Shown piece after piece: positions 1 to 64,000 of a stretch of 64,000 nt of DNA. Each line of letters starts with the position of its first letter. Positions within the stretch are counted from its first letter, which is position 1. Position numbers and translations under genes: made by a program. The DNA is from Gammaproteobacteria bacterium (GTDB taxonomy: Bacteria > Pseudomonadota > Gammaproteobacteria > SZUA-229): assembly GCA_026195255.1 (NCBI GenBank), contig JAPHSS010000015.1:124001-188000 (forward strand), given 5' to 3'. Under the pieces are notes generated by a model. The model had not been told where the DNA came from. It searched no databases and saw only the letters and a program-made list of their open reading frames with translations.

Positions 1-717
1 TATGAGAAAGTTATATCACAGGTGGGTGAGGAGCCTGAGGTTTTATTGCGTTATGCAGATGCACTGGCTATGACTGAGGGTGGAAGCTTAAATGGCGCTG
101 CGAAACCAGTTGTGGATAAAATAATACGTCTTCTGCCAGATAACCCAGCCGTTTTATGGATGGCTGGTACAGCTGAAAATCAACAGGGAAATCATGCTAA
201 GGCTTTGACTTACTGGTATCGATTACGCCCTATGTTAACAGAAGAAGCAGATTCACTGGCGCAGCTGGATGCACTAATAAAAGGTTCTGAAAGTCAGCTT
301 AACTCAACCGAAATGGCAGAATTAAAACAGGCTGACCCGCTTATTGAAACGTCTGTCGTTGAAGCTACAGTAGCTGCTGAAATAGTGGTGACGGTTGAGC
401 TAGACCCGGCTTTTAAAGATAAAGTTTTAGCTACTGATACGTTGTTTATATTTGCTAAAGCCATGCAGGGGCCGCCTATGCCATTAGCTGCGGTTAAACA
501 AACGGTTAGTGCACTCCCCATTACAGTTAGTTTAAATGATGCGATGGCAATGATGCCGCAAATGAAACTATCTAATTTTGACCAGGTTAAAATTTTAGCC
601 GTTATCAGTAAATCAGGCCAGCCAGGTACACAGCCAGGTGATTTATTTGCAGAAGTATCGCCTGTAAACGTTAAAAATCAGGAGAAGGTTAAGTTAGTCA
701 TTAATCAGGTGAAATAG
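1..717 (+). CDS. ccmI: C-terminal part of cytochrome c biogenesis protein CcmI (5' end outside window)
   Basis: The reading frame is open from base 1, so the gene starts upstream of the window. About 238 residues are visible. The first ~90 are alpha-helical and TPR-like (alternating ALA/LLP helices, an NHAKALTYWYRL helix). The C-terminal ~100 residues have the beta-rich pattern of the periplasmic CcmI/CycH C-terminal domain (VELDPAF..., then LFIFAKAMQGPPMPLA, a characteristic stretch). CcmI holds apocytochrome c for haem ligation. That suits a window with NapB, NapC and DsrJ, which all need CcmABCDEFGH. The gene ends with TAG at 715-717. No neighbouring ccm gene is visible. Membership rests on the C-terminal signature; the N-terminal membrane segments lie outside the window. 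Confidence 0.75.
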   Translation, partial: YEKVISQVGEEPEVLLRYADALAMTEGGSLNGAAKPVVDKIIRLLPDNPAVLWMAGTAENQQGNHAKALTYWYRLRPMLTEEADSLAQLDALIKGSESQLNSTEMAELKQADPLIETSVVEATVAAEIVVTVELDPAFKDKVLATDTLFIFAKAMQGPPMPLAAVKQTVSALPITVSLNDAMAMMPQMKLSNFDQVKILAVISKSGQPGTQPGDLFAEVSPVNVKNQEKVKLVINQVK

Positions 718-974
718 ACATTTTTTACCGTTTTTAGCTAACCAGGCCCCAATTGGCAGCATAGAGTTCTGTAAATAGAGCAGTACTCTATGCGGTCTGC
801 TTTACTGGTGTTCACATTTTCCTCTAAATAAGTAGTGTATCTAGATCTCAAGCTGAATTAATTCCTAATATCCCTTAAAAAGCGTATTTGCATTTCGTCT
901 GATTAATGAAAAAATGCGCAAAAATTTTGCTACATTTATACCGTAACCATTGTATAAATTTAGGGGGGATTCCT

Positions 975-1298
975 ATGCATATGTCAATTGAGTCATTTCC
1001 ACATGCACCACAAGACTGGTCAATAGAGACAGCAGAAGCTATTGCAAAATCTGATGGTTTTACAATGAGTGAAGTTCACTGGGAACTGGTAGCTGCTTTA
1101 CAGGAGTATTATCATAAAGTGGAGCAGCCAAAACTACGTCAGGTAAAAGACGCATTAGATGAAAAGTTTCATGCCTTGGGAGGCATAAAATATTTACATC
1201 AGGTTGTGCCAGCAGGTCCAGTTGCAGAAGGCTGTAAACTGGCCGGTTTAAATGTACCGGCGGGAGCAGTTGATCAATCTTTTGGTAGTGTTGCCTGA
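975..1298 (+). CDS. DsrC/TusE-family protein with only one of the two C-terminal cysteines
   Basis: This 107-residue protein has the DsrC/TusE fold signature: a W-S-x-E-x-A start, then EVHWELVAALQEYYHK, then the C-terminal arm. DsrC proteins carry sulfur on a mobile C-terminal arm with two cysteines ten residues apart. Here the arm reads GCKLAGLNVPAGAVDQ: the inner cysteine (CysB) is kept, the position of the essential penultimate cysteine (CysA) is alanine, and about ten extra residues follow. The start is ATG at 975, behind a GGGGGG ribosome site at 963-968. A second ATG at 981 is also possible. The gene stands alone, 1.2 kb before the nap operon. It cannot form the DsrC trisulfide in the known way, so a regulatory or sulfur-binding role is inferred. 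Confidence 0.8.
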   Translation: MHMSIESFPHAPQDWSIETAEAIAKSDGFTMSEVHWELVAALQEYYHKVEQPKLRQVKDALDEKFHALGGIKYLHQVVPAGPVAEGCKLAGLNVPAGAVDQSFGSVA

Positions 1299-1362
1299 TA
1301 GGCAAAAGAAGTCGGGCTTAATTAATATCAGAAGGTCTAAATTGCAACTAAGTCTTCGTTTT

Positions 1363-1430
1363 TAACTCGTTCCCATGCTCCTGCGTGGGAACGCATAGTA
1401 TAGGCGTTGTCTATCTATCTTAAATTCGCC
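1363..1430. repeat. Intergenic palindromic repeat, family D copy 1
   Basis: The core is the inverted repeat GTTCCCA ... TGGGAAC around a 10-nt loop, followed by about 40 nt (GCATAG...TCTATC...TTAAATTCGC) that recurs at 1722-1787 in the same orientation. A similar GTTCCCA/TGGGAA repeat is common between genes in many gammaproteobacteria. The 3' neighbourhood (TAGCTGGA...CATCGTAAGAAA, 1441-1470) also recurs at 1854-1880, so a block of more than 100 bp was duplicated and then diverged. Confidence 0.7.
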
Positions 1431-1549
1431 CACATTAAATTAGCTGGATACACATCGTAAGAAATATTAAGTTTTATATATAACTCATCAATTTAGTTGG
1501 TTGTTTAGCGTGAGTGTCCAGTTAAACAACCTTACCCTGCTAAGGTACA

Positions 1550-1620
1550 CCTCCATCGGGGAAAGACCGTTGCCCACTGTCAATGGGCATGGGGCGCTCT
1601 GTCCCCTTAACCCAAGCCAC
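1550..1620. repeat. GGGGAAAG...CCCTGTCCCC repeat, family C copy 1 (short form)
   Basis: The left edge TCCATCGGGGAAAG and right edge GCTCTGTCCCC match the left half of the longer elements at 35165-35331 and 36478-36660, including the following 'cccaagccacca' that resembles 'cccataccacca' there. Only a half-element is present. The inner part holds a small hairpin, TGCCCACT / AATGGGCA. Confidence 0.65.
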
Positions 1621-1670
1621 CAGAAGATGTTCGCTGTAGTAGTCCAGTCCTGTAAAAATCCTGAAGAGCC

Positions 1671-1721
1671 AAAAGCAAATGCAAAAGAAAACGCAAATAA
1701 ACGCAAATAAACGCAAATATT
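1671..1721. repeat. ACGCAAAT tandem units, family A copy 1 (single arm)
   Basis: The units AACGCAAAT are repeated head to tail three times behind AAAAGAAA. The same units form the arms of long inverted repeats at 10672-10829, 19323-19500 and 43305-43460. Here only one arm is present, wedged between family C and family D repeats. Confidence 0.6.
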
Positions 1722-1787
1722 AACTCGTTCCCATGCTCCTGCGTGGGAATGCATAGGATAGCCGTTTTCTATCCATCTTAAATTCGC
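1722..1787. repeat. Intergenic palindromic repeat, family D copy 2
   Basis: Second copy of the 1363-1430 repeat in the same orientation, with about seven substitutions and the same GTTCCCA...TGGGAA core. Together with copies of families A and C it makes the 1299-2395 interval a repeat sink with no convincing gene. Short open frames here cross repeat boundaries and lack ribosome sites. Confidence 0.7.
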
Positions 1788-2395
1788 GCATACGAATAGA
1801 GGCACAGAGATTTTCTTTATAAAAGCTTTCTTTATTAAGAATTAGCTGGAAATTAGCTGGACCCTCATCGTAAGAAACATATTAAGTCAAAAGCAGAAGA
1901 AAATGCAAATATTGAGATTGTAAGTATCACTTAATAACTCAGTGATTTTACATACAAGTTAATTTGGTAAAAAATTCTACTGTGGCGCAGAATCGAGTGG
2001 GCTAATCGAAATAAACTAATTTTATGGTTTTCCCGTCGTTCTCCTCTAAAGGCGTAACATCAATAAATTAAGTTAAAACCTGGAGCCCGATTCGTTTTAT
2101 ATGATTAGAGTCTTCCTGGATTTTAAATGGCTTAAGTAGTTTACTGTTTTATTTTTTCTCTAAAAATTAATGACCCTCGGTATTTATGAATTGTATTTGA
2201 TAATTTTTAAAACATTCATGTCGTCTGAGATAGAGATAAATATACAGAGGAAATATGCTGATGTTTTCTTATCTATAGGTTTTATTTATTAGTCATAAAT
2301 GATAGCTATAGACTTATTTTAATAAATAAATTTCTGATGTTATTGTTGGTGCTTTAATAAATAACTGGATAAATAATATATAAGGCGCAACTAAT
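1788..2395. other. Non-coding stretch upstream of nap
   Basis: About 600 bases without a believable gene. Very AT-rich from 2110 to 2395. It contains a partial duplicate of 1441-1470 at 1854-1880. The last part is the upstream region of the nap promoter. No RNA gene was recognised. Confidence 0.5.
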
Positions 2396-2409
2396 TTGAT
2401 TCATGTCAA
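2396..2409 (+). promoter_or_regulatory. FNR/ANR box upstream of nap
   Basis: TTGAT-TCAT-GTCAA matches nine of ten defined positions of the FNR/CRP-family anaerobic box TTGATNNNNATCAA. It ends 76 nt before the proposed napF start. A -10-like TATAGT lies at 2446-2451, and a weaker one near 2433-2438 would put the box near -41. E. coli nap is also FNR-activated, so oxygen-responsive control of this operon is a reasonable inference. Confidence 0.7.
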
Positions 2410-2485
2410 AGCTGAGCTGTACTAATGTGTTTTACTTAAGCTCATTATAGTGTTAGCCAAAAATTCTCAAAGACGAGAGGGCAAA

Positions 2486-3055
2486 TTGAAAACACAAGGT
2501 TTAAATCGTAAACAGTTTCTTCAAGGACAATTCAAAGGTGAGTTAGCCCTTCGTCCTCCCTGGTCGAAAGAAGAAGCTACATTTATAGATACATGCACGC
2601 GTTGTTTTAAGTGTGCTGAATCCTGTACGTCTAATCTTATTGTGAAAGGCTCAGGTGGATTTCCAGAAATGAGTTTTCTTCGTCAGGGCTGTGACTATTG
2701 TGAAGCTTGTGTACAGTCTTGCCCTGAATCTGCATTATCCCTTACCCATGAAAACCATTTTTATCCATGGTCTCAAAAAGCCTTTATTAATCAACAGTGT
2801 TTCGCTGCCCAGGGTATTACCTGCCGGTCTTGTGGTGAAGTGTGTGAAACAGATGCAATTGAAATAGAGATAAAATTAGGCGGTGTTAGTGAGTTGCGTA
2901 TTAACGCTGCAGCCTGTAATGGCTGTGGTGAGTGTCTACATGTCTGCCCAGCACATGCTATTGAAATTCAGAAAAAAAATATTTTAAGCCAGTCAGAGAA
3001 ATGTACTGACGATGTTTACCCAGTTAGCAAAATTCCATGTGGAGAGAACCTATGA
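2486..3055 (+). CDS. napF: Ferredoxin-type protein NapF
   Basis: Cytoplasmic iron-sulfur protein of the periplasmic nitrate reductase system, thought to help cluster insertion into NapA. Four cysteine clusters are visible: CTRCFKCAESC, CDYCEACVQSC, a more irregular CRSCGEVC group, and CNGCGECLHVC, as in the polyferredoxin family. The start is taken as TTG at 2486, five bases after a GAGAGG ribosome site, which gives the family's N-terminus (...NRKQFLQGQF, compare R-R-x-F-L-R-G). A GTG at 2450 in the same frame has no ribosome site. The stop overlaps napD by ATGA. First gene of napFDAGHBC, the E. coli gene order. Confidence 0.88.
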   Translation: MKTQGLNRKQFLQGQFKGELALRPPWSKEEATFIDTCTRCFKCAESCTSNLIVKGSGGFPEMSFLRQGCDYCEACVQSCPESALSLTHENHFYPWSQKAFINQQCFAAQGITCRSCGEVCETDAIEIEIKLGGVSELRINAAACNGCGECLHVCPAHAIEIQKKNILSQSEKCTDDVYPVSKIPCGENL

Positions 3056-3348
3056 GTAAATACAATATTTGCAGCGCTTTAGTGCATGCAACACAGAATA
3101 AAATTGATTCTGTAAAGATGATACTAGAGGCTCAAGCGGGCGTAGAAGTGCATGCGAAATCTGAAGATGGGCGATTAATCGTTACTATTGAAGATGAAGA
3201 TCGCAAACAGGTAGGTGATCGAATTATGGGATTTTATGAAATTGATGGTGTGTTGTCGGCTTCGATGATTTACCAGTTTAGTGATGATGATTTTAATGAA
3301 CAGGAAATTGTCGAATTACAATCTACAGAAGAGAGGATGTCAGCATGA
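3052..3348 (+). CDS. napD: NapA chaperone NapD
   Basis: Small cytoplasmic chaperone (98 residues, normal for the family) that binds the Tat signal of NapA until the molybdenum cofactor and cluster are inserted. It shows the two-layer ferredoxin-like pattern of Nap[10 protein letters not shown] strand, [18 protein letters not shown] hairpin, then [12 protein letters not shown]. The start ATG at 3052 follows GGAGAG and overlaps the napF stop. The end overlaps the napA start by ATGA, indicating translational coupling with its client. Confidence 0.9.
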
Positions 3349-5882
3349 AAATGACAAGGCGTGAATTTGTGAAAAATAATGCAATAGCAGCCACTGCTAC
3401 TGCCGCCGGTGTAACTATACCCGGTATTAAAGATGTGCTGGCGGCCTCCGAAGATAAAATTAGATGGGACAAAGCACCGTGTCGTTTTTGTGGTACTGGT
3501 TGCTCGGTATTAGTCGGTACACAAAATGATAAAATAGTGGCGACTCAGGGTGATCCAGATGCACCGGTGAATCGTGGTTTAAATTGTATTAAAGGTTATT
3601 TTCTTTCAAAAATCATGTACGGTAAAGATCGTTTGACCAAGCCGTTATTACGAAAAACTGATGGTGTATACGATAAAGAAGGTGAGTTTGAAGAAGTTAG
3701 CTGGGATGAAGCGTTTGACATCATGGCGCTTAAGTGGAAACAGGCGCTTAAGAACGATATGTTAGCCAATAAAGGCAAAGCTGCTGATGAGATTACCTCT
3801 ACTGTGGGTATGTTTGGTTCGGGTCAATGGACTATTTTTGAAGGTTACGCCGCATCCAAATTAATGAAGGCGGGTTTTCGTTCTAATCACATTGATCCTA
3901 ACGCGCGGCATTGTATGGCGTCTGCGGTTGGTGCATTTATTCGTGGCTTTGGTTCAGATGAACCTATGGGCTGTTACGATGATTTAGAACATGCCGATGC
4001 GTTTGTGCTGTGGGGTTCTAATATGGCGGAAATGCATCCTATTTTATGGACACGTATTACCGATACACGTTTAACTAAGAAAGATAGCGAAGTACACGTT
4101 TTATCTACATTCAAACATCGTAGTTTTGATTTGGCGGATAACGGTATGGTGTTTACACCACAAACCGATATGGTTATTCTGAATTACATTGCAAACTATA
4201 TTATTCAAAATAAAGCATACAATAAAAGCTTTATGGATAAACATGTAAACTTTAAAAAAACCACAACGGATATTGGATATGGTTTGCGCCCTGAGCATGA
4301 GCTTGAGAAAAAGAGAACAGGTACAGGTGGAAAATTAAGTGGTATTTCATTTGAAGAGTATGCAAAGAGCGTTGAAGAATACACACTAGAGTATGCAAGT
4401 AAATTATCTGGAGTTCCTGAGAAAAACTTATTACGTTTAGCAAAACTTTATGCGCATCCGACTAAGAAAATTACTTCTTTATGGACCATGGGTTTCAATC
4501 AGCATACACGTGGTGTATGGACAAATGGTTTGATGTATAACGTACATCTATTAACTGGAAAAATTTCGCAACCCGGTAATGGTCCTTTTTCGTTAACCGG
4601 TCAGCCATCTGCTTGTGGTACGGCCCGTGAAGTGGGTACATTCTCGCATCGTTTACCTGCCGACTACGTAGTTAAGAAAAAAGCACATCGTGATTTTGCG
4701 GAAAAGATTTGGGAATTACCTGAAGGCACCATTCCGGGTAAGCCTGGTTATCACGCCGTTTTACAAAATCGTATGTTGAAAGACAGTAAACTTAATGTTT
4801 ACTGGGTAATGTGTAATAACAATGTACAGGCTGCGGCTAACCTTAATGAAGAAACCATGCCGGGTTATCGTAATCCAGATAACTTTATTGTTACTTCTGA
4901 TCCCTATCCGACAGTTACTGCAATTGCATCAGATTTAATCTTACCAACATCAATGTGGACTGAAAAAGAGGGTGCTTATGGCAATGCGGAGCGTCGTACC
5001 CAGTTCTGGCGCCAGCAGGTAAGTGCACCAGGTGAATCTAAATCTGATTTATGGCAATTAATGGAATTCTCTAAACGTTTCAAAATGGAAGAAGTATGGC
5101 CAGCTGATTTACTGGCCAGGTCTCCACAATATAAAGGCAAAACTTTATTTAATGTTCTATTTGAAAACGGGCAGGTTAATAAATTTAAGAAACAAGCTGT
5201 AATGGATGACCGGGGTAATCAATACCAGAATGATGAAATGGAAGATTTTGGTTTCTATCCACAAAAAGGTTTATTTGAAGAATATCGACGGTTTCAATTA
5301 GAAGGTGTTAAAAAAGGTCATGAACAGGCACATTTCGATGTTTATCACAAAACCCGTGGTTTAAGGTGGCCGGTAGTCGATGGCAAAGAAACCTTATGGC
5401 GTTATGCAGAAGGTTATGATCCTTATGTTAAAAAAGGTGAGGGCTTCAAGTTCTACGGTCAAAAAGATGGTCGTGCGAATATTATTACTGCACCTTATGA
5501 GCCAGCGGCAGAGAGCCCGGATGCAGAATACGATTTATGGTTATCAACCGGTCGTGTGTTGGAACATTGGCATTCAGGCTCTATGACTCGTCGTGTTCCA
5601 GAGTTATATCGTGCATTTCCCGATGCTGTTGTATTTATGCATCCTGAAGATGCAAAAGCTCGTGGATTACGTCGAGGTTTAACTGCAAAAATAATTTCAC
5701 GTCGTGGAGAGATTGAATGTCAGGTTGAAACACGTGGGCGCAACAGACCACCTAAAGGCCTGGTTTTTGTTCCCTGGTTTGATGCTGGTCGTTTGATTAA
5801 TAAGGTAACACTTGATGCGACTGATCCGCTTTCTAAAGAAACAGATTACAAGAAGTGTGCCATTAAAATCGAAAAGGCTTGA
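3345..5882 (+). CDS. napA: Periplasmic nitrate reductase catalytic subunit NapA
   Basis: Reduces nitrate to nitrite in the periplasm with a bis-MGD molybdenum cofactor and one [4Fe-4S] cluster. The 845 residues match the usual ~830. A Tat signal (TRREFVK, residues 4-10) precedes the cluster cysteines 46, 49, 53 and 81. The Mo ligand is expected at Cys190 in [12 protein letters not shown]. The C-terminal molybdopterin-dinucleotide domain includes [12 protein letters not shown] and [16 protein letters not shown]. It receives electrons from NapB. Expression is coupled to napD by a 4-nt overlap. A 143-nt gap carrying a family B hairpin separates it from napG. Confidence 0.96.
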
Positions 5883-5887
5883 AAAGA

Positions 5888-5982
5888 TAGTCGTAAGTCA
5901 GAAGTCGGCAGTCTTAAGTCAAAAAGCATAAAAAACAGGCGAAGCCTGACTGCTTTGACTTACGACTTCGGACTTAGGACTT
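5888..5982. repeat. Inverted repeat with 7-nt phased AAGTC units, family B copy 1
   Basis: The left arm has five (A)AGTC units every 7 nt (5888-5920). The right arm has four GACTT units every 7 nt (5957-5982). The arms can pair. Between them is a small CAGGC-gaa-GCCTG hairpin. The element lies inside the nap operon between napA and napG, where the transcript would form a long stem-loop. Confidence 0.75.
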
Positions 5983-6025
5983 CTTTCAGAACATGTGAAT
6001 AAGAATTAACCGGAAATATAGTTAA

Positions 6026-6868
6026 GTGAGTAGCGCAACCAACAAAACATTACAAAGCCGTCGCCGTTTTTTGGAAAATATTTCCAGAGCGGCTGGTGGT
6101 GCTGCTTTGTTTGGAATTGGTTTAGGCTTGTATTCGCAACAGTCAAAATCTTTGCCTTCTACTGCTATTCGTCCACCGGGTGTGGATAATGAAGGTGATT
6201 TTTTATCAGCATGTGTGCGCTGTGGTTTATGTGTGCGTGATTGCCCTTATGACACATTAAAACTTTCCAGGCTGGGTGAAAACATAGCATTAGGTACACC
6301 TTATTTTGACGCAAGAAAAATTCCCTGTGAAATGTGTGAAGATATTCCCTGTGTTAAAGCCTGCCCAACAGGTGCGCTTGATCCTGAGTTAACCAATATC
6401 GATGATGCTCGAATGGGCCTGGCTGTATTAATAGATCAGGAGGCCTGTATTGCTTTTCAGGGTTTACGTTGTGAAGTTTGTTATAACGTTTGCCCAGTTA
6501 GAGACAAAGCAATATCTATCAATCGTTCGCATAATATTCGTACGGGTAAACATGCTTTATTTATTCCAGTAGTGCATTCATCAGATTGTACAGGCTGTGG
6601 TAAATGTGAGCATGCCTGTATTTTAGAAGAGGCGGCAATTAAAGTATTACCAACAAAACTCGCTAAGGGCGAGTTAGGCCATCATTACCGTTTAAGCTGG
6701 GAAGAAAAAGACAAAGCGGGAAAAAGTCTGGTAACTCCAGATATAGAGCATAAGTATAATTTACCTGAAGGAACACGTTACGATTACGAAGGTGAAGGTT
6801 TAATACAACCAGAGTCTACGCCATTTAATGAAAGCGCTATTGATCGCCAGAATAAAGGCAGCTTGTAG
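6026..6868 (+). CDS. napG: Ferredoxin-type quinol dehydrogenase subunit NapG
   Basis: Periplasmic Fe-S protein that works with NapH to pass quinol electrons towards NapC/NapB. A Tat signal ([11 protein letters not shown], from residue 12) comes first, then four [4Fe-4S] motifs: [20 protein letters not shown]...C, CEVCYNVC and [11 protein letters not shown]. The 280 residues are slightly longer than E. coli NapG. The start is GTG at 6026, chosen because it gives the complete Tat signal; GGAAA lies 11 nt upstream. It ends 2 nt before napH. Confidence 0.92.
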
Positions 6869-6870
6869 GT

Positions 6871-7728
6871 ATGGCCAAAAATATTAATAAAGTTATTGGT
6901 CAGGATGCGGTTATAAAAAAAGGCTGGTTATTGGCTCATAAGTGGTTATTGCTCAGACGTTTTAGCCAGTTAAGCATTATAGGTTTATTTTTACTAGGCC
7001 CGGTATCTGGAATATGGCTTATAAAAGGTAATATGTCGTCTAGTTTAATTCTTGATACGCTTTCATTAACTGATCCATTTGTTTTTTTACAAACTTTATT
7101 TACAGGCTATTTGCCGGAGATGACAGTTATTAGCGGCGCAGTTATTGTTGCATTATTTTATTTGATTGTGGGTGGCAGAGTGTACTGCTCATGGGTTTGC
7201 CCAATTAATATAGTGACAGATGCTGCAGACTGGTTAAGAAGATTATTAAAAGTAAAAACATCATTAAATTTTTCAAGAATGGGGCGTTATGGTTTGTTGG
7301 TGATTTCCTTAGTTCTGGCTTCTGTAAGCGGAATGCTCGTCTGGGAATTAGTAAACCCGGTAACCATGATACAAAGAGAAATAGTCTTTGCAATGGGTTA
7401 CTCCTGGTTGTTTATCATTGGCATATTTATTTTAGATGCGTTTGTTAGTCGCCGTGCATGGTGCGGACATTTATGTCCAATGGGGGCGTTTTATAGCCTT
7501 CTTGGTCGGGTAAGCATAATAAAGGTAAATGCGATTAATCGTGATTCGTGCAATGACTGTATGGATTGCTTTGCTGTCTGTCCGGAGCCACAGGTAATTA
7601 AACCCGCATTGAAAGGCAATGTTAGTAGTAGCCCTGTTATTAATTCCGGGAACTGTACAAACTGTGCTCGGTGCATTGATGTGTGTGCCGAAAATGTATT
7701 TACAATTAAACATAGATTTATAAACTAA
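6871..7728 (+). CDS. napH: Membrane quinol dehydrogenase subunit NapH
   Basis: Inner-membrane ferredoxin-type protein. It has about four transmembrane segments, with the CX3CP motifs typical of NapH (YCSWVCPINIV and WCGHLCPMGAF) at the membrane faces. Two C-terminal [4Fe-4S] motifs follow (CNDCMDCFAVC, CTNCARCIDVC). With NapG it forms the quinol-oxidising module. 285 residues is normal length. Directly behind napG. Confidence 0.92.
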   Translation: MAKNINKVIGQDAVIKKGWLLAHKWLLLRRFSQLSIIGLFLLGPVSGIWLIKGNMSSSLILDTLSLTDPFVFLQTLFTGYLPEMTVISGAVIVALFYLIVGGRVYCSWVCPINIVTDAADWLRRLLKVKTSLNFSRMGRYGLLVISLVLASVSGMLVWELVNPVTMIQREIVFAMGYSWLFIIGIFILDAFVSRRAWCGHLCPMGAFYSLLGRVSIIKVNAINRDSCNDCMDCFAVCPEPQVIKPALKGNVSSSPVINSGNCTNCARCIDVCAENVFTIKHRFIN

Positions 7729-7776
7729 AATCAACTTCACGATTTGTTTCTTAACTTCTCAGGGGGAGTTACACTT

Positions 7777-8220
7777 ATGAAAAATTCAATTTTAGCAGGG
7801 TTAATACTGATAGGTTCTTCAGTGCTGATATCAACAACCTCGGCTGCAGGTGAAGTTAATTCATTGCGTGGTTCAGCAAGCATAGATGCCCCATCTAATG
7901 AAGTTATTAATAAACGTAATATTAATGATCAAGCACCAATTTCACGTGATTATGTACAACAACCACCTTTGATACCGCATAGAACTAAAGGTTATAAAAT
8001 TAATATGAAGTTTAATAAATGTTTAACCTGTCATAGTTGGGCAAATTATCAAAAAGCTGGTGCGACGAAAATATCTCTAACACATTTTTCCGGACGTGAC
8101 GGTGAAGCAATGTCAAATGTCGCCCCAAGAAGATACTTCTGTAATCAATGCCATGTTCCACAGGCGGATGCTAAACCATTAGTAGAAAACTATTTTCAAT
8201 CAGTAAAAACTATTCATTAA
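7777..8220 (+). CDS. napB: Dihaem cytochrome c subunit NapB
   Basis: Periplasmic electron-transfer subunit of NapAB. The signal peptide covers residues 1-24 (MKNSILAGLIL...SAAG). Two c-haem sites are visible, CLTCH and CNQCH, with the NapB-typical HSW after the first and HVPQ after the second. 147 residues. The start ATG at 7777 follows AGGGGGAG; a longer frame from 7744 has no ribosome site. Confidence 0.92.
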   Translation: MKNSILAGLILIGSSVLISTTSAAGEVNSLRGSASIDAPSNEVINKRNINDQAPISRDYVQQPPLIPHRTKGYKINMKFNKCLTCHSWANYQKAGATKISLTHFSGRDGEAMSNVAPRRYFCNQCHVPQADAKPLVENYFQSVKTIH

Positions 8221-8236
8221 AATAAAGGGTGCGACA

Positions 8237-8836
8237 ATGAATTTAAAATCATTGATTAAAAAAATGAGAAGCCCTAGTACTGCAACACTTGGTAGTCTGT
8301 TAATAGCAGGTTTCGTGGCGGGTGTTATTTTTTGGGGTGGTTTCAATACTGCAATGGAAGCAACGAATACTGAAATATTCTGTATTAGTTGTCATGAAAT
8401 GAAAGATAATGTGTATCAGGAGTATAAAGAAACCATTCATTATGCTAATCGAACAGGTGTAAGGGCAACATGTCCGGACTGCCATGTGCCAAAACCCTGG
8501 ATACATAAAATGGTACGTAAAGTTCAGGCTAGTAATGAACTGTTACATAAAGCCCTTGGAACAATTGATACCCCGGAGAAGTTTGAAGAGAAACGCCTTC
8601 AACTTGCACAGAATGTCTGGCGCTCAATGAAACAGACAGATTCACGTGAATGTCGTAATTGTCATAATTATGAATCGATGGACTTTGGAGAACAACAAAG
8701 ACGTGCAGTGGCTAGTCATAGTGTAGGGCTGGAAGAGGGGTCGACCTGCATTGACTGCCATAAAGGCATAGCTCATTCTCTGCCTGCACTGTACGAGGTT
8801 GATCCCAGTGCGGTAACCGGTAATGCCGGGCACTAA
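8237..8836 (+). CDS. napC: Tetrahaem quinol dehydrogenase NapC
   Basis: NapC/NirT-family membrane-anchored cytochrome that oxidises quinol and reduces NapB. One N-terminal transmembrane helix (residues ~17-38) precedes four CXXCH motifs: CISCH, CPDCH, CRNCH and CIDCH. 199 residues is the family length. Last gene of the nap operon, followed by a strong hairpin at 8952-8980. Having both NapC and NapGH allows electron entry from more than one quinol. Confidence 0.93.
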   Translation: MNLKSLIKKMRSPSTATLGSLLIAGFVAGVIFWGGFNTAMEATNTEIFCISCHEMKDNVYQEYKETIHYANRTGVRATCPDCHVPKPWIHKMVRKVQASNELLHKALGTIDTPEKFEEKRLQLAQNVWRSMKQTDSRECRNCHNYESMDFGEQQRRAVASHSVGLEEGSTCIDCHKGIAHSLPALYEVDPSAVTGNAGH

Positions 8837-8923
8837 TGTTGTATTAATTTAGGTACTGGAACCTGTTACTAAAGGCTCCGCTACTTATTATCAGGTTTTA
8901 ATTCTCAGGTATTAACAACCTGG

Positions 8924-9013
8924 AAGTCGTAAGTCGTAAGTAAAAAAACTCAGCTGCTCTCCCAACGGGAGAGCAGCTTTTGACTTACGACTTATGACTT
9001 CGGACTTACGACT
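8924..9013. repeat. Family B inverted repeat, copy 2, enclosing a terminator
   Basis: The left arm has three AAGT(C) units at 7-nt spacing from 8924. The right arm has five GACT(T) units from 8982 to 9013. The loop holds a perfect 12-bp hairpin (AGCTGCTCTCCC / GGGAGAGCAGCT, 8952-8978) followed by TTTT. It sits between convergent napC and the 9018-9605 gene. Confidence 0.8.
8952..8982. terminator. Rho-independent terminator after napC
   Basis: GC-rich 12-bp perfect stem with a 3-nt loop (AAC). T run on the plus strand, A run on the other side (8943-8949), so it can stop transcription from both convergent genes. Confidence 0.85.
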
Positions 9014-9017
9014 ATTT

Positions 9018-9605
9018 TTACTGTAGATTAAGCATTACGGTATTTGAAAAATCACTACTGGTTGTACCGCCAACGGTTTTTACAGCAATATATAATTTAT
9101 TACCGGTAGCAAAATCAGTAACTCTACTCCATGCTATAGACGTATCACTGTTCTGTACCAGGGCATTTGTCGCACCAGACATATCAGCATTATTTGAAAT
9201 ATATAAAAGATAGTCTGTTTTCTGGCTAGAAAGTGTGATAATGACAGGTGTTGTTCTGCTAACTATGCTGCCTTCAGTCGGGCTTGTGATTAAACTTGAA
9301 ACGCCACTATCGGTTATTGCAGATAACATCAATTCTTCTGTATATACAATTCTGTCTGCCATTTCACCGATTCGGTCGGCCATCAAACCAATATTATCCG
9401 ACATGACTAAAATTCGGTCTGCCATAGTGCCAATGTCAGATGATAAACCTAATATAATGTTCTCAATAGAATTAAGTGCTGTTTCAACCATATTTTCAAA
9501 AGGGTCAAAAAACCATGCGTTGGCGGTTTTAGTTGATGCTGTGAAAAGAATGCTTGATGATAGTAAGATAACGCCAAATGTAGCGATTCGTGTGCGCTTT
9601 TGCAT
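9018..9605 (-). CDS. Exported protein with MADRI heptad coiled coil and a C-terminal beta domain
   Basis: Not recognised as a named family. The start ATG at 9605 gives a clear signal peptide (residues 1-30, hydrophobic core ATFGVILLSSSILF, cleavage likely after ANA). A GTG at 9632 is the alternative. Residues ~45-90 contain 7-residue repeats of the type D-x-I-x-x-M-A-D-R-I, a predicted coiled coil. Residues ~100-195 look like a fibronectin-type or Ig-like beta domain (ITSPTEGSIVSRTTPVIITL...). Single gene, convergent with napC. A cell-envelope role is likely; no enzyme motif is visible. Confidence 0.6.
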   Translation of the reverse strand: MQKRTRIATFGVILLSSSILFTASTKTANAWFFDPFENMVETALNSIENIILGLSSDIGTMADRILVMSDNIGLMADRIGEMADRIVYTEELMLSAITDSGVSSLITSPTEGSIVSRTTPVIITLSSQKTDYLLYISNNADMSGATNALVQNSDTSIAWSRVTDFATGNKLYIAVKTVGGTTSSDFSNTVMLNLQ

Positions 9606-9801
9606 AAATACTGTTCTCTGTTTTGAAGACACGGGATCTTACTTATAATTAGAATATAAGTAAATACTAATTAAGCCGAAAAGTATTGTTATTTGTCTTG
9701 TATCTTATTGAATATAAAGGATAATTAGTAGCTTGTCGGAATTGTGCATATTACCTGTTTGGGTGACGTGGATTTAAGTTAAATAAAATCTGGAGATTTG
9801 A

Positions 9802-10659
9802 GTGAAGTTCACAGTAGACGAATTTCGTGCCTGGAAAAATAAAAAAGTCACCCTGTTAGGAATGTCGGGTGTAGGCAAAACGTATTTATCGAGTATGTTA
9901 CGGGATAGCCAGTGGTTTCATTTCTCAGGTGATTATAGAATTGGTACGCGTTATCTTGATGAACCTATTCTAGATATGATTAAACAACAGGCTATGCAGG
10001 TACCCTTCTTAAATGAATTACTACGTAATGACTGGATATATATTCGTAATAATATCAAGGTTCATGACCTTGGGCCTGTACTCAGTTTTGTTGGAAAATT
10101 AGGTAACCCGGAGTTAGGCGGTGTAGAACTTGATGATTTTGTAAAACATCAGGCATTGTATCGTCAAGCAGAAGTCGCAACTATGTTTGATGTGCCTGAT
10201 TTTATAGGCAAAGCACAAAATATTTATGGTTATCAGCATTTTATTAATGATGTGGGTGGAAGTCTGTGTGAATTAGATGAAAAGGGTGTTATTGAAACTC
10301 TGGCTGAACATACATTGATGCTCTATATTCAGGTGACCAACAAAGAAGAAGAAGAGAAATTAATTGCTCGGGCACAGAGTGCGCCCAAGCCATTATATTA
10401 TAGAGCCGAGTTTCTGGAAGAGCAGTTAGCAATTTATTTGCAGGAAAATAAAATGCAATATGCGGCGCAAATGGATCCGGATGAGTTTACGCGTTGGGTA
10501 TTTCCACGATTGTTTCACTCACGTATTCCACGTTATGAGAAAATTGCAAAACAGGGTTATACAGTAACTTCTGAAGAAGTTGCCAAAGTTAAAAATGAAG
10601 ATGATTTTTTGAAATTGCTAGAAACTGCAATTGCTAGAGAATCTAGCAATATTATTTAA
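9802..10659 (+). CDS. P-loop ATPase of unknown function
   Basis: A 285-residue soluble protein with a Walker A motif at residues ~19-26 (GMSGVGKT). The rest is mostly helical and acidic, with no membrane segment. The start is GTG at 9802, behind GGAGA. A homologue-like gene is, as far as I recall, found in other sulfur-oxidising and related gammaproteobacteria, but I cannot assign a function. Stands alone between the 9018 gene and metA; a family A inverted repeat follows. Substrate unknown; a nucleoside kinase-like role cannot be excluded. Confidence 0.65.
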   Translation: MKFTVDEFRAWKNKKVTLLGMSGVGKTYLSSMLRDSQWFHFSGDYRIGTRYLDEPILDMIKQQAMQVPFLNELLRNDWIYIRNNIKVHDLGPVLSFVGKLGNPELGGVELDDFVKHQALYRQAEVATMFDVPDFIGKAQNIYGYQHFINDVGGSLCELDEKGVIETLAEHTLMLYIQVTNKEEEEKLIARAQSAPKPLYYRAEFLEEQLAIYLQENKMQYAAQMDPDEFTRWVFPRLFHSRIPRYEKIAKQGYTVTSEEVAKVKNEDDFLKLLETAIARESSNII

Positions 10660-10671
10660 AAAAAGATAAAG

Positions 10672-10829
10672 AAAAAGAAAACGCAAATGGTCACTTTAAT
10701 ACATCCATGTAGCCGTGACATTAGTGCATCCTGGTACGTCAACGCGAATGTATTTGACTGATGTGCCTACGACACATTTTACTAAAGAATGCTTTTGCTT
10801 TTATTTGCGTGCATTTGCGTTTTCTTTTC
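10672..10829. repeat. Inverted repeat with ACGCAAAT arms, family A copy 2
   Basis: The left arm AAAGAAAACGCAAATG (within 10672-10690) and right arm CATTTGCGTTTTCTTT (within 10812-10828) are perfect complements, separated by about 120 nt of non-repeated sequence. Lies between the P-loop gene and metA, so it could be in the metA leader. Confidence 0.75.
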
Positions 10830-10854
10830 AATGCATTAACTTCAGAGTAAAAGA

Positions 10855-11922
10855 ATGCCACTAGTTGCCCATAATAAATTACCGTCTTTTAACCGCCTAC
10901 GCGGTGAAGGTATAAAAGTGCTTGCACCTGATGCAGCGCAACATCAGGATATTCGTGAACTGCATATTGGTTTATTAAATATGATGCCTGATGCGGCTCT
11001 TTCAGCAACAGAGCGGCAGTTTTTTAGATTGATTGGTGAGAGTAACCCAATTGCGCAGTTTTATGTTCATCCTTTTACTTTGAGTGAGCTGCCAAGAAGT
11101 AAAAAGACTGAGGCGCATATTAATCAGTTTTATGAAACATTTGAGCAAATAAAACAGCAAGGTCTGGATGCCTTAATTATTACCGGCGCAAATGTGCTTG
11201 GCCCTGAGTTATCTACTCAGGCATTCTGGAAACCATTAATAGAAGTTGCTGACTGGGCGCATGAAAATGTCACCTCAACGTTATGTTCATGTTTGGCGAC
11301 ACATGCAGTCCTTGAATTTCGATATAATCAGAAACGTATGCCACAGGCAGATAAAAAATGGGGTGTATTTCAACATCTGGTTACCGATCAGTCACACCCC
11401 CTGGTTGCTGACATTAATACACGCTTTGATGTACCTCACTCCAGGTGGAATGATGTAAGTAGAGAGCAGTTTGAAGAGGCAAAATTAAAAGTACTTGGAG
11501 TGGGTGATGATGGTTGTGTGCACCTGGCAACATCAGAAGACGGTTTTCGAACGATCTTTTTTCAGGGGCATCCTGAATATGACACTATTTCGTTATTAAA
11601 AGAATATAAACGTGAAGTGCTTTTATATATTGAAGGTCTTCGTAACGATTACCCCCCATTTCCCGAAAATTATTTTGATTTAAAATCTTCAGCAATTTTA
11701 CGTGAGTATAAATCGCGAGTAATTGCTTCAATGAGTCGCTCTATTGATATACCAGAATTTCCAGAAAATTTGCTTGTACAGCACCTGGATAATACCTGGC
11801 ATGATACGGCAGAAGGCGTGGTTGGTAACTGGGTGGGACTGGTTTATCAGTTGACACACTCAGATCGTATGAAACCTTTTATGGATGATATCGATAGTAA
11901 TAATCCCCTCAATTTAAAGTGA
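10855..11922 (+). CDS. metA: Homoserine O-acyltransferase, MetA family
   Basis: First committed step of methionine synthesis: acylation of homoserine (succinyl- or acetyl-CoA). 355 residues. Family marks include HIGLLNMMPDAALSATERQF near the N-terminus, the nucleophile loop CSCLATHA (Cys around residue 142-144), and GHPEYDTISLLKEY with the catalytic His and Glu. Acyl-donor choice cannot be read safely: the usual G-A-P-L-G/E loop is altered to G-A-N-V-L-G. The start ATG at 10855 is preceded only by a weak site (AGAG). Followed 6 nt later by a DUF2237 gene, so probably co-transcribed. Confidence 0.85.
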   Translation: MPLVAHNKLPSFNRLRGEGIKVLAPDAAQHQDIRELHIGLLNMMPDAALSATERQFFRLIGESNPIAQFYVHPFTLSELPRSKKTEAHINQFYETFEQIKQQGLDALIITGANVLGPELSTQAFWKPLIEVADWAHENVTSTLCSCLATHAVLEFRYNQKRMPQADKKWGVFQHLVTDQSHPLVADINTRFDVPHSRWNDVSREQFEEAKLKVLGVGDDGCVHLATSEDGFRTIFFQGHPEYDTISLLKEYKREVLLYIEGLRNDYPPFPENYFDLKSSAILREYKSRVIASMSRSIDIPEFPENLLVQHLDNTWHDTAEGVVGNWVGLVYQLTHSDRMKPFMDDIDSNNPLNLK

Positions 11923-11928
11923 TAAATA

Positions 11929-12315
11929 ATGAAAACTCCTGAGATGAGTGAATCCCTGAATGTATTTGGTGAGCCCTTAATTGCCTGTGGTGAAAACCCT
12001 GCTACGGGTTTTTATCGTGATGGTTTTTGTAATACCTGTATACAGGATGTAGGGTCACATACTGTCTGCATAGAAATAACAAAAGATTTTTTAGAGTACT
12101 CAAGGTTTAAGGGAAACGATCTTAGCACGCCAATGCCTGAATATGGTTTTCCGGGATTAAAACCCGGAGACAGTTGGTGCTTGTGTGCAGCACGCTGGAA
12201 TGAGGCAGAGAAAGAAAATATGGCGCCACGTGTGCATCTAATGCGTACGCATATTCGAGCGCTGGAAATTGTTCCCATTAAACTAATGCGTCAATATGCA
12301 GTGGATTTAAATTAG
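11929..12315 (+). CDS. DUF2237 family protein
   Basis: 128 residues with the DUF2237 signature: N-V-x-G-x-P-L-x-x-C, TGFYRDGFC, VCIEITKDFLEYSRFKGNDLSTP, and GDSWCLCAARW. The family is conserved in bacteria without an experimentally fixed function, as far as I know. Starts 6 nt after metA and is likely translated from the same mRNA. Conserved cysteines could bind a metal, but that is inference. Confidence 0.85.
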   Translation: MKTPEMSESLNVFGEPLIACGENPATGFYRDGFCNTCIQDVGSHTVCIEITKDFLEYSRFKGNDLSTPMPEYGFPGLKPGDSWCLCAARWNEAEKENMAPRVHLMRTHIRALEIVPIKLMRQYAVDLN

Positions 12316-12428
12316 GTTATACAACAGAAGTTAATTGCCTGGCCCCAGGTGTAAGTTACTCGCATCGTTAATAATTTTCTGCGGCTCAACTTTTCACTAA
12401 ATTTATTTGGTTTTTATGCCCTCATGAA

Positions 12429-12494
12429 GAACCGGTTAAATTTGATGTGACTGATTCAGTTTCCTGTCGCAAGTCAATTTAACCGGCTTGAAAT
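12429..12494 (-). terminator. Inverted repeat after the SQR-like gene
   Basis: AACCGGTTAAATTTGA (from 12429) pairs with TCAATTTAACCGGCTT (to ~12491) with one bulge and a ~28-nt loop. Situated between two convergent genes. No long T run, so a structural terminator or 3' stabilising hairpin is only a suggestion. Confidence 0.45.
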
Positions 12495-12524
12495 GTAAAT
12501 ATTACGTTACATATTTTAGTTTAT

Positions 12525-13796
12525 TTATTTCTTAAGTTTTTCGATGCCTAATGCTTTTAAAATAAATACTTCAAATACAGAATCGGTATTACCTTTACGC
12601 ATTTTACGCATAAAGTATTTTTCAAAGCCAATTTTCGCCTGATGTACCCATTTGCCTTTTTTAAACCAGGTAACATTACGAGGTGGAATTTGCGGAATAG
12701 CGACGAAAGCTGCGCCCGTATCACCCATATCAGCCAGGCATATCGCATTCCATGTTCCACATTTTTCAGGTGCTTGACCACGTAATTCATTACTAATGTT
12801 TTTAACAATAGCAGTAGCCATTGTTTCTATCATATAACCCGTTTTAGGTGCTCCAGTTGGAACCGGTGTTGCTTCAACTGGAGGAATAGCTACACAAACA
12901 CCAGCAGAGTATATATTTTTAAATTTTGGGTTGCGCTGGTTATCATCGATTAATACAAAACCACGTGGGTTACATAAACCTTCAACATTCGCAACGGCAT
13001 CGATGCCTTTAAATGCTGGAAGCATCATTGAAAAATCAAAATCCAGTTCATGTTCTTTTAAGAGATTACCCGCTGCATCTAGCTCCTCTGCAAATAATTT
13101 ACCGTCTTCTACTTTTGTTGTTTTAGCATTACTGATAAATTTTATATCGTGAGCGCGTAAATCTGATTCAAGCATACTCTTCGAATCACCTACACCACCT
13201 AATCCAAGGTGTCCGATATAGGGTTCTGATGTTATATAAGTCATTGGGTACTTATTACGAATTTTACGTTTACGTAACTCAGCATCTACAATAAATGCGA
13301 ACTCATAAGCAGGCCCGAAACAACTGGCAAAAGGCATAGCGCCGATAACAATAGGACCTGGGTTATCTAATAAATGCTGGAATTTCTCGTAGGCTGTTGC
13401 TGCGTGCTCAGAAGTGCAGATTGATGAAGTATATCCACCCGGACCTGAGCCGGGTACTTCATCAAAGGCCAGCTTTGGACCGGTAGCAATAACAAGATAA
13501 TCGTATTCCAGTGCACTAGTTGACTGAAATTTCAGGGTGTTATTATCAGCATCTATTTCAGTGACCGTATCAACAATTAGATTAATGCCTTTTTTATCAA
13601 GCACGGGTTTTAAAGGTACGGTTATATCCTTCACTGACCGCCAACCAACCGCTACCCACGGATTTGAAGGCGTGAACTGAAAGTGATCACGATTATTAAT
13701 TATTGTGATAGAGTGTTCTTTGCCTAATTCCTGGCGCATTTCATATGCGCAGGGTAAGCCGCCCACACCTGCGCCAATTATTGCAATATGTGCCAT
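12525..13796 (-). CDS. Sulfide:quinone oxidoreductase-like flavoprotein
   Basis: FAD-dependent pyridine nucleotide-disulfide oxidoreductase family, 423 residues, membrane-associated by a basic, amphipathic C-terminal tail (FKKGKWVHQAKIGFEKYFMRK). FAD site IIGAGVGG at residues 5-12; second motif YDYLVIATGP. Cysteines in FASCFGPAYEF (~163) and AGVCVAIPP (~305) fit the redox cysteines of SQR, which oxidises sulfide to polysulfide or sulfur and reduces quinone. The SQR subtype is not certain, and a flavocytochrome c sulfide dehydrogenase-like relative is the main alternative; no signal peptide is present. Ribosome site AGGAG before the ATG. Lies 10 kb from dsr and feeds the same pathway. Confidence 0.75.
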   Translation of the reverse strand: MAHIAIIGAGVGGLPCAYEMRQELGKEHSITIINNRDHFQFTPSNPWVAVGWRSVKDITVPLKPVLDKKGINLIVDTVTEIDADNNTLKFQSTSALEYDYLVIATGPKLAFDEVPGSGPGGYTSSICTSEHAATAYEKFQHLLDNPGPIVIGAMPFASCFGPAYEFAFIVDAELRKRKIRNKYPMTYITSEPYIGHLGLGGVGDSKSMLESDLRAHDIKFISNAKTTKVEDGKLFAEELDAAGNLLKEHELDFDFSMMLPAFKGIDAVANVEGLCNPRGFVLIDDNQRNPKFKNIYSAGVCVAIPPVEATPVPTGAPKTGYMIETMATAIVKNISNELRGQAPEKCGTWNAICLADMGDTGAAFVAIPQIPPRNVTWFKKGKWVHQAKIGFEKYFMRKMRKGNTDSVFEVFILKALGIEKLKK

Positions 13797-13923
13797 TCGT
13801 AATCTCCTTCGTTAAATCATTTGAAAGTAATGAGAAGGTTATTACAAGTATTAGGCCAAGTTTATATACTCATATAAATCAGTGGCTTACGAATTATAGT
13901 GTAAGTTATGGGAAGTGACAGTA

Positions 13924-13962
13924 AAGCCTGACATGTCATAGCTGTCATGACATGTCAGGCTT
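13924..13962. terminator. Perfect 16-bp palindromic hairpin
   Basis: AAGCCTGACATGTCAT / ATGACATGTCAGGCTT are exact complements around a 7-nt loop. Lies 21 nt after the stop of the FKBP gene and before the SQR-like gene, both on the minus strand, and so is best read as the FKBP terminator. A CATGTCA core could also be an operator for the SQR-like gene. Confidence 0.65.
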
Positions 13963-13982
13963 GCAGATAGAAAGGAACTAAA

Positions 13983-14471
13983 TTAATGAATGGATACGTT
14001 AGGATTAGAAATACCATTACGAACTTCATCTTCAGTCGCATCACGAACTTCAAGCACTTTTACTTTAAAATTAGCAACCTTGCCTGCAAGCGGATGATTG
14101 CCGTCTACGGTTAGTTTATCGCCCTCTATTTTTGAAACCAGGAATGTCTTCGATTCACCTTCAGCGTTAGTCATTTCAACCTGGGCTCCGATTTTTCTAA
14201 ATTGCGGAGGCACGTTTTCCAGATCATCTGTGAAAGTCAGATCCGCGTCATACTCACCAAAACCTTCCTGGGGCGGTAATTCGACTTCAATATTGTCACC
14301 CGCCACGCGGCCTTCCATAGCGCGTTCAATTCGCTCAATTAACCCCATATTACTGGCGCCATGGACGTAATGTACGGGTAAATCGACCTGTTCTACGACA
14401 TTTCCCAGATCATCAGTAATGGTGTAAGTAAACTGTACTGCTTTATTTTTACAAATTTTTTGTGATGGCAT
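13983..14471 (-). CDS. FKBP-type peptidyl-prolyl isomerase, SlyD-like
   Basis: 162 residues in FKBP/SlyD arrangement: Y-T-x-x-D-D-x-G-N-V-V-E (5-25), VHYVHGASNMGLIERIERAMEGRVAGD, the inserted flap QEGFGEYDADLTFTDDLENVP, then VDGNHPLAGKVANFKVKVLEVRDAT, a strongly conserved SlyD stretch. No histidine-rich metal-binding tail as in E. coli SlyD, so nickel handling is not implied. Folding helper, cytoplasmic. The ATG at 14471 fits the family N-terminus better than the upstream ATG at 14513. Confidence 0.85.
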   Translation of the reverse strand: MPSQKICKNKAVQFTYTITDDLGNVVEQVDLPVHYVHGASNMGLIERIERAMEGRVAGDNIEVELPPQEGFGEYDADLTFTDDLENVPPQFRKIGAQVEMTNAEGESKTFLVSKIEGDKLTVDGNHPLAGKVANFKVKVLEVRDATEDEVRNGISNPNVSIH

Positions 14472-14677
14472 GATTTTTACTGCTGTTAAACTAAATATGT
14501 CGTTATTATACATTTATTCGCGGTGCTACCATAATCAGCAGGCTTAATGTGTTGATAGTAGCAGTGTTAAACTTTGCGTTATTTTATACGTATATTTATT
14601 GGGGTTTTTAAAGCGCTCTTATAATATTAATATTAGTGTATAATTATTGACCAGATTTAAATTTTAAGAGATTCAAA

Positions 14678-14992
14678 ATGGAAGCATCATCCTGTAGTAA
14701 AGCCGAACCTTTTGCGCTTCAAGTGTTAGGTGATTCTATGCAGCCTGAGTTTATGGACGGGGTTGTTATTGTTGTTGACCCTGAGGGTATTATTCGTGAT
14801 GGGTGTTATGTTGTTGCGCTTGATTTAAAAGATGAATATACATTTCGTCAATATCGTGAGTATGATGATAAGCACTATCTAGTGCCATTAAATGATTTAT
14901 ATGAAACAGAAGAGTTTAAAGGGCCCACACATATAAAAGGTGTTGTTGTTCAACAGGCCGGTAAAAGACGCAAGGACCGAAAGTTTTATTAA
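14678..14992 (+). CDS. S24/LexA-like protease-fold protein without a DNA-binding domain
   Basis: 104 residues containing only the LexA/UmuD-type domain. The Ser motif is intact (LGDSMQPEF, Ser ~19). In the second half, where S24 peptidases have T-V-K-R, this protein reads T-F-R-Q-Y, so the general-base lysine appears to be arginine. No helix-turn-helix precedes the domain. The family is S24-like; self-cleavage activity is doubtful. Isolated gene between divergent FKBP and convergent rhodanese genes. No LexA box was recognised. Confidence 0.7.
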   Translation: MEASSCSKAEPFALQVLGDSMQPEFMDGVVIVVDPEGIIRDGCYVVALDLKDEYTFRQYREYDDKHYLVPLNDLYETEEFKGPTHIKGVVVQQAGKRRKDRKFY

Positions 14993-15044
14993 AGATCACA
15001 GTCGCTTCGCTAAGCTGATTCTGTATTAATTTAAATTGTGAATA

Positions 15045-15506
15045 TTAAGCTTGCATCTGTTCAGGTGAAGGCGTTTTGCTAAAATACGCATCTGCATCGT
15101 CCTCATCGACTTCCTGTTCAAACTCATTATATAAAGGTAACTCATAGTCAAACCAGCCACGCAAACCGGTTTTAAGAGATGAAACATTAGTGAAACCCAT
15201 TAACTGCATTGTGAAAGCGGCTAATGCACTTCGGTTACCAGAGCGACAAATTACCACAACTTCTTTATCACGTGCATTAGCAAGTGCGGGTACCGTATCT
15301 TCGTAACCCCAGTCGCAGGATGCTTCCAGAACACCCCTGGGAACATTGATAGAATTTTTAATATGTACTGTGGAAAATTCAGCGGGTTCAGTGATATCTA
15401 TTAGCAAAATGTTATTATCATTATTAAGTTTCTCATGCAGATCCCATGGAAATAATTCATTTATATTTGGTAATACATCTTCAATAAGTGATCTGAATGT
15501 TTTCAT
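15045..15506 (-). CDS. Rhodanese-domain sulfurtransferase at the end of the dsr operon
   Basis: 153-residue cytoplasmic protein with one rhodanese domain (residues ~20-130) and the active loop CRSGNRS (Cys ~88), the short loop that prefers thiosulfate- or persulfide-type sulfur. It begins 13 nt after the response regulator stop and is probably the last gene of the dsr transcript. Rhodaneses, TusA and DsrE proteins pass persulfide to DsrC in sulfur oxidisers, so a feeding role is inferred. An acidic tail (EQEVDEDDADAYF) follows the domain. Confidence 0.85.
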   Translation of the reverse strand: MKTFRSLIEDVLPNINELFPWDLHEKLNNDNNILLIDITEPAEFSTVHIKNSINVPRGVLEASCDWGYEDTVPALANARDKEVVVICRSGNRSALAAFTMQLMGFTNVSSLKTGLRGWFDYELPLYNEFEQEVDEDDADAYFSKTPSPEQMQA

Positions 15507-15519
15507 TGTTTATATCCGC

Positions 15520-16185
15520 TTAAGACTCTTTATTTTGTTTTTGCCGAAGACCCTGTTCAACAGCTATAACAGCAGCTTCAACTCTAGAGTGAACTTCTAA
15601 CTTACGAAGAATGGCCTTAACATGAAGTTTTACAGTACCGTCAGAAATACCTAAATTCCGAGCTATAACTTTATTGCTTTGACCATCTGCAAGCAGGCAT
15701 AAAATTTCAAGTTCACGCGGAGTCAGTGCAGAGAAGGGCGTTTCTTTCTTTTTTACTTCTATGGGGTCACCCTGTACCATTTTAGCCAGTACATCAGTTA
15801 AGCCGTGCGCGACGACACTTTTACCTTTTTCTATATCACGTAAAGCACTTACCAGTTCGTCTGGTTCCATATCTTTTAAAAGATAACCCTGGGCGCCATT
15901 TCTCAGTGCTTCAACTAAATCCTGTTCTTCATTGCTGGTGGTAAGCATGACTATAGGTATTTCAACTTTCTGTTCTTTTGCTTTCTGTAATACTTCAAGC
16001 CCACTCATGTCTGGCATGCGTAGATCTAGCAATACAATATCTGGCTTATGTTCATCTATTAATAAAAGGCCTTTAGAGCCTTCAGCCACCGCATCGACAA
16101 CTTCAATGCCTCGTTGTTCGAGTAAGCCCTGTAAGCCAACACGAAATAGTGCATGATCGTCTATTATTAATACGCGCATACTCAA
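15520..16185 (-). CDS. NarL/FixJ-type response regulator linked to dsr
   Basis: 221 residues: receiver domain (residues ~4-120) with DD at 10-11, phospho-acceptor Asp in IVLLDLRMPDMSG (~56), Thr and Lys in the usual places (MLTTSN, LLKDM), then a LuxR/NarL helix-turn-helix (LTPREIL-like, LADGQSNKVIARNLGISDGTVKLHVKAILRKL). Overlaps the histidine kinase stop by 4 nt. NarL-family regulators often bind inverted heptamers separated by 2 nt, and a perfect 7-2-7 repeat lies upstream of dsrA (31703-31718). The link is an inference. Confidence 0.92.
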   Translation of the reverse strand: MSMRVLIIDDHALFRVGLQGLLEQRGIEVVDAVAEGSKGLLLIDEHKPDIVLLDLRMPDMSGLEVLQKAKEQKVEIPIVMLTTSNEEQDLVEALRNGAQGYLLKDMEPDELVSALRDIEKGKSVVAHGLTDVLAKMVQGDPIEVKKKETPFSALTPRELEILCLLADGQSNKVIARNLGISDGTVKLHVKAILRKLEVHSRVEAAVIAVEQGLRQKQNKES

Positions 16186-17597
16186 GAGCTTATCTCCGAT
16201 AGTCTTTGTAAAGGGTCATGGTCAGTATCACTACTGTAGGTAAAATTAAGCTCAATACGTGTACCTTCATCAGGTTCACTTTCTACGCGTAATTCACCAC
16301 CAAGGTAATTGGCTCGTTCACTCATTATACTTAAACCTACGTGTTTTCCAGGGTGATCGTTTTCTTTAGGAATTTCAAAACCACGGCCATCATTTTCAAT
16401 TAAAATATGATGGTGTCCAAATTCATCACAGCGAAACATAAGGCGCACATTTTTTGCGTTGCTGTGTTTGCGAATATTATTCATGGCTTCTTGAACGATA
16501 CGAAAAATATGCATTTCCAGGTTGGGGGGCAGGTCTGAATCATCCCACTCTTTTTGTAATAATATATGTGTGCCCGAGTCTTTTCTCATGCGTGAAATTA
16601 ATTTTTCAACCGCAGGAATTAAGCCCTGTTTATCTATTGGTGTTCTACAATGGGCAATCAGTTCTCGTAAATCTGAATAGGCTTCGTCTAAACTATTTTC
16701 AACTTGCTCAATACTCCGTATTGATTGAAATTCTGCGGTTGGCTGCAAAGTTTCATCAAGCACACGAACCTGAAATCGAAGGCTTGCTAATGTTTGAGCC
16801 AGCGAGTCATGTAGCTCATTTGCAATTAGGCTACGTTCCTGCATGATGATCATGCGACGTGATTCCTGATCCTGTTTGGCTTTTTCGATGGAGTTACAAA
16901 GTTGAACTGCCAGTGTAGAGAGTAATTCGTATAAATCATTTTGATTGTTCAGCGGTAACTGATTTAATTTAATTCGAATAACACCTAATGTCCGGTTGTT
17001 ATGATGTAACGGCAGATAAAAAGACTTGAAATCATCGGATACATCACACAACAAAATCTCAGCAAGTCGAGTGATATGTTCATTGTCATGTATGATGGAG
17101 TTATTGGTTAAAGTATCGGCAAGTTCTTTAGTGATTTTAATGCGTTTTTGTTGAGATACTATTTTGGGGTCAATGCCAGCGCCGGTAATATATTCAAGCC
17201 AGTTATTTTCGGTTATTAACCAGACTGATACATTATGTGCCTGAAGTTCTTCATAGGTTTTCTTACAAAAAAGATTCAGCAGCTCTTTTAATTCACGACC
17301 GGCATTTACAGTGCTGGTGATATTGTAAAGTATTTGTTGTGCTCGATATTGTTGCAGGCTATTTATGGCCTGTTTTTTCTGATTGCTAAAAGCTATATAA
17401 GATATGCCGATAAAAATAGAAATTATCAGTGTTATTTGTAGAATTAATGCGAAAGTTTTATTTGTTTCAGTATTAGCTAGCCAGAAGCTACTTGCAATTA
17501 ATAATAAGAGTAAAATAAATAATGCAAAAATACAGTTAAACAAATGTCGACTAGACATTTGTTTAACTTCAGAATAAATACGCTCGGAAAGTGACAA
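16182..17597 (-). CDS. NarX-family histidine kinase with minimal periplasmic loop
   Basis: 471 residues. Two closely spaced transmembrane helices (~20-43 and ~50-70) leave almost no periplasmic sensor. A GAF-like region (~95-240) follows, then HisKA_3 (ELHDSLAQTLASLRFQV, His ~262) and an HATPase domain (NAKNVRL..., DGRGF, GLSIMSERANYLGG). Sensing is therefore probably cytoplasmic. Several cysteines (LFCKKTY, LLCDVSD, QLCNSIE, AHCRTPI) could respond to redox or sulfane sulfur; this is speculation. Starts 6 nt after the dsrR stop, so it belongs to the dsr transcript. Confidence 0.9.
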   Translation of the reverse strand: MSLSERIYSEVKQMSSRHLFNCIFALFILLLLLIASSFWLANTETNKTFALILQITLIISIFIGISYIAFSNQKKQAINSLQQYRAQQILYNITSTVNAGRELKELLNLFCKKTYEELQAHNVSVWLITENNWLEYITGAGIDPKIVSQQKRIKITKELADTLTNNSIIHDNEHITRLAEILLCDVSDDFKSFYLPLHHNNRTLGVIRIKLNQLPLNNQNDLYELLSTLAVQLCNSIEKAKQDQESRRMIIMQERSLIANELHDSLAQTLASLRFQVRVLDETLQPTAEFQSIRSIEQVENSLDEAYSDLRELIAHCRTPIDKQGLIPAVEKLISRMRKDSGTHILLQKEWDDSDLPPNLEMHIFRIVQEAMNNIRKHSNAKNVRLMFRCDEFGHHHILIENDGRGFEIPKENDHPGKHVGLSIMSERANYLGGELRVESEPDEGTRIELNFTYSSDTDHDPLQRLSEISS

Positions 17598-17603
17598 GAT
17601 TAT

Positions 17604-17921
17604 TTATTCAGCTGGTTTTACGTAAGCAGGGTCATTAGGGTTCATAAAAATAAACTGTTCTTTACCTTCTTCAATTTCAACATAATCAATGGTCATGCCA
17701 TTCATAAACTCATTAGCCGTAATAGAAACGATTAAATCAATGCCTTCAGAGGTATGCGTGATATCACCTTCTTTAACGTCATCAAAGCCCATACCATAAT
17801 GGTAACTGCCATCTTGCATTCTCGTGCAAGCCAGGCGTAAAGGTAAACCGTCTAAATTTCCTTCTTTAGCAGAATGTTTAATCATTTTTGCTGCAGCAGG
17901 GGTTAATTTGATCATATTCAT
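17604..17921 (-). CDS. dsrR: DsrR, degenerate A-type carrier protein
   Basis: 105-residue IscA-like protein. The fold signature is present (LTPAAAKMIK..., LRLACTRMQDGSYHYGMGFDD, GIDLIVS), but the C-terminal CGC pair of iron-sulfur carriers is absent (ends FIFMNPNDPAYVKPAE) and only one cysteine remains. This matches DsrR of Allochromatium, reported to act after transcription on dsr expression rather than as a cluster carrier. The ATG at 17921 starts 4 nt after the dsrN stop. Confidence 0.85.
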   Translation of the reverse strand: MNMIKLTPAAAKMIKHSAKEGNLDGLPLRLACTRMQDGSYHYGMGFDDVKEGDITHTSEGIDLIVSITANEFMNGMTIDYVEIEEGKEQFIFMNPNDPAYVKPAE

Positions 17922-17925
17922 AGTA

Positions 17926-19314
17926 CTAGTTCCGATTTTGTTTACAATGTTGTACAAACTGTATAAAACGTTGTGCCCAGTGGTTAGCTGCTGTGTCACG
18001 TAAATGCGCATAACATGCCAGAGTATTATTTATCACGATACCATCGGCTTCACCGTTGATGCCTGAACCTCGTTTAACCTGATATGCAAATTTAACATTC
18101 GTATCAAGATTTTCAAGTGCTGAATAATGGAACTCATGACCGGCTATTACTGGGTCAGGAGCAGGCTTGAAGGGTAACCATGGATGATGAGTTGTTTCGG
18201 TTAGTTTAATGTAACCACGGCCTTGTGGTGCCTTGTGCATAACACAATCAGCTGGAATGAAACCGACCATTTCACCCTTGTGTTCGTTCCAGCTGAGATG
18301 TCTGCTTAGATACATTAAACCACCACATTCAGCGTAACAGGGTAAACCATCCTGCAGGGCGCTTTTAATCTGTAAACGCATAGATTGATTGCTTTCGAGT
18401 TCTTTAATTCGTGTTTCCGGAAATCCACCTCCAATGAATAGAGCATCGATCTGTGGTAGTTTATCATCACGAATGGTGTCTATACTAACTAGCTCGGCAC
18501 CAGTAGCGCGAATAGCATCCAGATCGTCCGGGTAATAAAAACCAAATGCATCATTTTCAACTATGCCGATTTTAAGCGGTGAGGTGATTTGTATAGTTTC
18601 TTGCTTAGGGGTTTTAATGTCAGGTAAGTCGACAGCCTGTTTGGCAATGCTACGTAATAAATCTAAATTTACCTGATCTTTAACAATGTCTCGAATCTGT
18701 ATTATTTTATTTTCAGCAGAGTCATCTTCATTACTTGGCATAAGCCCGAGATGACGTTCATCAATTGATAAAGCCGAATTTTTATAAACAGAACCTATCA
18801 CTTTTACATCCGTGTAATGTTCGATAACTGCGTGCAGTTTGCTTTCGTGACGAGCTCCACCAAGTTGATTTAATATTACGCCGGCAATATTAATTTCTTT
18901 ATCAAAAGCCTGGTACCCAAGGATTAAGGGGGCGATACCGCGCGTCATTCCCCGTGCATCTAAAACTAAAATGACGGGGGCTTTTACCAGCGAGGCGAGG
19001 GCTGCATTTGAGTTACTACCATCTAGATCTAAACCGTCATATAAACCTTTATTTCCTTCAATAACGCTTATATCAGCATCTTGAGAATAATGGCGTATGG
19101 TATTAATGATCTCATCCTGTTGCATAGTGTAGAAATCAAGATTATGGCAGGGGCGACCAGCTGCTTTGCTGAGCCACATAGGGTCAATATAGTCAGGACC
19201 TTTTTTAAAAGGCTGAACAATCGAACCCGATTCGGCTAATGCTGCGCAGAGTCCTATGCTCAGGGTCGTTTTGCCTGATGATTTATGTGCTGCTGAAATT
19301 AGGAAATGTGACAT
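17926..19314 (-). CDS. dsrN: DsrN, cobyrinate a,c-diamide synthase-like amidase
   Basis: 462 residues, CobB/CbiA family: N-terminal ATP-binding domain (SSGKTTLSIGLCAALAESG, DYIDPMWLSKAAGR) and C-terminal class I glutamine amidotransferase domain (FIGGGFPE, nucleophile in CYAECGGLMYLS, final HEFHYS). In the dsr context it is held to amidate sirohaem to the sirohaem amide used by DsrAB. It makes no sense as a cobalamin gene here, as no other cob gene is nearby. Separated from dsrP by a long family A inverted repeat and a hairpin. Confidence 0.9.
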   Translation of the reverse strand: MSHFLISAAHKSSGKTTLSIGLCAALAESGSIVQPFKKGPDYIDPMWLSKAAGRPCHNLDFYTMQQDEIINTIRHYSQDADISVIEGNKGLYDGLDLDGSNSNAALASLVKAPVILVLDARGMTRGIAPLILGYQAFDKEINIAGVILNQLGGARHESKLHAVIEHYTDVKVIGSVYKNSALSIDERHLGLMPSNEDDSAENKIIQIRDIVKDQVNLDLLRSIAKQAVDLPDIKTPKQETIQITSPLKIGIVENDAFGFYYPDDLDAIRATGAELVSIDTIRDDKLPQIDALFIGGGFPETRIKELESNQSMRLQIKSALQDGLPCYAECGGLMYLSRHLSWNEHKGEMVGFIPADCVMHKAPQGRGYIKLTETTHHPWLPFKPAPDPVIAGHEFHYSALENLDTNVKFAYQVKRGSGINGEADGIVINNTLACYAHLRDTAANHWAQRFIQFVQHCKQNRN

Positions 19315-19322
19315 GGATTTTT

Positions 19323-19500
19323 AAGAAAAAGAAAACGCAAATGAACGCAAATATATGCGTTTTTAAAGTTAGGCTGCTACGTAGTTTTTCCACGTAAATA
19401 ATTACAGACTCTACTGTTTATGTTTGATTTAACTTGCTACGCAAGTTAAATCAAAAACATTCGCGTTTATTAGCGTTCATTTGCGTTTTCTTTTTCTTTT
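19323..19500. repeat. Long inverted repeat, family A copy 3, inside the dsr operon
   Basis: The arms (left 19324-19350, right 19473-19500) match over about 20 bp without error (AAAACGCAAATGAACGC core) with A/T-rich extensions. A second, independent palindrome lies inside (GATTTAACTTGC / GCAAGTTAAATC, ~19430-19453). Sits between dsrP and dsrN. Confidence 0.8.
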
Positions 19501-19529
19501 CAATACCTCGCAGAATCTCAAAACCACAA

Positions 19530-19555
19530 ACGGCCCGAAGTAATCTTCGAGCCGT
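19530..19555 (-). terminator. Hairpin after dsrP
   Basis: ACGGC-c-CGAAG-TAAT-CTTCG-a-GCCGT, a 10-bp stem with one mismatch, 32 nt downstream of the dsrP stop. On the minus strand a U-rich stretch (TTTGTGGTTTT) follows, so it may end or attenuate dsrABEFHCMKLJOP before dsrNR. Confidence 0.6.
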
Positions 19556-19586
19556 CTACTAAAAACTATATAAAATAGAGTAGAGC

Positions 19587-20810
19587 TTACTCAGCTTTAT
19601 GATGGGGGTCAGCAACTGAGTCTTCTAAAGTAGCTGGTAAGAAACCTAGAACCTTAATGCCCAGAGCAATCATAATCAGTGTTACAGCAATGCCACCCAG
19701 ACCTAATAAAAGTTCAGGCAAACTCGCAGAGTACTGAGTTGTTGCACCATCAAAGAATGTACTACTAATAACTTCCATACCCGGGAACATTTCTAAAGGG
19801 TATGCCTGACCAGCAATAATGATTGTATACATAGCAGCAAAACCGCCTAGTATAACCAGAATGGATGCAGCGGCTAATGTTTTACGACAGTTCTTAACAC
19901 CCGGCGCATAGATCATAGCGATAGGTAACAGGCTGCCTAGCAGAATCTGACCTATCCAGAAAATATTAGAGTAAGTTTCACCGCCGTTTTCGCCTAGTAA
20001 TATAAAGGCTTCATAACCGTGATGCTCTGTAGCATAAAGGTTAGACAGGTGGTAAACAATGACAAAGTACAATGTTGCAAATACAAATGTGCCAAGCAAA
20101 CTACGTAAGCGATTTACAACAACATCACCTAGCGGGCGGCCTGTGCCTTTATATGACGCCAGTAAGACTAATATGAAAAATGCCAGACCAAACGAGAATG
20201 ACATAATTACAAACATCGGTGCCATCATCGCCATATCATAAGCAGAACGAGCCACAAGGAAACCGAAGATAGCACCCGTACCTGTGGTTAGCGCTAAACG
20301 CCATACAAATGCTGCAATACCTGCATAACGGCTGTATTGTTTAACGGTACGATCTAACATCAACCATGCATAGACACTAACGATAACAAAGAAACCGTTA
20401 TATAAAATCATATTCCATGCAAAGATCGACTTGAAGTTATAGTAGGTCATTGCAACGATAAGACGATCAGGGCGGCCTAAATCAAGTACCAGGATCATTA
20501 AACCACCGGCCAGTAGAGAAATAGCAACAAGTGTTGATAAAGGCGCGAGTGGTTTGTATATTTTTTTCTGGAAAACAGAGGAGATTGAGGCAACATTAAG
20601 TGCACCGGATGCTGCTACGATCAGGAATACTGCGAATACGTGGGGTAGACCCCAAACGACCTGGTTATCCATTCCTGAAACCCAGTGTCCTTCATGTTCC
20701 ATATAAAGCATTGAGCCAATTGCACCGAGTACAAATACGCCTAAAAGAGCAATTAGGCCCATGTAGCCAGTGCTTTTACCTTCAATCTGTTCTAAATGTA
20801 TTTTTTTCAT
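19587..20810 (-). CDS. dsrP: DsrP, NrfD-family membrane subunit
   Basis: Integral membrane protein (407 residues, about ten predicted transmembrane segments) of the polysulfide-reductase NrfD family. It is the quinone-interacting part of the DsrMKJOP complex, partner of DsrO and DsrJ. The N-terminus KKIHLEQIEGKSTGYMGLIALLG leads into the first helix. ATG at 20810 is preferred; an in-frame TTG at 20819 adds three residues. Gene order dsrJ-dsrO-dsrP is the usual one. Confidence 0.93.
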   Translation of the reverse strand: MKKIHLEQIEGKSTGYMGLIALLGVFVLGAIGSMLYMEHEGHWVSGMDNQVVWGLPHVFAVFLIVAASGALNVASISSVFQKKIYKPLAPLSTLVAISLLAGGLMILVLDLGRPDRLIVAMTYYNFKSIFAWNMILYNGFFVIVSVYAWLMLDRTVKQYSRYAGIAAFVWRLALTTGTGAIFGFLVARSAYDMAMMAPMFVIMSFSFGLAFFILVLLASYKGTGRPLGDVVVNRLRSLLGTFVFATLYFVIVYHLSNLYATEHHGYEAFILLGENGGETYSNIFWIGQILLGSLLPIAMIYAPGVKNCRKTLAAASILVILGGFAAMYTIIIAGQAYPLEMFPGMEVISSTFFDGATTQYSASLPELLLGLGGIAVTLIMIALGIKVLGFLPATLEDSVADPHHKAE

Positions 20811-20933
20811 AGTATTCAACTAATCTCTAATACTTGTAAAATTATCTAATAAGTCTTGCTAAAGGGGCACGAGAGTTGAGAGTTATTTTATAAAGTAATC
20901 TCTGCCCCTGCATGCCTCTGTGGCATTTAGTTT

Positions 20934-21677
20934 TTAAATCCCGCGGTAACGAACACCTGTATTTAAACCAAGATCAGCACGGATCTGTTTTCCACCGTGT
21001 TTAAGCAATTGTTTAGAAATTTCGCTATCAGGGTTCTTAATATCACCAAAGATCATTGCACCGTGTTCAGCTTCAGAACAGGCTTCTACACAGGCTGGAG
21101 TTCCGCCTTCGTCTACTCTGTGTACACACATGGTGCAAGACTCTACAGTACCTTTACCACGCGGTTGATGATCAACCGTGTTATCAACAGTTTCATGTGC
21201 AAAAGAGCGTGCTTTATATGGACAGGCCATCATGCAGTAACGGCAACCGATACAAATGTGACGATCAACGAGAACAATACCATCATCACGTTTAAATGAT
21301 GCGCCGGTAGGGCATACATCTACGCAAGGCGGCTTTTCACAATGTTGACACAACATTGGAAGTGATATTTCATGTTTTGTTTGTTTGTCGCGTAAAGTAA
21401 CCTTGCGAATCCATTGCTGGTCTGTTCTTGGGCGGTCATGTGAAGCGATACCGTTTTCGGTGTTACACGCACTTACACAAGCCGTACAGCCAGATGCGCA
21501 TTTGGCTGTATCAATTAACATACCCCAGCGAACAGCACTGCTTACAGCCTGATCAGCTGGTTTTGCTTCAGCAACTGTGTGCAGAAACATGCCAGGAGCA
21601 ATGGTTAATGCAGCAGCAGCCGTTGCAGATTTTTCTACAAAGCTACGGCGAGAAATATTGACATCAGAGTTACTCAT
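20934..21677 (-). CDS. dsrO: DsrO, periplasmic ferredoxin-like protein
   Basis: 247 residues. Tat signal (ISRRSFVEKSA, residues 7-17) for folded export. Four cysteine clusters for [4Fe-4S] centres: CASGCTACVSAC, CQHCEKPPCVDVC, CIGCRYCMMAC, and CTMCVHRVDEG...C. Member of the DmsB/PhsB type partner proteins. Takes electrons between DsrJ/DsrP. The ATG at 21677, behind GGAAG, overlaps the end of dsrJ by 8 nt. Confidence 0.93.
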   Translation of the reverse strand: MSNSDVNISRRSFVEKSATAAAALTIAPGMFLHTVAEAKPADQAVSSAVRWGMLIDTAKCASGCTACVSACNTENGIASHDRPRTDQQWIRKVTLRDKQTKHEISLPMLCQHCEKPPCVDVCPTGASFKRDDGIVLVDRHICIGCRYCMMACPYKARSFAHETVDNTVDHQPRGKGTVESCTMCVHRVDEGGTPACVEACSEAEHGAMIFGDIKNPDSEISKQLLKHGGKQIRADLGLNTGVRYRGI

Positions 21678-22188
21678 TGCCAGCTTCCTTTGTGTCTTGA
21701 ACTGATTTTGAAGTATCCGCAACATCAGTTGATATTGTTGTTTTATTTGCTGTTGGAGTAGTGTGTGCAGAGTGTGGATTTTCGCCCTGTGTACCTTTAC
21801 CCTCCATAGGGCGGTCCATGTGGCACTGGAAACAATCGATGCTTACAGCTGTAAAGTTATGACAACTACTGCAAAAGTGTTTGTCATCACCAAAACGCAC
21901 TTCTGAATTTTCAGGCACGTGGCAGTTAATGCATTCTTTAAGACTATAAGTCTTTGTTCGAATACCTTCATGCATTGTCTGATCACGTTGATGAAGAAGG
22001 TAGTTCATATGGTTCTTCTTCATTTCATCTTCAGGCTGCACACACTCCGTCGATCCATTTGTAGGATGAGGAACTTTAGGTGCAAAAGATGGTTTTTCAC
22101 CCGCAAACGCAAAAGCGGAAAAAGCCAGCATGGCTAATCCCGCGATTGTGATCAAAGTGTTATGCATGCGTTTGTTCAACTGCTGCAT
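21670..22188 (-). CDS. dsrJ: DsrJ, trihaem cytochrome c
   Basis: 172 residues with a signal peptide (to AFAFA, ~33) and three c-haem motifs: CINCH, CSSCH and CFQCH. DsrJ is the periplasmic cytochrome of DsrMKJOP, known for an unusual His/Cys-ligated haem. A proline- and threonine-rich tail follows the haem domain. The start ATG at 22188 has GGAG upstream. A 336-nt gap with a palindromic element separates it from dsrL. Confidence 0.93.
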   Translation of the reverse strand: MQQLNKRMHNTLITIAGLAMLAFSAFAFAGEKPSFAPKVPHPTNGSTECVQPEDEMKKNHMNYLLHQRDQTMHEGIRTKTYSLKECINCHVPENSEVRFGDDKHFCSSCHNFTAVSIDCFQCHMDRPMEGKGTQGENPHSAHTTPTANKTTISTDVADTSKSVQDTKEAGNE

Positions 22189-22434
22189 TACTAACTCCAA
22201 AAGTTAAAATAATTAGAGAGCTTATTAACAGATAAAAATATAAATAAAATCGCTATTTCAATATATCGAACTGAAATCGAGTAACTTTAAGTTCTAAGGC
22301 TACTTGATACCCAATACAGGTATTCAGCAATGACGATGTATATTTACGCTTGTATAAATCTGTTAATGCAATTCTTAATCTGTAAATTTAATTCTTTTAA
22401 TGTATCTAATAACTACTCAGTTTGCCTCTGTGAG

Positions 22435-22512
22435 GTTTCAGTGCAAGGCAGAAAATTGAGCTTACAGATGTAAGTGACAATTTTCTAACGAAGCACTGGA
22501 GCTTCACAGAGG
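22435..22512 (-). repeat. Palindromic 3' element, family F copy 1 (after dsrL)
   Basis: Outer arms CCTCTGTGA.../...TCACAGAGG (20 bp with three G:T-type mismatches) enclose a core with CAAGGCAGAAAAT, the palindrome CTTACAGATGTAAG, and ATTTTCTAACGAAG. Begins 12 nt after the dsrL stop. The core recurs after dsrC, after the DsrC-like gene at 34302 and after the Sel1 gene. Remaining gap sequence (22189-22434) shows nothing recognisable. Confidence 0.85.
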
Positions 22513-22524
22513 TTAAATGATTAG

Positions 22525-24498
22525 TTATTCACCCATACCCATGTCAATGTAGCCTGTTGGGCATACATCAGCACAGATATGACAACCGATACATTTATTG
22601 TAGTCAGTGTCAACATAACGACCGGTAGTAGACTGGTCTTTCTTAACACGGAATACAGCATCCTGAGGACAGTAGATAACGCAGTTATCACACTCAAAGC
22701 ACATGCCACAACTCATGCAACGATTAGCTTCAGCAACAGCGCCTTCTTCAGCAAGGCCATTCATACGTTCTGCAAAGTGACCTAACACTTCATCAGATGA
22801 TGGCGTATCTTCAGTACGTAAGTTACGTGCTTCTGCTTCAAAGTGGCCCAGGAACATTAAATCAGTTGAAATAATTTCTTTATTTGAACGGTCTTCGTAG
22901 TTATGGATAGCGTAATTACTGCTATCTGTACCACGTTGATCATCTGTACTCAGGTTCTTATCTGCAAAGCTATCTGGAACCATGTCTGACTCAGTTAACT
23001 TATCCAGAAGGTTGAAGTGATGAACGTCAACTTTAGGACGTTTCTTCATTTCTTTGCTGTCGAGGAATTGCTTGATAGTTTCAGCAACAACAGAACCCTG
23101 ACCAATCGCAGTAGTTAACAGGTGAGGGCGAACAATATCACCTGCAACGAAGTGACCTGGCTTACCAGGTACCTGGTAGAACTTGTCTGCATCGATTAAT
23201 GAACGACCATTGTCCATATCTTCAACACCTTCAAGGTCACCAAACTGACCGATCGCAGAAACGATAAGATCACATTCAATGGTGTATTCTTTGCCGCCTT
23301 CTTTAGCAACAGGCGCATTATTAACAAATTCAGAGTCAACTAGTTTAAGTGCAGTCGCACGACCGTTTTCATCAGTAATAATTTCTACAGGCATTACTTC
23401 GTTCATAATAGTTACGCCTTCTTTTAGCGCATCTTGAACTTCGTGTTCTGCAGCCGTCATTTCTTCCTGCTTGAATAGAGCAGTAAGCGTAACGCTAGAG
23501 CAAGGCTCTTTGTCTGCATCAGCAATATCACCGTGTTTAACACGACCTTCTGCTGAATCTTCTGGTTTCTCACCAGCCATATCTTTTAATGTACCAATAC
23601 GACGAGAAACTGAAACAACGTCGATAGAGGTATCACCACCACCCACACATACAATCTTCTTGCCTGTGTATTTCATATCACCTTTGTTGAACTGCTCAAG
23701 GAAGTCAACAGCGGTTACAGCATTAGGCACATCTTTCCAGTTATCAACGAACAAACCACGGCCATTCTTGCAGCCTAGTGCCCATAATACTGCATCGTAA
23801 TCTTTTTCAAGATCAGCAACAGGAACGTCTTTACCAACACGTGTATTTAATTTAGTTTCGATGCCACCCATATCCAGGATACGCATGCATTCGTGATTCA
23901 TTACGTCACGTGGAGTACGGTAGCCGGGTATGCCGTAACGCATCATGCCGCCCAGCTCTGAATGATCATCAAAGATGACAGAGCCGATACCGAATCTACG
24001 TAGGTGATATGCAGCAGACATGCCCGCAACACCACCACCGATGATAGCTACTTTCTTAGCACCTAAGGCTGGAAGACCAGCAAATTTATATTTTTCAGCA
24101 AACGCACTGTCACCAATGTATTGCTCAACTGAGTTGATGCCAACGAAGTCATCAAGATCATTACGGTTACAACCGTCTTCACAAGGAGCAGGACAAACAC
24201 GACCCATCATTGCCGGGAATGGATTAGCAGTAGTAGAACGCTGGAACGCATACTCTTCTTTAGTCATGCCTTCAGGTGGCGTTTCGATACCACGTACGAT
24301 ATTTAACCAACCGCGAATATCTTCACCCGATGGGCAGCTACCCTGACAAGGTGGAGTACGGTGCACGTAAGTAGGACACTTGTAAGAAGTGTCTTCTAAG
24401 AAAATTTTATCGTGCATGCTTGACCATTCAGTCTCGCCATCCTGGTAACGGCGGTAAGTCAAGTTGTTAGTCTGCATGTCTTCTTTTGAAGTTGCCAT
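22525..24498 (-). CDS. dsrL: DsrL, NAD(P)H oxidoreductase of the dsr pathway
   Basis: 657 residues. Homologue of the glutamate synthase small subunit. N-terminal Fe-S region (CPTYVHRTPPCQGSCP, RVCPAPCEDGCNR), FAD site IIGGGVAGMSAA (~153), NAD(P) site VCVGGGDTSIDV (~287), and a C-terminal 2[4Fe-4S] ferredoxin domain (CMSCGMCFECDNCVIYC, CIGCHICADVC). In sulfur oxidisers DsrL works with DsrAB as electron acceptor and iron-sulfur flavoprotein. Absence from most sulfate reducers is why it marks the oxidative pathway. Good AGGAGA site before the ATG. Confidence 0.95.
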   Translation of the reverse strand: MATSKEDMQTNNLTYRRYQDGETEWSSMHDKIFLEDTSYKCPTYVHRTPPCQGSCPSGEDIRGWLNIVRGIETPPEGMTKEEYAFQRSTTANPFPAMMGRVCPAPCEDGCNRNDLDDFVGINSVEQYIGDSAFAEKYKFAGLPALGAKKVAIIGGGVAGMSAAYHLRRFGIGSVIFDDHSELGGMMRYGIPGYRTPRDVMNHECMRILDMGGIETKLNTRVGKDVPVADLEKDYDAVLWALGCKNGRGLFVDNWKDVPNAVTAVDFLEQFNKGDMKYTGKKIVCVGGGDTSIDVVSVSRRIGTLKDMAGEKPEDSAEGRVKHGDIADADKEPCSSVTLTALFKQEEMTAAEHEVQDALKEGVTIMNEVMPVEIITDENGRATALKLVDSEFVNNAPVAKEGGKEYTIECDLIVSAIGQFGDLEGVEDMDNGRSLIDADKFYQVPGKPGHFVAGDIVRPHLLTTAIGQGSVVAETIKQFLDSKEMKKRPKVDVHHFNLLDKLTESDMVPDSFADKNLSTDDQRGTDSSNYAIHNYEDRSNKEIISTDLMFLGHFEAEARNLRTEDTPSSDEVLGHFAERMNGLAEEGAVAEANRCMSCGMCFECDNCVIYCPQDAVFRVKKDQSTTGRYVDTDYNKCIGCHICADVCPTGYIDMGMGE

Positions 24499-24706
24499 GC
24501 TGGTCTCCTATAGGCTAAACGTATAGTTAAAAATTAAGTTGCGACTTATCATACTGATTTATGGGGGTATGTCTCTTTTGAAAAAGAGGTATTTACTTTT
24601 GTAAAAAAATCTTTTTCAGTTTTGACATCTGTCATGAATCAGCAACAAATTGCAACAAAATCGTTTGTTAAATTCTGTTACTTTCTTACTTTTGAGCGTT
24701 TAAAAA

Positions 24707-26248
24707 TCAGTCTTCTGGGTCAACCTGGCCTTCCAGGACGATCGCATCACTTACTAATTGATGAACACTCACAATCTGGTCCATAGTAAAGCCATAATAA
24801 GGCAGTACTTTGGTGAACTGACTCTTACAGATAGCGCATATTGCCGCCATGTGTGTTACGCCAGATTCTTCCTTCGCATTAATCAGTGCAGTTGCGCGAG
24901 GCAAAATACCCTTAACACGTATTTCCATGAGGTCATCTGTTAACAGACCACCACCACCACCACAGCAGAAAGTCGCATCATGGATCGTGTCTTTTTCCAT
25001 ATCTACATAGTTATTACATACGGCCTTAATAACCGCACGTGGAATTGTAAATTGACCACCAGGCTCTGTACCCATGCCTGAACCACGTGCTACATTACAT
25101 GAATCGTGGAAGGTAACGGTTTTATCATCGTTACGTGATTTATCAATTGTCAACTCACCTTTTTCAAGTTTATCTAAGGTAAACTCGCAGATGTGTTGTG
25201 GAATAGGGTAGTTTTGATCAAGAAAATCAAACGGGCCAGCTAATGTATTTAAGAAACTATAACCAACGCGCCATGCGTGACCACACTCACCGTAAACGAT
25301 TCTCTTAACACCTAGCTGTAATGCGGCTTCACGAACACGCATTGAAATACGCTGCATGTTTTCATAAGAACCAATAAATAAACCAAAGTTACCTGCTTCA
25401 GAAGCAATCGAACTTAGTGTCCAGCTTGTATTTGTCTGGTGGAATACTTTAGCGTAACCGATCAAACCATCAATATGTGGTTCTGCGAAGAAGTCAGCTG
25501 AAGGGGTAACCAACAGAATATCTTTGCCTTTTTCATCCAGAGGGAATTTAACTTCCACTTCAATATCGTATTCAACGTCTTCTTCAAGGCCTTCAAGTAC
25601 ATTTTTTAAGGCTTTTTCAGGTAAGCCAAGGTTATTACCAATGGTAAATACTTTGCCAATAATTTCGTTTGCGTATTTCTGACCACGACCAATATGTGCA
25701 AGAATCTCACGAGCAGCCATTGTAACTTCAGCAGTATCAATACCGTATGGGCAGAACACTGCACAACGACGACATTCAGAGCATTGGTGAAAGTAGCTGT
25801 ACCAGTCATCAACAACTTCTTCAGTTAAATCTTTTGCGCCAACCAGTTTAGGGAAGTACTTACCTGCAAAGGTAAAGTAGCGACGGTAAACGCTACGCAG
25901 TAAATCCTGACGAGCAACCGGCATGTTTTTCGCATCACCTGTGCCCAGGAAGTAATGGCATTTATCTGTACAGGCACCACACTTCACACAGGAATCCATA
26001 AATACCTGCAAACTACGATAACGACCTAAAAGATCACCCATTTTATCGAGTGCTTTTTCTTTCCAGCCATCAACCAGAACGTATTCAGGCATTTCTTTAG
26101 GATCGTCATGAACTTTCTTTCCTGCATAGCCCATTGCTTCCTGGAATTCCGGTTTTGCCACAAAAGGTCTTAGATGACTTGTTACATCATCTTTCGGCAT
26201 TGGAACTACCGCATACTCTTTGACTTCAGGAACTTCGTAATCAGCCAC
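24707..26248 (-). CDS. dsrK: DsrK, HdrD-like catalytic subunit of DsrMKJOP
   Basis: 513 residues. Two [4Fe-4S] motifs (CVKCGACTDKCH, CSECRRCAVFCP), then two CCG domains ending in DSCNVARGSGMG and FCCGGGGGLL, which hold the noncubane cluster used for disulfide chemistry in heterodisulfide reductases. DsrK is thought to interact with DsrC on the cytoplasmic face. Followed 208 nt later by dsrL and preceded by dsrM at 113 nt with a palindromic repeat between. Confidence 0.95.
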   Translation of the reverse strand: MADYEVPEVKEYAVVPMPKDDVTSHLRPFVAKPEFQEAMGYAGKKVHDDPKEMPEYVLVDGWKEKALDKMGDLLGRYRSLQVFMDSCVKCGACTDKCHYFLGTGDAKNMPVARQDLLRSVYRRYFTFAGKYFPKLVGAKDLTEEVVDDWYSYFHQCSECRRCAVFCPYGIDTAEVTMAAREILAHIGRGQKYANEIIGKVFTIGNNLGLPEKALKNVLEGLEEDVEYDIEVEVKFPLDEKGKDILLVTPSADFFAEPHIDGLIGYAKVFHQTNTSWTLSSIASEAGNFGLFIGSYENMQRISMRVREAALQLGVKRIVYGECGHAWRVGYSFLNTLAGPFDFLDQNYPIPQHICEFTLDKLEKGELTIDKSRNDDKTVTFHDSCNVARGSGMGTEPGGQFTIPRAVIKAVCNNYVDMEKDTIHDATFCCGGGGGLLTDDLMEIRVKGILPRATALINAKEESGVTHMAAICAICKSQFTKVLPYYGFTMDQIVSVHQLVSDAIVLEGQVDPED

Positions 26249-26290
26249 TATGGATTCCTCGTTATACGAACATATGTTCGTTTATATTCT

Positions 26291-26356
26291 GTGTAGGTGC
26301 GAATTCATTCGCACATGTTATATACAATAGTTTGTGCGATTAAAATCGCACCTACA
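26291..26356. repeat. Palindrome TGTAGGTGCGA..., family E copy 1
   Basis: Outer arms TGTAGGTGCGA and TCGCACCTACA enclose two inner inverted motifs (GCGAATTCATTCGC, GTGCGATTAAAATCGCAC). This type of intergenic palindrome is frequent in gammaproteobacterial genomes. Here it sits between dsrM and dsrK. Confidence 0.8.
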
Positions 26357-26361
26357 AAAAT

Positions 26362-27168
26362 TTATGCTTCTTCAGCTTTCGGTTCGCGAGAAGCCACTAA
26401 CTCTGGGTAGTTTTCACGCGTTTCATCAAGTGGTTTAGCCCAGTCAGCGATATGACGTTTCTCGCGAGGGTTATCAACCTGATTACGTGTTGGCGCAAAA
26501 AATACACCTGGAATATGTAATAACTTACTAATAGGCAATACAAGACCTAGAATAGCCACCAGGACAAGGTGCGCTATAAGCACAGTGTCTTCAGGTAGAT
26601 CCTGAAGGTTGAAGCTTAATATGCCTAACATGAACAGCTTAACTTGCACGATATCTACACTAAATCCGGATACAAAACTCATTAGGAATCCGCTAAACGC
26701 GATAGCCATAATTAACACTAACATCAGGTAGTCAGAAGGTGCAGAGATATAACGCACACGTGCAACAAGGAAGCGACGAGCTAATAAACCGCCTAAGCCA
26801 ATGAGCATTCCAAAAGCTGCATATTGGCCAGCAAGCTGAACAATCCATAAACTAATCACAGGCATCAAAAATCCAAACATGCCTTCAGGGTCGATGATAT
26901 AACGAAGGTGACGAACAAAGGCTAATGCAAGAGAAACGTGGAACAACCAGCCAAATAGCCATGTCCATTTGCTCGCCCGAAATAGCGCACTGAACAGGAT
27001 TACTTCTTTAGCCATTCTAACCACAACACCACCGGTGGATTTTGGCGCAGGTGTAACAGGAATTTTTAACGGAGCAGGAGTTTTGCTAAATTGAATTGCT
27101 TTTTTAATGATGCCGCCAATCATAAACAATGTGGCAAAAACTAATACCGCTGCAATTAAAGTTGACAT
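26362..27168 (-). CDS. dsrM: DsrM, cytochrome b-like membrane subunit
   Basis: 268 residues with about six transmembrane helices, NarI-like. Histidines in FHVSLALAFVRHLRY and in LIAHLVLVAIL are candidate haem b ligands. Connects DsrK to the quinone pool. Short compared with NarI fusions but normal for DsrM of sulfur oxidisers. Separated from dsrC by 391 nt carrying two repeats. Confidence 0.92.
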   Translation of the reverse strand: MSTLIAAVLVFATLFMIGGIIKKAIQFSKTPAPLKIPVTPAPKSTGGVVVRMAKEVILFSALFRASKWTWLFGWLFHVSLALAFVRHLRYIIDPEGMFGFLMPVISLWIVQLAGQYAAFGMLIGLGGLLARRFLVARVRYISAPSDYLMLVLIMAIAFSGFLMSFVSGFSVDIVQVKLFMLGILSFNLQDLPEDTVLIAHLVLVAILGLVLPISKLLHIPGVFFAPTRNQVDNPREKRHIADWAKPLDETRENYPELVASREPKAEEA

Positions 27169-27239
27169 GGTTAAGTCGTACTCCGCTACTGAAGTTTGTT
27201 AAATTATTTTAAGTTCATTACATAAGTAATTTGTTTCAT

Positions 27240-27317
27240 TGTAGGTGTCCCTTTAAGGGGCACAGCAGTCCTGCATTATCTGCTAGCTACCGATGTGCGA
27301 CTGAAGTCGCACCTACA
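27240..27317. repeat. Palindrome family E copy 2
   Basis: TGTAGGTG ... CACCTACA with an inner TGCGACTGAAGTCGCA hairpin and a second hairpin CCCTTTAAGGGG. Related in sequence to 26291-26356. In the dsrC-dsrM gap. Confidence 0.75.
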
Positions 27318-27433
27318 AGTAATGAACGGGTTGTTTTTTACTTATAAAAACCATCTCTAAAAGCGGAAAGGGCTTTTATAAATAAAAGCAGGGGAGACGA
27401 ATCTCCCCATACTTTTTTAAGCTACGTTTACAG

Positions 27434-27556
27434 TAGAATGATTCAGGTTGCCGTTGGTAGGCTGTAAATCAAGACGGGAAATGTGAGCATACAAGTGTAT
27501 GTGTCCATTTCCTAACGAAGAGTTACGGCCTGCCAGCGGTGAGCTGAATTATTCTA
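27434..27556 (-). repeat. Palindromic 3' element, family F copy 2 (after dsrC)
   Basis: The stem arms (27434-27461 and 27529-27556) pair over about 30 bp; nearly all mismatches are G:T-type on the plus strand. The core has CAAGACGGGAAAT, CATACAAGTGTATG and CATTTCCTAACGAAG, matching copies 1, 3 and 4. Begins 3 nt after the dsrC stop. It may protect the 3' end of the dsrABEFHC message. Confidence 0.85.
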
Positions 27557-27559
27557 AAA

Positions 27560-27892
27560 TTAAACGCAACCTGTTGGCTTAGGAAGACCAGCATATTTAC
27601 ATGCTTGCTTACCAGGGCCGTAAGGGAAAAGCTCGTACAAGTACTTGCTGTTACCTTTATCTTTACCAAGCTTCTTACCAATCGCTTTAGTCAGTACACG
27701 TACTGCAGGTGCGATCTGGTATTCGTCATAGTATTCACGTAAGAAGTTAAGAACTTCCCAGTGAGCTTCAGTTAATGGTTGATCTTCAAGAGCAGCCATA
27801 ACAGTTGCACATTCTGGCTCCCAAGAACCCAGGTCAACCATGTAACCTTCTTCGTCTGTTTCGAAAGTTTTACCGTTTGCTTCGAAAGGCAT
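27560..27892 (-). CDS. dsrC: DsrC, sulfur carrier with two-cysteine arm
   Basis: 110 residues. Complete DsrC: helix-rich body (PLTEAHWEVLNFLREYYDEYQIAPAVR) and C-terminal arm QACKYAGLPKPTGCV, with the two redox cysteines ten residues apart and the last one penultimate. It carries sulfur from the DsrEFH/TusA relay to DsrAB as a trisulfide and is regenerated by DsrMK. Usually the most abundant dsr transcript. The hairpin directly after the stop may be relevant to that. Confidence 0.97.
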   Translation of the reverse strand: MPFEANGKTFETDEEGYMVDLGSWEPECATVMAALEDQPLTEAHWEVLNFLREYYDEYQIAPAVRVLTKAIGKKLGKDKGNSKYLYELFPYGPGKQACKYAGLPKPTGCV

Positions 27893-27925
27893 ATCTATAC
27901 TCCTAAGTCTGAAATGTTAAACAGG

Positions 27926-28234
27926 TTATAACCAGGACTGACACGTGTCGTGCTTGGCTGTTAGTTCTACGAATCCGCTATAATCAACTACCTGAATACC
28001 ATCGATTATACGATCTTCGCTCATACCACGAGCTGCAAGATCGGGACCTAATACATAAACTGAAACATCTTTCATAACGCCTGCAACCATATCGCTATGG
28101 TCAGTACCCGCCATTGCACCTAAAGCACCATCTTCGATAAGAAGAATTGAATGGCCTTTAGCAGCCAAACGAATGCAAGATGAAAGAGAGTCACGCTCAA
28201 AAGGTGATTTATTTACTGTGTGTAAAGTTGACAT
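27926..28234 (-). CDS. dsrH: DsrH subunit of the DsrEFH sulfurtransferase
   Basis: 102 residues, TusB/DsrH family: MSTLHTVNKSPFERDSLSSCIRLAAKGHSILLIEDG with the conserved Cys ~20 region and C-terminal HDTCQSWL. Part of the heterohexamer that passes persulfide to DsrC. Spaced 13 nt after dsrF. Confidence 0.94.
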   Translation of the reverse strand: MSTLHTVNKSPFERDSLSSCIRLAAKGHSILLIEDGALGAMAGTDHSDMVAGVMKDVSVYVLGPDLAARGMSEDRIIDGIQVVDYSGFVELTAKHDTCQSWL

Positions 28235-28247
28235 ATCTCTATACCCC

Positions 28248-28652
28248 TTAGAAGCTTAAAACAACGTCTTGATCGTCAAAAACTTCAGCAAGTTCTGCTG
28301 AGCTTACTAGACGAATAGAAGGCTTTTCAGCGTAGTCGTCGTCTTCATCTTCCCAGACTAAAGGCATTAGATCATCTAATGTCAGTCCACGAGCTTCAAG
28401 AGACTCTTTTTCAACATAAAGTTTAGTAATTTCATAGTCGCCTAACGCTTTATACGTAGGAGAGAAATTCTTCATGCCAATGCCATCAGTCGATTGACCT
28501 TTTGCAATTTGGTAAACACCGTCACCAATAAATGCTAAAGATACATCCTGCTCAAAAGCAGCACCGATTAACACGACTTCTAAAGATTCAAGCGCATACA
28601 CTGTTCCGTATGGTGCTTTTCTATTAATAAACATGAATTTTTTAGTCGCCAT
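28248..28652 (-). CDS. dsrF: DsrF subunit of DsrEFH
   Basis: 134 residues, TusC/DsrF family (FMFINRKAPYGTVYALESLEVVLIGAAFEQDVSLAFIGDGVY). No catalytic cysteine expected; structural partner of DsrE. ATG at 28652 follows GGAG and overlaps nothing; the dsrE stop lies 1 nt upstream. Confidence 0.94.
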   Translation of the reverse strand: MATKKFMFINRKAPYGTVYALESLEVVLIGAAFEQDVSLAFIGDGVYQIAKGQSTDGIGMKNFSPTYKALGDYEITKLYVEKESLEARGLTLDDLMPLVWEDEDDDYAEKPSIRLVSSAELAEVFDDQDVVLSF

Positions 28653-28653
28653 C

Positions 28654-29055
28654 TTAATCTCCAAACACTAACTGACGGTCGGCAATGATGCCGCCTTCAA
28701 TTAACTGGCCTAAACCAGAAATACGGAAACCAGGAGCGATGTTATCGCCATCTAGACCCTGGCGTTTAGCTTCGTCAGCATCCATGATGCCGCGACGCTG
28801 TGCAGCAGCGATACAGATAACTAAATCTATTTCATGTGCCTCAGCCAGTTTTGACCACTCTTTCTGTATATTACGATCATCTTGAGGTGGAACTGTGTAA
28901 CGAGTACCGTTATTCACACCGTCATGATAAAAGAATACGCGAAAAATTTCATAACCTGCGTCTAACGCTGCTTTGCAAAAATGCAAAGCAGTATCAGATG
29001 CCTGATGCGTGTATGGACCTTCATTGACCATAATACTATATTTCATATCAGACAC
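28654..29055 (-). CDS. dsrE: DsrE subunit of DsrEFH, persulfide-binding
   Basis: 133 residues, TusD/DsrE family (NEGPYTHQASDTALHFCKAALDAGYEI, VPPQDDRNIQKEWSKLAEAHEIDLVICIAAAQRRG). The Cys in VICIAAAQRRGI (~81) corresponds to the active persulfide cysteine of DsrE. Absent from sulfate reducers, so it supports oxidative direction. Starts 6 nt after dsrB. Confidence 0.95.
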   Translation of the reverse strand: MSDMKYSIMVNEGPYTHQASDTALHFCKAALDAGYEIFRVFFYHDGVNNGTRYTVPPQDDRNIQKEWSKLAEAHEIDLVICIAAAQRRGIMDADEAKRQGLDGDNIAPGFRISGLGQLIEGGIIADRQLVFGD

Positions 29056-29061
29056 CTTGTT

Positions 29062-30138
29062 CTAGAAACGGATATGAGTTGAAGCATTAAGACTAGCACG
29101 AGCTCCGCGCCAGTTATCAATGTGGTACTTAGTGAACGGAAGACCTGTTAACTCGAAGAAACGAGGCCAGCCGATACGCTCAACCCACTCACCAACACGT
29201 TCCCAATCACGAGCATCTTCTTTATAACACTTAAGAATAAGCTTAACGATTGCGCCTGCTTCAGGCCAACGAGGTGGGTTGTTAGGAATTGCAGAAGCAA
29301 CCAGTTTCTGGAATGTAGGCTTGCCACGTGCATTAGAGTGGTTACCACCAACCCATACTGCAAGTTTAGAGTGCTCAGCATCGTTGATCATCATTGGAGG
29401 ACAAGGAGGGAAACATGCACCACAACAGATACATTTCTTCTCATCAACTTCTAATGAAGGTTTACCGTCAACCATTGCTGGACGAATCGCAGCTACCGGG
29501 CAACGTGCTACAACAGATGGACGCTCACAAACATTTGAAACTTGTGCGTGGTCAATCTTAGGTGGCTTAGTGTGCTGTACGTTAATCGCGATATCACCCT
29601 GACCACCACAGTTAATCTGGCAGCAAGAAGTAGTGATATGAACACGGTTAGGCATGTTCCAGTTTTTGAATTCGTCAATTAATTCATCCATCATTGACTT
29701 AACAACGCCAGATGCATCAGTACCAGGAATATCACAATGTAACCAGCCCTGTGTATGAGACAGTGATGTTACAGAGTTCTTAGTACCACCAACAACATAA
29801 CCTAGCTTTTCAACAGCTTCGATTAAAGGATCAACCTTAGCTTCGTCTGTTACATAGAATTCGATGTTAGAACGGATTGTGAAACGAATATAACCGTCTG
29901 CAAACTCATCACCAATAGATGTTAGTTCGCGAAGACTGAAAATATCAAGAATACGTTGAGTACCTACTTTAACAGTAAAGATTTCTTCACCGCTTTCAGC
30001 AACGTGGCGTAAAACACCAGGCTTAGGGTCTGTGTGGTATTTCCATAGTCCAAAGTTACGACGCATTGTTGGATGCATGTACTGGAAACCGTCTGGGCAT
30101 CCAGACTCGATGGGTGGACGCATATCTGCCATTGCCAT
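29062..30138 (-). CDS. dsrB: Reverse dissimilatory sulfite reductase beta subunit
   Basis: 358 residues. Sirohaem/[4Fe-4S] binding cysteines in TSCCQINCGG and CERPSVVARCPVAA, and an inserted ferredoxin domain CICCGACFPPCPP. With DsrA it oxidises DsrC-bound sulfur to sulfite. Start at ATG 30138 (AGGAAA site); a second ATG two codons on is possible. Preceded by an 82-nt gap containing a terminator-like hairpin. Confidence 0.97.
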   Translation of the reverse strand: MAMADMRPPIESGCPDGFQYMHPTMRRNFGLWKYHTDPKPGVLRHVAESGEEIFTVKVGTQRILDIFSLRELTSIGDEFADGYIRFTIRSNIEFYVTDEAKVDPLIEAVEKLGYVVGGTKNSVTSLSHTQGWLHCDIPGTDASGVVKSMMDELIDEFKNWNMPNRVHITTSCCQINCGGQGDIAINVQHTKPPKIDHAQVSNVCERPSVVARCPVAAIRPAMVDGKPSLEVDEKKCICCGACFPPCPPMMINDAEHSKLAVWVGGNHSNARGKPTFQKLVASAIPNNPPRWPEAGAIVKLILKCYKEDARDWERVGEWVERIGWPRFFELTGLPFTKYHIDNWRGARASLNASTHIRF

Positions 30139-30175
30139 GATTATTTCCTCAAAAAAATTAAAAATTTAAACTTAT

Positions 30176-30203
30176 AAAAATAGCCGTGAATACTCCACGG
30201 CTA
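30176..30203 (-). terminator. Terminator-like hairpin between dsrA and dsrB
   Basis: On the transcribed (minus) strand TAGCCGTG-7 nt-CACGGCTA is followed immediately by TTTTT. The 8-bp stem and U run make a textbook intrinsic terminator, 17 nt after the dsrA stop. As dsrB follows, it must be read through or act as an attenuator or stabiliser. Confidence 0.75.
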
Positions 30204-30220
30204 TCAGATTTTTACTATTA

Positions 30221-31471
30221 TTATGCTTCAGCTTTACGCTCAAACCATTTAATAGCTTCGTCGTCCCAACCGTCCATACGAACGTAAGAGCTTTGACGAG
30301 TAGAGCTAACCATGTTTGGATCAACTTCAACGTCGATACCTTCAAGGAAGTTAACCAGACCGATACGCTCGATCATTTCACCACAACGTTCGTGCTCAAG
30401 ACCATTTTCTGCCCAGAAATCAATGATTTCTTCAGCAAGCTCAACCATTTCTTCGTAATCTTCACGAGTATCAAGCTTTCTGAATGGAACAACAACAGTA
30501 CCCATAAGGTCACCGATTTTCAGTGTACGCTTACCACCGATAAGGATTGTTACACCCTTATCTAAACCAGTACGTAATGCTTTAGGCATAACGTTGATGC
30601 AGTGCATGCAACGAACACAGTTACGGTTATCAACAGCAATTGTGTCGTCATCGTTAAGTGCAAGTGCCTGAGTCGGGCAACGAGTAATTACGTTATCAAT
30701 GATGTATTGACGGCCTTTAGCTTCAACATATTTCTTGAATTCAGCCTGGTCAACACGCATATCATCACGCCATGTACCGATTACTGCAAAGTCAGCACGT
30801 TCGATTGCATTCTGACAATCGTTAGGGCAACCAGAAATTTTAAATTTGAATTTGTAAGGTAGAGCTGGACGATGAACGTCATCAGTGAAGTTGTTTACCA
30901 ACCAACGCTGAGCAGCATGCTCATTTGTATTAGACATCTCACAACGAGCAGCACCAACACAAGACATAGCAGTACGTACACAAGGACCCGCACCACCCAT
31001 ATCCCAACCGTAGTCGTTGATATCGTCGAAGAACTTCTGAGTGCCTTCTGTCGTTGTACCGATAAACATGATGTTACCAGTCTGACCGTGGAAAGTTTGT
31101 AGACCAGAGCCGTACTTTTCCCATGATGCGCCTAGCTGGTTTAGCATGTCAGTTGTGTAGTAGTTACCAGGAGTCGGTTGAATACGCATTGTATGGAATT
31201 CTTTAGACTCAGGAAATGCATCTGCCACTTCAGAGAAACGAGGAATAACACCACCGCCGTAACCGAATACAGATACCGTTCCGCCTTTCCAGTAACCCTT
31301 ACGAGTTTCATATGAATGCTCAAGCTGACCAAGTAGTGAGCTAGTTACATCTGCGATGAACTGGTTTTCATGGTTATCACGTAATGCTTTAATACCAGTG
31401 ATGAAACTAGGCCATGGGCCACTTTCAAGTTCATCAAGCATGGGTGTTTCATAAATCTTCTTTGCTGCCAT
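30221..31471 (-). CDS. dsrA: Reverse dissimilatory sulfite reductase alpha subunit
   Basis: 416 residues. Catalytic subunit with cluster/sirohaem cysteines SCVGAARCE (CX5C) and SGCPNDCQN (CX3C), and a ferredoxin domain CPTQALAL...CVRCMHC. The presence of dsrEFH, dsrL and dsrN next to it indicates the oxidative (reverse) type. First gene of the operon, with a 239-nt leader to the 7-2-7 palindrome. ATG 31471 with GGAG upstream. Confidence 0.97.
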   Translation of the reverse strand: MAAKKIYETPMLDELESGPWPSFITGIKALRDNHENQFIADVTSSLLGQLEHSYETRKGYWKGGTVSVFGYGGGVIPRFSEVADAFPESKEFHTMRIQPTPGNYYTTDMLNQLGASWEKYGSGLQTFHGQTGNIMFIGTTTEGTQKFFDDINDYGWDMGGAGPCVRTAMSCVGAARCEMSNTNEHAAQRWLVNNFTDDVHRPALPYKFKFKISGCPNDCQNAIERADFAVIGTWRDDMRVDQAEFKKYVEAKGRQYIIDNVITRCPTQALALNDDDTIAVDNRNCVRCMHCINVMPKALRTGLDKGVTILIGGKRTLKIGDLMGTVVVPFRKLDTREDYEEMVELAEEIIDFWAENGLEHERCGEMIERIGLVNFLEGIDVEVDPNMVSSTRQSSYVRMDGWDDEAIKWFERKAEA

Positions 31472-31640
31472 GGCGATCTCCGTAGTAGGGAAAGACAGTT
31501 TATTAAAAGGGGGGGCTACTGCCTGACCCTTAGCTTAAGTTTAAATGTGCGTACATGTTAAAAACACGTACATACGATTAAAAATCTTTTTGTTCTGCTT
31601 TTCTGCCGAAGCATAAAAACATCTCAAATTTAGTGCGTAT

Positions 31641-31718
31641 AGTCTAGGGCGAGTTGAGCAATCAGAACATCTATCCCTTGGGAGGGTGTATTTCATTCTG
31701 TCTATCCCAAATGGGATA
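31641..31718 (-). promoter_or_regulatory. dsrA promoter region with GGGATA-type palindromes
   Basis: Two palindromes: a perfect 7-2-7 repeat TATCCCA-AA-TGGGATA at 31703-31718, and CCCTCCC-AA-GGGATA (minus strand) at 31672-31687. A -10-like TAGACT lies at 31646-31641, 25 nt beyond. The second palindrome recurs nearly unchanged in front of the 40889-41083 gene. The rest of the dsrA/32-kb divergent gap (31472-31997) shows no gene. Confidence 0.65.
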
Positions 31719-31997
31719 TTACCGCTCGTCGCCTTTGCCAGTAATGGCCCTACACACCACATAAAAAATCGGTGCAATAATATAGCACAAAAATTAACTG
31801 TTTCGTTAATCCAAGTATAAATTTTTTTTCTGACAACGCTCTTACAATGTTTCGCCGTGTACTAAAGCTGTATTAGCATGTACTGAAATACACTTTAAAT
31901 TACTATTTTAAATTGTCTTAACATGCCAATAGTGGGTATTGCCAGACTCTTAATATACTCTGATACTATATATATGTTTATTTGAGACTAATGTGTT

Positions 31998-32888
31998 GTG
32001 AATTTTAACCCACTTGATTTAGGTGATATCACTGGATACCAGAAATGGCGAGAGCAAAAAGTTCGACTTTATGATAAAGCCGCGCACCTGAATGTGATAG
32101 ATATAAAAGGAGATAAACTCACGAAGGCAGAGCTGAGTAATTTAAAGTCCGCCTGTGATCGTTTTAATTACTCTATTTATAGAATGCAGAAACCCGAGCT
32201 GGGCTCAAAACAATTCGTACATGAAACCGGATTATTGTTAGGGCTTAAGCGACTTGATGGGAATTTGTGCTCTGATGAAGATAATATTACTTCTATACAG
32301 GTAATGAGTAGTGGTCGTCATTCAGTTTATATACCTTATACCGATAAGAAGCTGACCTGGCATACGGATGGTTATTACAATGCTGATGACAGGACGATCC
32401 GTGCCATGATATTACATTGTGTCAGGCCAGCTCGGACTGGCGGTGAGAACCTGATGTTAGATCATGAAATGGCCTATATTCAGCTGCGTGATGAAAACCC
32501 CCTATATATAGAAGCATTCACACAGGCAAATGTTTTAACGATACCGCCTAATATCGAAAATGGTAAAGAAATACGTGCTGCCAAAACAGGTCCGGTATTT
32601 TCAGTGGACCCAATAAGTCATACTTTACATATGCGCTTTTCTGCACGCACCAGAAATATAGAGTGGAAAGACGATTCATTAACAGAGGATGCGGTTGCCT
32701 GTATGAGGGGTTTATTAAATGAAAATAACCCTTATGTTATTAGTTATAGAATGCAGGCAGGTGAAGGTATAATTGCCAATAATGTATTACATAACCGTAC
32801 GGCCTTTACTGACGGTGAAGAAAAACGTCTGTTATATCGAGCGCGATACTATGACAGGGTTGATGAAGTCGTAAGTCGTAAGTCTTAA
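31998..32888 (+). CDS. TauD/TfdA-family Fe(II)/2-oxoglutarate dioxygenase
   Basis: 296 residues. Iron ligands visible: HTD in LTWHTDGYYN (~113-115) and distal His in NNVLHNRTAF (~272), followed by an Arg in RARYYDRV for 2-oxoglutarate. Substrate unknown; taurine is not supported by any transport or sulfonate genes nearby. The start is GTG at 31998. Divergent from dsrA. The last residues (VVSRKS and stop) lie inside a family B repeat, so the C-terminus has been rewritten by a repeat. Confidence 0.82.
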   Translation: MNFNPLDLGDITGYQKWREQKVRLYDKAAHLNVIDIKGDKLTKAELSNLKSACDRFNYSIYRMQKPELGSKQFVHETGLLLGLKRLDGNLCSDEDNITSIQVMSSGRHSVYIPYTDKKLTWHTDGYYNADDRTIRAMILHCVRPARTGGENLMLDHEMAYIQLRDENPLYIEAFTQANVLTIPPNIENGKEIRAAKTGPVFSVDPISHTLHMRFSARTRNIEWKDDSLTEDAVACMRGLLNENNPYVISYRMQAGEGIIANNVLHNRTAFTDGEEKRLLYRARYYDRVDEVVSRKS

Positions 32889-32891
32889 GTC
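32866..32891 (+). repeat. Family B heptad repeat (single arm) overlapping a stop codon
   Basis: Four AAGTC units at exact 7-nt spacing (32866, 32873, 32880, 32887). The TAA of the dioxygenase gene is inside. A lone GACTT at about 32937 may be the remnant of the second arm. Confidence 0.75.
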
Positions 32892-32973
32892 AACAATGCG
32901 CCTGGTCATCCTCTCATGCCGTGTCGGAGATTCAGTGACTTAAAGGCTGGAATGAAAAATTAAGAGAATTTGC

Positions 32974-33165
32974 ATGATTTATTTAAGTGACATATTAACT
33001 CAGGAACATGAGCTGGAAACTTTTGAAGGTTTACTGGAGATAGTAAGACAAAAGGCCCGGGATGGTGAAATACATCTGGACGTGGATATAAAACCTCCAT
33101 ATAACGATGCACCGAAGGACTGGCAAAATCAGGTGGAAATGGCCTTTACCTTTCCCAATAGATAA
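32974..33165 (+). CDS. Small acidic hypothetical protein
   Basis: 63 residues (MIYLSDILTQEHELETFEGLLEI at the N-terminus in part), soluble, no known motif. A weak site (AAGAGAA) precedes the ATG. Placed between the dioxygenase and the Cas6-like gene on the same strand, 76 nt before the latter. I do not recognise it; coding status is supported only by the start context and the codon pattern. Confidence 0.5.
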   Translation: MIYLSDILTQEHELETFEGLLEIVRQKARDGEIHLDVDIKPPYNDAPKDWQNQVEMAFTFPNR

Positions 33166-33241
33166 CTAATTTTCATTGTAATATTTTTACTATTGTATTT
33201 TATAAATAACTAACTAATTGTTTTTAGAGAGAATTTAAGTC

Positions 33242-33955
33242 ATGTTATGGCAAGAAAATAAAAAAGCAGAACCCTATTCAGTGCCAGACACCGTTGCTGA
33301 CCTGTCGTTTAAGCTTATTAGTGAGAAGGTGCCTCTGGATCATGCACAGCAATTATCTGATGAAATTCAGAGAATATTACCGTGGATAGCAGATGAGCCT
33401 CAGGCAGGTGTACATATGATTCATGGTGCTGCCACAGGTAATGGCTGGAATAGACCTGAAGATGATTGTGAAGATGCCTGTATTTACCTTTCAAAGCGCT
33501 CAAGAATGCAAATTCGCATGCCTAAAACACGTTATGAGGACATGAATGAGCTAATAGGCAAAACGATACGTTTAAACGGGCACGAGGTAATGTTTGGCGA
33601 ATACCAGGTAAAACCATTCACCCCGTTGAGTACGTTGTTTTGTCGATACGTGATTATCGGAGACAATGAAACCGAAGATCAGTTTGTTTCTAGAGTAGAA
33701 GCTGATATGAAATCAATGGGAATTAATTTAACCAAAGCGCTGTGTGGTATGGAACATACGTTTAATATGGCAGATGGCCCCACTAAAACCGTGAGTATTA
33801 TGGTAGCGGATTTAGACCCTGAAGATGCGGTGACGTTACAGGTAAATGGTATAGGTGAGGGCAGAAAAGCAGGTTTTGGTTTGTTTTTAGCCCATAAAGG
33901 CATAAATGCAGTAGGTGATATGTCTGATATGCAACATTTTGATGGAACTAAATAG
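33242..33955 (+). CDS. Orphan Cas6/Cmx6-like RAMP protein
   Basis: 237 residues. Resembles the Cas6 variant Cmx6 of the type I-MYXAN label: LSFKLISEKVPLDHAQQLSDEI at the start of a ferredoxin fold, HMIHGAATGNGWNRPED, YLSKRSRMQIRMPK, TPLSTLFCRYV, and a C-terminal glycine-rich RAMP loop GIGEGRKAGFGLF followed by AHKGI. The loop fits the Cas6 pattern GhGxxxxxGxG. Candidate catalytic His are at ~58 and ~61. No cas1, cas2, cas3, cas5, cas7 or repeat array is present within the window. Cas6 proteins cut RNA at hairpins, so another RNA substrate is possible. Start ATG at 33242 behind AGAGAG. Confidence 0.72.
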   Translation: MLWQENKKAEPYSVPDTVADLSFKLISEKVPLDHAQQLSDEIQRILPWIADEPQAGVHMIHGAATGNGWNRPEDDCEDACIYLSKRSRMQIRMPKTRYEDMNELIGKTIRLNGHEVMFGEYQVKPFTPLSTLFCRYVIIGDNETEDQFVSRVEADMKSMGINLTKALCGMEHTFNMADGPTKTVSIMVADLDPEDAVTLQVNGIGEGRKAGFGLFLAHKGINAVGDMSDMQHFDGTK

Positions 33956-33984
33956 TAACATTATTTACTTTTGATGGTATCAAA

Positions 33985-34155
33985 ACAGGGGTCAGAGCCG
34001 GAAAACACCGGGTCTGAGCCCAATGGATATGTTCAATAGCTGTAATTAAACTGCTTAGGCGCATCTCCATCGGGGAAAGGTCGCTGCTTTTTGCGCCCTG
34101 TCCCCGAGTATGAATCATACGCGGGTGTCGTTCTACGGAGTATGTCAAGCTAGCG
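33985..34155. repeat. Family C repeat copy 2 with adjoining palindrome
   Basis: TCCATCGGGGAAAGGTCG...GCGCCCTGTCCCC at 34066-34105 matches the ends of the longer copies. Directly upstream GGGTCAGAGCCGG / CCGGGTCTGAGCCC (33990-34020) forms another palindrome. Some of the 34106-34155 stretch resembles the inner part of copies 3 and 4. Confidence 0.6.
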
Positions 34156-34198
34156 AGAATTCGTTCTTATGATTTATGCGACTTATCCTGATATATAT

Positions 34199-34237
34199 CT
34201 AATGGGATAATCGACTTTTTAAATTTTTTAACATAAA
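34199..34237 (+). promoter_or_regulatory. CTAATGGGATA motif and -10 before the DsrC-like gene
   Basis: CTAATGGGATA at 34199-34209 is followed after 22 nt by CATAAA (34232-34237), a -10-like hexamer (four of six). Same motif and spacing as at 34801-34842 and 41197-41230, and similar to the dsrA promoter. Confidence 0.55.
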
Positions 34238-34301
34238 GTACCCAGCCATTATTTTACGCATTTTACAAATTTAACAAATTAATTAAAATTGAGGCAATAT
34301 C

Positions 34302-34625
34302 ATGGCAGCACTTGATTCTGTTGAAAGAACTGACAAAGGTTATCTAGTTGACGTTAATGACTGGAACGAAGAAATCGCAACTGAGCTTTTCGCTGAAGAA
34401 GGCATTGTACCCACTCAGGAACACTGGGATGTGGTTAAATATGTCCGTGATGAGACAGTTGGTGGCGACGAGCCTAATGAACGTAGCATTATGAAAGCTA
34501 TGGGTAAAATCTGGGGTCGTAAAGTGACTTCTAAGGAAATGTATGACATGTTTCCTGGAATGCCATCCAAGCAAGGCCTGAAAATTGGTGGGTGCCCAAT
34601 GTCTACTCGCAAAGGCGGTTATTAA
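34302..34625 (+). CDS. DsrC-like protein with a displaced cysteine
   Basis: 107 residues with DsrC/TusE family architecture (EHWDVVKYVRDETVGGDEPNERSIMKAMGKIWGRKVTSKEMYDMFPGMPSKQG). The C-terminal arm reads KIGGCPMSTRKGGY. Both canonical cysteines are missing, and one new cysteine sits where DsrC has Leu-Pro. Resembles the RspA-type (regulatory) group of DsrC relatives. The promoter carries the dsr-type motif, and the gene is followed by a family F palindrome like dsrC itself, so expression is probably coordinated with dsr. Start ATG with GAGG upstream. Confidence 0.85.
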   Translation: MAALDSVERTDKGYLVDVNDWNEEIATELFAEEGIVPTQEHWDVVKYVRDETVGGDEPNERSIMKAMGKIWGRKVTSKEMYDMFPGMPSKQGLKIGGCPMSTRKGGY

Positions 34626-34633
34626 GCATCCAT

Positions 34634-34730
34634 CTCACGCTTTGTCGGCTCCCTGCCGTTGTTAGAAAATACTTACTTACATCTGTAAGTGCGCATTTTC
34701 TGCCTAGGCAGGGAGCCGACAAAACGTAAG
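34634..34730 (+). repeat. Palindromic 3' element, family F copy 3
   Basis: Arms CTCACGCTTTGTCGGCTCCC / GGGAGCCGACAAAACGTAAG enclose the core (GTTAGAAAAT, CTTACATCTGTAAG, GCATTTTCTGCC), in reverse complement to copies 1-2 but in the same orientation relative to the upstream gene. Begins 8 nt after the stop of the DsrC-like gene. Confidence 0.85.
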
Positions 34731-34798
34731 CTGAATACTTAATAAATAATGCAGTTATTGTACTGTGTTAAAGAGATATTAAAAATAATTCGTTTCTA

Positions 34799-34842
34799 TT
34801 CCTAATGGGGTAGGGGCATTTTACTGAAAAAACGGCTATAAT
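34799..34842 (+). promoter_or_regulatory. Promoter of the 67-residue protein gene with CCTAATGGGGTA motif
   Basis: CCTAATGGGGTA (34801-34812), then 24 nt, then a perfect -10 TATAAT (34837-34842); transcription would start near 34849. No good -35 is present, as expected for an activator-dependent promoter with the motif near -40. Confidence 0.65.
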
Positions 34843-34895
34843 TCGTCACACGATGCGGATAAGTCGCAAACAAAAGAATTCATGAGGGTAATACC

Positions 34896-35099
34896 ATGGC
34901 TGATAGAAATGCAATGATCAAAGAATTGATCGCTATGCAAAAGAAATTCATCGAAGACGAGCACAAGAACGGTTTTAACGCTCAGCAGTACTTCACACCA
35001 GATTCAGGTAGTGCACTTGATGGTTACCGTGATGAATTCAATGAGAAATCACAGGCGCTTGTTGATGTAGCACATGCTGATAAAGGTTCTCATCGTTAA
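34896..35099 (+). CDS. Small conserved-looking hypothetical protein, dsr-type promoter
   Basis: 67 residues, charged, helical (MIKELIAMQKKFIEDEHKNGFN, then DSGSALDGYRDEFNEKSQALVDVAH). No membrane segment or cysteine. Good gene structure: promoter with TATAAT, GAGGGT ribosome site, and a strong terminator 23 nt after the stop. I believe similar small proteins occur in other dsr-containing bacteria but cannot verify this. The shared promoter motif suggests a job during sulfur oxidation. Confidence 0.75.
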   Translation: MADRNAMIKELIAMQKKFIEDEHKNGFNAQQYFTPDSGSALDGYRDEFNEKSQALVDVAHADKGSHR

Positions 35100-35121
35100 G
35101 ATTTAGTTCTTAATGTTGAAT

Positions 35122-35150
35122 AAAAAGCCAGACTTGTTCTGGCTTTTTTT
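35122..35150 (+). terminator. Rho-independent terminator
   Basis: AAAAAGCCAGA-cttgt-TCTGGCTTTTTTT: 11-bp stem including the A/T ends and a T run. Ends the 67-residue gene. Confidence 0.9.
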
Positions 35151-35164
35151 ATGGCTGATTCTGG

Positions 35165-35331
35165 CGCATATCCCTCGGGGAAAGGTCGCCGTTTGTTGGC
35201 GCCCTGTCCCCTAAACCCATACCACCAAGAGCTGACAGTGTAGCAAGTCGACTCTGTAATATTCTTGATGGCATCACAACTGGGGACAGGGTGCAAATAA
35301 CGCAACCTTTCCCCGATGGAGAAGTTCCTGA
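35165..35331. repeat. Family C repeat copy 3 (full length)
   Basis: About 167 bp. Ends CTCGGGGAAAGGTCG and AACCTTTCCCCGATGG are inverted; inner pairs GCGCCCTGTCCCC / GGGGACAGGGTGC also inverted. The centre (ACCCATACCACCAAG, AGTGTAGCAAGTCGACTC, TTGATGGCA) is shared with copy 4 in the opposite orientation. No coding capacity, so a MITE-like non-autonomous element is likely. Confidence 0.8.
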
Positions 35332-35333
35332 GC

Positions 35334-36008
35334 TTAAATTTCAGCCCACATGCGCATTAAATTAATGTACGTGTGGTCTATCTTCACCACTTCGTCATCA
35401 TCAGGATATTTCTTCTGCAAAGCTTCGCGAGTTTTATGTAAATTAAATAATAATTCACGCTTTTCAGCATCACGAACCAGGCTCTGAGCCCAGGTTACCG
35501 CTACCAGACGTGTGCCTTTAGTGACTTCTGCGACTTTGTGTAATGAACCTGATGGGTAAGTAATGGCAGATCCCGCACTAAGTTTGATTTTCTGCTCACC
35601 AATCTGGGACTGAATAACTATCTCTCCGCCTGCGTATTCATCTGGCTCATTTAAAAAAAGTGTGGTTGAAACGTCTGTACGATAGCGACCTTGTATTGGG
35701 CCCATAACTGGATCATCAACATGCTGTCCATAGGCTTCACCCGGCTCGTAACGTGCATAAAAGGGTGTTGCTAAACGGTGGGGTAAAACGGCTGCCTGAT
35801 AAACAGGGTGATTGAACAAAGAATTCATCACTATATTATTTAACTGGCCATGTAATTTTGAATCAGTTGCTAATTCATGATTTTTCTTAACTTTACGAGC
35901 TGTTTTACCTGCACTTAGGCGGCCATCAACGTAATCAGCATTCTCTAAAAGTTCACGAACACTTTTAAGTTGCTGCTTTGATAAAACTTCTGGGATGGAG
36001 ACTAACAT
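35334..36008 (-). CDS. PKHD-type Fe(II) dioxygenase, PiuC/YbiX family
   Basis: 224 residues. HXD iron site in YGQHVDDPV (~96-98), distal His in SGSLHKVAEV (~156) and Arg in GTRLVAVTW for 2-oxoglutarate. Matches the PKHD-type hydroxylase family associated with iron uptake in enteric bacteria. No siderophore receptor is visible here. The start ATG at 36008 agrees with the family N-terminus (MLVSIPEVLS). Lies between two inverted family C repeats together with the next gene. Confidence 0.88.
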   Translation of the reverse strand: MLVSIPEVLSKQQLKSVRELLENADYVDGRLSAGKTARKVKKNHELATDSKLHGQLNNIVMNSLFNHPVYQAAVLPHRLATPFYARYEPGEAYGQHVDDPVMGPIQGRYRTDVSTTLFLNEPDEYAGGEIVIQSQIGEQKIKLSAGSAITYPSGSLHKVAEVTKGTRLVAVTWAQSLVRDAEKRELLFNLHKTREALQKKYPDDDEVVKIDHTYINLMRMWAEI

Positions 36009-36097
36009 AATGTTCTCACTAAGAGTTTGGTCAAACTTTTTATGACTCTGATATAATAACGCTCCAAAATTAAGCAATATTGTGCAGAGATAAACTA

Positions 36098-36418
36098 ATG
36101 AATTTTAATATTACCATTGATGAAGAGTCTTATACACTGGAAGTGAAAGATGAACTTATGCAAGAGTTGAAAAGTGTTCATGATGAAATGGATGCCGAGT
36201 ATGACAAGGGTATACAGCTAGGTCGTTACTGGATAGAAGCACCCACTCTGGAACAGCGCTGTCAATTTACGGCTAATAAAGTGGTTAGTGCGATTCATCA
36301 GGAAAATATTCGACAGTTTTATATTACGGCTGCTTATATATTAAGTAAGTTCCCTGATTTGAAAAGAGTAACAGTCAGTTCTGACTTTGAAATAAGTGAT
36401 ATAGATATAGAGTTGTAA
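36098..36418 (+). CDS. Hypothetical protein, 106 residues
   Basis: Divergent from the PKHD hydroxylase, 89 nt apart. Soluble, acidic, mixed alpha/beta, no cysteine-rich motif (MNFNITIDEESYTLEV, then helical EQRCQFTANKVVSAIHQENIRQFYITAAYIL). Start at ATG 36098 preferred over the longer frame. Not recognised. Confidence 0.6.
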   Translation: MNFNITIDEESYTLEVKDELMQELKSVHDEMDAEYDKGIQLGRYWIEAPTLEQRCQFTANKVVSAIHQENIRQFYITAAYILSKFPDLKRVTVSSDFEISDIDIEL

Positions 36419-36477
36419 AAAGATTTACCTGTCTTTTTTTGCGCAGTAACATGGTAAGGGAATGTACGACTGATATA

Positions 36478-36660
36478 CTCGGGGAAAGGGGGCTGCCCAT
36501 TTTTAATTGGTATGGGGTGCCCTGTCTCCTGTTGTGTTGCCATCAAGAGTTTTACGGAGTCGACTTGCTACACTGTCAGCGCTTGGTGGTATGGGTTAAG
36601 GGGACAGGGCGCCAAAAAACGTCGACCTTTCCCCTAGGGAGATGTGCCTGAGCAGGGTAG
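36478..36660. repeat. Family C repeat copy 4 (full length, inverted to copy 3)
   Basis: About 180 bp with CTCGGGGAAAGG... at the left and ...CCTTTCCCCTAGGGAG at the right. The inner ~65 bp is the reverse complement of the centre of copy 3 with few differences (GGTGGTATGGGTTAA, GTCGACTTGCTACACTGTC). Copies 3 and 4 bracket 36098 and 35334-36008. Confidence 0.8.
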
Positions 36661-36689
36661 TATAATCGTAGTAATACACCTGGCCTAGT

Positions 36690-36712
36690 GCCTACGGTCC
36701 AGCGTGGGAATG
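36690..36712. repeat. Family D repeat fragment
   Basis: CGGTCCAGCGTGGGAATG corresponds to the right half of the GTTCCCA...TGGGAAC palindrome seen at 1363 and 1722. Confidence 0.5.
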
Positions 36713-36733
36713 TTTATTAAATATAAATGGTGA

Positions 36734-37168
36734 TTATAAAATCTTAAACATTTTGTAATGCTGAATAGTATCAAACAGGAGATAACTTTTTTCAGTTATT
36801 TGATAACCTGATTTTTCATAAAAACCAAGCGCATTTTCTCGAGCATTTAAGAAAAGTTCGCGTGCATTGTTTTCTTTAGAATATTGTTCCATATGATCTA
36901 AAATCGAACGGCCTACACCTTTACCCTGGTATATATCATCTACAGCCATGTAACGAAGTTGAGAAGATCCGTTATCAGAAAACTCTAAACGGGCTACGCC
37001 GGCGACATCACCATTAATAACGGCCATTATGTGGTAGCAATTAACATCAGTAATGTCACGTTCGCTGCCTTCAGTTTTCCCCCATGGTTTTCTTAATATG
37101 CGCCAGCGTAAATTATAATATTGCTGAAAATCTTTATCGGTTTGAGGTTGAGTAAGAGTTATATTCAC
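36734..37168 (-). CDS. GNAT-family N-acetyltransferase
   Basis: 144 residues. Acetyl-CoA binding motif A in YMAVDDIYQGKGVGRSILDHMEQYSK (Q-G-K-G-V-G), then LFLNARENALGFYEKSGYQ. Resembles the YitI/ElaA-like small GNATs; substrate unknown. 30 nt before (in transcription, after) the kinase-like gene, so may be co-transcribed with it. Confidence 0.85.
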   Translation of the reverse strand: MNITLTQPQTDKDFQQYYNLRWRILRKPWGKTEGSERDITDVNCYHIMAVINGDVAGVARLEFSDNGSSQLRYMAVDDIYQGKGVGRSILDHMEQYSKENNARELFLNARENALGFYEKSGYQITEKSYLLFDTIQHYKMFKIL

Positions 37169-37198
37169 AATGTTTTATATATTAATTAAGTTATCAAA

Positions 37199-38203
37199 TT
37201 ATGTGAGGCCGTGAGTGGTGTTATTCTGCGGCCTGTTATTTAAAACAACGTTTTTTATCTGTTGATCATCTCCCAGCTCAAGCACAATATCAGATCGATG
37301 AGGCATTTCATTAAGCGTATGGCGAGTTAAACGTTCAAAATGCATTATGAACTGTGTGATTTCTGCGTCGTTCATAATATTATTATCGTTGTTGTCATTT
37401 AGCGATGATTTTAGTTTTTCTTCCTGCAATTTACGCCATTCAAATACCCTGTTAAAAGCGGGTATTTTAAGCATTACCTGAATGTCAATTAATGAGAAAA
37501 GCTCGGCGTAAGTGCTTTCAAGTTGCTGGTTTACAAAGCGCCGCCATGTTCCATCCGAGTCATCTGATCTTTCCAGGTCATTTATGGGATCTTTTAATGA
37601 TTTTTCAGTTTGTGGGATTGAGCCGACACACCAGCCTTCAAATAATATAATGTCATATTCATTGCTTACTTTTTTCCATTTTTCAGTTGGCAAAAGGTCA
37701 TCTATTGATTTATCGAACACAGGTATCAGTAGTTCAGATGTGTTTTTGTTTAAAAGATGATGCAGTATTGAAATACCTAATTCGGTATCATGAGTGCCTG
37801 GAACACCTCGTGTGATTAATAGAGGGTGTATCTGACTGGCTAGCTGACGGCGTTGTTTTTTTCCTTTGTATAAATCATCAATAGAAATACTAATAACTTT
37901 TTTACCGAAGCCTTTTTCAAGTATGCCAGAAGTAATTTTAGATAAGGTTGATTTTCCAGAACCCTGGGCGCCATTAATGCCAACTATAAGTGGTTTATCA
38001 ATGTGTTTTTTAGCCAGGTACTCGCTAAATGGGATGTAAATCTTTTTAAGTGACGTTATGAAACTATCGTTCAGTGGAATTTTTTCATTCGACATTAGTG
38101 AAATAAAGAAACTTAATATCCTGTCTTCCCATTCTCTATCGACTGTGCCCGCTGGTTGAATGTAAGCAGGCCAGCTATTGCTGTTAATTTTTTTTATAGA
38201 CAT
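37199..38203 (-). CDS. D-glycerate 3-kinase-like P-loop kinase
   Basis: 334 residues. Walker A GINGAQGSGKSTLS (~74-87), ISIDDLYKGKKQR, HPLLITRGVPGTHDTELG, ILFEGWCVGS, all typical of the GLYK/uridine-kinase-like family that phosphorylates D-glycerate to 3-phosphoglycerate. In an autotroph with RuBisCO this would return photorespiratory glycerate to the Calvin cycle. Start ATG at 38203 is chosen; the longer frame from 38251 runs into the upstream gene. Follows the 2-oxoglutarate oxygenase by 16 nt. Confidence 0.75.
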   Translation of the reverse strand: MSIKKINSNSWPAYIQPAGTVDREWEDRILSFFISLMSNEKIPLNDSFITSLKKIYIPFSEYLAKKHIDKPLIVGINGAQGSGKSTLSKITSGILEKGFGKKVISISIDDLYKGKKQRRQLASQIHPLLITRGVPGTHDTELGISILHHLLNKNTSELLIPVFDKSIDDLLPTEKWKKVSNEYDIILFEGWCVGSIPQTEKSLKDPINDLERSDDSDGTWRRFVNQQLESTYAELFSLIDIQVMLKIPAFNRVFEWRKLQEEKLKSSLNDNNDNNIMNDAEITQFIMHFERLTRHTLNEMPHRSDIVLELGDDQQIKNVVLNNRPQNNTTHGLT

Positions 38204-38219
38204 AAAAGCATCTACTTGG

Positions 38220-38828
38220 TCATGCAAATGAAAGCCAGGTGGTGGCAACATATTTTACGCCTTTTTGTAACTGAGAGTTACGATGTTCATGAGTCCAGAA
38301 AGGTGGAAATAAAATTAAAGCGCCTTCTTTAGGTTGTACGGAGACATCCTGAAACATGAATTCAGTTGCCCCGCCAGGGCCGGGAACATCATTTAAATAC
38401 CATAATGCGACTAATTGTCGATCAGCAAAATCGTGGCTACCGCCGTCAATATGCCAGTTATAATATTCACCTTCAGCGGTGCGTTGCATATTATAACCTA
38501 CGTCTTTAAAGGGGCCTTTGAAAAACGGAAATGCTTCAGAAAATTCACGTAAAGAGTGCCCTAAAGAGCGTATTAACTCCTGAGAGATATCGCGCCAATC
38601 TTCTCTGCTACTAATTGCCAGATCGGTTGACTGTTTTATATTGTGGTCTTCTTTAAAATCCTGTCCGACACGGCCACGATACTGTGCGTCTTTGTCGCTT
38701 TCAAAACGTCGTACCATTTCTCTGCAAATATCTTTAGGTAAAGCATTTTCATTAATATAGATAAAACTGTTTTCTTTTACTTCTTTAAAATTAACGAGTG
38801 GTTTTTTTTGTGTTGAGTCATGATACAT
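38220..38828 (-). CDS. 2-oxoglutarate/Fe(II) oxygenase (prolyl 4-hydroxylase type)
   Basis: 202 residues. HXD site in YNWHIDGGSHDF (~127-129), distal His in FWTHEHRNS (~181), Lys (GVKYVATTW) for the co-substrate. Most likely a protein or small-molecule hydroxylase; substrate unknown. Third such oxygenase within 7 kb. Upstream of the kinase-like gene. Confidence 0.85.
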   Translation of the reverse strand: MYHDSTQKKPLVNFKEVKENSFIYINENALPKDICREMVRRFESDKDAQYRGRVGQDFKEDHNIKQSTDLAISSREDWRDISQELIRSLGHSLREFSEAFPFFKGPFKDVGYNMQRTAEGEYYNWHIDGGSHDFADRQLVALWYLNDVPGPGGATEFMFQDVSVQPKEGALILFPPFWTHEHRNSQLQKGVKYVATTWLSFA

Positions 38829-38878
38829 GGTTATATTCTTATCGCTGCTATGGGATCTATATTATCAATAGTCGGGTT

Positions 38879-39910
38879 TTAAAGATAATTGTTATTAATC
38901 AAGGTTTCTATTTTGGTTTGTGAATTTTTCCCGTGGTTGTTATATAACTTTAAAGTTTGTTGCGCTATATTAAGCCAATGATCACTGGCTTCATTAATTA
39001 AGGTTTTCAACTTTGATGTGTTTTTGGTTTCTAACCAGTTTTTATATGCATGAGTTAATGCGGGAAAAATCATTTTCCGCATGCTGCTTAAATTAGCAAA
39101 ATAAAAATGTATCTGTGAAGCATTATTATTTTCTAACAATCTGGGCAAAGTGCTTAACATATCGGCAACATTGTCGCGTACGGCGCGGGCCATTATTTCG
39201 GCTTGAGAGTGGGGCAGAGTAACGAGCATTTCTTCCCATACCGGGCCTAGTATTTTTCCAGCCATGATTTCACCAATTTCATGCTGTAAAACAGTATCCA
39301 CTTCATTATCTGTCATTTTTTCTAATGCATCTTCTATATTATTTTTAAAGTCATAACAGTCAAGTGCACGGGAAAGCGGATTTTCCTGTTTATGCCAGAG
39401 CGATTCTTCAAATTTTTCCCAGATGAAGCGGCGCAGTGATTCACGGCGTATATAAACAGTTTTATTTTGTAACATGCCCGGTGGAGCGGCCAGATCTCGA
39501 GCGAACTCTTTTCCAGAGATATACAGGGTATAGTCATCCCGTGTTTCTTTGTGTAGTAACTCAGCTAGAAAGAAAACAGGTTTGCCATATAAACCATAAC
39601 CACCGCTATATACTAACTGTTGATTTTCCAGTTGATTATTAATAATATCGTTTTCAAATAATTCGAATTCCTGATGGTTAATTATCAGGTTTGCAAGAGG
39701 CTGCTCGTCAATATCATCCCACAGCCCTTCACGTGTCGTGAGCCATTCACCAATATCATTGTTATCGAGTTTTTTGCTGAAGGGCAACTGCATTTCCCAG
39801 CGATAAAATTCCCGCATTTTTAATAGATAAATACACAGGGTATAGTTACCCGCATACTGGGCATCAGAAATATGGCAATTGTGTTGTATTTGTTGATTAA
39901 GCGGTTTCAT
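38879..39910 (-). CDS. Sfum_1244-family protein (function unknown)
   Basis: 343 residues, soluble, helical. The N-terminus (HNCHISDAQYAGNYTLCIYLLKMREFYRWE) matches what I remember of the Sfum_1244 family, found in sulfur-cycling and other anaerobic bacteria. A central HEIGEIMAGK (~216) might be a metal site but lacks the full HEXXH pattern. Fifty nt upstream of the oxygenase gene on the same strand, so probably first gene of a four-gene operon. No biochemical role is known to me. Confidence 0.65.
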   Translation of the reverse strand: MKPLNQQIQHNCHISDAQYAGNYTLCIYLLKMREFYRWEMQLPFSKKLDNNDIGEWLTTREGLWDDIDEQPLANLIINHQEFELFENDIINNQLENQQLVYSGGYGLYGKPVFFLAELLHKETRDDYTLYISGKEFARDLAAPPGMLQNKTVYIRRESLRRFIWEKFEESLWHKQENPLSRALDCYDFKNNIEDALEKMTDNEVDTVLQHEIGEIMAGKILGPVWEEMLVTLPHSQAEIMARAVRDNVADMLSTLPRLLENNNASQIHFYFANLSSMRKMIFPALTHAYKNWLETKNTSKLKTLINEASDHWLNIAQQTLKLYNNHGKNSQTKIETLINNNYL

Positions 39911-40036
39911 ATATACCTATAAGAAATAAGGTAATTTCTGTTCATCTAAAATGCACTCGCATTTTTAAGATAGCATACATCCCTCTATTTAAAATAGTAT
40001 AATGCTCACCAATTTATATTTATACGAGATAATCCC

Positions 40037-40615
40037 ATGAGAATGAGAACCAAATGGCACGATAAAGAACGAACCGTGTCGATTGATGAAAAAGCCAATA
40101 CCATGGCATTTATTTCATGGCGTATAGCAGCGGCTTTAGTACTCAATCTTGAAAATGAAAATTTCCAGACGGATACTCATAAACAACGCCTTGATGTTAT
40201 ACGTGAAGCACTGGCTTTTTTAGTGTCGGTAACCGATAGACTGGTCGCTAATCAGATGACTGACGAGGAGCGTCAGGAGTTTGTAGCCAAGTATGCAATC
40301 AAACTCTCTAAGACTTTTCAGGAAAACTGTGAAGATTTATTAGGTCGAGATACGGACTATAAAAAAGACTTTATCGAAATATTAAACCAGCGTTTGAATG
40401 CTTATGCAGAATGCTCATGGATTGATGATAAACAAATGCCAGGGTTTCAGTATAAACGTGATTTTGGTGATTTTATAAGTGCTGAAATGGGTGCTAGAGA
40501 TAATAAATGGATTACTGATCAGATCATTGAAATAGAAGTGCCTGATATGATTGAGAATCTCAAAAAGTCTAAATATGAGATGGTAGACGGGCACAGTAGT
40601 GCACAGCTTGGCTAG
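40037..40615 (+). CDS. Hypothetical helical protein, 192 residues
   Basis: Highly charged, all-helical, no membrane segment or known motif (N-terminus MRMRTKWHDKERTVSIDEKANTM in part). Divergent from the Sfum_1244-family gene with a 126-nt gap, which suggests shared control. Start ATG 40037 follows a weak GAGAT site. Ends before a bidirectional terminator. Not recognised. Confidence 0.7.
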   Translation: MRMRTKWHDKERTVSIDEKANTMAFISWRIAAALVLNLENENFQTDTHKQRLDVIREALAFLVSVTDRLVANQMTDEERQEFVAKYAIKLSKTFQENCEDLLGRDTDYKKDFIEILNQRLNAYAECSWIDDKQMPGFQYKRDFGDFISAEMGARDNKWITDQIIEIEVPDMIENLKKSKYEMVDGHSSAQLG

Positions 40616-40825
40616 GCGGTAACAGCAAAAGCAGTTTGTCCGCTAATAAACGCAAAACACATAAATAAAAGCAAAATCTATCTTGAGCTAATAAGTCGCA
40701 TACAAATAGTTACTACAATTTTTTGTATTTATTTGTGGATAATTTGCTTTTTTAAAGCATATATTGAAAATTACCCCTGCATTTTCAAAATAGCGTTAGT
40801 CCTGAACATAATAAAGGCTGAACAT

Positions 40826-40867
40826 AAAAAAAGGCCGGCCCATCTATCAGAGGGGCCGGCCTTTTTT
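40826..40867. terminator. Bidirectional GC-rich terminator
   Basis: AAAAAAAGGCCGGCCC - 11 nt - GGGGCCGGCCTTTTTT: 16-bp arms, A run on one side and T run on the other. Placed between convergent 40037-40615 and 40889-41083. The rest of the 40616-40888 gap has a few ACGCAAA-like units (40650) and is otherwise featureless. Confidence 0.92.
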
Positions 40868-40888
40868 GTGTCTAACTAAAGCTAAAAA

Positions 40889-41083
40889 TTAAGCTTTAAA
40901 GTTAGCCGCGTTATCAGTGTTCTTATCAGTGCCATCTGCATAGCCTGCTGTGTAAGCTTCAGTCACACGTTGCTCTTCACGCTCCGGATTACATACATAG
41001 CCACCCTGCCAGCCCTGGATGTACTCTGGATCAATACCATCTTTTTCCAGTTTAACAACTGTATCGTAATATTCTTGGTTCAT
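40889..41083 (-). CDS. Small hypothetical protein with a dsrA-like promoter
   Basis: 64 residues with aromatic- and glycine-rich middle (IDPEYIQGWQGGYVCNPERE) and acidic tail. One cysteine. The CAGGAG ribosome site, -10 TATAAT, long leader with an 8-bp hairpin and a strong terminator make it a solid gene. I recall small proteins with a similar YIQGWQGGY motif in other sulfur oxidisers, unverified. The promoter has the same two motifs as dsrA, so co-regulation with dsr is likely. Confidence 0.8.
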   Translation of the reverse strand: MNQEYYDTVVKLEKDGIDPEYIQGWQGGYVCNPEREEQRVTEAYTAGYADGTDKNTDNAANFKA

Positions 41084-41196
41084 AGCTTACTCCTGGTAAA
41101 GACCATGTTAATAAGTCATATCGTTGGTAGTAATACCAGCGACATTAAATTAGGTAAAGTTTAAATGACTATTTCAGTCATTTCGTAATGGGCGAT

Positions 41197-41260
41197 ATTA
41201 TAGCAGAGATAGAGGCTGTCTATATATCCCTATAGGGAGGGTAAGTCCACTATCCCATTA
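41197..41260 (-). promoter_or_regulatory. Promoter of the 64-residue gene with two dsr-type motifs
   Basis: On the minus strand: TTAATGGGATA (41260-41251), then TACCCTCCC-TATA-GGGATA (41243-41225), 22 nt, then perfect -10 TATAAT (41202-41197). The central palindrome is nearly the same as CACCCTCCC-AA-GGGATA before dsrA. In the leader AAATGACT-atttc-AGTCATTT (41163-41183) forms a hairpin. Confidence 0.7.
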
Positions 41261-41499
41261 AGTGGTGCGAATTTTAAGGCTAAAAGATCAAAAATCAAGG
41301 TAAATCTGTTATCCAGGGGATGATATCTCCACTTTTTTGCTCTAAATTCCACCATAGTCTTTATGTGTCAACTTCAGAAGTGGATAAGAAAATACTAATC
41401 CACACAGGCTATCAGTTTATGTCAGTAGCAAAAACCTGCTAAAATAGGCGGCTGAAAAGAGAATTATTCTCCCCCCGACAATTGTTATAGAGGTTTACC

Positions 41500-41931
41500 A
41501 TGTCAGAAGAATCAATTATTGACCCAGGCCTGGCCAGTGGCTTTGCGGCTTTCGAGTCAAGAGACTTTACACAGGCAATGCGTTTATTACTGCAATTTGC
41601 CGATGCTGGTAATGCAGATGCGCAACACAAAGTAGCCATAATGTATCAAAATGGTCTCGGAGTGGTAGCTAATGACGAAAATGCCTTTAAATATATGAAA
41701 TTATCTGCAGAAGCCGGTGACCCAATAGCACAACATGGTCTTGGTTTTATGTATATGGAAGGCGAGTGTGTTGTGCAGGATTTTGCTGAAGCACTCGTCT
41801 GGTTTAAAAAGGCTGCTGAGCAAGATATGCTGGGCTCAATGACCACTATTGCCATGATGTATGAAGAAGGTAAAGGTGTTGAAAAAGATCAGGCTATTGC
41901 TCAAGAGTGGTACAAAAAAGCCGGCTTCTAG
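41500..41931 (+). CDS. Sel1-repeat protein
   Basis: 143 residues made of about three Sel1/TPR-like repeats, e.g. AQHKVAIMYQNGLGVVANDENAFKYMKLSAEAG, AQHGLGFMYMEGECVVQDFAEALVWFKKAAEQ, SMTTIAMMYEEGKGVEKDQAIAQEWYKKAG. No signal peptide, so cytoplasmic. Protein-protein interaction scaffold; partner unknown. A family F palindrome begins 3 nt after the stop. The upstream gap (41261-41499) shows nothing further. Confidence 0.88.
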   Translation: MSEESIIDPGLASGFAAFESRDFTQAMRLLLQFADAGNADAQHKVAIMYQNGLGVVANDENAFKYMKLSAEAGDPIAQHGLGFMYMEGECVVQDFAEALVWFKKAAEQDMLGSMTTIAMMYEEGKGVEKDQAIAQEWYKKAGF

Positions 41932-41933
41932 CC

Positions 41934-42054
41934 GTGGCTGTTCAGCTCACCCCTGTATGACGCCATATCTTCGTTGAAAAATGGACATTTACATTTGTAA
42001 ACTCACATTTTTCGCCTTGATCTGACGCCATACAGGGGCAACCTGAACAGCCAC
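41934..42054 (+). repeat. Palindromic 3' element, family F copy 4
   Basis: Arms GTGGCTGTTCAG / CTGAACAGCCAC with inner CCCCTGTATG / CATACAGGGG; core CTTCGTTGAAAAATGG, TTTACATTTGTAAA, CATTTTTCGCCTTG. Same orientation relative to the gene as copies 1-3. Downstream (42055-42238) there is a CATTCCTGT-type hairpin (ATTCCTGT / ACAGGAAT, ~42193-42214) before the MoxR gene. Confidence 0.85.
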
Positions 42055-42238
42055 TTTAATCCCGTTGTTATCCTCGATAAAATCTTATGGAAAGATTTTA
42101 AACAGGCTTTGCCTGACCCGAAAGGGCGGAGGGCAGGAGCCTGAAGTAATGCTTTTATCCTGGGTTCAGCGGCTTAATCTTAACGACTCTCGATTCCTGT
42201 TTTTTTACAGGAATGACATGCTTAACTAATGGATCATC

Positions 42239-43279
42239 ATGCGTCCCGCACAATTATTATCAGTATTTAACACAGAATTTAATAGTACCGAAACCGGTCA
42301 CCATACTCCCGTTATGCTTTGGGGGCCTCCAGGTGTGGGTAAGTCACAAATGGTGCTTCAGGTGGCAGAAAAAAATAAGGTGCCTGTTATCGATATTCGT
42401 TTATCGCAAATGGAGCCCAGTGACTTACGTGGTATTCCCTTTAAAAACGGTGAGTCAGTTGAGTGGGCTGTGCCTTCAATGTTACCCAATGCACAAAGGC
42501 ATGGTGAAAAAGGTATTTTATTTTTAGATGAAATAACCTCTGCACCGCCTAGTGTTTCTGCAGCGGCGTATCAGTTAATACTTGATAGAAAACTCGGTAA
42601 TTACGAGGTGCCTGATGGCTGGGCGATTTTTGCCGCGGGTAATAGACAGGGTGATAGAGGTGTTACATATACAATGCCTGCCCCTTTAGCTAACCGGTTT
42701 TCACATTATGAAGTTGATGTGAATCTTGATGATTGGGTCGCCTGGGCCTGGGAGCATAATATTAATGAACGGGTAATCGGTTTTTTACGTTTCCGTCCAG
42801 ATTTATTATTTGATTTTGATCCATCACATAACCCGGTTGCATTTCCATCACCCCGCTCCTGGGAGTTTGCGCATAATGCGCTACATAAATTTGAAGATCA
42901 TCCCAATTTATTATTAGGTTCGTTACAGGCCTGTGTTGGTCCGGCTGCTGGCGTTGAGTTAAATGCCTTTATCGATAGTCTGGATCAAATGCCAGATCTG
43001 GATGCGATTATTGCAGGTGAAAAAGTAACTTCACCAAAAGAAATTGACTTGCAATATGCTGTTGCCGCTGCATTAGTTGGCCGCGCAATTAGAGTGAAAG
43101 GTGACGCAAATGCAACAGAAGTGTTAGGCAACATTTTGAAATATGCGAAAAACTTTCGGCAGAAAGAAATGGGTGTGATGATGGTATCAGACCTGCATCG
43201 TGCGATTGGTGAAGAGATATTTGCAGTGCCCGAGTTTGCAGACTGGGCAAATGACATCGCGGAACTTATGATCTATTAA
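42239..43279 (+). CDS. MoxR-family AAA+ ATPase
   Basis: 346 residues. Walker A GPPGVGKSQM (~29-38), Walker B GILFLDEITSA (~94-104), sensor region IFAAGNRQGDRG. MoxR proteins work with VWA-domain partners to mature or remodel enzyme complexes. The partner is the next gene (43487-44788). Longer than the RuBisCO activase CbbQ (about 265 residues), so not assigned as CbbQ. Confidence 0.9.
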   Translation: MRPAQLLSVFNTEFNSTETGHHTPVMLWGPPGVGKSQMVLQVAEKNKVPVIDIRLSQMEPSDLRGIPFKNGESVEWAVPSMLPNAQRHGEKGILFLDEITSAPPSVSAAAYQLILDRKLGNYEVPDGWAIFAAGNRQGDRGVTYTMPAPLANRFSHYEVDVNLDDWVAWAWEHNINERVIGFLRFRPDLLFDFDPSHNPVAFPSPRSWEFAHNALHKFEDHPNLLLGSLQACVGPAAGVELNAFIDSLDQMPDLDAIIAGEKVTSPKEIDLQYAVAAALVGRAIRVKGDANATEVLGNILKYAKNFRQKEMGVMMVSDLHRAIGEEIFAVPEFADWANDIAELMIY

Positions 43280-43304
43280 TGTTTATTAATCAAAAAAATG
43301 CACA

Positions 43305-43460
43305 GATAAAAGAAAACGCAAATGAACGCTAATAACCGCGAATGAACGCAAATAAAAGAAAAATAATGGCTCAATATGTTGTGTGCCTGTTTGATACAAG
43401 AAAAAAAATAGCGTGTTTTAGCGGTTATTTGCGTTTTTCGCGTTGTCTTTTTCTTTTTAA
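43305..43460. repeat. Inverted repeat family A copy 4
   Basis: Left arm AAAAGAAAACGCAAATGAACGC with further ACGCAAAT units; right arm GCGGTTATTTGCG...CTTTTTCTTTTT. The arms are imperfect. Between the MoxR ATPase and its partner gene. Confidence 0.75.
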
Positions 43461-43486
43461 TTTATCTCATTCCGTGATTAATCTAA

Positions 43487-44788
43487 ATGCCCATAGATCT
43501 TGATAAAAAACTAGCTACAGCCAGAACAAAACTTATCCTGGAAAAACCTTTCTTAGGTGCACTGGTTTTGCGTTTACCTATGGTGCGCGCAAAAGATGAC
43601 TGGTGTGATGCTACTTTTAGTAATGGTAAAAAACTTTATTATAACGAGCATTACATTGATGCGCTCACGCCTGATCAAACTCAATTTGTTTTAGCCCATG
43701 AAGCACTTCACTGTGCATTGTCGCATTTCGCGCGACGTCAAAATCGTGTTCAACACCGTTGGGATATGGCCTGTGACTTTGCCATAAATCCAATGCTTAT
43801 TAATGACGGTATGAAGCCGCCAGTTGATGTCAACTATTTACGTGAATACGATGGCATGACAGCAGAAGAAATTTATCCAATGCTGGAAGATAACGATAAT
43901 GATCAGGAGCGTGAGTTAGAGCAAAATTTAAACCCGGATTCAGATAATGAAAAAGATGATGACTCCGGTGGCAGCCCTGATCAACATGATCAAAAAGAAG
44001 GCCGTGATCAAAAACAGAAAAGTGATTCAAAAGGTCAGGGCGAAGAAGATGGCGGTGTCAGAGAAGATAATTCAGATAAAGGTGATGGCGCTGGTAAGAA
44101 ACAGCAAGGTCCACCGGAAGAAGGTGAGGGTGAGCCAGACCCTTTAACACCGCAGGAAATAGAATCATTAAGCCTGCAGTGGCAGCAACGCATGGCGAGT
44201 GCTGCGCAACAGGCAATACAGGCTGGCAAAATGGGCGGTTCTATGGCCCGTATGGTCGATCATTTGCTGCAACCGCGTTTACCCTGGCGGATGTTATTAT
44301 CCCGTTATATGACGATGGTGGCGCGTGATGATTATACCTATATGCGTCCATCATCCCGGCGTGGTGATCCGGCGGTTTATCCCAGTTTAAGAAGTGCGCA
44401 GTTAAATATTGTCGTTGCATTAGATATTAGTGGTTCGATTTCAAACAATGAAATAAATGAGTTTATGTCTGAAGTAGACTCAATAAAAGCGCAAATGCGA
44501 GCGCGCATTACCTTGCTGGTTTGTGATTCAAAGTTGGCAGATGGTTGCCCCTGGTTGTTTGAGCCATGGGATGAGTTTACAATGCCAAAGAAATTTAAAG
44601 GTGGTGGCGGAACCAGTTTTAAACCGGTGATGCAATGGGCAGAAGAACAGGATGAAGCACCAGGTTTGATCGTTTATTTCACCGATGCACAGGGTGAATT
44701 TCCAGAAAAAGAACCAGCTTTTCCAGTAGTATGGCTGGTCAAAGGTAAAACACCTGTTCCCTGGGGGCAGCGAGTTCAGCTAAACTAA
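43487..44788 (+). CDS. VWA-like / DUF2201 putative metallopeptidase, partner of MoxR
   Basis: 433 residues. N-terminal zinc-peptidase-like domain with HEALHCALSHFARR (HEXXH, ~66-70), a very acidic and Lys/Gln-rich linker (~140-215), and a C-terminal VWA-like domain with the metal-site motif ALDISGSIS (~308-316). This is the DUF2201 arrangement. Coupled with a MoxR ATPase it probably forms a chaperone machine; the client is unknown. Placed directly before a DsrS-like gene. Confidence 0.88.
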   Translation: MPIDLDKKLATARTKLILEKPFLGALVLRLPMVRAKDDWCDATFSNGKKLYYNEHYIDALTPDQTQFVLAHEALHCALSHFARRQNRVQHRWDMACDFAINPMLINDGMKPPVDVNYLREYDGMTAEEIYPMLEDNDNDQERELEQNLNPDSDNEKDDDSGGSPDQHDQKEGRDQKQKSDSKGQGEEDGGVREDNSDKGDGAGKKQQGPPEEGEGEPDPLTPQEIESLSLQWQQRMASAAQQAIQAGKMGGSMARMVDHLLQPRLPWRMLLSRYMTMVARDDYTYMRPSSRRGDPAVYPSLRSAQLNIVVALDISGSISNNEINEFMSEVDSIKAQMRARITLLVCDSKLADGCPWLFEPWDEFTMPKKFKGGGGTSFKPVMQWAEEQDEAPGLIVYFTDAQGEFPEKEPAFPVVWLVKGKTPVPWGQRVQLN

Positions 44789-44791
44789 AAC

Positions 44792-44898
44792 CAGTCTTAA
44801 GTCGTAAGTCTTGAGTCATAAGTTAACAGCTATCTTATCCTACGGGTGAGACACTACAGCTTTTGATTTTTTGACTTAAGACTTACGACTTACGACTT
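44792..44898. repeat. Family B inverted repeat copy 4
   Basis: Left arm with five AAGTC-like units at 7-nt spacing (44792-44824), right arm with four GACTT units (44873-44898). Lies between the VWA gene and the DsrS-like gene, 14 nt before the latter's start. Confidence 0.8.
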
Positions 44899-44912
44899 AA
44901 GATGATTTTTAT

Positions 44913-46025
44913 ATGGACCTTTCGCCAGAAGATAGTCTTCGTTTAAACGTATTACTCCATCAGGGTTTACAGGCCGTGCGTGTAGATGAATCACGTATGA
45001 TTGTTTATGCATTAACAGAACGGGGTGAAGCTAAAGTGCCCTTAAATGCTAACTGCCGGGATGATCAATATATTCGTAATGTGAAATCACTTTTATCATC
45101 TCATTCTTTAGGTTCACCTGGCGGTTACCCGGTTTATTTGAAACGCTGGACACGAATGGGCCAGGCAAAAGATAATAGCCTTCATCAATTATTAGTTTTG
45201 GGTGAAGAAGAAGCTGTAGTCGCGGTAGTGCATGCACCCGGTTTAACTAATGAATTAGCCAGACGAGCCTGGTGGTGCATGCCTACGTCGGATAATGCAC
45301 GTCGTATGTTAGAAAAAGAAGCGGTTGTTAAAGGTGATATGGGTCCCATATTATCTGAGTTCCTGATTGAGCATTTACCTTTCGAAGAAGATGCACTGGC
45401 GATGATTGATAGTGTTAGAGCGTCGTTACAATTTGGTCTGGTATCCACTGAACAAAAAGAAAAATTATGGACAAAAGCCAAAATGAAGGGGGCTTACTTT
45501 GTTGGTTTTTTACAGGCCATGCCTGATGATTTGCCCGGTGATGCAAGGAAAAACCCAAATTACGATAAGTTTAATGAAAAACTTACAAAGTTAATAAAGC
45601 AGGGTAATCCACCCGCATTGCTTTTGTTGAGAGTGTTGTCTGCAGCAGGTCAAAATTATTTAAATGCTATTGATGCAGCATTAAAAAGACCCAGTGACCA
45701 GAATGTTATTGTTGCTTTATTTATGACAATAGAAAACTATTTTAAAGATATTTGTCCCGGGTTTCAGAATAGGCGGGATATTGATTTATTAAAAGATGAA
45801 GCATTAACAAAGTGTCAGTCATGTGATGAGCAGTTAGCTGAGTTGAAATTGTTAATACCTGAGGCAGAACCTTATTTAAATGCAATGATGGTTTTGTCTG
45901 GTTATTGTGAAGAGTTGACTTTTCCGGTGTTTGGGCAAACGGATGCTATAGGCTCTGTTATGCGTAAACGTGTTAAACATTTAACTGATCCGATAAAAGA
46001 GCAAACAAAAATATTAAGAAGTTAA
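44913..46025 (+). CDS. dsrS: DsrS-like sulfur-oxidation protein
   Basis: 370 residues, soluble, helical. The N-terminal third (MDLSPEDSLRLNVLL, REDQYI-like, LLSSHSLGSPGGYPVYLKRWTRMGQ, LLVLGEEEAVVAVVHAPGLT) is what I remember as sulfur reduction protein DsrS. In Allochromatium dsrS is the last gene of the dsr operon and encodes a cytosolic protein of unclear function. Here it lies 13 kb from dsrA, after a MoxR/VWA pair. The name is given from memory of the family; no catalytic motif is visible. Confidence 0.6.
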   Translation: MDLSPEDSLRLNVLLHQGLQAVRVDESRMIVYALTERGEAKVPLNANCRDDQYIRNVKSLLSSHSLGSPGGYPVYLKRWTRMGQAKDNSLHQLLVLGEEEAVVAVVHAPGLTNELARRAWWCMPTSDNARRMLEKEAVVKGDMGPILSEFLIEHLPFEEDALAMIDSVRASLQFGLVSTEQKEKLWTKAKMKGAYFVGFLQAMPDDLPGDARKNPNYDKFNEKLTKLIKQGNPPALLLLRVLSAAGQNYLNAIDAALKRPSDQNVIVALFMTIENYFKDICPGFQNRRDIDLLKDEALTKCQSCDEQLAELKLLIPEAEPYLNAMMVLSGYCEELTFPVFGQTDAIGSVMRKRVKHLTDPIKEQTKILRS

Positions 46026-46087
46026 ATCTTATAATTAGTTGTTTGTTTCTTAAACTCAATAGTTTTAATTATTTGGCTAAATAAAAT

Positions 46088-46627
46088 ATGCCGTCATTAT
46101 ATATAACAAAAATTCATATTACTCTACAGGTTAAGGTGCCGAATGAATTACTTGAGAGGCATTTGCCTTCATCAGCAGAAGTAGTAGGCGAGGCATTAAC
46201 TGAGCAGGTAATACAGGCAGTAAAGAAACATAAGTTAAGTTATTTTCCTGCCCTGGATTTTTTAGAAAAACAGGGTGATATAGAAGAAGACCTACTTGAA
46301 GCCGTAGAAACTATTTCCTGGTTCGCATGTAAATTCGTGCGTGAGGAAGTTAACAAAAAACTTAGAGCCTTTTTTTCAGATTTAAGTTTTCAGTCGGTTA
46401 AATGTACATCATATGCTATGCCCAGTGTACGAGCTAAACAGATAAACGCCTGGAATGAACTGGTTGAGCACTATACGCCAAATACAGTGAAGCTGGATGT
46501 GGTTGCCAGTATATTAAAAAAAGAAGAAAATCCCAAAGGTTTAGAAAACTGGTCAAAGCAGTTATTCAGGCGAAATCTTGAGGACTCTTTTGATCAGTTT
46601 GAGATTATCCAAACAGCTGTACTATAA
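46088..46627 (+). CDS. Hypothetical protein, 179 residues
   Basis: Soluble, mostly helical (LYITKIHITLQVKVPNELLERHLP at the N-terminus in part). No motif recognised. Sixty-two nt after the DsrS-like gene on the same strand and possibly in the same transcript. ATG at 46088; ribosome site weak. Confidence 0.65.
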   Translation: MPSLYITKIHITLQVKVPNELLERHLPSSAEVVGEALTEQVIQAVKKHKLSYFPALDFLEKQGDIEEDLLEAVETISWFACKFVREEVNKKLRAFFSDLSFQSVKCTSYAMPSVRAKQINAWNELVEHYTPNTVKLDVVASILKKEENPKGLENWSKQLFRRNLEDSFDQFEIIQTAVL

Positions 46628-46770
46628 AAAATCTTAGATCATTCAATGTCGTGTTTACCTATATGGGTAGCTGAAAACATTCATATGTGACTAAAACACA
46701 AAAATTAATATTAAAATAAAGTGTTCGCTAAATAACAGTTCATTTTTTAAATTGTTGAGTAGAACGGTGG

Positions 46771-47520
46771 TTATGCTTCTTCTTTTTCTTTAACATTTGT
46801 TACCAGTACCTGTTCTAGTGATAAGCCTGTCATGCCATGAATGCTTCGCCATAAATAATAAAATATCGCTAACATCATCAACATAGATGGGATCGCTATC
46901 ATAGGGTAACTGAGTAAAGTCATCTGCCCGAGTTCTTCATTAAACGCGGTACTTCCTGTTGGGCTGGTGACAAGCCACCTGGCGAGTATGTAATTCATAA
47001 AAGATGAAAAGAAAAACGAGCCACTTAAAAGGTAAGTGGCAGTTTGTAGTTTGCATTGAAACGTTTCACTTGTTCCCCGGTCTTCCAGCTTTTGATTAAT
47101 TTTATCGATGTTTAAAATGCTAGCGTTAAAAAGCAGTGTTCTGATTAAAGGGTATGGTGTATAGGTTGATAGCAGTATAGCTAAGCCAATTATACCGGGT
47201 ACAGCGGCTTCTTTTATTGCCAGCCACTGTGTATCAAGCTGCAGCAGACCAATGCCGCCTGTTAACACCACACTTATAATACCAAGCAGTGCAATGAAAT
47301 TAAATTTTCTGTATTTGAACAGCTCGAATAAACCCAGTGATAGAGGTAATGCCAATGCCAGTATTAACGCATTGACTGAGCCAAGGTGGTCATCGCCACT
47401 AAATTTCATGAGTATTACTGACGGTATGACAATACTTACCAGCAGGTCAATCAATGGGTTCTGTTTGTTACGCTCAGATGGTTGTATCGTTGTGTTTGCG
47501 TTATTCATAAATTCTTTCAT
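46771..47520 (-). CDS. VC0807-family integral membrane protein
   Basis: 249 residues, about six transmembrane helices (LLVSIVIPSVILMKF, LILALALPLSLGLFELFKYRK, IALLGIISVVLTGGIGLL, VPGIIGLAILLSTYTPYPLIRTLLFN, and two more). Resembles the VC0807 family of small membrane proteins. No function known. A second ATG at 47508 is possible. Convergent with 46088. Confidence 0.75.
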   Translation of the reverse strand: MKEFMNNANTTIQPSERNKQNPLIDLLVSIVIPSVILMKFSGDDHLGSVNALILALALPLSLGLFELFKYRKFNFIALLGIISVVLTGGIGLLQLDTQWLAIKEAAVPGIIGLAILLSTYTPYPLIRTLLFNASILNIDKINQKLEDRGTSETFQCKLQTATYLLSGSFFFSSFMNYILARWLVTSPTGSTAFNEELGQMTLLSYPMIAIPSMLMMLAIFYYLWRSIHGMTGLSLEQVLVTNVKEKEEA

Positions 47521-47692
47521 GTCTAGTAATGCAAGTAATGTTAATTATACGTTCGAGTTTTTGCTATATCCACAGTTTGTGACAGCTGATGTTACTTAAT
47601 ATTTAAATTGAGGATATTGATATAGGACAGTTGACTCAGGTGAGCGTTCCACACGTATCTTTTTAATGAAATATAGCTTTATTGAGCTGTAT

Positions 47693-47887
47693 TTAATTAA
47701 TCAAATATTTTTCGTCTTTTTCACCATAGGGGTCCTGCTCATAAAACACACCACAGTGTCGGGCAGAATTTTCCAGAAAATATGACACACTGAGGTCATA
47801 GAGGTTAACACCCAGGTAGTCCTGAAACAGTCTTTCTTCAATACTATGTTCACTGTCAGTGGCTATCAGGCCTTTTTTATCAATCAT
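47693..47887 (-). CDS. Small hypothetical protein divergent from suf
   Basis: 64 residues, acidic, soluble (HSIEERLFQDYLGVNLYDLSVSYF in part; HCGVFYEQDPYGEKDE tail). The start ATG at 47887 follows GGAGA with 8-nt spacing; the longer frame from 47935 lacks a site. The IscR-like palindrome at 47958-47982 is 71 nt upstream, so the gene may be controlled with suf. Not recognised. Confidence 0.55.
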   Translation of the reverse strand: MIDKKGLIATDSEHSIEERLFQDYLGVNLYDLSVSYFLENSARHCGVFYEQDPYGEKDEKYLIN

Positions 47888-47957
47888 ACTAATGTCTCCA
47901 GTGGCTATTATGCTTATTGAATTAAATAATTTCACTTAAATAACCGGTTATTAAATA

Positions 47958-47982
47958 ATACCTGAGTAGTTTACTAGGTTAT
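47958..47982. promoter_or_regulatory. IscR type-1-like site, proximal to the divergent small gene
   Basis: The 25-nt palindrome ATACCTGAGTA...TACTAGGTTAT matches about 19 positions of the E. coli IscR type-1 consensus (ATASYYGACT...AGTCRRSTAT), with GAGT/ACTA in place of GACT/AGTC. Between the suf operon and the divergent small gene. Confidence 0.55.
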
Positions 47983-48337
47983 TTAGTATATAGATATTGA
48001 AGGTAAATTAAACACAATTTTACTACGGGTATTGTTCGAACTGGAAATATATCAGCGCAGGTCAGTTGTCGTGGCATAGGTCGAATATTCTATAGGTGCC
48101 GTTCGAATATAAAGACAGTAGTCAAAAAAGGTATAAAAAACAACAGAGTATGAATATTATTTAGCATCATTGCTATTTTGATTCGGCTCATAGTTTTATT
48201 AACTCATAGGCTCACTGGGTGTTTATCAAGTGTCTCGTGAGGATATCAAAATGGAGTTTGAATAATAACCTGGTAATTTAGTCGGGAATACACCTACAAA
48301 TAAAGGCGTTGAAACTCTTTCATAAAAAGCATATAAA

Positions 48338-48362
48338 ATACTTGAGTAATTTACTCAGGTAT
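48338..48362. promoter_or_regulatory. IscR type-1-like site before sufB
   Basis: ATACTTGAGTA-ATT-TACTCAGGTAT, close to perfectly symmetric, matches about 23 of 25 positions of the IscR type-1 consensus; the only differences are the symmetric C-to-G changes in GACT/AGTC. Ends 21 nt before the sufB ATG. The rest of the 47888-48383 gap has no gene. Confidence 0.7.
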
Positions 48363-48383
48363 TATTGCCAGAGGATGCAGAGT

Positions 48384-49832
48384 ATGAGCGCTCCACCTAA
48401 AGAAATTGAAAAACTCATTGATAGTGGTTATGAGCATGGTTTTATAACCAATATTGAATCAGACACAGTTCCGCCGGGGCTTAATGAAGATGTCATAAGG
48501 CTGATTTCTTCGAAAAAGAATGAACCCGAGTGGATGCTGGAGAAGCGACTAGCGGCTTATAAAAAGTGGCTTGGCATGACGCCGCCAAACTGGGCAAAGC
48601 TGGATATAGAGCCAATTGATTTTCAGGCGATATCCTATTATTCCGCGCCCAAAGATTTTTCTGATGGGCCGCAAAGTCTGGATGAGATTGACCCTGAAAT
48701 ACGCGATACCTATAACAAACTGGGTATTCCTATTGAAGAGCAAATGGCACTCGCAGGCATTGCGGTTGATGCTGTGTTCGATAGTGTATCGGTTGCCACC
48801 ACATTCCGAGAAAAGCTGGCGGATGCCGGTGTGATTTTCTGTTCTATGTCAGAAGCCGTGCAGGATTATCCCGAGCTGGTAAAAAAATATATGGGTACAG
48901 TTGTGCCCGATAGTGATAACTTTTTTGCCTGCCTGAATGCAGCGGTATTTACCGATGGTACCTTCGTTTATATACCTGATGGTGTGCGATGCCCTATGGA
49001 GTTATCAACCTACTTCAGAATTAACGAAGCCAACACCGGTCAGTTTGAGCGAACGCTGATTGTTGCTGAAGATAATAGCCATGTGAGTTATCTGGAAGGA
49101 TGTACCGCGCCGATGCGTGATGAGAATCAGCTGCATGCGGCGGTGGTTGAACTGGTGGCGAAAAAAGATGCCAAAATAAAATATTCTACGGTGCAGAACT
49201 GGTATCCCGGTGATGCGCAAGGCAAGGGTGGCATTTATAACTTTGTGACCAAACGAGGTATCTGCCTGGGAGAACGCTCACATATTTCATGGACTCAGGT
49301 AGAAACCGGTTCGGCGATTACCTGGAAATACCCCAGTTGTATTTTGACAGGTAAAGACTCGATTGGTGAATTTTATTCGGTTGCGGTTAGCCGTGGCAAA
49401 CAGCAGGCCGATACTGGCACCAAAATGATTCATATTGGTGAAAACAGCAGGAGTACGATTATTGCTAAAGGCATTTCTGCAGGTCAGGGCCAGAATACCT
49501 ATCGTGGCCTGGTGAAAGTGATGCCGCGCGGAGAAAATGCGCGAAATTATAGTCAGTGTGATTCATTACTGATTGGTGATAAGTGCGGTGCACATACTTT
49601 TCCCTATATCGAGGTCGCTAACCCCACAGCAAAAGTTGAGCATGAGGCGAGCACATCAAAAATTGGAGAGGACCAGTTGTTCTACTGTCAGCAACGCGGG
49701 CTTTCTGAAGAAGATGCTGTATCCATGATCGTGAATGGTTTCTGTAAGGAAGTGTTTAACGAGTTGCCGATGGAATTTGCGGTTGAAGCAAGAAAGTTAC
49801 TTAATGTCACCCTTGAAGGGGCCGTTGGATAA
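48384..49832 (+). CDS. sufB: Fe-S cluster assembly scaffold SufB
   Basis: 482 residues. SufB scaffold with the long beta-helix ([41 protein letters not shown], ..., [20 protein letters not shown]). With SufC and SufD it builds [4Fe-4S] clusters. Start at ATG 48384, nine bases after GAGG; the frame is open further upstream but without a site. First gene of the suf operon, downstream of IscR-like palindromes. Confidence 0.96.
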
Positions 49833-49848
49833 ACGAGAGGCTGGAAAA

Positions 49849-50601
49849 ATGTTATCAATAAAAGATTTATATGCAGAAGTGCAAGGCAAACAAATACTCA
49901 AGGGATTAAACCTGAATGTTAATGCAGGAGAAGTGCATGCCATTATGGGGCCTAATGGTGCGGGTAAAAGTACCCTGGCGCATATTCTCTCTGGTCGTGA
50001 AGGTTATAGTGTGACAAGTGGTCAGGTGAATTTTGAAAATGAAAACTTGCTTGATCTGGCTATCGAGGAACGTGCCCACAAAGGAATCTTTCTCGCGATG
50101 CAATATCCGGTTGAGTTACCCGGTGTAAACAATATGGTTTTCCTTAAAGAATCACTGAACGCTATCCGTTTGGCAAGAGGTGAAAAAGAGCTGGATTCAA
50201 TAGCCTTTATGAAACTTGTAAAACAAACAGCGGCGATGGTTAATCTGGAAGAAAAACTGTTAAAGCGGGATGTGAACAGCGGATTTTCCGGGGGTGAAAA
50301 GAAACGTAACGAGATACTGCAGATGGCGTTGTTAGAACCCAGGCTGGCGATACTCGACGAAACCGATTCCGGGCTCGATATTGATGCCCTGCGAATTGTT
50401 GCTGAAGGGGTAAATGCCTTACGTAATGAAAATCGTGCCATGATAGTGGTAACGCATTACCAGCGTTTGCTTGATTATATTGAACCTGATTTTGTACATG
50501 TTCTGGCAGATGGACAGATTGTTAAATCTGGTGACAAGAGTTTGGCGCTGGAGCTCGAAGAAAAAGGTTATAACTGGTTGAAACCTGAGGTGGCTGCATG
50601 A
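49849..50601 (+). CDS. sufC: SufC ATPase
   Basis: 250 residues, ABC-type ATPase. Walker A GPNGAGKST (~34-42), signature FSGGEKKRNEILQ (~150), Walker B LAILDETDSGLD (~168-179). Soluble partner of SufB and SufD that drives cluster assembly. ATG 49849 follows GAGAGG. Overlaps sufD by 4 nt. Confidence 0.96.
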   Translation: MLSIKDLYAEVQGKQILKGLNLNVNAGEVHAIMGPNGAGKSTLAHILSGREGYSVTSGQVNFENENLLDLAIEERAHKGIFLAMQYPVELPGVNNMVFLKESLNAIRLARGEKELDSIAFMKLVKQTAAMVNLEEKLLKRDVNSGFSGGEKKRNEILQMALLEPRLAILDETDSGLDIDALRIVAEGVNALRNENRAMIVVTHYQRLLDYIEPDFVHVLADGQIVKSGDKSLALELEEKGYNWLKPEVAA

Positions 50602-51920
50602 ACACGCAAACAAATCTCGCAGAACAGTGGTTAAAGCAGATTGTCGACAAGGCTGTAAAAGATCCTGATTCTGAGCAGGCTGAATGGTTTGAAAAAATGC
50701 GCACAAATGCGCAACATCAGTTACAGGATTATATTACGCCGAACCGCAAACAGGAGCTGTGGAAATATTCAAATATCGATAGTCTGTTTAAAAATCAGTA
50801 CTCACCTGTTGATGAAGCGTTGCTGGCTATTTCGCAGCTGGATATCGAAGAACATTTTATTACGGATATAGATACCTACCGTCTGGTATTAACTAACGGA
50901 CGTTTTGTGCCTCATCTTTCGAATATTCAGAACTTGCCACAGGGGGTAAAACTTGGTGGTTTGCGTGATACGCTAAAAACAGATGCGCAGAGTATGGCGG
51001 GCTGGTTTGGTCATGCCGCAAGCCATTATCAACATGTTTTTTCTGCGCTGAATACGGCGCTGATAAATGATGGCCTGTTTTTGAAAATAGAAGATGGCAT
51101 TAAACTCGAAAAACCGATAGAGGTGATTAATATCAGTTTGAGTGTTGATGAGCCGCTGCTAATTCAACCAAGAAATTTATGTGTGCTTGGCAAGGCTGCT
51201 TCTGCAACTCTTATAGAGCGTTACATTAGCACTGGTGATTCACATTACCTGAATAATAATTTGACTGAACTGGTGCTCGAAGAAAATGCCAGTCTGTTAC
51301 ATTACCGTCTGCAGGAAGAGAGCTCAACGGCTTATCATCTGGGCAGTGTGTTTCTCTCACAACATGCATCCAGTGTGTATAACAATACCAGCATTTCATT
51401 AGGTGGTGCATGGTCGAGAACTGAATTTAATGTTGAGTTTAAAGCGGAATTTGCAGCCTGTCATTTGAATGGTTTATATATGGTAGGTGATGACCAGACG
51501 CAGGATTTTCACCTGAATATTCGTCACGATGTGGCAAACTGTTCAAGCACTGAAAACTTTAAGGGCATATTGTATGGTAAAGGCAGGGCAATATTTGATG
51601 GGTTGATTTATGTTGCAAAAGACGCACAGAAAACAGAAGCACATCTGTCAAATAAAAATCTCATGTTAAGTCGTCAGGCAGAAATTGACTCCAAGCCGCA
51701 ACTTGAAATTTATGCAGATGATGTCAAATGTAGTCATGGTACAAGTATCGGGCAATTAGAGCCTGAACAGATTTTTTATCTGCGCTCAAGGGGTATTAGT
51801 GAACAGGTGGCGAAAAAGATGTTATGCCTGGGTTTTGCCGGTGAAATCATTAATCACATTAATATAAAGTGTATACAGGAAGCCCTTAACAAGGCTGTGA
51901 AAAAATACATTACAAGTTGA
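50598..51920 (+). CDS. sufD: SufD, scaffold partner
   Basis: 440 residues, SufB paralogue: N-terminal helical region (WFEKMRTNAQHQLQ), beta-helix, C-terminal KCSHGTSIGQLEPEQIFYLRSRGI, with the conserved His of SufD. Forms SufBC2D. Coupled to sufC by ATGA overlap. Confidence 0.95.
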   Translation: MNTQTNLAEQWLKQIVDKAVKDPDSEQAEWFEKMRTNAQHQLQDYITPNRKQELWKYSNIDSLFKNQYSPVDEALLAISQLDIEEHFITDIDTYRLVLTNGRFVPHLSNIQNLPQGVKLGGLRDTLKTDAQSMAGWFGHAASHYQHVFSALNTALINDGLFLKIEDGIKLEKPIEVINISLSVDEPLLIQPRNLCVLGKAASATLIERYISTGDSHYLNNNLTELVLEENASLLHYRLQEESSTAYHLGSVFLSQHASSVYNNTSISLGGAWSRTEFNVEFKAEFAACHLNGLYMVGDDQTQDFHLNIRHDVANCSSTENFKGILYGKGRAIFDGLIYVAKDAQKTEAHLSNKNLMLSRQAEIDSKPQLEIYADDVKCSHGTSIGQLEPEQIFYLRSRGISEQVAKKMLCLGFAGEIINHINIKCIQEALNKAVKKYITS

Positions 51921-51929
51921 GAGTGAGAC

Positions 51930-52319
51930 ATGTTAAATAAACCAATCGTTTTTCAACGAGATATTACAGAAACATCCTTACAGCTTAAGGAGCCCGAGTT
52001 TGAAATAAACCCGGATGATCCGCTGGATGTTCAGATTGTGACGGCTATTCGCGGGATTTTTGATCCGGAAATTTCCGTTAATATTTATGATCTGGGGCTT
52101 ATTTATAAAATTGATATTAATGATGAAAATGATGTTTTTATTGATATGACATTAACCGCTGCAGCATGTCCTGTTGCAGGTGCCTTACCCGGCCAGGTTG
52201 AGTCAGTGGTGAGTTCACTGGATGGCGTTAATAGTGCAACGGTGTCTCTGGTGTGGGACCCACCCTGGAGCAGAGAGATGATGAGTGATGAAGCCAAACT
52301 TGCGCTCGGGCTTCTTTAA
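51930..52319 (+). CDS. sufT: SufT, MIP18/DUF59-family Fe-S assembly factor
   Basis: 129 residues. DUF59 fold: IRGIFDPEISVNIYDLGLIYKI, then VFIDMTLTAAACPVAGALPGQVESVV (Cys in AACPVAG), and SLVWDPPWSREMMSDEAKLALGLL. Helper in Fe-S maturation. Nine nt after sufD. Confidence 0.92.
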   Translation: MLNKPIVFQRDITETSLQLKEPEFEINPDDPLDVQIVTAIRGIFDPEISVNIYDLGLIYKIDINDENDVFIDMTLTAAACPVAGALPGQVESVVSSLDGVNSATVSLVWDPPWSREMMSDEAKLALGLL

Positions 52320-52345
52320 CAGATCTTTTAATCGGAGGTGATTTT

Positions 52346-52672
52346 ATGTCTATTACATTAACAGAATCCGCAGCACAACATGTTAACAAGATGCTTCAAC
52401 AAAGAGGCGAGGGACTTGGTTTACGCCTGGGTACAAAAAAATCCGGCTGTACCGGTTTTGCTTATGTGGTCGATTATGCAGATGAAATTCATGACGATGA
52501 TGTCACCTTTGAAAGCCTGGGTATTACTCTTGTAGTTGATAAAAAAAGCCTCAGTCAGATTGACGGTATGACTCTGGATTACCAGAAGAGCAGTGTACTG
52601 AATCATGGTTTTGATTTTATTAACCCGAATATTCAGGAAATGTGTGGCTGTGGTGAGTCGTTTTCTGTTTGA
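52346..52672 (+). CDS. sufA: A-type Fe-S carrier, SufA/IscA family
   Basis: 108 residues with all three cysteines (SGCTGFAY, MCGCGES at the C-terminus). Transfers clusters to target proteins. Contrast with DsrR, which has the same fold without these cysteines. GGAGG ribosome site before ATG 52346. Confidence 0.93.
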   Translation: MSITLTESAAQHVNKMLQQRGEGLGLRLGTKKSGCTGFAYVVDYADEIHDDDVTFESLGITLVVDKKSLSQIDGMTLDYQKSSVLNHGFDFINPNIQEMCGCGESFSV

Positions 52673-52690
52673 TTTTTAAGTGGAGCATTT

Positions 52691-53131
52691 ATGACTACGC
52701 TAGATGAAATTGTTGATATATTCGATTTACTTGGAGACTGGGATCAGCGATATGCTTATCTCACTGAACTGGGTGAACAGATGCCAGCAATGGCGGATGT
52801 TGATAAAACTGACACAAATAAAGTAAAAGGCTGTATGTCACAGGTATGGGTTTCGGCGCACAAAAATCAGGCTGACAATAGCGTTTATTTTACAGGTGAC
52901 TGTGATACCAGCATTATAAAAGGCGTGCTCGCACTTCTGCTACAGCTCACAGATAACAGATCAGTGGATGAAATTGAAAAACTCGACGTTGATGAATTCT
53001 TCGAGCGACTGCAGCTGGATGAAAACCTGTCGCCGAATCGTCACGTTGGTGTTTATGCGATTGTTGATCTTATGAAACAGCAGGCCAGAGTTATTGGCAG
53101 AGATATTGAAAAGACAAGCTCTGTCGCATGA
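52691..53131 (+). CDS. sufE: SufE, cysteine desulfurase sulfur acceptor
   Basis: 146 residues. Active Cys in KVKGCMSQVWV (~52), DIFDLLGDWDQRYAYLTELG N-terminus, and RHVGVYAIVDLM near the end. Accepts persulfide sulfur from SufS and delivers it to SufB. SufS itself is not in the window. Last gene of the operon. Confidence 0.94.
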   Translation: MTTLDEIVDIFDLLGDWDQRYAYLTELGEQMPAMADVDKTDTNKVKGCMSQVWVSAHKNQADNSVYFTGDCDTSIIKGVLALLLQLTDNRSVDEIEKLDVDEFFERLQLDENLSPNRHVGVYAIVDLMKQQARVIGRDIEKTSSVA

Positions 53132-53313
53132 ACTTATGTTTGCAAAGTGATCTTAAGGTGGAATTGATGGTGCTTGTGTGAGAATATAGTTTTTCAGATT
53201 TTGCACTGAAATAGTGGTTTTCTATTTTAGTTAATAATAATTTATTCACAGATAAAGTCACTGATAATTTATCACTACAGTGTCTTTCATGTATCTAATC
53301 AGGCTCCCAGTAT

Positions 53314-54354
53314 ATGACATTGCTGCTAATCTATCTTGCTATTGCAATAGGTGTTTCCTTTCTGTGTTCCGTTCTTGAAGCTGTGCTTCTCTCAATTACT
53401 CCCAGTTTTGTGGAACAAGCCGCAGCAGACAGGCCAATAGCCTCAAGGCAGCTTAGCAGAGTTAAGGACAAGCTGGACGAATCACTTGCTAGCATACTCA
53501 TTCTTAATACATTTGCGCATACTATGGGCGCAGCAGGTGTTGGTTCACAGGCGATGCAGGTGTTCGGTGCTGAGTGGGAAACCCTGATTGCAGTGTTGCT
53601 CACTCTCGTCATACTGTACTTTTCTGAAATAATTCCTAAAACCCTCGGAGCAACTTTCTGGCGTAGTCTGGCGATACCCGCAGCTTTTGTTATTAGCTGG
53701 CTGGTTAAACTGGTTTACCCACTGGTCTGGTCATCGACTCGTCTAACCAGATTATTCAGTAACTCATCAGCGAATGAAATTACCCGTGAAGAAATTATTG
53801 CCCTGGCTTCTCTTGGGCATAAGGATGGTGCGCTGTTTAAACAGGAAAATGAATATCTGTCGAATTTACTCAGCCTGCGTGAAATCCTAACCGAACAGGT
53901 ATTAACTCCGCGTAGTGTTGTACATATGCTGGATATGAATCTCACTATCAGTGAAGCACTTGATCTGCCAGAAACCCGGCAATTTAGTCGATTTCCTGTT
54001 TATAGAAATAATCGTGATGATACAGTTGGTAAAGTTATCAAACGCGATCTTTACGACGCTGAACGTGCCGGACACGGTAATGAAAAAATAAGTAAGTTTA
54101 TTAAGCCTATTATTCGAGTTTCAGAAAAGTTACCGGTGCAGCAACTACTCGATACTTTTATTAAAAATAATGCACATTTATTTCTGGTTGAAGATGAGTT
54201 TGGCCAAACAGCAGGTGTCGTAACTTTAGAAGATGCGATTGAAACCTTGCTAGGTCGTGAAATTATTGATGAAAGCGATACAGTTGAAGATATGCAGTTA
54301 TATGCTAAAAATAAATTTCGTGAGAGATTGCGGGATGATAAAAACAGTCAGTAA
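53314..54354 (+). CDS. CNNM/DUF21-CBS family membrane protein
   Basis: 346 residues. DUF21 transmembrane domain (~1-160, four helices; ILILNTFAHTMGAAGVG, YFSEIIPKTLGA) and a CBS pair (~200-325). Related to Mg2+/Co2+ efflux proteins (CorB, HlyC/CorC family). The C-terminal CorC_HlyC domain of E. coli YfjD/CorB is missing. ATG 53314. Not co-transcribed with suf (182-nt gap). Confidence 0.85.
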   Translation: MTLLLIYLAIAIGVSFLCSVLEAVLLSITPSFVEQAAADRPIASRQLSRVKDKLDESLASILILNTFAHTMGAAGVGSQAMQVFGAEWETLIAVLLTLVILYFSEIIPKTLGATFWRSLAIPAAFVISWLVKLVYPLVWSSTRLTRLFSNSSANEITREEIIALASLGHKDGALFKQENEYLSNLLSLREILTEQVLTPRSVVHMLDMNLTISEALDLPETRQFSRFPVYRNNRDDTVGKVIKRDLYDAERAGHGNEKISKFIKPIIRVSEKLPVQQLLDTFIKNNAHLFLVEDEFGQTAGVVTLEDAIETLLGREIIDESDTVEDMQLYAKNKFRERLRDDKNSQ

Positions 54355-54574
54355 AGCTAAGTTTACCCGGGTTAGATTAAATAGCTAATTTAGAACTCTT
54401 AAAAACGAAAGGCTTTCATACAGGTTCAGCTTTTTTATTATAATTAAGCGTCTTCGATAATCACATTCGATATTATCGTTCTTAATTAACTAATTATGAA
54501 TAAAACTGAGATAGTGCACTTATTACTAGCCTAAGCGAATAAATAATTAGGTGTGATCATCACTGTTTCTGATA

Positions 54575-55174
54575 TCAGGGTAAACATTTTCTTAATACAA
54601 GAAATCCGATAACGCCTGAAATTAATGAACCGAGTATGGTGCCTGGTCGTTCATCAAATGGAAGGTTAATGCTTGTTTCTTCAAATGCAGGTAAACCACA
54701 AATAAACTCATAGTAAAACCTATACCCAAAGCGCTGCAGTGCCATACAATGACATCCTGGATAAACCGGGTAAGCTTAAATTTTTATTGCCAGCCAGCAA
54801 AATCTAAAAACGTCTACTTGCTTACCGATTATCAGGCCAGGTGTAATACCTAGTGGCACGTTATGAAAGACTTGTTCTGTGCCTACTCCAGTGAAATTAA
54901 CACCTGCATTTGCAAAGGCAAACAGGGGTAGAAAAAAAGCAACAAGTGAGTGTAAATCACGTTGCATACGTTTTAATGGAGAGTAATTTGTATCGGTTTT
55001 TGAAGGCATGGGAATAAACATCGCCAGGATAATACCCACTAAAGTTGCCTGTATGCCTGATTTAAGTATAGTGACCCACATAACAACACCGATCAGTGAA
55101 GTTAAAGATTTTTTTGCAGTATAGAAAATAGCGATGATGATAATATCCCCAATATCATCAAGAATAGCTAAGGT
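54575..55174 (-). pseudogene. nhaA: Decayed nhaA (Na+/H+ antiporter) remnant
   Basis: Read on the minus strand, TLAILDDIGDIIIIAIFYT is the conserved NhaA segment around the ion-binding Asp pair, followed by a middle part with FFLPLFAFANAGVNFTGVG and GLIIGKQVDVFRFCWLAIKI. After a stop, GIGFTMSLF appears in another frame and GSLISGVIGFLVLR in a third. The N-terminal half is absent (a stop precedes the first recognisable residue). At least two frameshifts and a truncation, so not functional. The gaps on either side (54355-54574 and 55175-55397) show no gene. Confidence 0.85.
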
Positions 55175-55397
55175 TCAACTTTACATGTTGTTGAAATATT
55201 CGATATAAACCATTGGAATTTATAAATATGTTAGCGGCTAAATTTGTCTGGCTTTCTATGGCTTTTATAATTAAAAATAATAACGTGTATAGATAGATAT
55301 CAATGATAAGCATTGAATATATCAATTTAAACAAAAGTCATAATCTCTGTAATATCCATCGCTGTAAAAATAATCAATATTGATATCAGGGTATACT

Positions 55398-55673
55398 ATG
55401 AAAAAAAGAGAAGAGAGCTTGCTAGATAATATAAAAAGAGCGTTTACGGCATTCTCTTATGAGCATAGTGGCGAAATGCTTTCTTCACATAGTAAAAATC
55501 AGTTGTTATCCGGGAAATCCAGAGATAAATCATTCAGGGATAGCTCAGCCAGGGATAATTTAGTAAAAGATAATAATAGTTTTAGTGTGTTAAATAAAAG
55601 CATAAATTCTAAGAGAATTAATCCTGTCTATGGCAGGCTGCGGAATAAGTTGAAATTATTAGCAGAGGGGTAG
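55398..55673 (+). CDS. Small basic hypothetical protein
   Basis: 91 residues, strongly charged, low complexity in the middle (serine/aspartate/lysine-rich, DKSFRDSSARDNLVKD). No cysteine or membrane segment. ATG 55398 after CAGG. Between the nhaA remnant and the carboxysome locus. Might be expressed; not recognised. Confidence 0.45.
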   Translation: MKKREESLLDNIKRAFTAFSYEHSGEMLSSHSKNQLLSGKSRDKSFRDSSARDNLVKDNNSFSVLNKSINSKRINPVYGRLRNKLKLLAEG

Positions 55674-55934
55674 GCAACTTAAAATGACAATATTGTATTT
55701 CCTGATGTCATATTAACTTCAGTTGCTTTCCAGATAGCTTATTAAAGAAAAAATGTAACTAAATTTCACATATACTACACATATGTCTGTTCTTTCTGGT
55801 TGATAGACGATAATCTATCGATCCTCTAACTAATATTTACTTGTATAAAACTATGGAATTTTTTATTATTTTCCGTAAGAAATGGGTATCTATCTTTTGG
55901 ATATATAAATGCAAAAGAAAATAGTGAATAACAC

Positions 55935-56549
55935 ATGGTAAAACTTAAAACATATGTTTATATTGATTCATTGCAGCCGCAGTTAGCAGAATACATGGCT
56001 TCTGTGTCACAGGGGTTTCCTCCTGTGCCAGGTGATGCTTGTCTGTGGGTTGAAGTTTCACCAGGTATGGCCATTCATCGAGTTACTGATATTGCTTTAA
56101 AAGCATCCCAGGTGAAGCTGACACAACAAATTGTTGAACGCGCTTATGGTTCAATGGTTATACATCACAGAGATCAAAGTGATGTGATTGAGTCAGGCAG
56201 GATATTATTGTCGCATATAGACGCTGCTGTAAACGATCGTGAGCATTGCGATATTGAATGGCATGATATTATTCATGGCATGACAGCAGAACACGCTGTT
56301 TTGATTAACCGTCAACATCGAGGTGGTTCAATGATATTGCCCGGTGAAAGTATGTTTATTCTCGAAGCTCAACCAGCTGGTTATATTGTGTATGCGGCTA
56401 ATCAGGCAGAGAAAGCAGCCAATATCACATTGGTTGATGTGCGCGCTGTAGGGGCTTATGGTCGCTTAACAATATCTGGGAAAGAAGGGGATGTTGAAGA
56501 AGCTGCGGCCGCAGCAATAAGAGCATTAAAAAACCCATCAAGGACATAA
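55935..56549 (+). CDS. csoS1D: Carboxysome shell protein CsoS1D (tandem BMC)
   Basis: 204 residues, two circularly permuted BMC domains. N-terminal domain [49 protein letters not shown]-terminal domain [24 protein letters not shown] and [19 protein letters not shown]. CsoS1D trimers stack and have a gated pore for larger metabolites such as RuBP. It is 2.2 kb upstream of cbbL here and not at the far end of the cso operon, as in Halothiobacillus. Weak ribosome site. Confidence 0.85.
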
Positions 56550-56551
56550 AA

Positions 56552-57115
56552 ATGCATCGACAGGAGCTATTAAACTTATTAAGAGATCATAATACGCGTT
56601 TTATGGACGAGTCGGGTTATGTGCAACGTGCAATATCTTATGTCGAACAGCATGATAATTGTTTCTATCGTGAACTATGGCCAGTACATGTCACTGGATC
56701 CGCATGGGTAATTAATCCGGATCGCAATCGAATCTTAATGATGCATCATAAGAAGCATGATCAATGGTTTCAGCCTGGTGGCCATGCAGATGGGGATGCG
56801 GACATTGTACGTGTCGCCCTTCGTGAAACAGCAGAAGAGACGGGTATAGATATATCACAAGTTAATTTATTAGATTTAAGTGTATTTGATGTTGATATAC
56901 ATAACATTCCTGCTACGGGGAATGAGCCGCAGCATAAACATATTGATATAAGATTTCTGGTGGAAATAGACGATAACCTGATCATACCTGGAAATGATGA
57001 ATCACATCAGGTGTTATGGGTTAGTTTGTATGAGGTCGCTCGTTACAATAATAACCGTTCAACTTATCGTATGCTGGAAAAAACACGAAAACTACGTAAT
57101 ATTTTAGCTGCCTGA
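56552..57115 (+). CDS. NUDIX hydrolase next to csoS1D
   Basis: 187 residues. Nudix box GGHADGDADIVRVALRETAEETGI (in part, ~77-99), in which the first conserved Glu of the G-x5-E pattern is Ala; the catalytic REXXEE part is intact. VTGSAWVINPDRNRILMMHHKKH precedes. Starts 2 nt after csoS1D stop, thus co-transcribed. Substrate unknown; a nucleoside diphosphate-linked sugar or a damaged Calvin-cycle sugar phosphate cannot be told apart from sequence. Confidence 0.85.
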   Translation: MHRQELLNLLRDHNTRFMDESGYVQRAISYVEQHDNCFYRELWPVHVTGSAWVINPDRNRILMMHHKKHDQWFQPGGHADGDADIVRVALRETAEETGIDISQVNLLDLSVFDVDIHNIPATGNEPQHKHIDIRFLVEIDDNLIIPGNDESHQVLWVSLYEVARYNNNRSTYRMLEKTRKLRNILAA

Positions 57116-57140
57116 TAATTATTGCAATAGTTTATTGTAA

Positions 57141-57632
57141 TTAAGAGTTGTTTCTGGGTTTTTCGCGTGAGTCTTTCTTGTGCTCATTCTGATTACGGTA
57201 ATTCATTAAATTTTCACGAATTCGCGGGTGTTTATTAGCGAGCATGCCTGCTGCGAATAAAGCGGCATTGGTTGCGCCTTCAGCTCCAGTATCAAGCATT
57301 CTAATAGTATTTATTTTGTTGCTATCTGAGTCTGAATCATAATCTTTTTTCTGCCCGTTAGAGTTGTTTATTTGTATTCCAAGTACGGGTACTTCTGTCT
57401 TAGAAGCAATAATTCCAGGTAAATATGTTTTTCCTGTGGAACCAGCGATGATAATTTCGAGACCGCGATTTATGGCTTTACTGGCATATTCATGCAGTTG
57501 ATTGGAGTTTTTGTTTGCCGTGATGATACGAGCTTCATAGGTAATTCCTAAATGCGCAAGTAATTCCGCTGTATGTTTCATGGTGTTCCACTGTGATCTT
57601 GAGCCTAAAACAATGCCGACTTGCATATCCAT
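57141..57632 (-). CDS. PurE-like protein with changed active-site residues
   Basis: 163 residues of the PurE/NCAIR mutase fold: VGIVLGSRSQWNTMKHTAELLAHLGI, IIAGSTGKTYLPGIIASKTEVPVLGI, EGATNAALFAAGMLA. Compared with E. coli PurE, GSKSDW becomes GSRSQW, and SAHRTP becomes TANKNS, so the substrate-binding Asp and the catalytic His-Arg are replaced by Gln, Asn and Lys. Purine synthesis activity is unlikely. Convergent with the NUDIX gene and divergent from cbbL. A Lys/Asn/Ser-rich tail is added. Confidence 0.75.
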   Translation of the reverse strand: MDMQVGIVLGSRSQWNTMKHTAELLAHLGITYEARIITANKNSNQLHEYASKAINRGLEIIIAGSTGKTYLPGIIASKTEVPVLGIQINNSNGQKKDYDSDSDSNKINTIRMLDTGAEGATNAALFAAGMLANKHPRIRENLMNYRNQNEHKKDSREKPRNNS

Positions 57633-58143
57633 ACCCTCATATAAAGCACCTAAGCGACTTACATGCTTGTTAACTAACCATGATTCAAAGGTAACGTTAT
57701 TCTTGTTGTAGGAATAATCAAAAGATTCTTATGAAGATATAGATAACTATCTATCAAATAAAAATCTAATATCAATTAGCTATATAAGGTTATTTGTATT
57801 AAATTGTGGCCAGGTGAATGCATAAGAGTACCCAATCGTGTTTATATGAGTTTATTTATATGAATATGGGTGACAAATATTTTATTTTTAATTTAAACAA
57901 AATTAAGAGTGACTATTCAGAGTGATGTTTTATCTATACTATTGATTGATTGATTGATTGAGTGAGTGACGTTAATTGATATTTAAGAACATCGTTTTAG
58001 TTATTCTTCATGCATAGATTAAAAGCTATGAATTATCAATAAAATATCAATTGGAACCATGGGTATGTCTTGTCATAAGATTTGCCACAGTTAATTTAAG
58101 TAATGAATGTTTTAGCAACTAACTAAAGAGACAGGAGTAGACA
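57633..58143. other. cbbL upstream region
   Basis: 511 bases without a gene between divergent purE-like and cbbL genes. Contains ATAGATA-AC-TATCTAT at 57739-57754 and an ATTG tandem (five copies plus two AGTG, 57941-57968). The cbbL ribosome site is ACAGGAG at 58131-58137. No CbbR gene is adjacent and I could not fix a CbbR box. Confidence 0.5.
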
Positions 58144-59556
58144 ATGTCAGAGAATGCTTATAAAGCGGGTGTTAAGGAATACCGCGAAAAATATTGGACA
58201 CCAGATTATGCTCCACTTGATACAGACCTTTTGGCATGTTTCAAAGTGACTGGGCAGCCCGGTGTTCCGCGTGAAGAAGTTGCTGCTGCTGTAGCTGCAG
58301 AAAGTTCAACAGGCACATGGAGTACTGTTTGGTCAGAGTTTTTGACGGATATGGAATACTACAAAGGACGCGCTTATCGCATTGAAGATGTACCAGGTGA
58401 TTCTGAATCATTCTATACATTTATTGCATACCCACTGGATTTATTTGAAGAGGGTTCAATTGTAAATGTACTGACTTCACTAGTTGGTAACGTATTCGGG
58501 TTTAAAGCGCTTAAGCATCTTCGTTTAGAAGATATTCGTTTCCCAATGGCGTTCATTAAGACTTGTGGTGGTCCACCTGCGGGCATACAGGTTGAGCGTG
58601 ATCGTCTGAATAAATACGGTCGTCCATTACTTGGCGCGACAATAAAACCAAAATTAGGTTTATCGGCTAAAAACTATGGTCGTGCAGTTTATGAATGTTT
58701 ACGTGGTGGTCTGGATTTAACTAAAGATGACGAGAACGTAAACTCACAACCCTTTATGCGCTGGCGTGATCGTTTTGAATTTGTTGCTGAGGCAATCAGA
58801 AAAGCTGAGATGGAAACAGGTGAGCGTAAAGGTCATTACCTGAACGTAACTGCAGCAACCCCTGAAGATATGTATGAGCGTGCTGAATTCGCTAAAGAAT
58901 TAGGTATGCCAATTATTATGCATGACTTCCTGACTGGTGGCTTTACAGCGAATACAGGTCTGGCTAATTACTGTCGTAAAAACAGCATGTTGTTACACAT
59001 ACATCGTGCAATGCATGCTGTTATCGATCGTCATCCGAAGCACGGTATCCACTTCCGCGTTTTAGCTAAATGTTTACGTTTGTCTGGTGGTGATCATCTG
59101 CACACAGGTACGGTTGTAGGTAAGCTGGAAGGTGACAGAAATTCAACACTTGGTTTTGTAGATCAGCTACGTGAATCATTTGTTCCTGAAGATCGCTCAC
59201 GTGGTGTATTCTTCGATCAGGACTGGGGCTCAATGCCTGGTGTGTTCGCAGTTGCATCTGGTGGTATACATGTTTGGCACATGCCTGCACTACTTAACAT
59301 CTTTGGTGATGATTCAGTACTTCAGTTTGGTGGTGGTACTCAAGGTCACCCATGGGGTAATGCAGCGGGTGCAGCAGCTAACCGTGTTGCATTGGAAGCT
59401 TGCGTTAAGGCGCGTAATGAAGGTCGTGAACTTGAACGTGAAGCACGTGACATTCTTGGTACGGCAGCTCGTACCAGTCCTGAACTGGCAATTGCAATGG
59501 AAACATGGAAAGAAATTAAGTTTGAGTTTGAAACTGTTGACAAACTCGACATTTAA
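58144..59556 (+). CDS. cbbL: RuBisCO large subunit, form IA
   Basis: 470 residues. Carboxylates ribulose 1,5-bisphosphate inside the carboxysome. Active-site stretch [17 protein letters not shown] with the carbamylated Lys (~199), catalytic Lys in [10 protein letters not shown] (~173), [12 protein letters not shown] with catalytic His, and [10 protein letters not shown] near the C-terminus. Length and motifs are those of form IA, the carboxysomal type. Strong ribosome site. First gene of cbbLS-csoS2-csoS3-csoS4. Confidence 0.97.
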
Positions 59557-59643
59557 TACTGTTGATAAATTGGGCGTGCTTTTAAAGCTAAGCCCAGTTA
59601 TATAAAAACTAGTGAACAAGATAAAGATTACGAGGATACAAAC

Positions 59644-59988
59644 ATGTCAAATAATTATACCGAGGGTGATTTTCAAACTGCCCAAACATTGGAAACTTTT
59701 GGCTTTCTACCAAAGTTGACACAAGAAGAGATACATGCGCAGATTGCTTACATTATTGCGAATAACTGGACGCCTGCTATAGAGCATGAGCATCCAACTG
59801 GTTCAAGCAATCATTACTGGACAATGTGGAAGCTACCGTTTTTTGGCGAACGCGACTTAGGTAAAGTTGTTGATGAGTTAGAAGCGTGTGGTAGAGCTTA
59901 TCCAGATCACCACATTCGTTTACTTGGTTACGATAACTATACCCAAAGCCAGGGTTCAGCCTTTGTAGTACGTGAAGGGCGAGTTTAA
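59644..59988 (+). CDS. cbbS: RuBisCO small subunit
   Basis: 114 residues. FETFGFLPKLTQEEIHAQIAYIIANNW, GSSNHYWTMWKLPFFGERD, and DHHIRLLGYDNYTQSQGSAFVV are typical. Forms the L8S8 holoenzyme. 87 nt after cbbL. Confidence 0.96.
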   Translation: MSNNYTEGDFQTAQTLETFGFLPKLTQEEIHAQIAYIIANNWTPAIEHEHPTGSSNHYWTMWKLPFFGERDLGKVVDELEACGRAYPDHHIRLLGYDNYTQSQGSAFVVREGRV

Positions 59989-60060
59989 AGCGTGTATTTC
60001 ACGCCGTATTAAAAAGTAAATTTTGGCAATCACAAACATGATGATGCGATGGGGTTAACA

Positions 60061-62352
60061 ATGGCACAAACAGCAAAAAGTATAAGTGCACGTGAAGCTT
60101 CACTGGAAAGGCGACGTGCTTTAACCACTATGGGTAAAGCGGCACTGACTGGTGGAAAAGTGGCGAGCACTACGCAAACCAACAAAGTTACCACTGTAGT
60201 GGTAAATACACCGGTACAGGTTTCGTCTTTAACGGGACGATCAGCATCACGTGCACGTCGTGATGCAATGTCAAGCAGTGGTAAAGCGGGGCTTGCTGTT
60301 AAGGATCGTATACGTTCTGCACCTGCCATAAATACCTCATCTGCACCATCACAGATTGCTCAACAAGATGTAACTGCAGTGGAAGAAAAATCGACTGTAG
60401 ATTGTGGTTGTGGATGTAATGGCACTAAAACTACATGTGGTGATAAACCAGAAGGTTTTAAAGCAGTAAATAAGAGCAGAATTATACCTAATAAACAAAG
60501 GCAAAGTGTTGCGCGTAGTGATGCGCGTATTGCTTCACTGGCCAGACGTGAAGCCACCTCGGTTCGAGGAAAGGCGGGTATTAATGCTAATGGTTTTTCT
60601 GCGGCACAAACTGCAAGAGCAGCAAATCCTGGAATATCAAGTCGTGAGCTTGCTAAAACATTACGCGAGTCACGTAGTAGCAAAGGTAAATCAGGTAAGA
60701 AAAAATCTGAGCCTAGTGGGCGAATGAGATTAAATAAATCAGCCAATGGCGCAGCAAAAGATGCTCCCTGGAAAGTTGGAGTAAGTGAAACTGTGCAAGG
60801 TCAAACATTGACAGGAACTATGGTTGGACGCAGTCAAAGTGTAACCGGTGATGAAGCAAGTACGTGTCGAGATGTTACGGGAACTGAGTACATGGGTGCT
60901 GATGTTTTTCGTGAATTTTGTCAAACCGATGCAACTCCATCAACTGCACGAAAAGTTAATGTAACAACGACATCTCATGGCAATACAGTTAGTGGCGACC
61001 GTGTGGGTCGCGGTAAAAATGTAACAGGTAATGAAGCGGGTACATGTAAGAGTGTTACCGGTGATGAGTACATTAGTGCAGAGCAATCACAGGCTTACTG
61101 TGGTGAATTTGCTAAAAAATCACCTCGCAAATTTTCAATGGCTGAAACCATGAAAGGTGAAGCGGTTACAGGTAATAACGTTGGGCGATCAGAAAAAATG
61201 ACAGGTGATGAATCTGGTATGAGTCGCACATTAACTGGAACGCAATATACAAAACCAGAAGAGATTGGAAATGCTCCAGCTAAAGTTGGCGTGAGTACGA
61301 CATTACGTGGTGGCAGTGTAACTGGCACTACGGTTGGTCGACGCGAGCGTATGACAGGTGATGAAGCAGGTAGCTGTCGAAACGTTACGGGTGATGATTA
61401 TGTTGGACAAGAACAGTACAACGGTTTTTGTAGTGCAACTGCTGAAGCACCAACGGACAGGAAAGTAGGTGTTTCTACAACAGGTAAAGGTTTGTCTGTA
61501 ACAGGCACCATGACAGGTCGTTCAGATCAGGTAACTGGTAATGAACCAGGTACCTGTAAAGCTGTAACAGGTACACCTTACGGTGGTTCGGATCAGTCAG
61601 AAAATTTTTGCCAGGCTGAAGACGTAGCGTTGGCGAGTACACGCAATAGAGAATTAAGAAGTACACCAGGTATGCCTTTAACTGGTATTCAGTCTGGTGT
61701 AGGTGGAGTAATGACAGGCGCAGATAAAGGTGCTTGTGAACAGGTATCAGGTACACCTTACATTGGTGCTGATCAGTTTGCTGATGTTTGTCCGGCAACC
61801 CCGGCAACCTCAGCAAGCCCTGATTTTCCACAAGCTATTGGTGGTAATACGGTTGGGCAACAATTTAGTGTTAACACGCCAACAGGTGGTGCTGCAGCTG
61901 CAACAGGTTCTACGGGTGTTACAGGAAAGCAAAATGCTCAAAGCCATATAACAGGTCCATTTGGTATGGCAACAGGCAAAGTAACCGGTACAGAAGATGC
62001 GCGTTTTGGTAAAGCCAATGTTAACGCGACTGGAATGCGTCCTGAACCCGTTGCACAAGTTGATGGAAGAGAAAAGACACGTATATCAGGTGAAGGCCAG
62101 GATACGGGTTTAAATATTACGGGTGATGACTGGGGTCGAGGTGAAAATGTTACCGGTACTGAAGGTATGTCATCAATAAAACGTAATCCAACTATACGAG
62201 CGAATAACTCGATGGATGCCATGAAAGAAATGGCGGCGATTGCACAAAAACGTAATGAAGAAATAGCCATACCTAATAGCAAGGTTACAGGTGGTAGCGG
62301 TAATACTGAAAAAGGTTCTTTGATTACTTATTCTGGAGGAGCGCGCGGTTAA
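60061..62352 (+). CDS. csoS2: Carboxysome scaffold CsoS2
   Basis: 763 residues, intrinsically disordered organiser that links RuBisCO to the shell. Four N-region repeats (e.g. SLERRRALTTMGKAAL, SRARRDAMSSSGKAGL, SLARREATSVRGKAGI, KTLRESRSSKGKSGK) for RuBisCO binding; six middle repeats from about residue 235 with VTG..VGR..xVTGDE.GTCxxVTG motifs and paired cysteines; a C-region ending in ITYSGGARG. The third repeat lacks its cysteines. ATG 60061 is preferred (GGGG 7 nt upstream) over 60049. A slippery heptamer at 61602 could give a short CsoS2A form. Confidence 0.95.
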   Translation: MAQTAKSISAREASLERRRALTTMGKAALTGGKVASTTQTNKVTTVVVNTPVQVSSLTGRSASRARRDAMSSSGKAGLAVKDRIRSAPAINTSSAPSQIAQQDVTAVEEKSTVDCGCGCNGTKTTCGDKPEGFKAVNKSRIIPNKQRQSVARSDARIASLARREATSVRGKAGINANGFSAAQTARAANPGISSRELAKTLRESRSSKGKSGKKKSEPSGRMRLNKSANGAAKDAPWKVGVSETVQGQTLTGTMVGRSQSVTGDEASTCRDVTGTEYMGADVFREFCQTDATPSTARKVNVTTTSHGNTVSGDRVGRGKNVTGNEAGTCKSVTGDEYISAEQSQAYCGEFAKKSPRKFSMAETMKGEAVTGNNVGRSEKMTGDESGMSRTLTGTQYTKPEEIGNAPAKVGVSTTLRGGSVTGTTVGRRERMTGDEAGSCRNVTGDDYVGQEQYNGFCSATAEAPTDRKVGVSTTGKGLSVTGTMTGRSDQVTGNEPGTCKAVTGTPYGGSDQSENFCQAEDVALASTRNRELRSTPGMPLTGIQSGVGGVMTGADKGACEQVSGTPYIGADQFADVCPATPATSASPDFPQAIGGNTVGQQFSVNTPTGGAAAATGSTGVTGKQNAQSHITGPFGMATGKVTGTEDARFGKANVNATGMRPEPVAQVDGREKTRISGEGQDTGLNITGDDWGRGENVTGTEGMSSIKRNPTIRANNSMDAMKEMAAIAQKRNEEIAIPNSKVTGGSGNTEKGSLITYSGGARG
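61602..61619 (+). promoter_or_regulatory. Candidate -1 programmed frameshift site in csoS2
   Basis: In zero frame the codons GAA AAT TTT contain the heptamer A-AAT-TTT (61602-61608), a textbook X-XXY-YYZ slippery sequence in correct phase. After a -1 slip, TTG CCA GGC is followed by TGA at 61617-61619. A hairpin (GCCA/TGGC plus inner GCT/AGC, 61610-61634) follows immediately, though the spacing is shorter than usual. The product would be about 522 residues (counted from 60049), ending after the fifth middle repeat. Confidence 0.6.
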
Positions 62353-62392
62353 TCCAGGAGCAATCCGAGATTAATTACAAGACAAGAGAATT

Positions 62393-63961
62393 ATGTTAAA
62401 CAGTCGCAGCAATCAGCAAGCTTCAAGAAACTTGAACCGGATAACGACCCCACTCGGTCGTCCTGGTGATAGAGCGATGAAGTCAACGCATAAAGTGGAG
62501 TCTAGTTACTCTACGGGTGCGTCAATAAATGCCAGCGCTGCGCATATGACAGTTTCTCATGTTTTAACAAACGCTCAGGAAAATACGCAGTTATTTGCGT
62601 ATGAAAGTAGTGTAAGAGAATCGTTTGATAACATCGTTCCAACATTGAAAAAAATATCAGCGTTGCAACATGAAACAAATTTTGAACAACAGGCACAACA
62701 ATTAGCACGCACGCAATTGGGTTTTGAATTGCCTGACCTGTTATTAAATAATGCCTGGGTTGATCGGCTGGATATGCGCAGTTTATTCGCGTGGTGTGTA
62801 TTCGAAACTTACCATCGCTTTTGCGATGCGGTGTTTACACGGGATCCACTGAGTAATGGTTTGGGTTTCAGTGGTAGTGATGCAAGCTTCCAGAAATTTA
62901 TTCAGGAATGCGGTTTTCACATGGTTGATATTTCGCCTTGTGCAGATGGTCGACTGGCGCATGTAATTAGTTATGTATTACGGCTTCCATATAAAGAAGT
63001 GCGTCGTCGTTCTTATGCTGGCGCAATGTTTGATATTGAAGACAGTCTTGAAAAGTGGGTAACAACAGAACTGTTGCGCTATCGTGAAGGCAGACCGAAT
63101 ACAGCAGATGAGGCGACACGTTATTTGAAGACAGTGGTATATCACCACAGTTCTGTCGACCCTGATCATCAAGGATGTGCTGCACACGGTTCAGATACTA
63201 AAAAAGCAGCAGAAGGTGGTTTAGAGCGCTTAACAGGTTTTAAACAAGCAGTAGAAAATACACACTGCTGCGGTGCCTCTATCGATTGTTTACTAATCGG
63301 TATGGATACAGATACAGATGGTATTCGCATTCACATGCCTGATGCGAATGGCAATATTGATTTAGAAAACTATGTTGATAGTTTAGAGGTGTTTGATACG
63401 ACAGCTCGCATGAGTGCGCAAGATGCAGAGCAGTGGATAACTGATCAAATTAAACATAAAGGTGGTAAGACACTAGCAGAGGGAATGGCACGTTTTATGT
63501 CATACCTGCTGAAAAATAATATGTCACAGGTTGAATATGTGCGCGGCTACTATGGTGGTTGTTATAACGACGCAGGGCATGCAGAACGTTTTATTGGTGC
63601 TGGTATTGGTTTCGAAGAAATACAGTTACGTAACCTTATCTTTTTTTCATATCTAGATACGGTTGAAGAAGCGGCCACAGATTTAGATGTAGGGATAAGT
63701 GTTTTTACTGGTTTAAATGTTTCGCAAGGGTTGCCAGTACCGATAGTTGTTCGTTATGACTATCACGGTAATGTGCCTGGTGCACGTGAGAGAGCTGTGG
63801 AGCATTGCCAACGCGTATCGAGTGCATTGCATAATCGTTACAGTGATCTTGCAGGTCGTGGTCTGTTGCACACGTTACAGGTAGTGCGAGACAAAAATAG
63901 TGCTGGAAAAATTGAGATACTCGATTGTTCAGTAATAACAAAAGTTACAGGTGGTCACTAA
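62393..63961 (+). CDS. csoS3: Carboxysomal carbonic anhydrase CsoSCA
   Basis: 522 residues. Converts bicarbonate to CO2 inside the carboxysome. Divergent beta-type carbonic anhydrase: active site motif CADGRLAH (~183), zinc ligands in YHHSSVDPDHQGCAAHG and THCCGASIDC, followed by DTDTDGIRIH. The N-terminal ~60 residues are basic and disordered, as in the RuBisCO-binding tail of Halothiobacillus CsoSCA. ATG 62393. The stop overlaps the csoS4A start by 1 nt. Confidence 0.95.
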   Translation: MLNSRSNQQASRNLNRITTPLGRPGDRAMKSTHKVESSYSTGASINASAAHMTVSHVLTNAQENTQLFAYESSVRESFDNIVPTLKKISALQHETNFEQQAQQLARTQLGFELPDLLLNNAWVDRLDMRSLFAWCVFETYHRFCDAVFTRDPLSNGLGFSGSDASFQKFIQECGFHMVDISPCADGRLAHVISYVLRLPYKEVRRRSYAGAMFDIEDSLEKWVTTELLRYREGRPNTADEATRYLKTVVYHHSSVDPDHQGCAAHGSDTKKAAEGGLERLTGFKQAVENTHCCGASIDCLLIGMDTDTDGIRIHMPDANGNIDLENYVDSLEVFDTTARMSAQDAEQWITDQIKHKGGKTLAEGMARFMSYLLKNNMSQVEYVRGYYGGCYNDAGHAERFIGAGIGFEEIQLRNLIFFSYLDTVEEAATDLDVGISVFTGLNVSQGLPVPIVVRYDYHGNVPGARERAVEHCQRVSSALHNRYSDLAGRGLLHTLQVVRDKNSAGKIEILDCSVITKVTGGH

Positions 63962-64000
63962 TGAAAATCTGTCAGGTAATGAAGCCCCTGGTTTCAACTA
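63961..64000 (+). CDS. csoS4A: Start of carboxysome vertex protein CsoS4A (cut by window end)
   Basis: Thirteen codons visible, MKICQVMKPLVST, the N-terminus of BMV/pentamer proteins (CcmL/EutN/CsoS4 family: MKIxxVxKxLVST). Starts within TAATG of csoS3, so translation is coupled. Remainder lies outside the window. Confidence 0.85.
   Translation, partial: MKICQVMKPLVST

Follow-up and report, generated by a model that had tools for sequence, protein, structure and literature searches.

The closest described counterparts of the regulatory locus considered here are the NarX-NarL and NarQ-NarP two-component systems of Escherichia coli. NarL sites are inverted heptamers in a 7-2-7 form, with TACYYMT as the consensus heptamer. 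Other regulators have been described for sulfur oxidation itself. In Bacillus licheniformis, according to the available part of PMC9918477, the phosphorylated regulator of the two-component system NreBC activates sulfur-oxidation genes on sulfide, but its targets are sqr and pdo rather than dsr, and the sensor of its kinase is a PAS domain. The RsrS-RsrR system of Acidithiobacillus caldus, as presented in the accessible sections of PMC5093147, is likewise a two-component system that is encoded with sulfur genes and activates through an inverted repeat; however, it serves the tetrathionate pathway, and its repeat, AACACCTGTTACACCTGTT, is unrelated in sequence to the motif described below. SoxR and sHdrR of Hyphomicrobium denitrificans also place sulfur oxidation under transcriptional control, but they repress the Sox and sHdr systems and respond to sulfane sulfur (PMC10451225, available text), and no mention of NarL was found in that portion of the article. 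The Allochromatium vinosum genome, as described in the available part of PMC3368242, contains a NarX/NarL pair (Alvin_1057, Alvin_1058) yet no obvious nitrate reduction genes. No dsr regulator or operator was named for sulfur oxidisers in the accessible text of the open-access literature searched, a scope outside which most subscription papers fall.

The DNA analysed here, referred to as the window, is a stretch of 64,000 nt from the forward strand of contig JAPHSS010000015.1 (positions 124,001-188,000; assembly GCA_026195255.1). It resembles the E. coli systems in the architecture of an encoded response regulator, in the closest family model of this protein, in the C-terminal part of the adjoining kinase and in inverted heptamers spaced 2 nt apart. 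It differs from them in that the regulator scores below the cut-off of the NarL model and carries a leucine at the position of NarL Val189, in that the PilJ nitrate-sensor domain of NarX is absent from the seven dsr-type kinases compared, and in that the half-site is TATCCC, with T at position 3, and the proposed targets are sulfur-oxidation genes.

The dsrA promoter and its two elements

The first gene of the dsr operon, dsrA (30221-31471, minus strand), encodes sulfite reductase domains. Its whole promoter lies within 31641-31718 on the same strand, where the distal palindrome TATCCCATTTGGGATA (31703-31718) is followed by the proximal element CCCTCCCAAGGGATA (31672-31686) and then by a script-located hexamer, TAGACT (31641-31646), which is the putative -10. 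The layout is thus TATCCC-N4-GGGATA, CCCTCCC-AA-GGGATA and TAGACT, with 25 nt between the end of the half-site and the hexamer. With the hexamer placed at -12 to -7, the centres of palindrome and proximal element would fall near -76 and -44, respectively. The motif strings quoted in the first-pass annotation, here and before three small genes, were all located by script with both strands read, and the spacings given there between half-site and -10 (22-24 nt, and 25 nt for dsrA) were right, being recomputed as 22, 24, 24 and 25 nt.

Conservation was assessed in two sets of loci. True DsrA (E below 1e-150) was found in 33 of 58 genomes of relatives, from which 30 loci were retrieved, and a second search contributed its top 80 of 566 as named loci. 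Removal of six near-duplicates from the 110 rows left 104 distinct dsrA upstreams, whose record titles include Halochromatium, Thiocapsa, Marichromatium, Thiorhodococcus and Thiothrix. The best match to TATCCC-N4-GGGATA was sought between -330 and -100, and 95 of the 104 upstreams held one with at most 2 mismatches in 12, against 1.3 expected from dinucleotide shuffles and 3 from the same upstreams read backwards. When hexamers of the form T-A-x-x-x-T with at least 4/6 matches to TATAAT were scored as -10, 76 of the 95 upstreams had one 71-73 nt from the start of the palindrome (exactly 72 nt in 57), as had 48 of the 66 named loci taken alone; other offsets held a mean of about one such hexamer each, except for a second peak of 19 upstreams at 44, which is the TAGGAT of the proximal element. 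Between palindrome and -10 there is a C-rich and then a G-rich element with the consensus ccccCCCa..gg..Gg. The motif is therefore genuine and far above chance, and most of the sulfur bacteria examined keep the palindrome at a constant spacing from the dsr promoter; the lack of conservation upstream of dsrA in close relatives that would have refuted the first-pass annotation is not what is seen.

The palindrome is also specific. Its sole exact copy in the window's own 3.56 Mb genome lies upstream of dsrA, and in 37 genomes, hand-picked like all those used for pattern scans and for searches of small-gene homologues, TAYCCC-N4-GGGRTA occurs at 39 places, against 11 for the reversed control. Comparison of positions by hand assigned 27 of these places to the upstream of dsrA, 2 to that of a 67-residue gene discussed below and 10 to other regions, the last number being about the control level, so that the motif withstood the genome scan proposed for it. 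The proximal pattern CCCTCCC-N2-5-GGGRTA was found at 13 places in 16 genomes (control, 1), 4 of them before dsrA and the other 9 before a gene of the Alvin_2107 family. Two palindrome copies, G055:C1:1957453 and G098:C2:219218, lie about 1.2-1.3 kb from an Alvin_2107-family gene in two distant genomes.

The half-site by itself carries no such information. The half-site TAATGGGATA with at most one mismatch shows no excess in the window (7 against 5.9 expected), nor does GGGATA-N10-40-TATAAT in the window's own genome (20 against 20 in the reversed control) or GGGRTA-N22-24-TATAAT in nine genomes (34 against 39). The suggestion that a half-site with TATAAT marks the regulon genome-wide consequently failed, and this combination was rejected as a regulon finder. 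The places of GGGRTA-N22-24-TATAAT that recur between genomes precede the genes of the 67-residue protein, of the Alvin_2107 family and of a secreted protein, with one more inside long open frames of the two nearest genomes.

A NarL-like regulator, its kinase and their neighbourhood

The NarL-like response regulator (15520-16185, minus strand), which is the proposed binder, consists of a receiver domain (Response_reg, PF00072, 108 bits) and a LuxR/GerE helix-turn-helix (GerE, PF00196, 77 bits). NarL is its best match in the PDB and also its best NCBIfam model, at 226.4 bits, below the cut-off of 250; the same model gives 209.5 bits for L316, from a purple sulfur bacterium, 227.2 for L322, from Thiothrix lacustris, and 423.1 for E. 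coli NarL. Orthologues (E below 1e-65) were found in 36 of the 58 relatives' genomes, of which 30 belong to the 33 with DsrA and the other 6 lack a full DsrA hit. The three DsrA genomes lacking an orthologue are 57-86% complete, and the six with an orthologue but no full DsrA hit (G013, G016, G018, G025, G027 and G030) are 72-95% complete, G016 having a short DsrA fragment. Outside the family, 5 of 21 genomes have both proteins and 16 have neither (p 5e-5). In 20 of the 33 DsrA genomes the regulator is found no more than about 15 kb from dsrA on the same contig; in G015 and G028 the regulator is divergent, about 2 kb upstream of dsrA, and in purple sulfur bacteria such as that of L316 it lies away from the dsr genes. 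Among 50 named genomes, hand-picked for spread from the 80, regulator and motif occur together in 39, the motif alone in 6, which are drafts, the regulator alone, meaning no palindrome within 2 mismatches, in 4, and neither in 1.

In a tree of 95 rows, a branch with support 100/98 separates 77 orthologues from E. coli NarL, NarP and the second NarL/NarP-like regulators that several genomes, several purple sulfur bacteria among them, possess. Long branches, flagged by the program, leave the finer joins of the tree unsure. TVKLHV is the recognition-helix sequence of all orthologue rows but L358, which has Val; NarL, NarP and most second regulators have TVKVH, with the exceptions of L335 (Ala) and L350 (Ile). 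We take Lys188, Val189 and Lys192 of E. coli NarL to be the base-reading positions. The window regulator keeps the lysines at 188 and 192 and has Leu at the position of Val189; among the rows the lysine at 188 is kept, and Arg replaces that at 192 in five distant ones (L334, L351-L353, L356). The leucine in the recognition helix might go with the T at position 3 of the half-site. By family, linkage and co-occurrence the NarL-type protein is the best candidate for the binder, and the part of the first-pass annotation that named it is supported to this extent; the binding and activation also ascribed to it are predictions. The idea that a broken or divergent regulator (L140, L142, L149) accompanies loss of the motif was dropped, since these upstreams hold variants within 2/12 mismatches. 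A single case may be recorded here, that of genome G097, which has the only orthologue row with Val (L358) and a dsrA palindrome (L144) with a TACCCC half, TACCCCTTAGGGGATA.

The partner histidine kinase (16182-17597, minus strand), listed from a TTG start, contains HisKA_3 and HATPase_c domains, and in a family search run from the ATG at 17558 it was NarQ/NarX-like in its C-terminal part only. It is followed by the regulator and then by a rhodanese gene (15045-15506, minus strand; PF00581). All 60 loci compared, among which a few genomes occur twice, have a kinase homologue beside the regulator. Of 93 regions, in which several genes were fetched twice, 74 have a rhodanese gene following the regulator, and in 43 dsrN or a gene for a 135-residue Fe-S-type protein precedes. 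The order dsrN, Fe-S-type gene, kinase, regulator, rhodanese is common to the window and L322. Around L325 of Candidatus Thiodiazotropha endolucinida, kinase, regulator and rhodanese (3514-8176) are followed by a convergent gene for the siroheme synthase CysG, siroheme being the cofactor of DsrAB. The 11 kb surrounding that regulator contain 15 ORFs, of which four were classified, as an ABC transporter, a CCA-adding enzyme, a rhodanese-like protein and CysG, and no sox gene is among these four.

A GAF domain scores above a curated cut-off in four of seven dsr-type kinases and just below it in L330, and the matches in L068 and in the window kinase (E 0.06) are weak. Pfam detected no PilJ domain in any of the seven and detected one in E. 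coli NarX, and a crude P-box-like pattern matched none of 19 kinases. Sensing through cysteines is not claimed, as three or four cysteine columns are occupied in 19-38 of 72 aligned kinases and none in the window kinase.

Small genes with similar sites

Three small genes of the window carry related elements, again located by script. The gene for a 64-residue protein (40889-41083, minus strand) has a distal half-site, TTAATGGGATA (41251-41261), a proximal site, TACCCTCCCTATAGGGATA (41225-41243), and a TATAAT (41197-41202) 22 nt beyond the latter, all on the minus strand. On the plus strand, a 107-residue DsrC-like gene (34302-34625; PF04358 and TIGR03342) is preceded by the half-site CTAATGGGATA (34199-34209) and, after 24 nt, by the -10-like TAAAGT (34234-34239); and the 67-residue gene (34896-35099) is preceded by CTATTCCTAATGGGGTA (34796-34812) and, also after 24 nt, by TATAAT (34837-34842).

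The 64-residue protein matches NF049856, titled 'Alvin_2107 family globule sulfur oxidation protein', at 103.1 bits against a cut-off of 60. Homologues were found in 35 of 38 genomes, and of the 35 matches 30 loci were read, as were 30 each from 31 matches of the DsrC-like gene and 33 of the 67-residue gene. GGGRTA stands at the expected place in 23 of the 30 Alvin_2107-family loci, 22-23 nt from the -10 in 9 and 33-34 nt from it in 14, so that the two spacing classes are one helical turn apart. It is missing in four purple sulfur bacteria (L245, L249-L251), in the two family members L236 and L237, and in L252, a locus cut by the contig end. The 67-residue protein, for which domain and family profile searches returned no family match, has a homologue in 32 of 39 genomes tested, and a site (GGGRTA, TGGGTA or TGGTA) precedes it in 27 of 30 loci, at 22-24 nt from the -10 in 19 of these 27. 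Because of this conserved site the gene likely belongs to the sulfur-oxidation programme, to which the first-pass annotation had assigned both orphan genes; for the 64-residue gene NF049856 bears the assignment out. The site before the DsrC-like gene is present in the window's genus, but more widely GGGRTA was found in only 12 of 30 loci, five of this genus and seven others, with the 24-nt spacing in 5 of the 12, and 18 loci have none; on this point the earlier claim did not hold.

The -35 regions are weak. Four of six matches to TTGACA are reached in none of 22 loci of the 67-residue gene and in 6 of 23 loci of the Alvin_2107 gene, the latter share being above the 12% background for at least four; five of six are never reached. 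With a site at fixed phase to the -10, near -40, these promoters appear from their sequence to be of the activator-dependent type.

A small secreted protein of about 105-120 residues with the motif DSVY[TS]WG (L410-L415) is possibly a further target. In the five genomes of the genus with this gene the upstream elements, which resemble the NarL-type site, are similar and not identical, with GGGRTA in L410, L411 and L414 and diverged forms in L412 and L413, the latter from the window's genome (G000:C28). Two other features were observed near the DsrC-like gene. Between it and the 67-residue gene, at 34634-34740, a long imperfect inverted repeat, CGGCTCCCTGCC ... GGCAGGGAGCCG, was recognised by eye and is possibly a terminator or processing site; on its other side, between it and a TauD-family gene, a gene at 33242-33955 on the plus strand encodes a protein of 237 residues that matches Cas6 strongly (PF09559, 175 bits).

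A proposed switch for the dsr operon

The motif likely serves as operator for a NarL-like two-component system that has been kept with the dsr genes and activates dsrA and other genes. From the sites, their geometry and conservation, and the linkage and co-occurrence of the regulator, all of which are observed, we infer the binding, its dependence on phosphorylation, the activating rather than repressing effect and the signal. The kinase, having a GAF-type sensor in relatives and no nitrate-sensor domain, would answer to reduced sulfur or to the redox state and would phosphorylate the response regulator, which would then bind inverted heptamers of the form TATCCCW-NN-WGGGATA. At dsrA the regulator would occupy both sites, whose centres near -76 and -44 are about three helical turns apart and precede the -10, and would recruit RNA polymerase. 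A site near -43, or one turn further up, would do the same for the Alvin_2107-family gene, for the 67-residue gene and, close to the window's genus, for the DsrC-like gene. The simplest reading of this geometry is an activator bound at a fixed helical phase on promoters without a strong -35. Counting against the proposal are the six named genomes with motif and no detected orthologue, the four with orthologue and no palindrome, the six relatives with orthologue and no full DsrA hit, the purple sulfur bacteria that lack GGGRTA before their Alvin_2107 gene, the 18 DsrC-like loci that lack it, the -35 matches above background at the Alvin_2107 gene, the position of the regulator away from dsr in purple sulfur bacteria such as that of L316 and the lack of enrichment of half-sites.

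Several other explanations were weighed against this two-component operator. The site could be real and bound by another factor, either a second NarL/NarP-like regulator or an unrelated protein, as second regulators of the same DNA-binding class exist in several genomes and in 6 of the 50 named genomes the motif is present but no orthologue was detected; we judge this unlikely, for the second regulators fall outside the orthologue group, and the orthologue tracks DsrA outside the family (5 with both, 16 with neither) and lies near dsrA in 20 of 33 genomes. About as improbable is the reading in which the dsr-linked regulator does bind but mainly represses, or relays a respiratory signal such as oxygen or nitrate. 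NarL proteins are annotated in E. coli as dual regulators and a protein bound near -43 could equally obstruct polymerase, but the weak -35 regions and the conserved helical phase fit an activator, and the absence of PilJ from seven kinases and the rhodanese gene after the regulator also count against this reading.

DsrC itself reportedly binds DNA upstream of dsrA in Allochromatium vinosum, a finding attributed to Grimm et al. 2010, and dsrC lies in the operon, so that the palindrome might be a DsrC site; with its 7-2-7 form, that of NarL sites, and with a NarL-like protein co-inherited, this seems very improbable. The same work by Grimm et al. 2010 is cited for dsr regulation in the available parts of PMC3397948 and PMC3368242. 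Least probable of all is a chance similarity in AT-rich promoter DNA, a view for which the control-level counts of half-sites across the window and of genomic GGGATA/TATAAT pairs might be cited. It can be taken as excluded because 95 of 104 upstreams carry the palindrome against 1.3 expected, and the fixed distance to the -10 and the specificity of the proximal pattern for two promoters speak against it as well.

Under the favoured reading of a NarL-like activator, the analysis provides a candidate regulator, an operator defined to the base and a short list of targets for the switching-on of dsr. Sequence records from purple sulfur bacteria in culture and from Thiothrix contain the motif too, which makes the proposal testable. 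It also places a conserved gene of 67 residues, which has no family match, in the sulfur programme as a likely member. A broader proposal, to which we give even chances, is that the kinase-regulator-rhodanese system derives from NarL, its nitrate sensor lost or exchanged and its recognition helix altered to TATCCC half-sites, and acts in Gammaproteobacteria generally to switch on reverse-Dsr sulfur oxidation, with the double operator nearly private to dsrA. If true, this would explain why sulfur bacteria without nitrate respiration have NarL-like genes.
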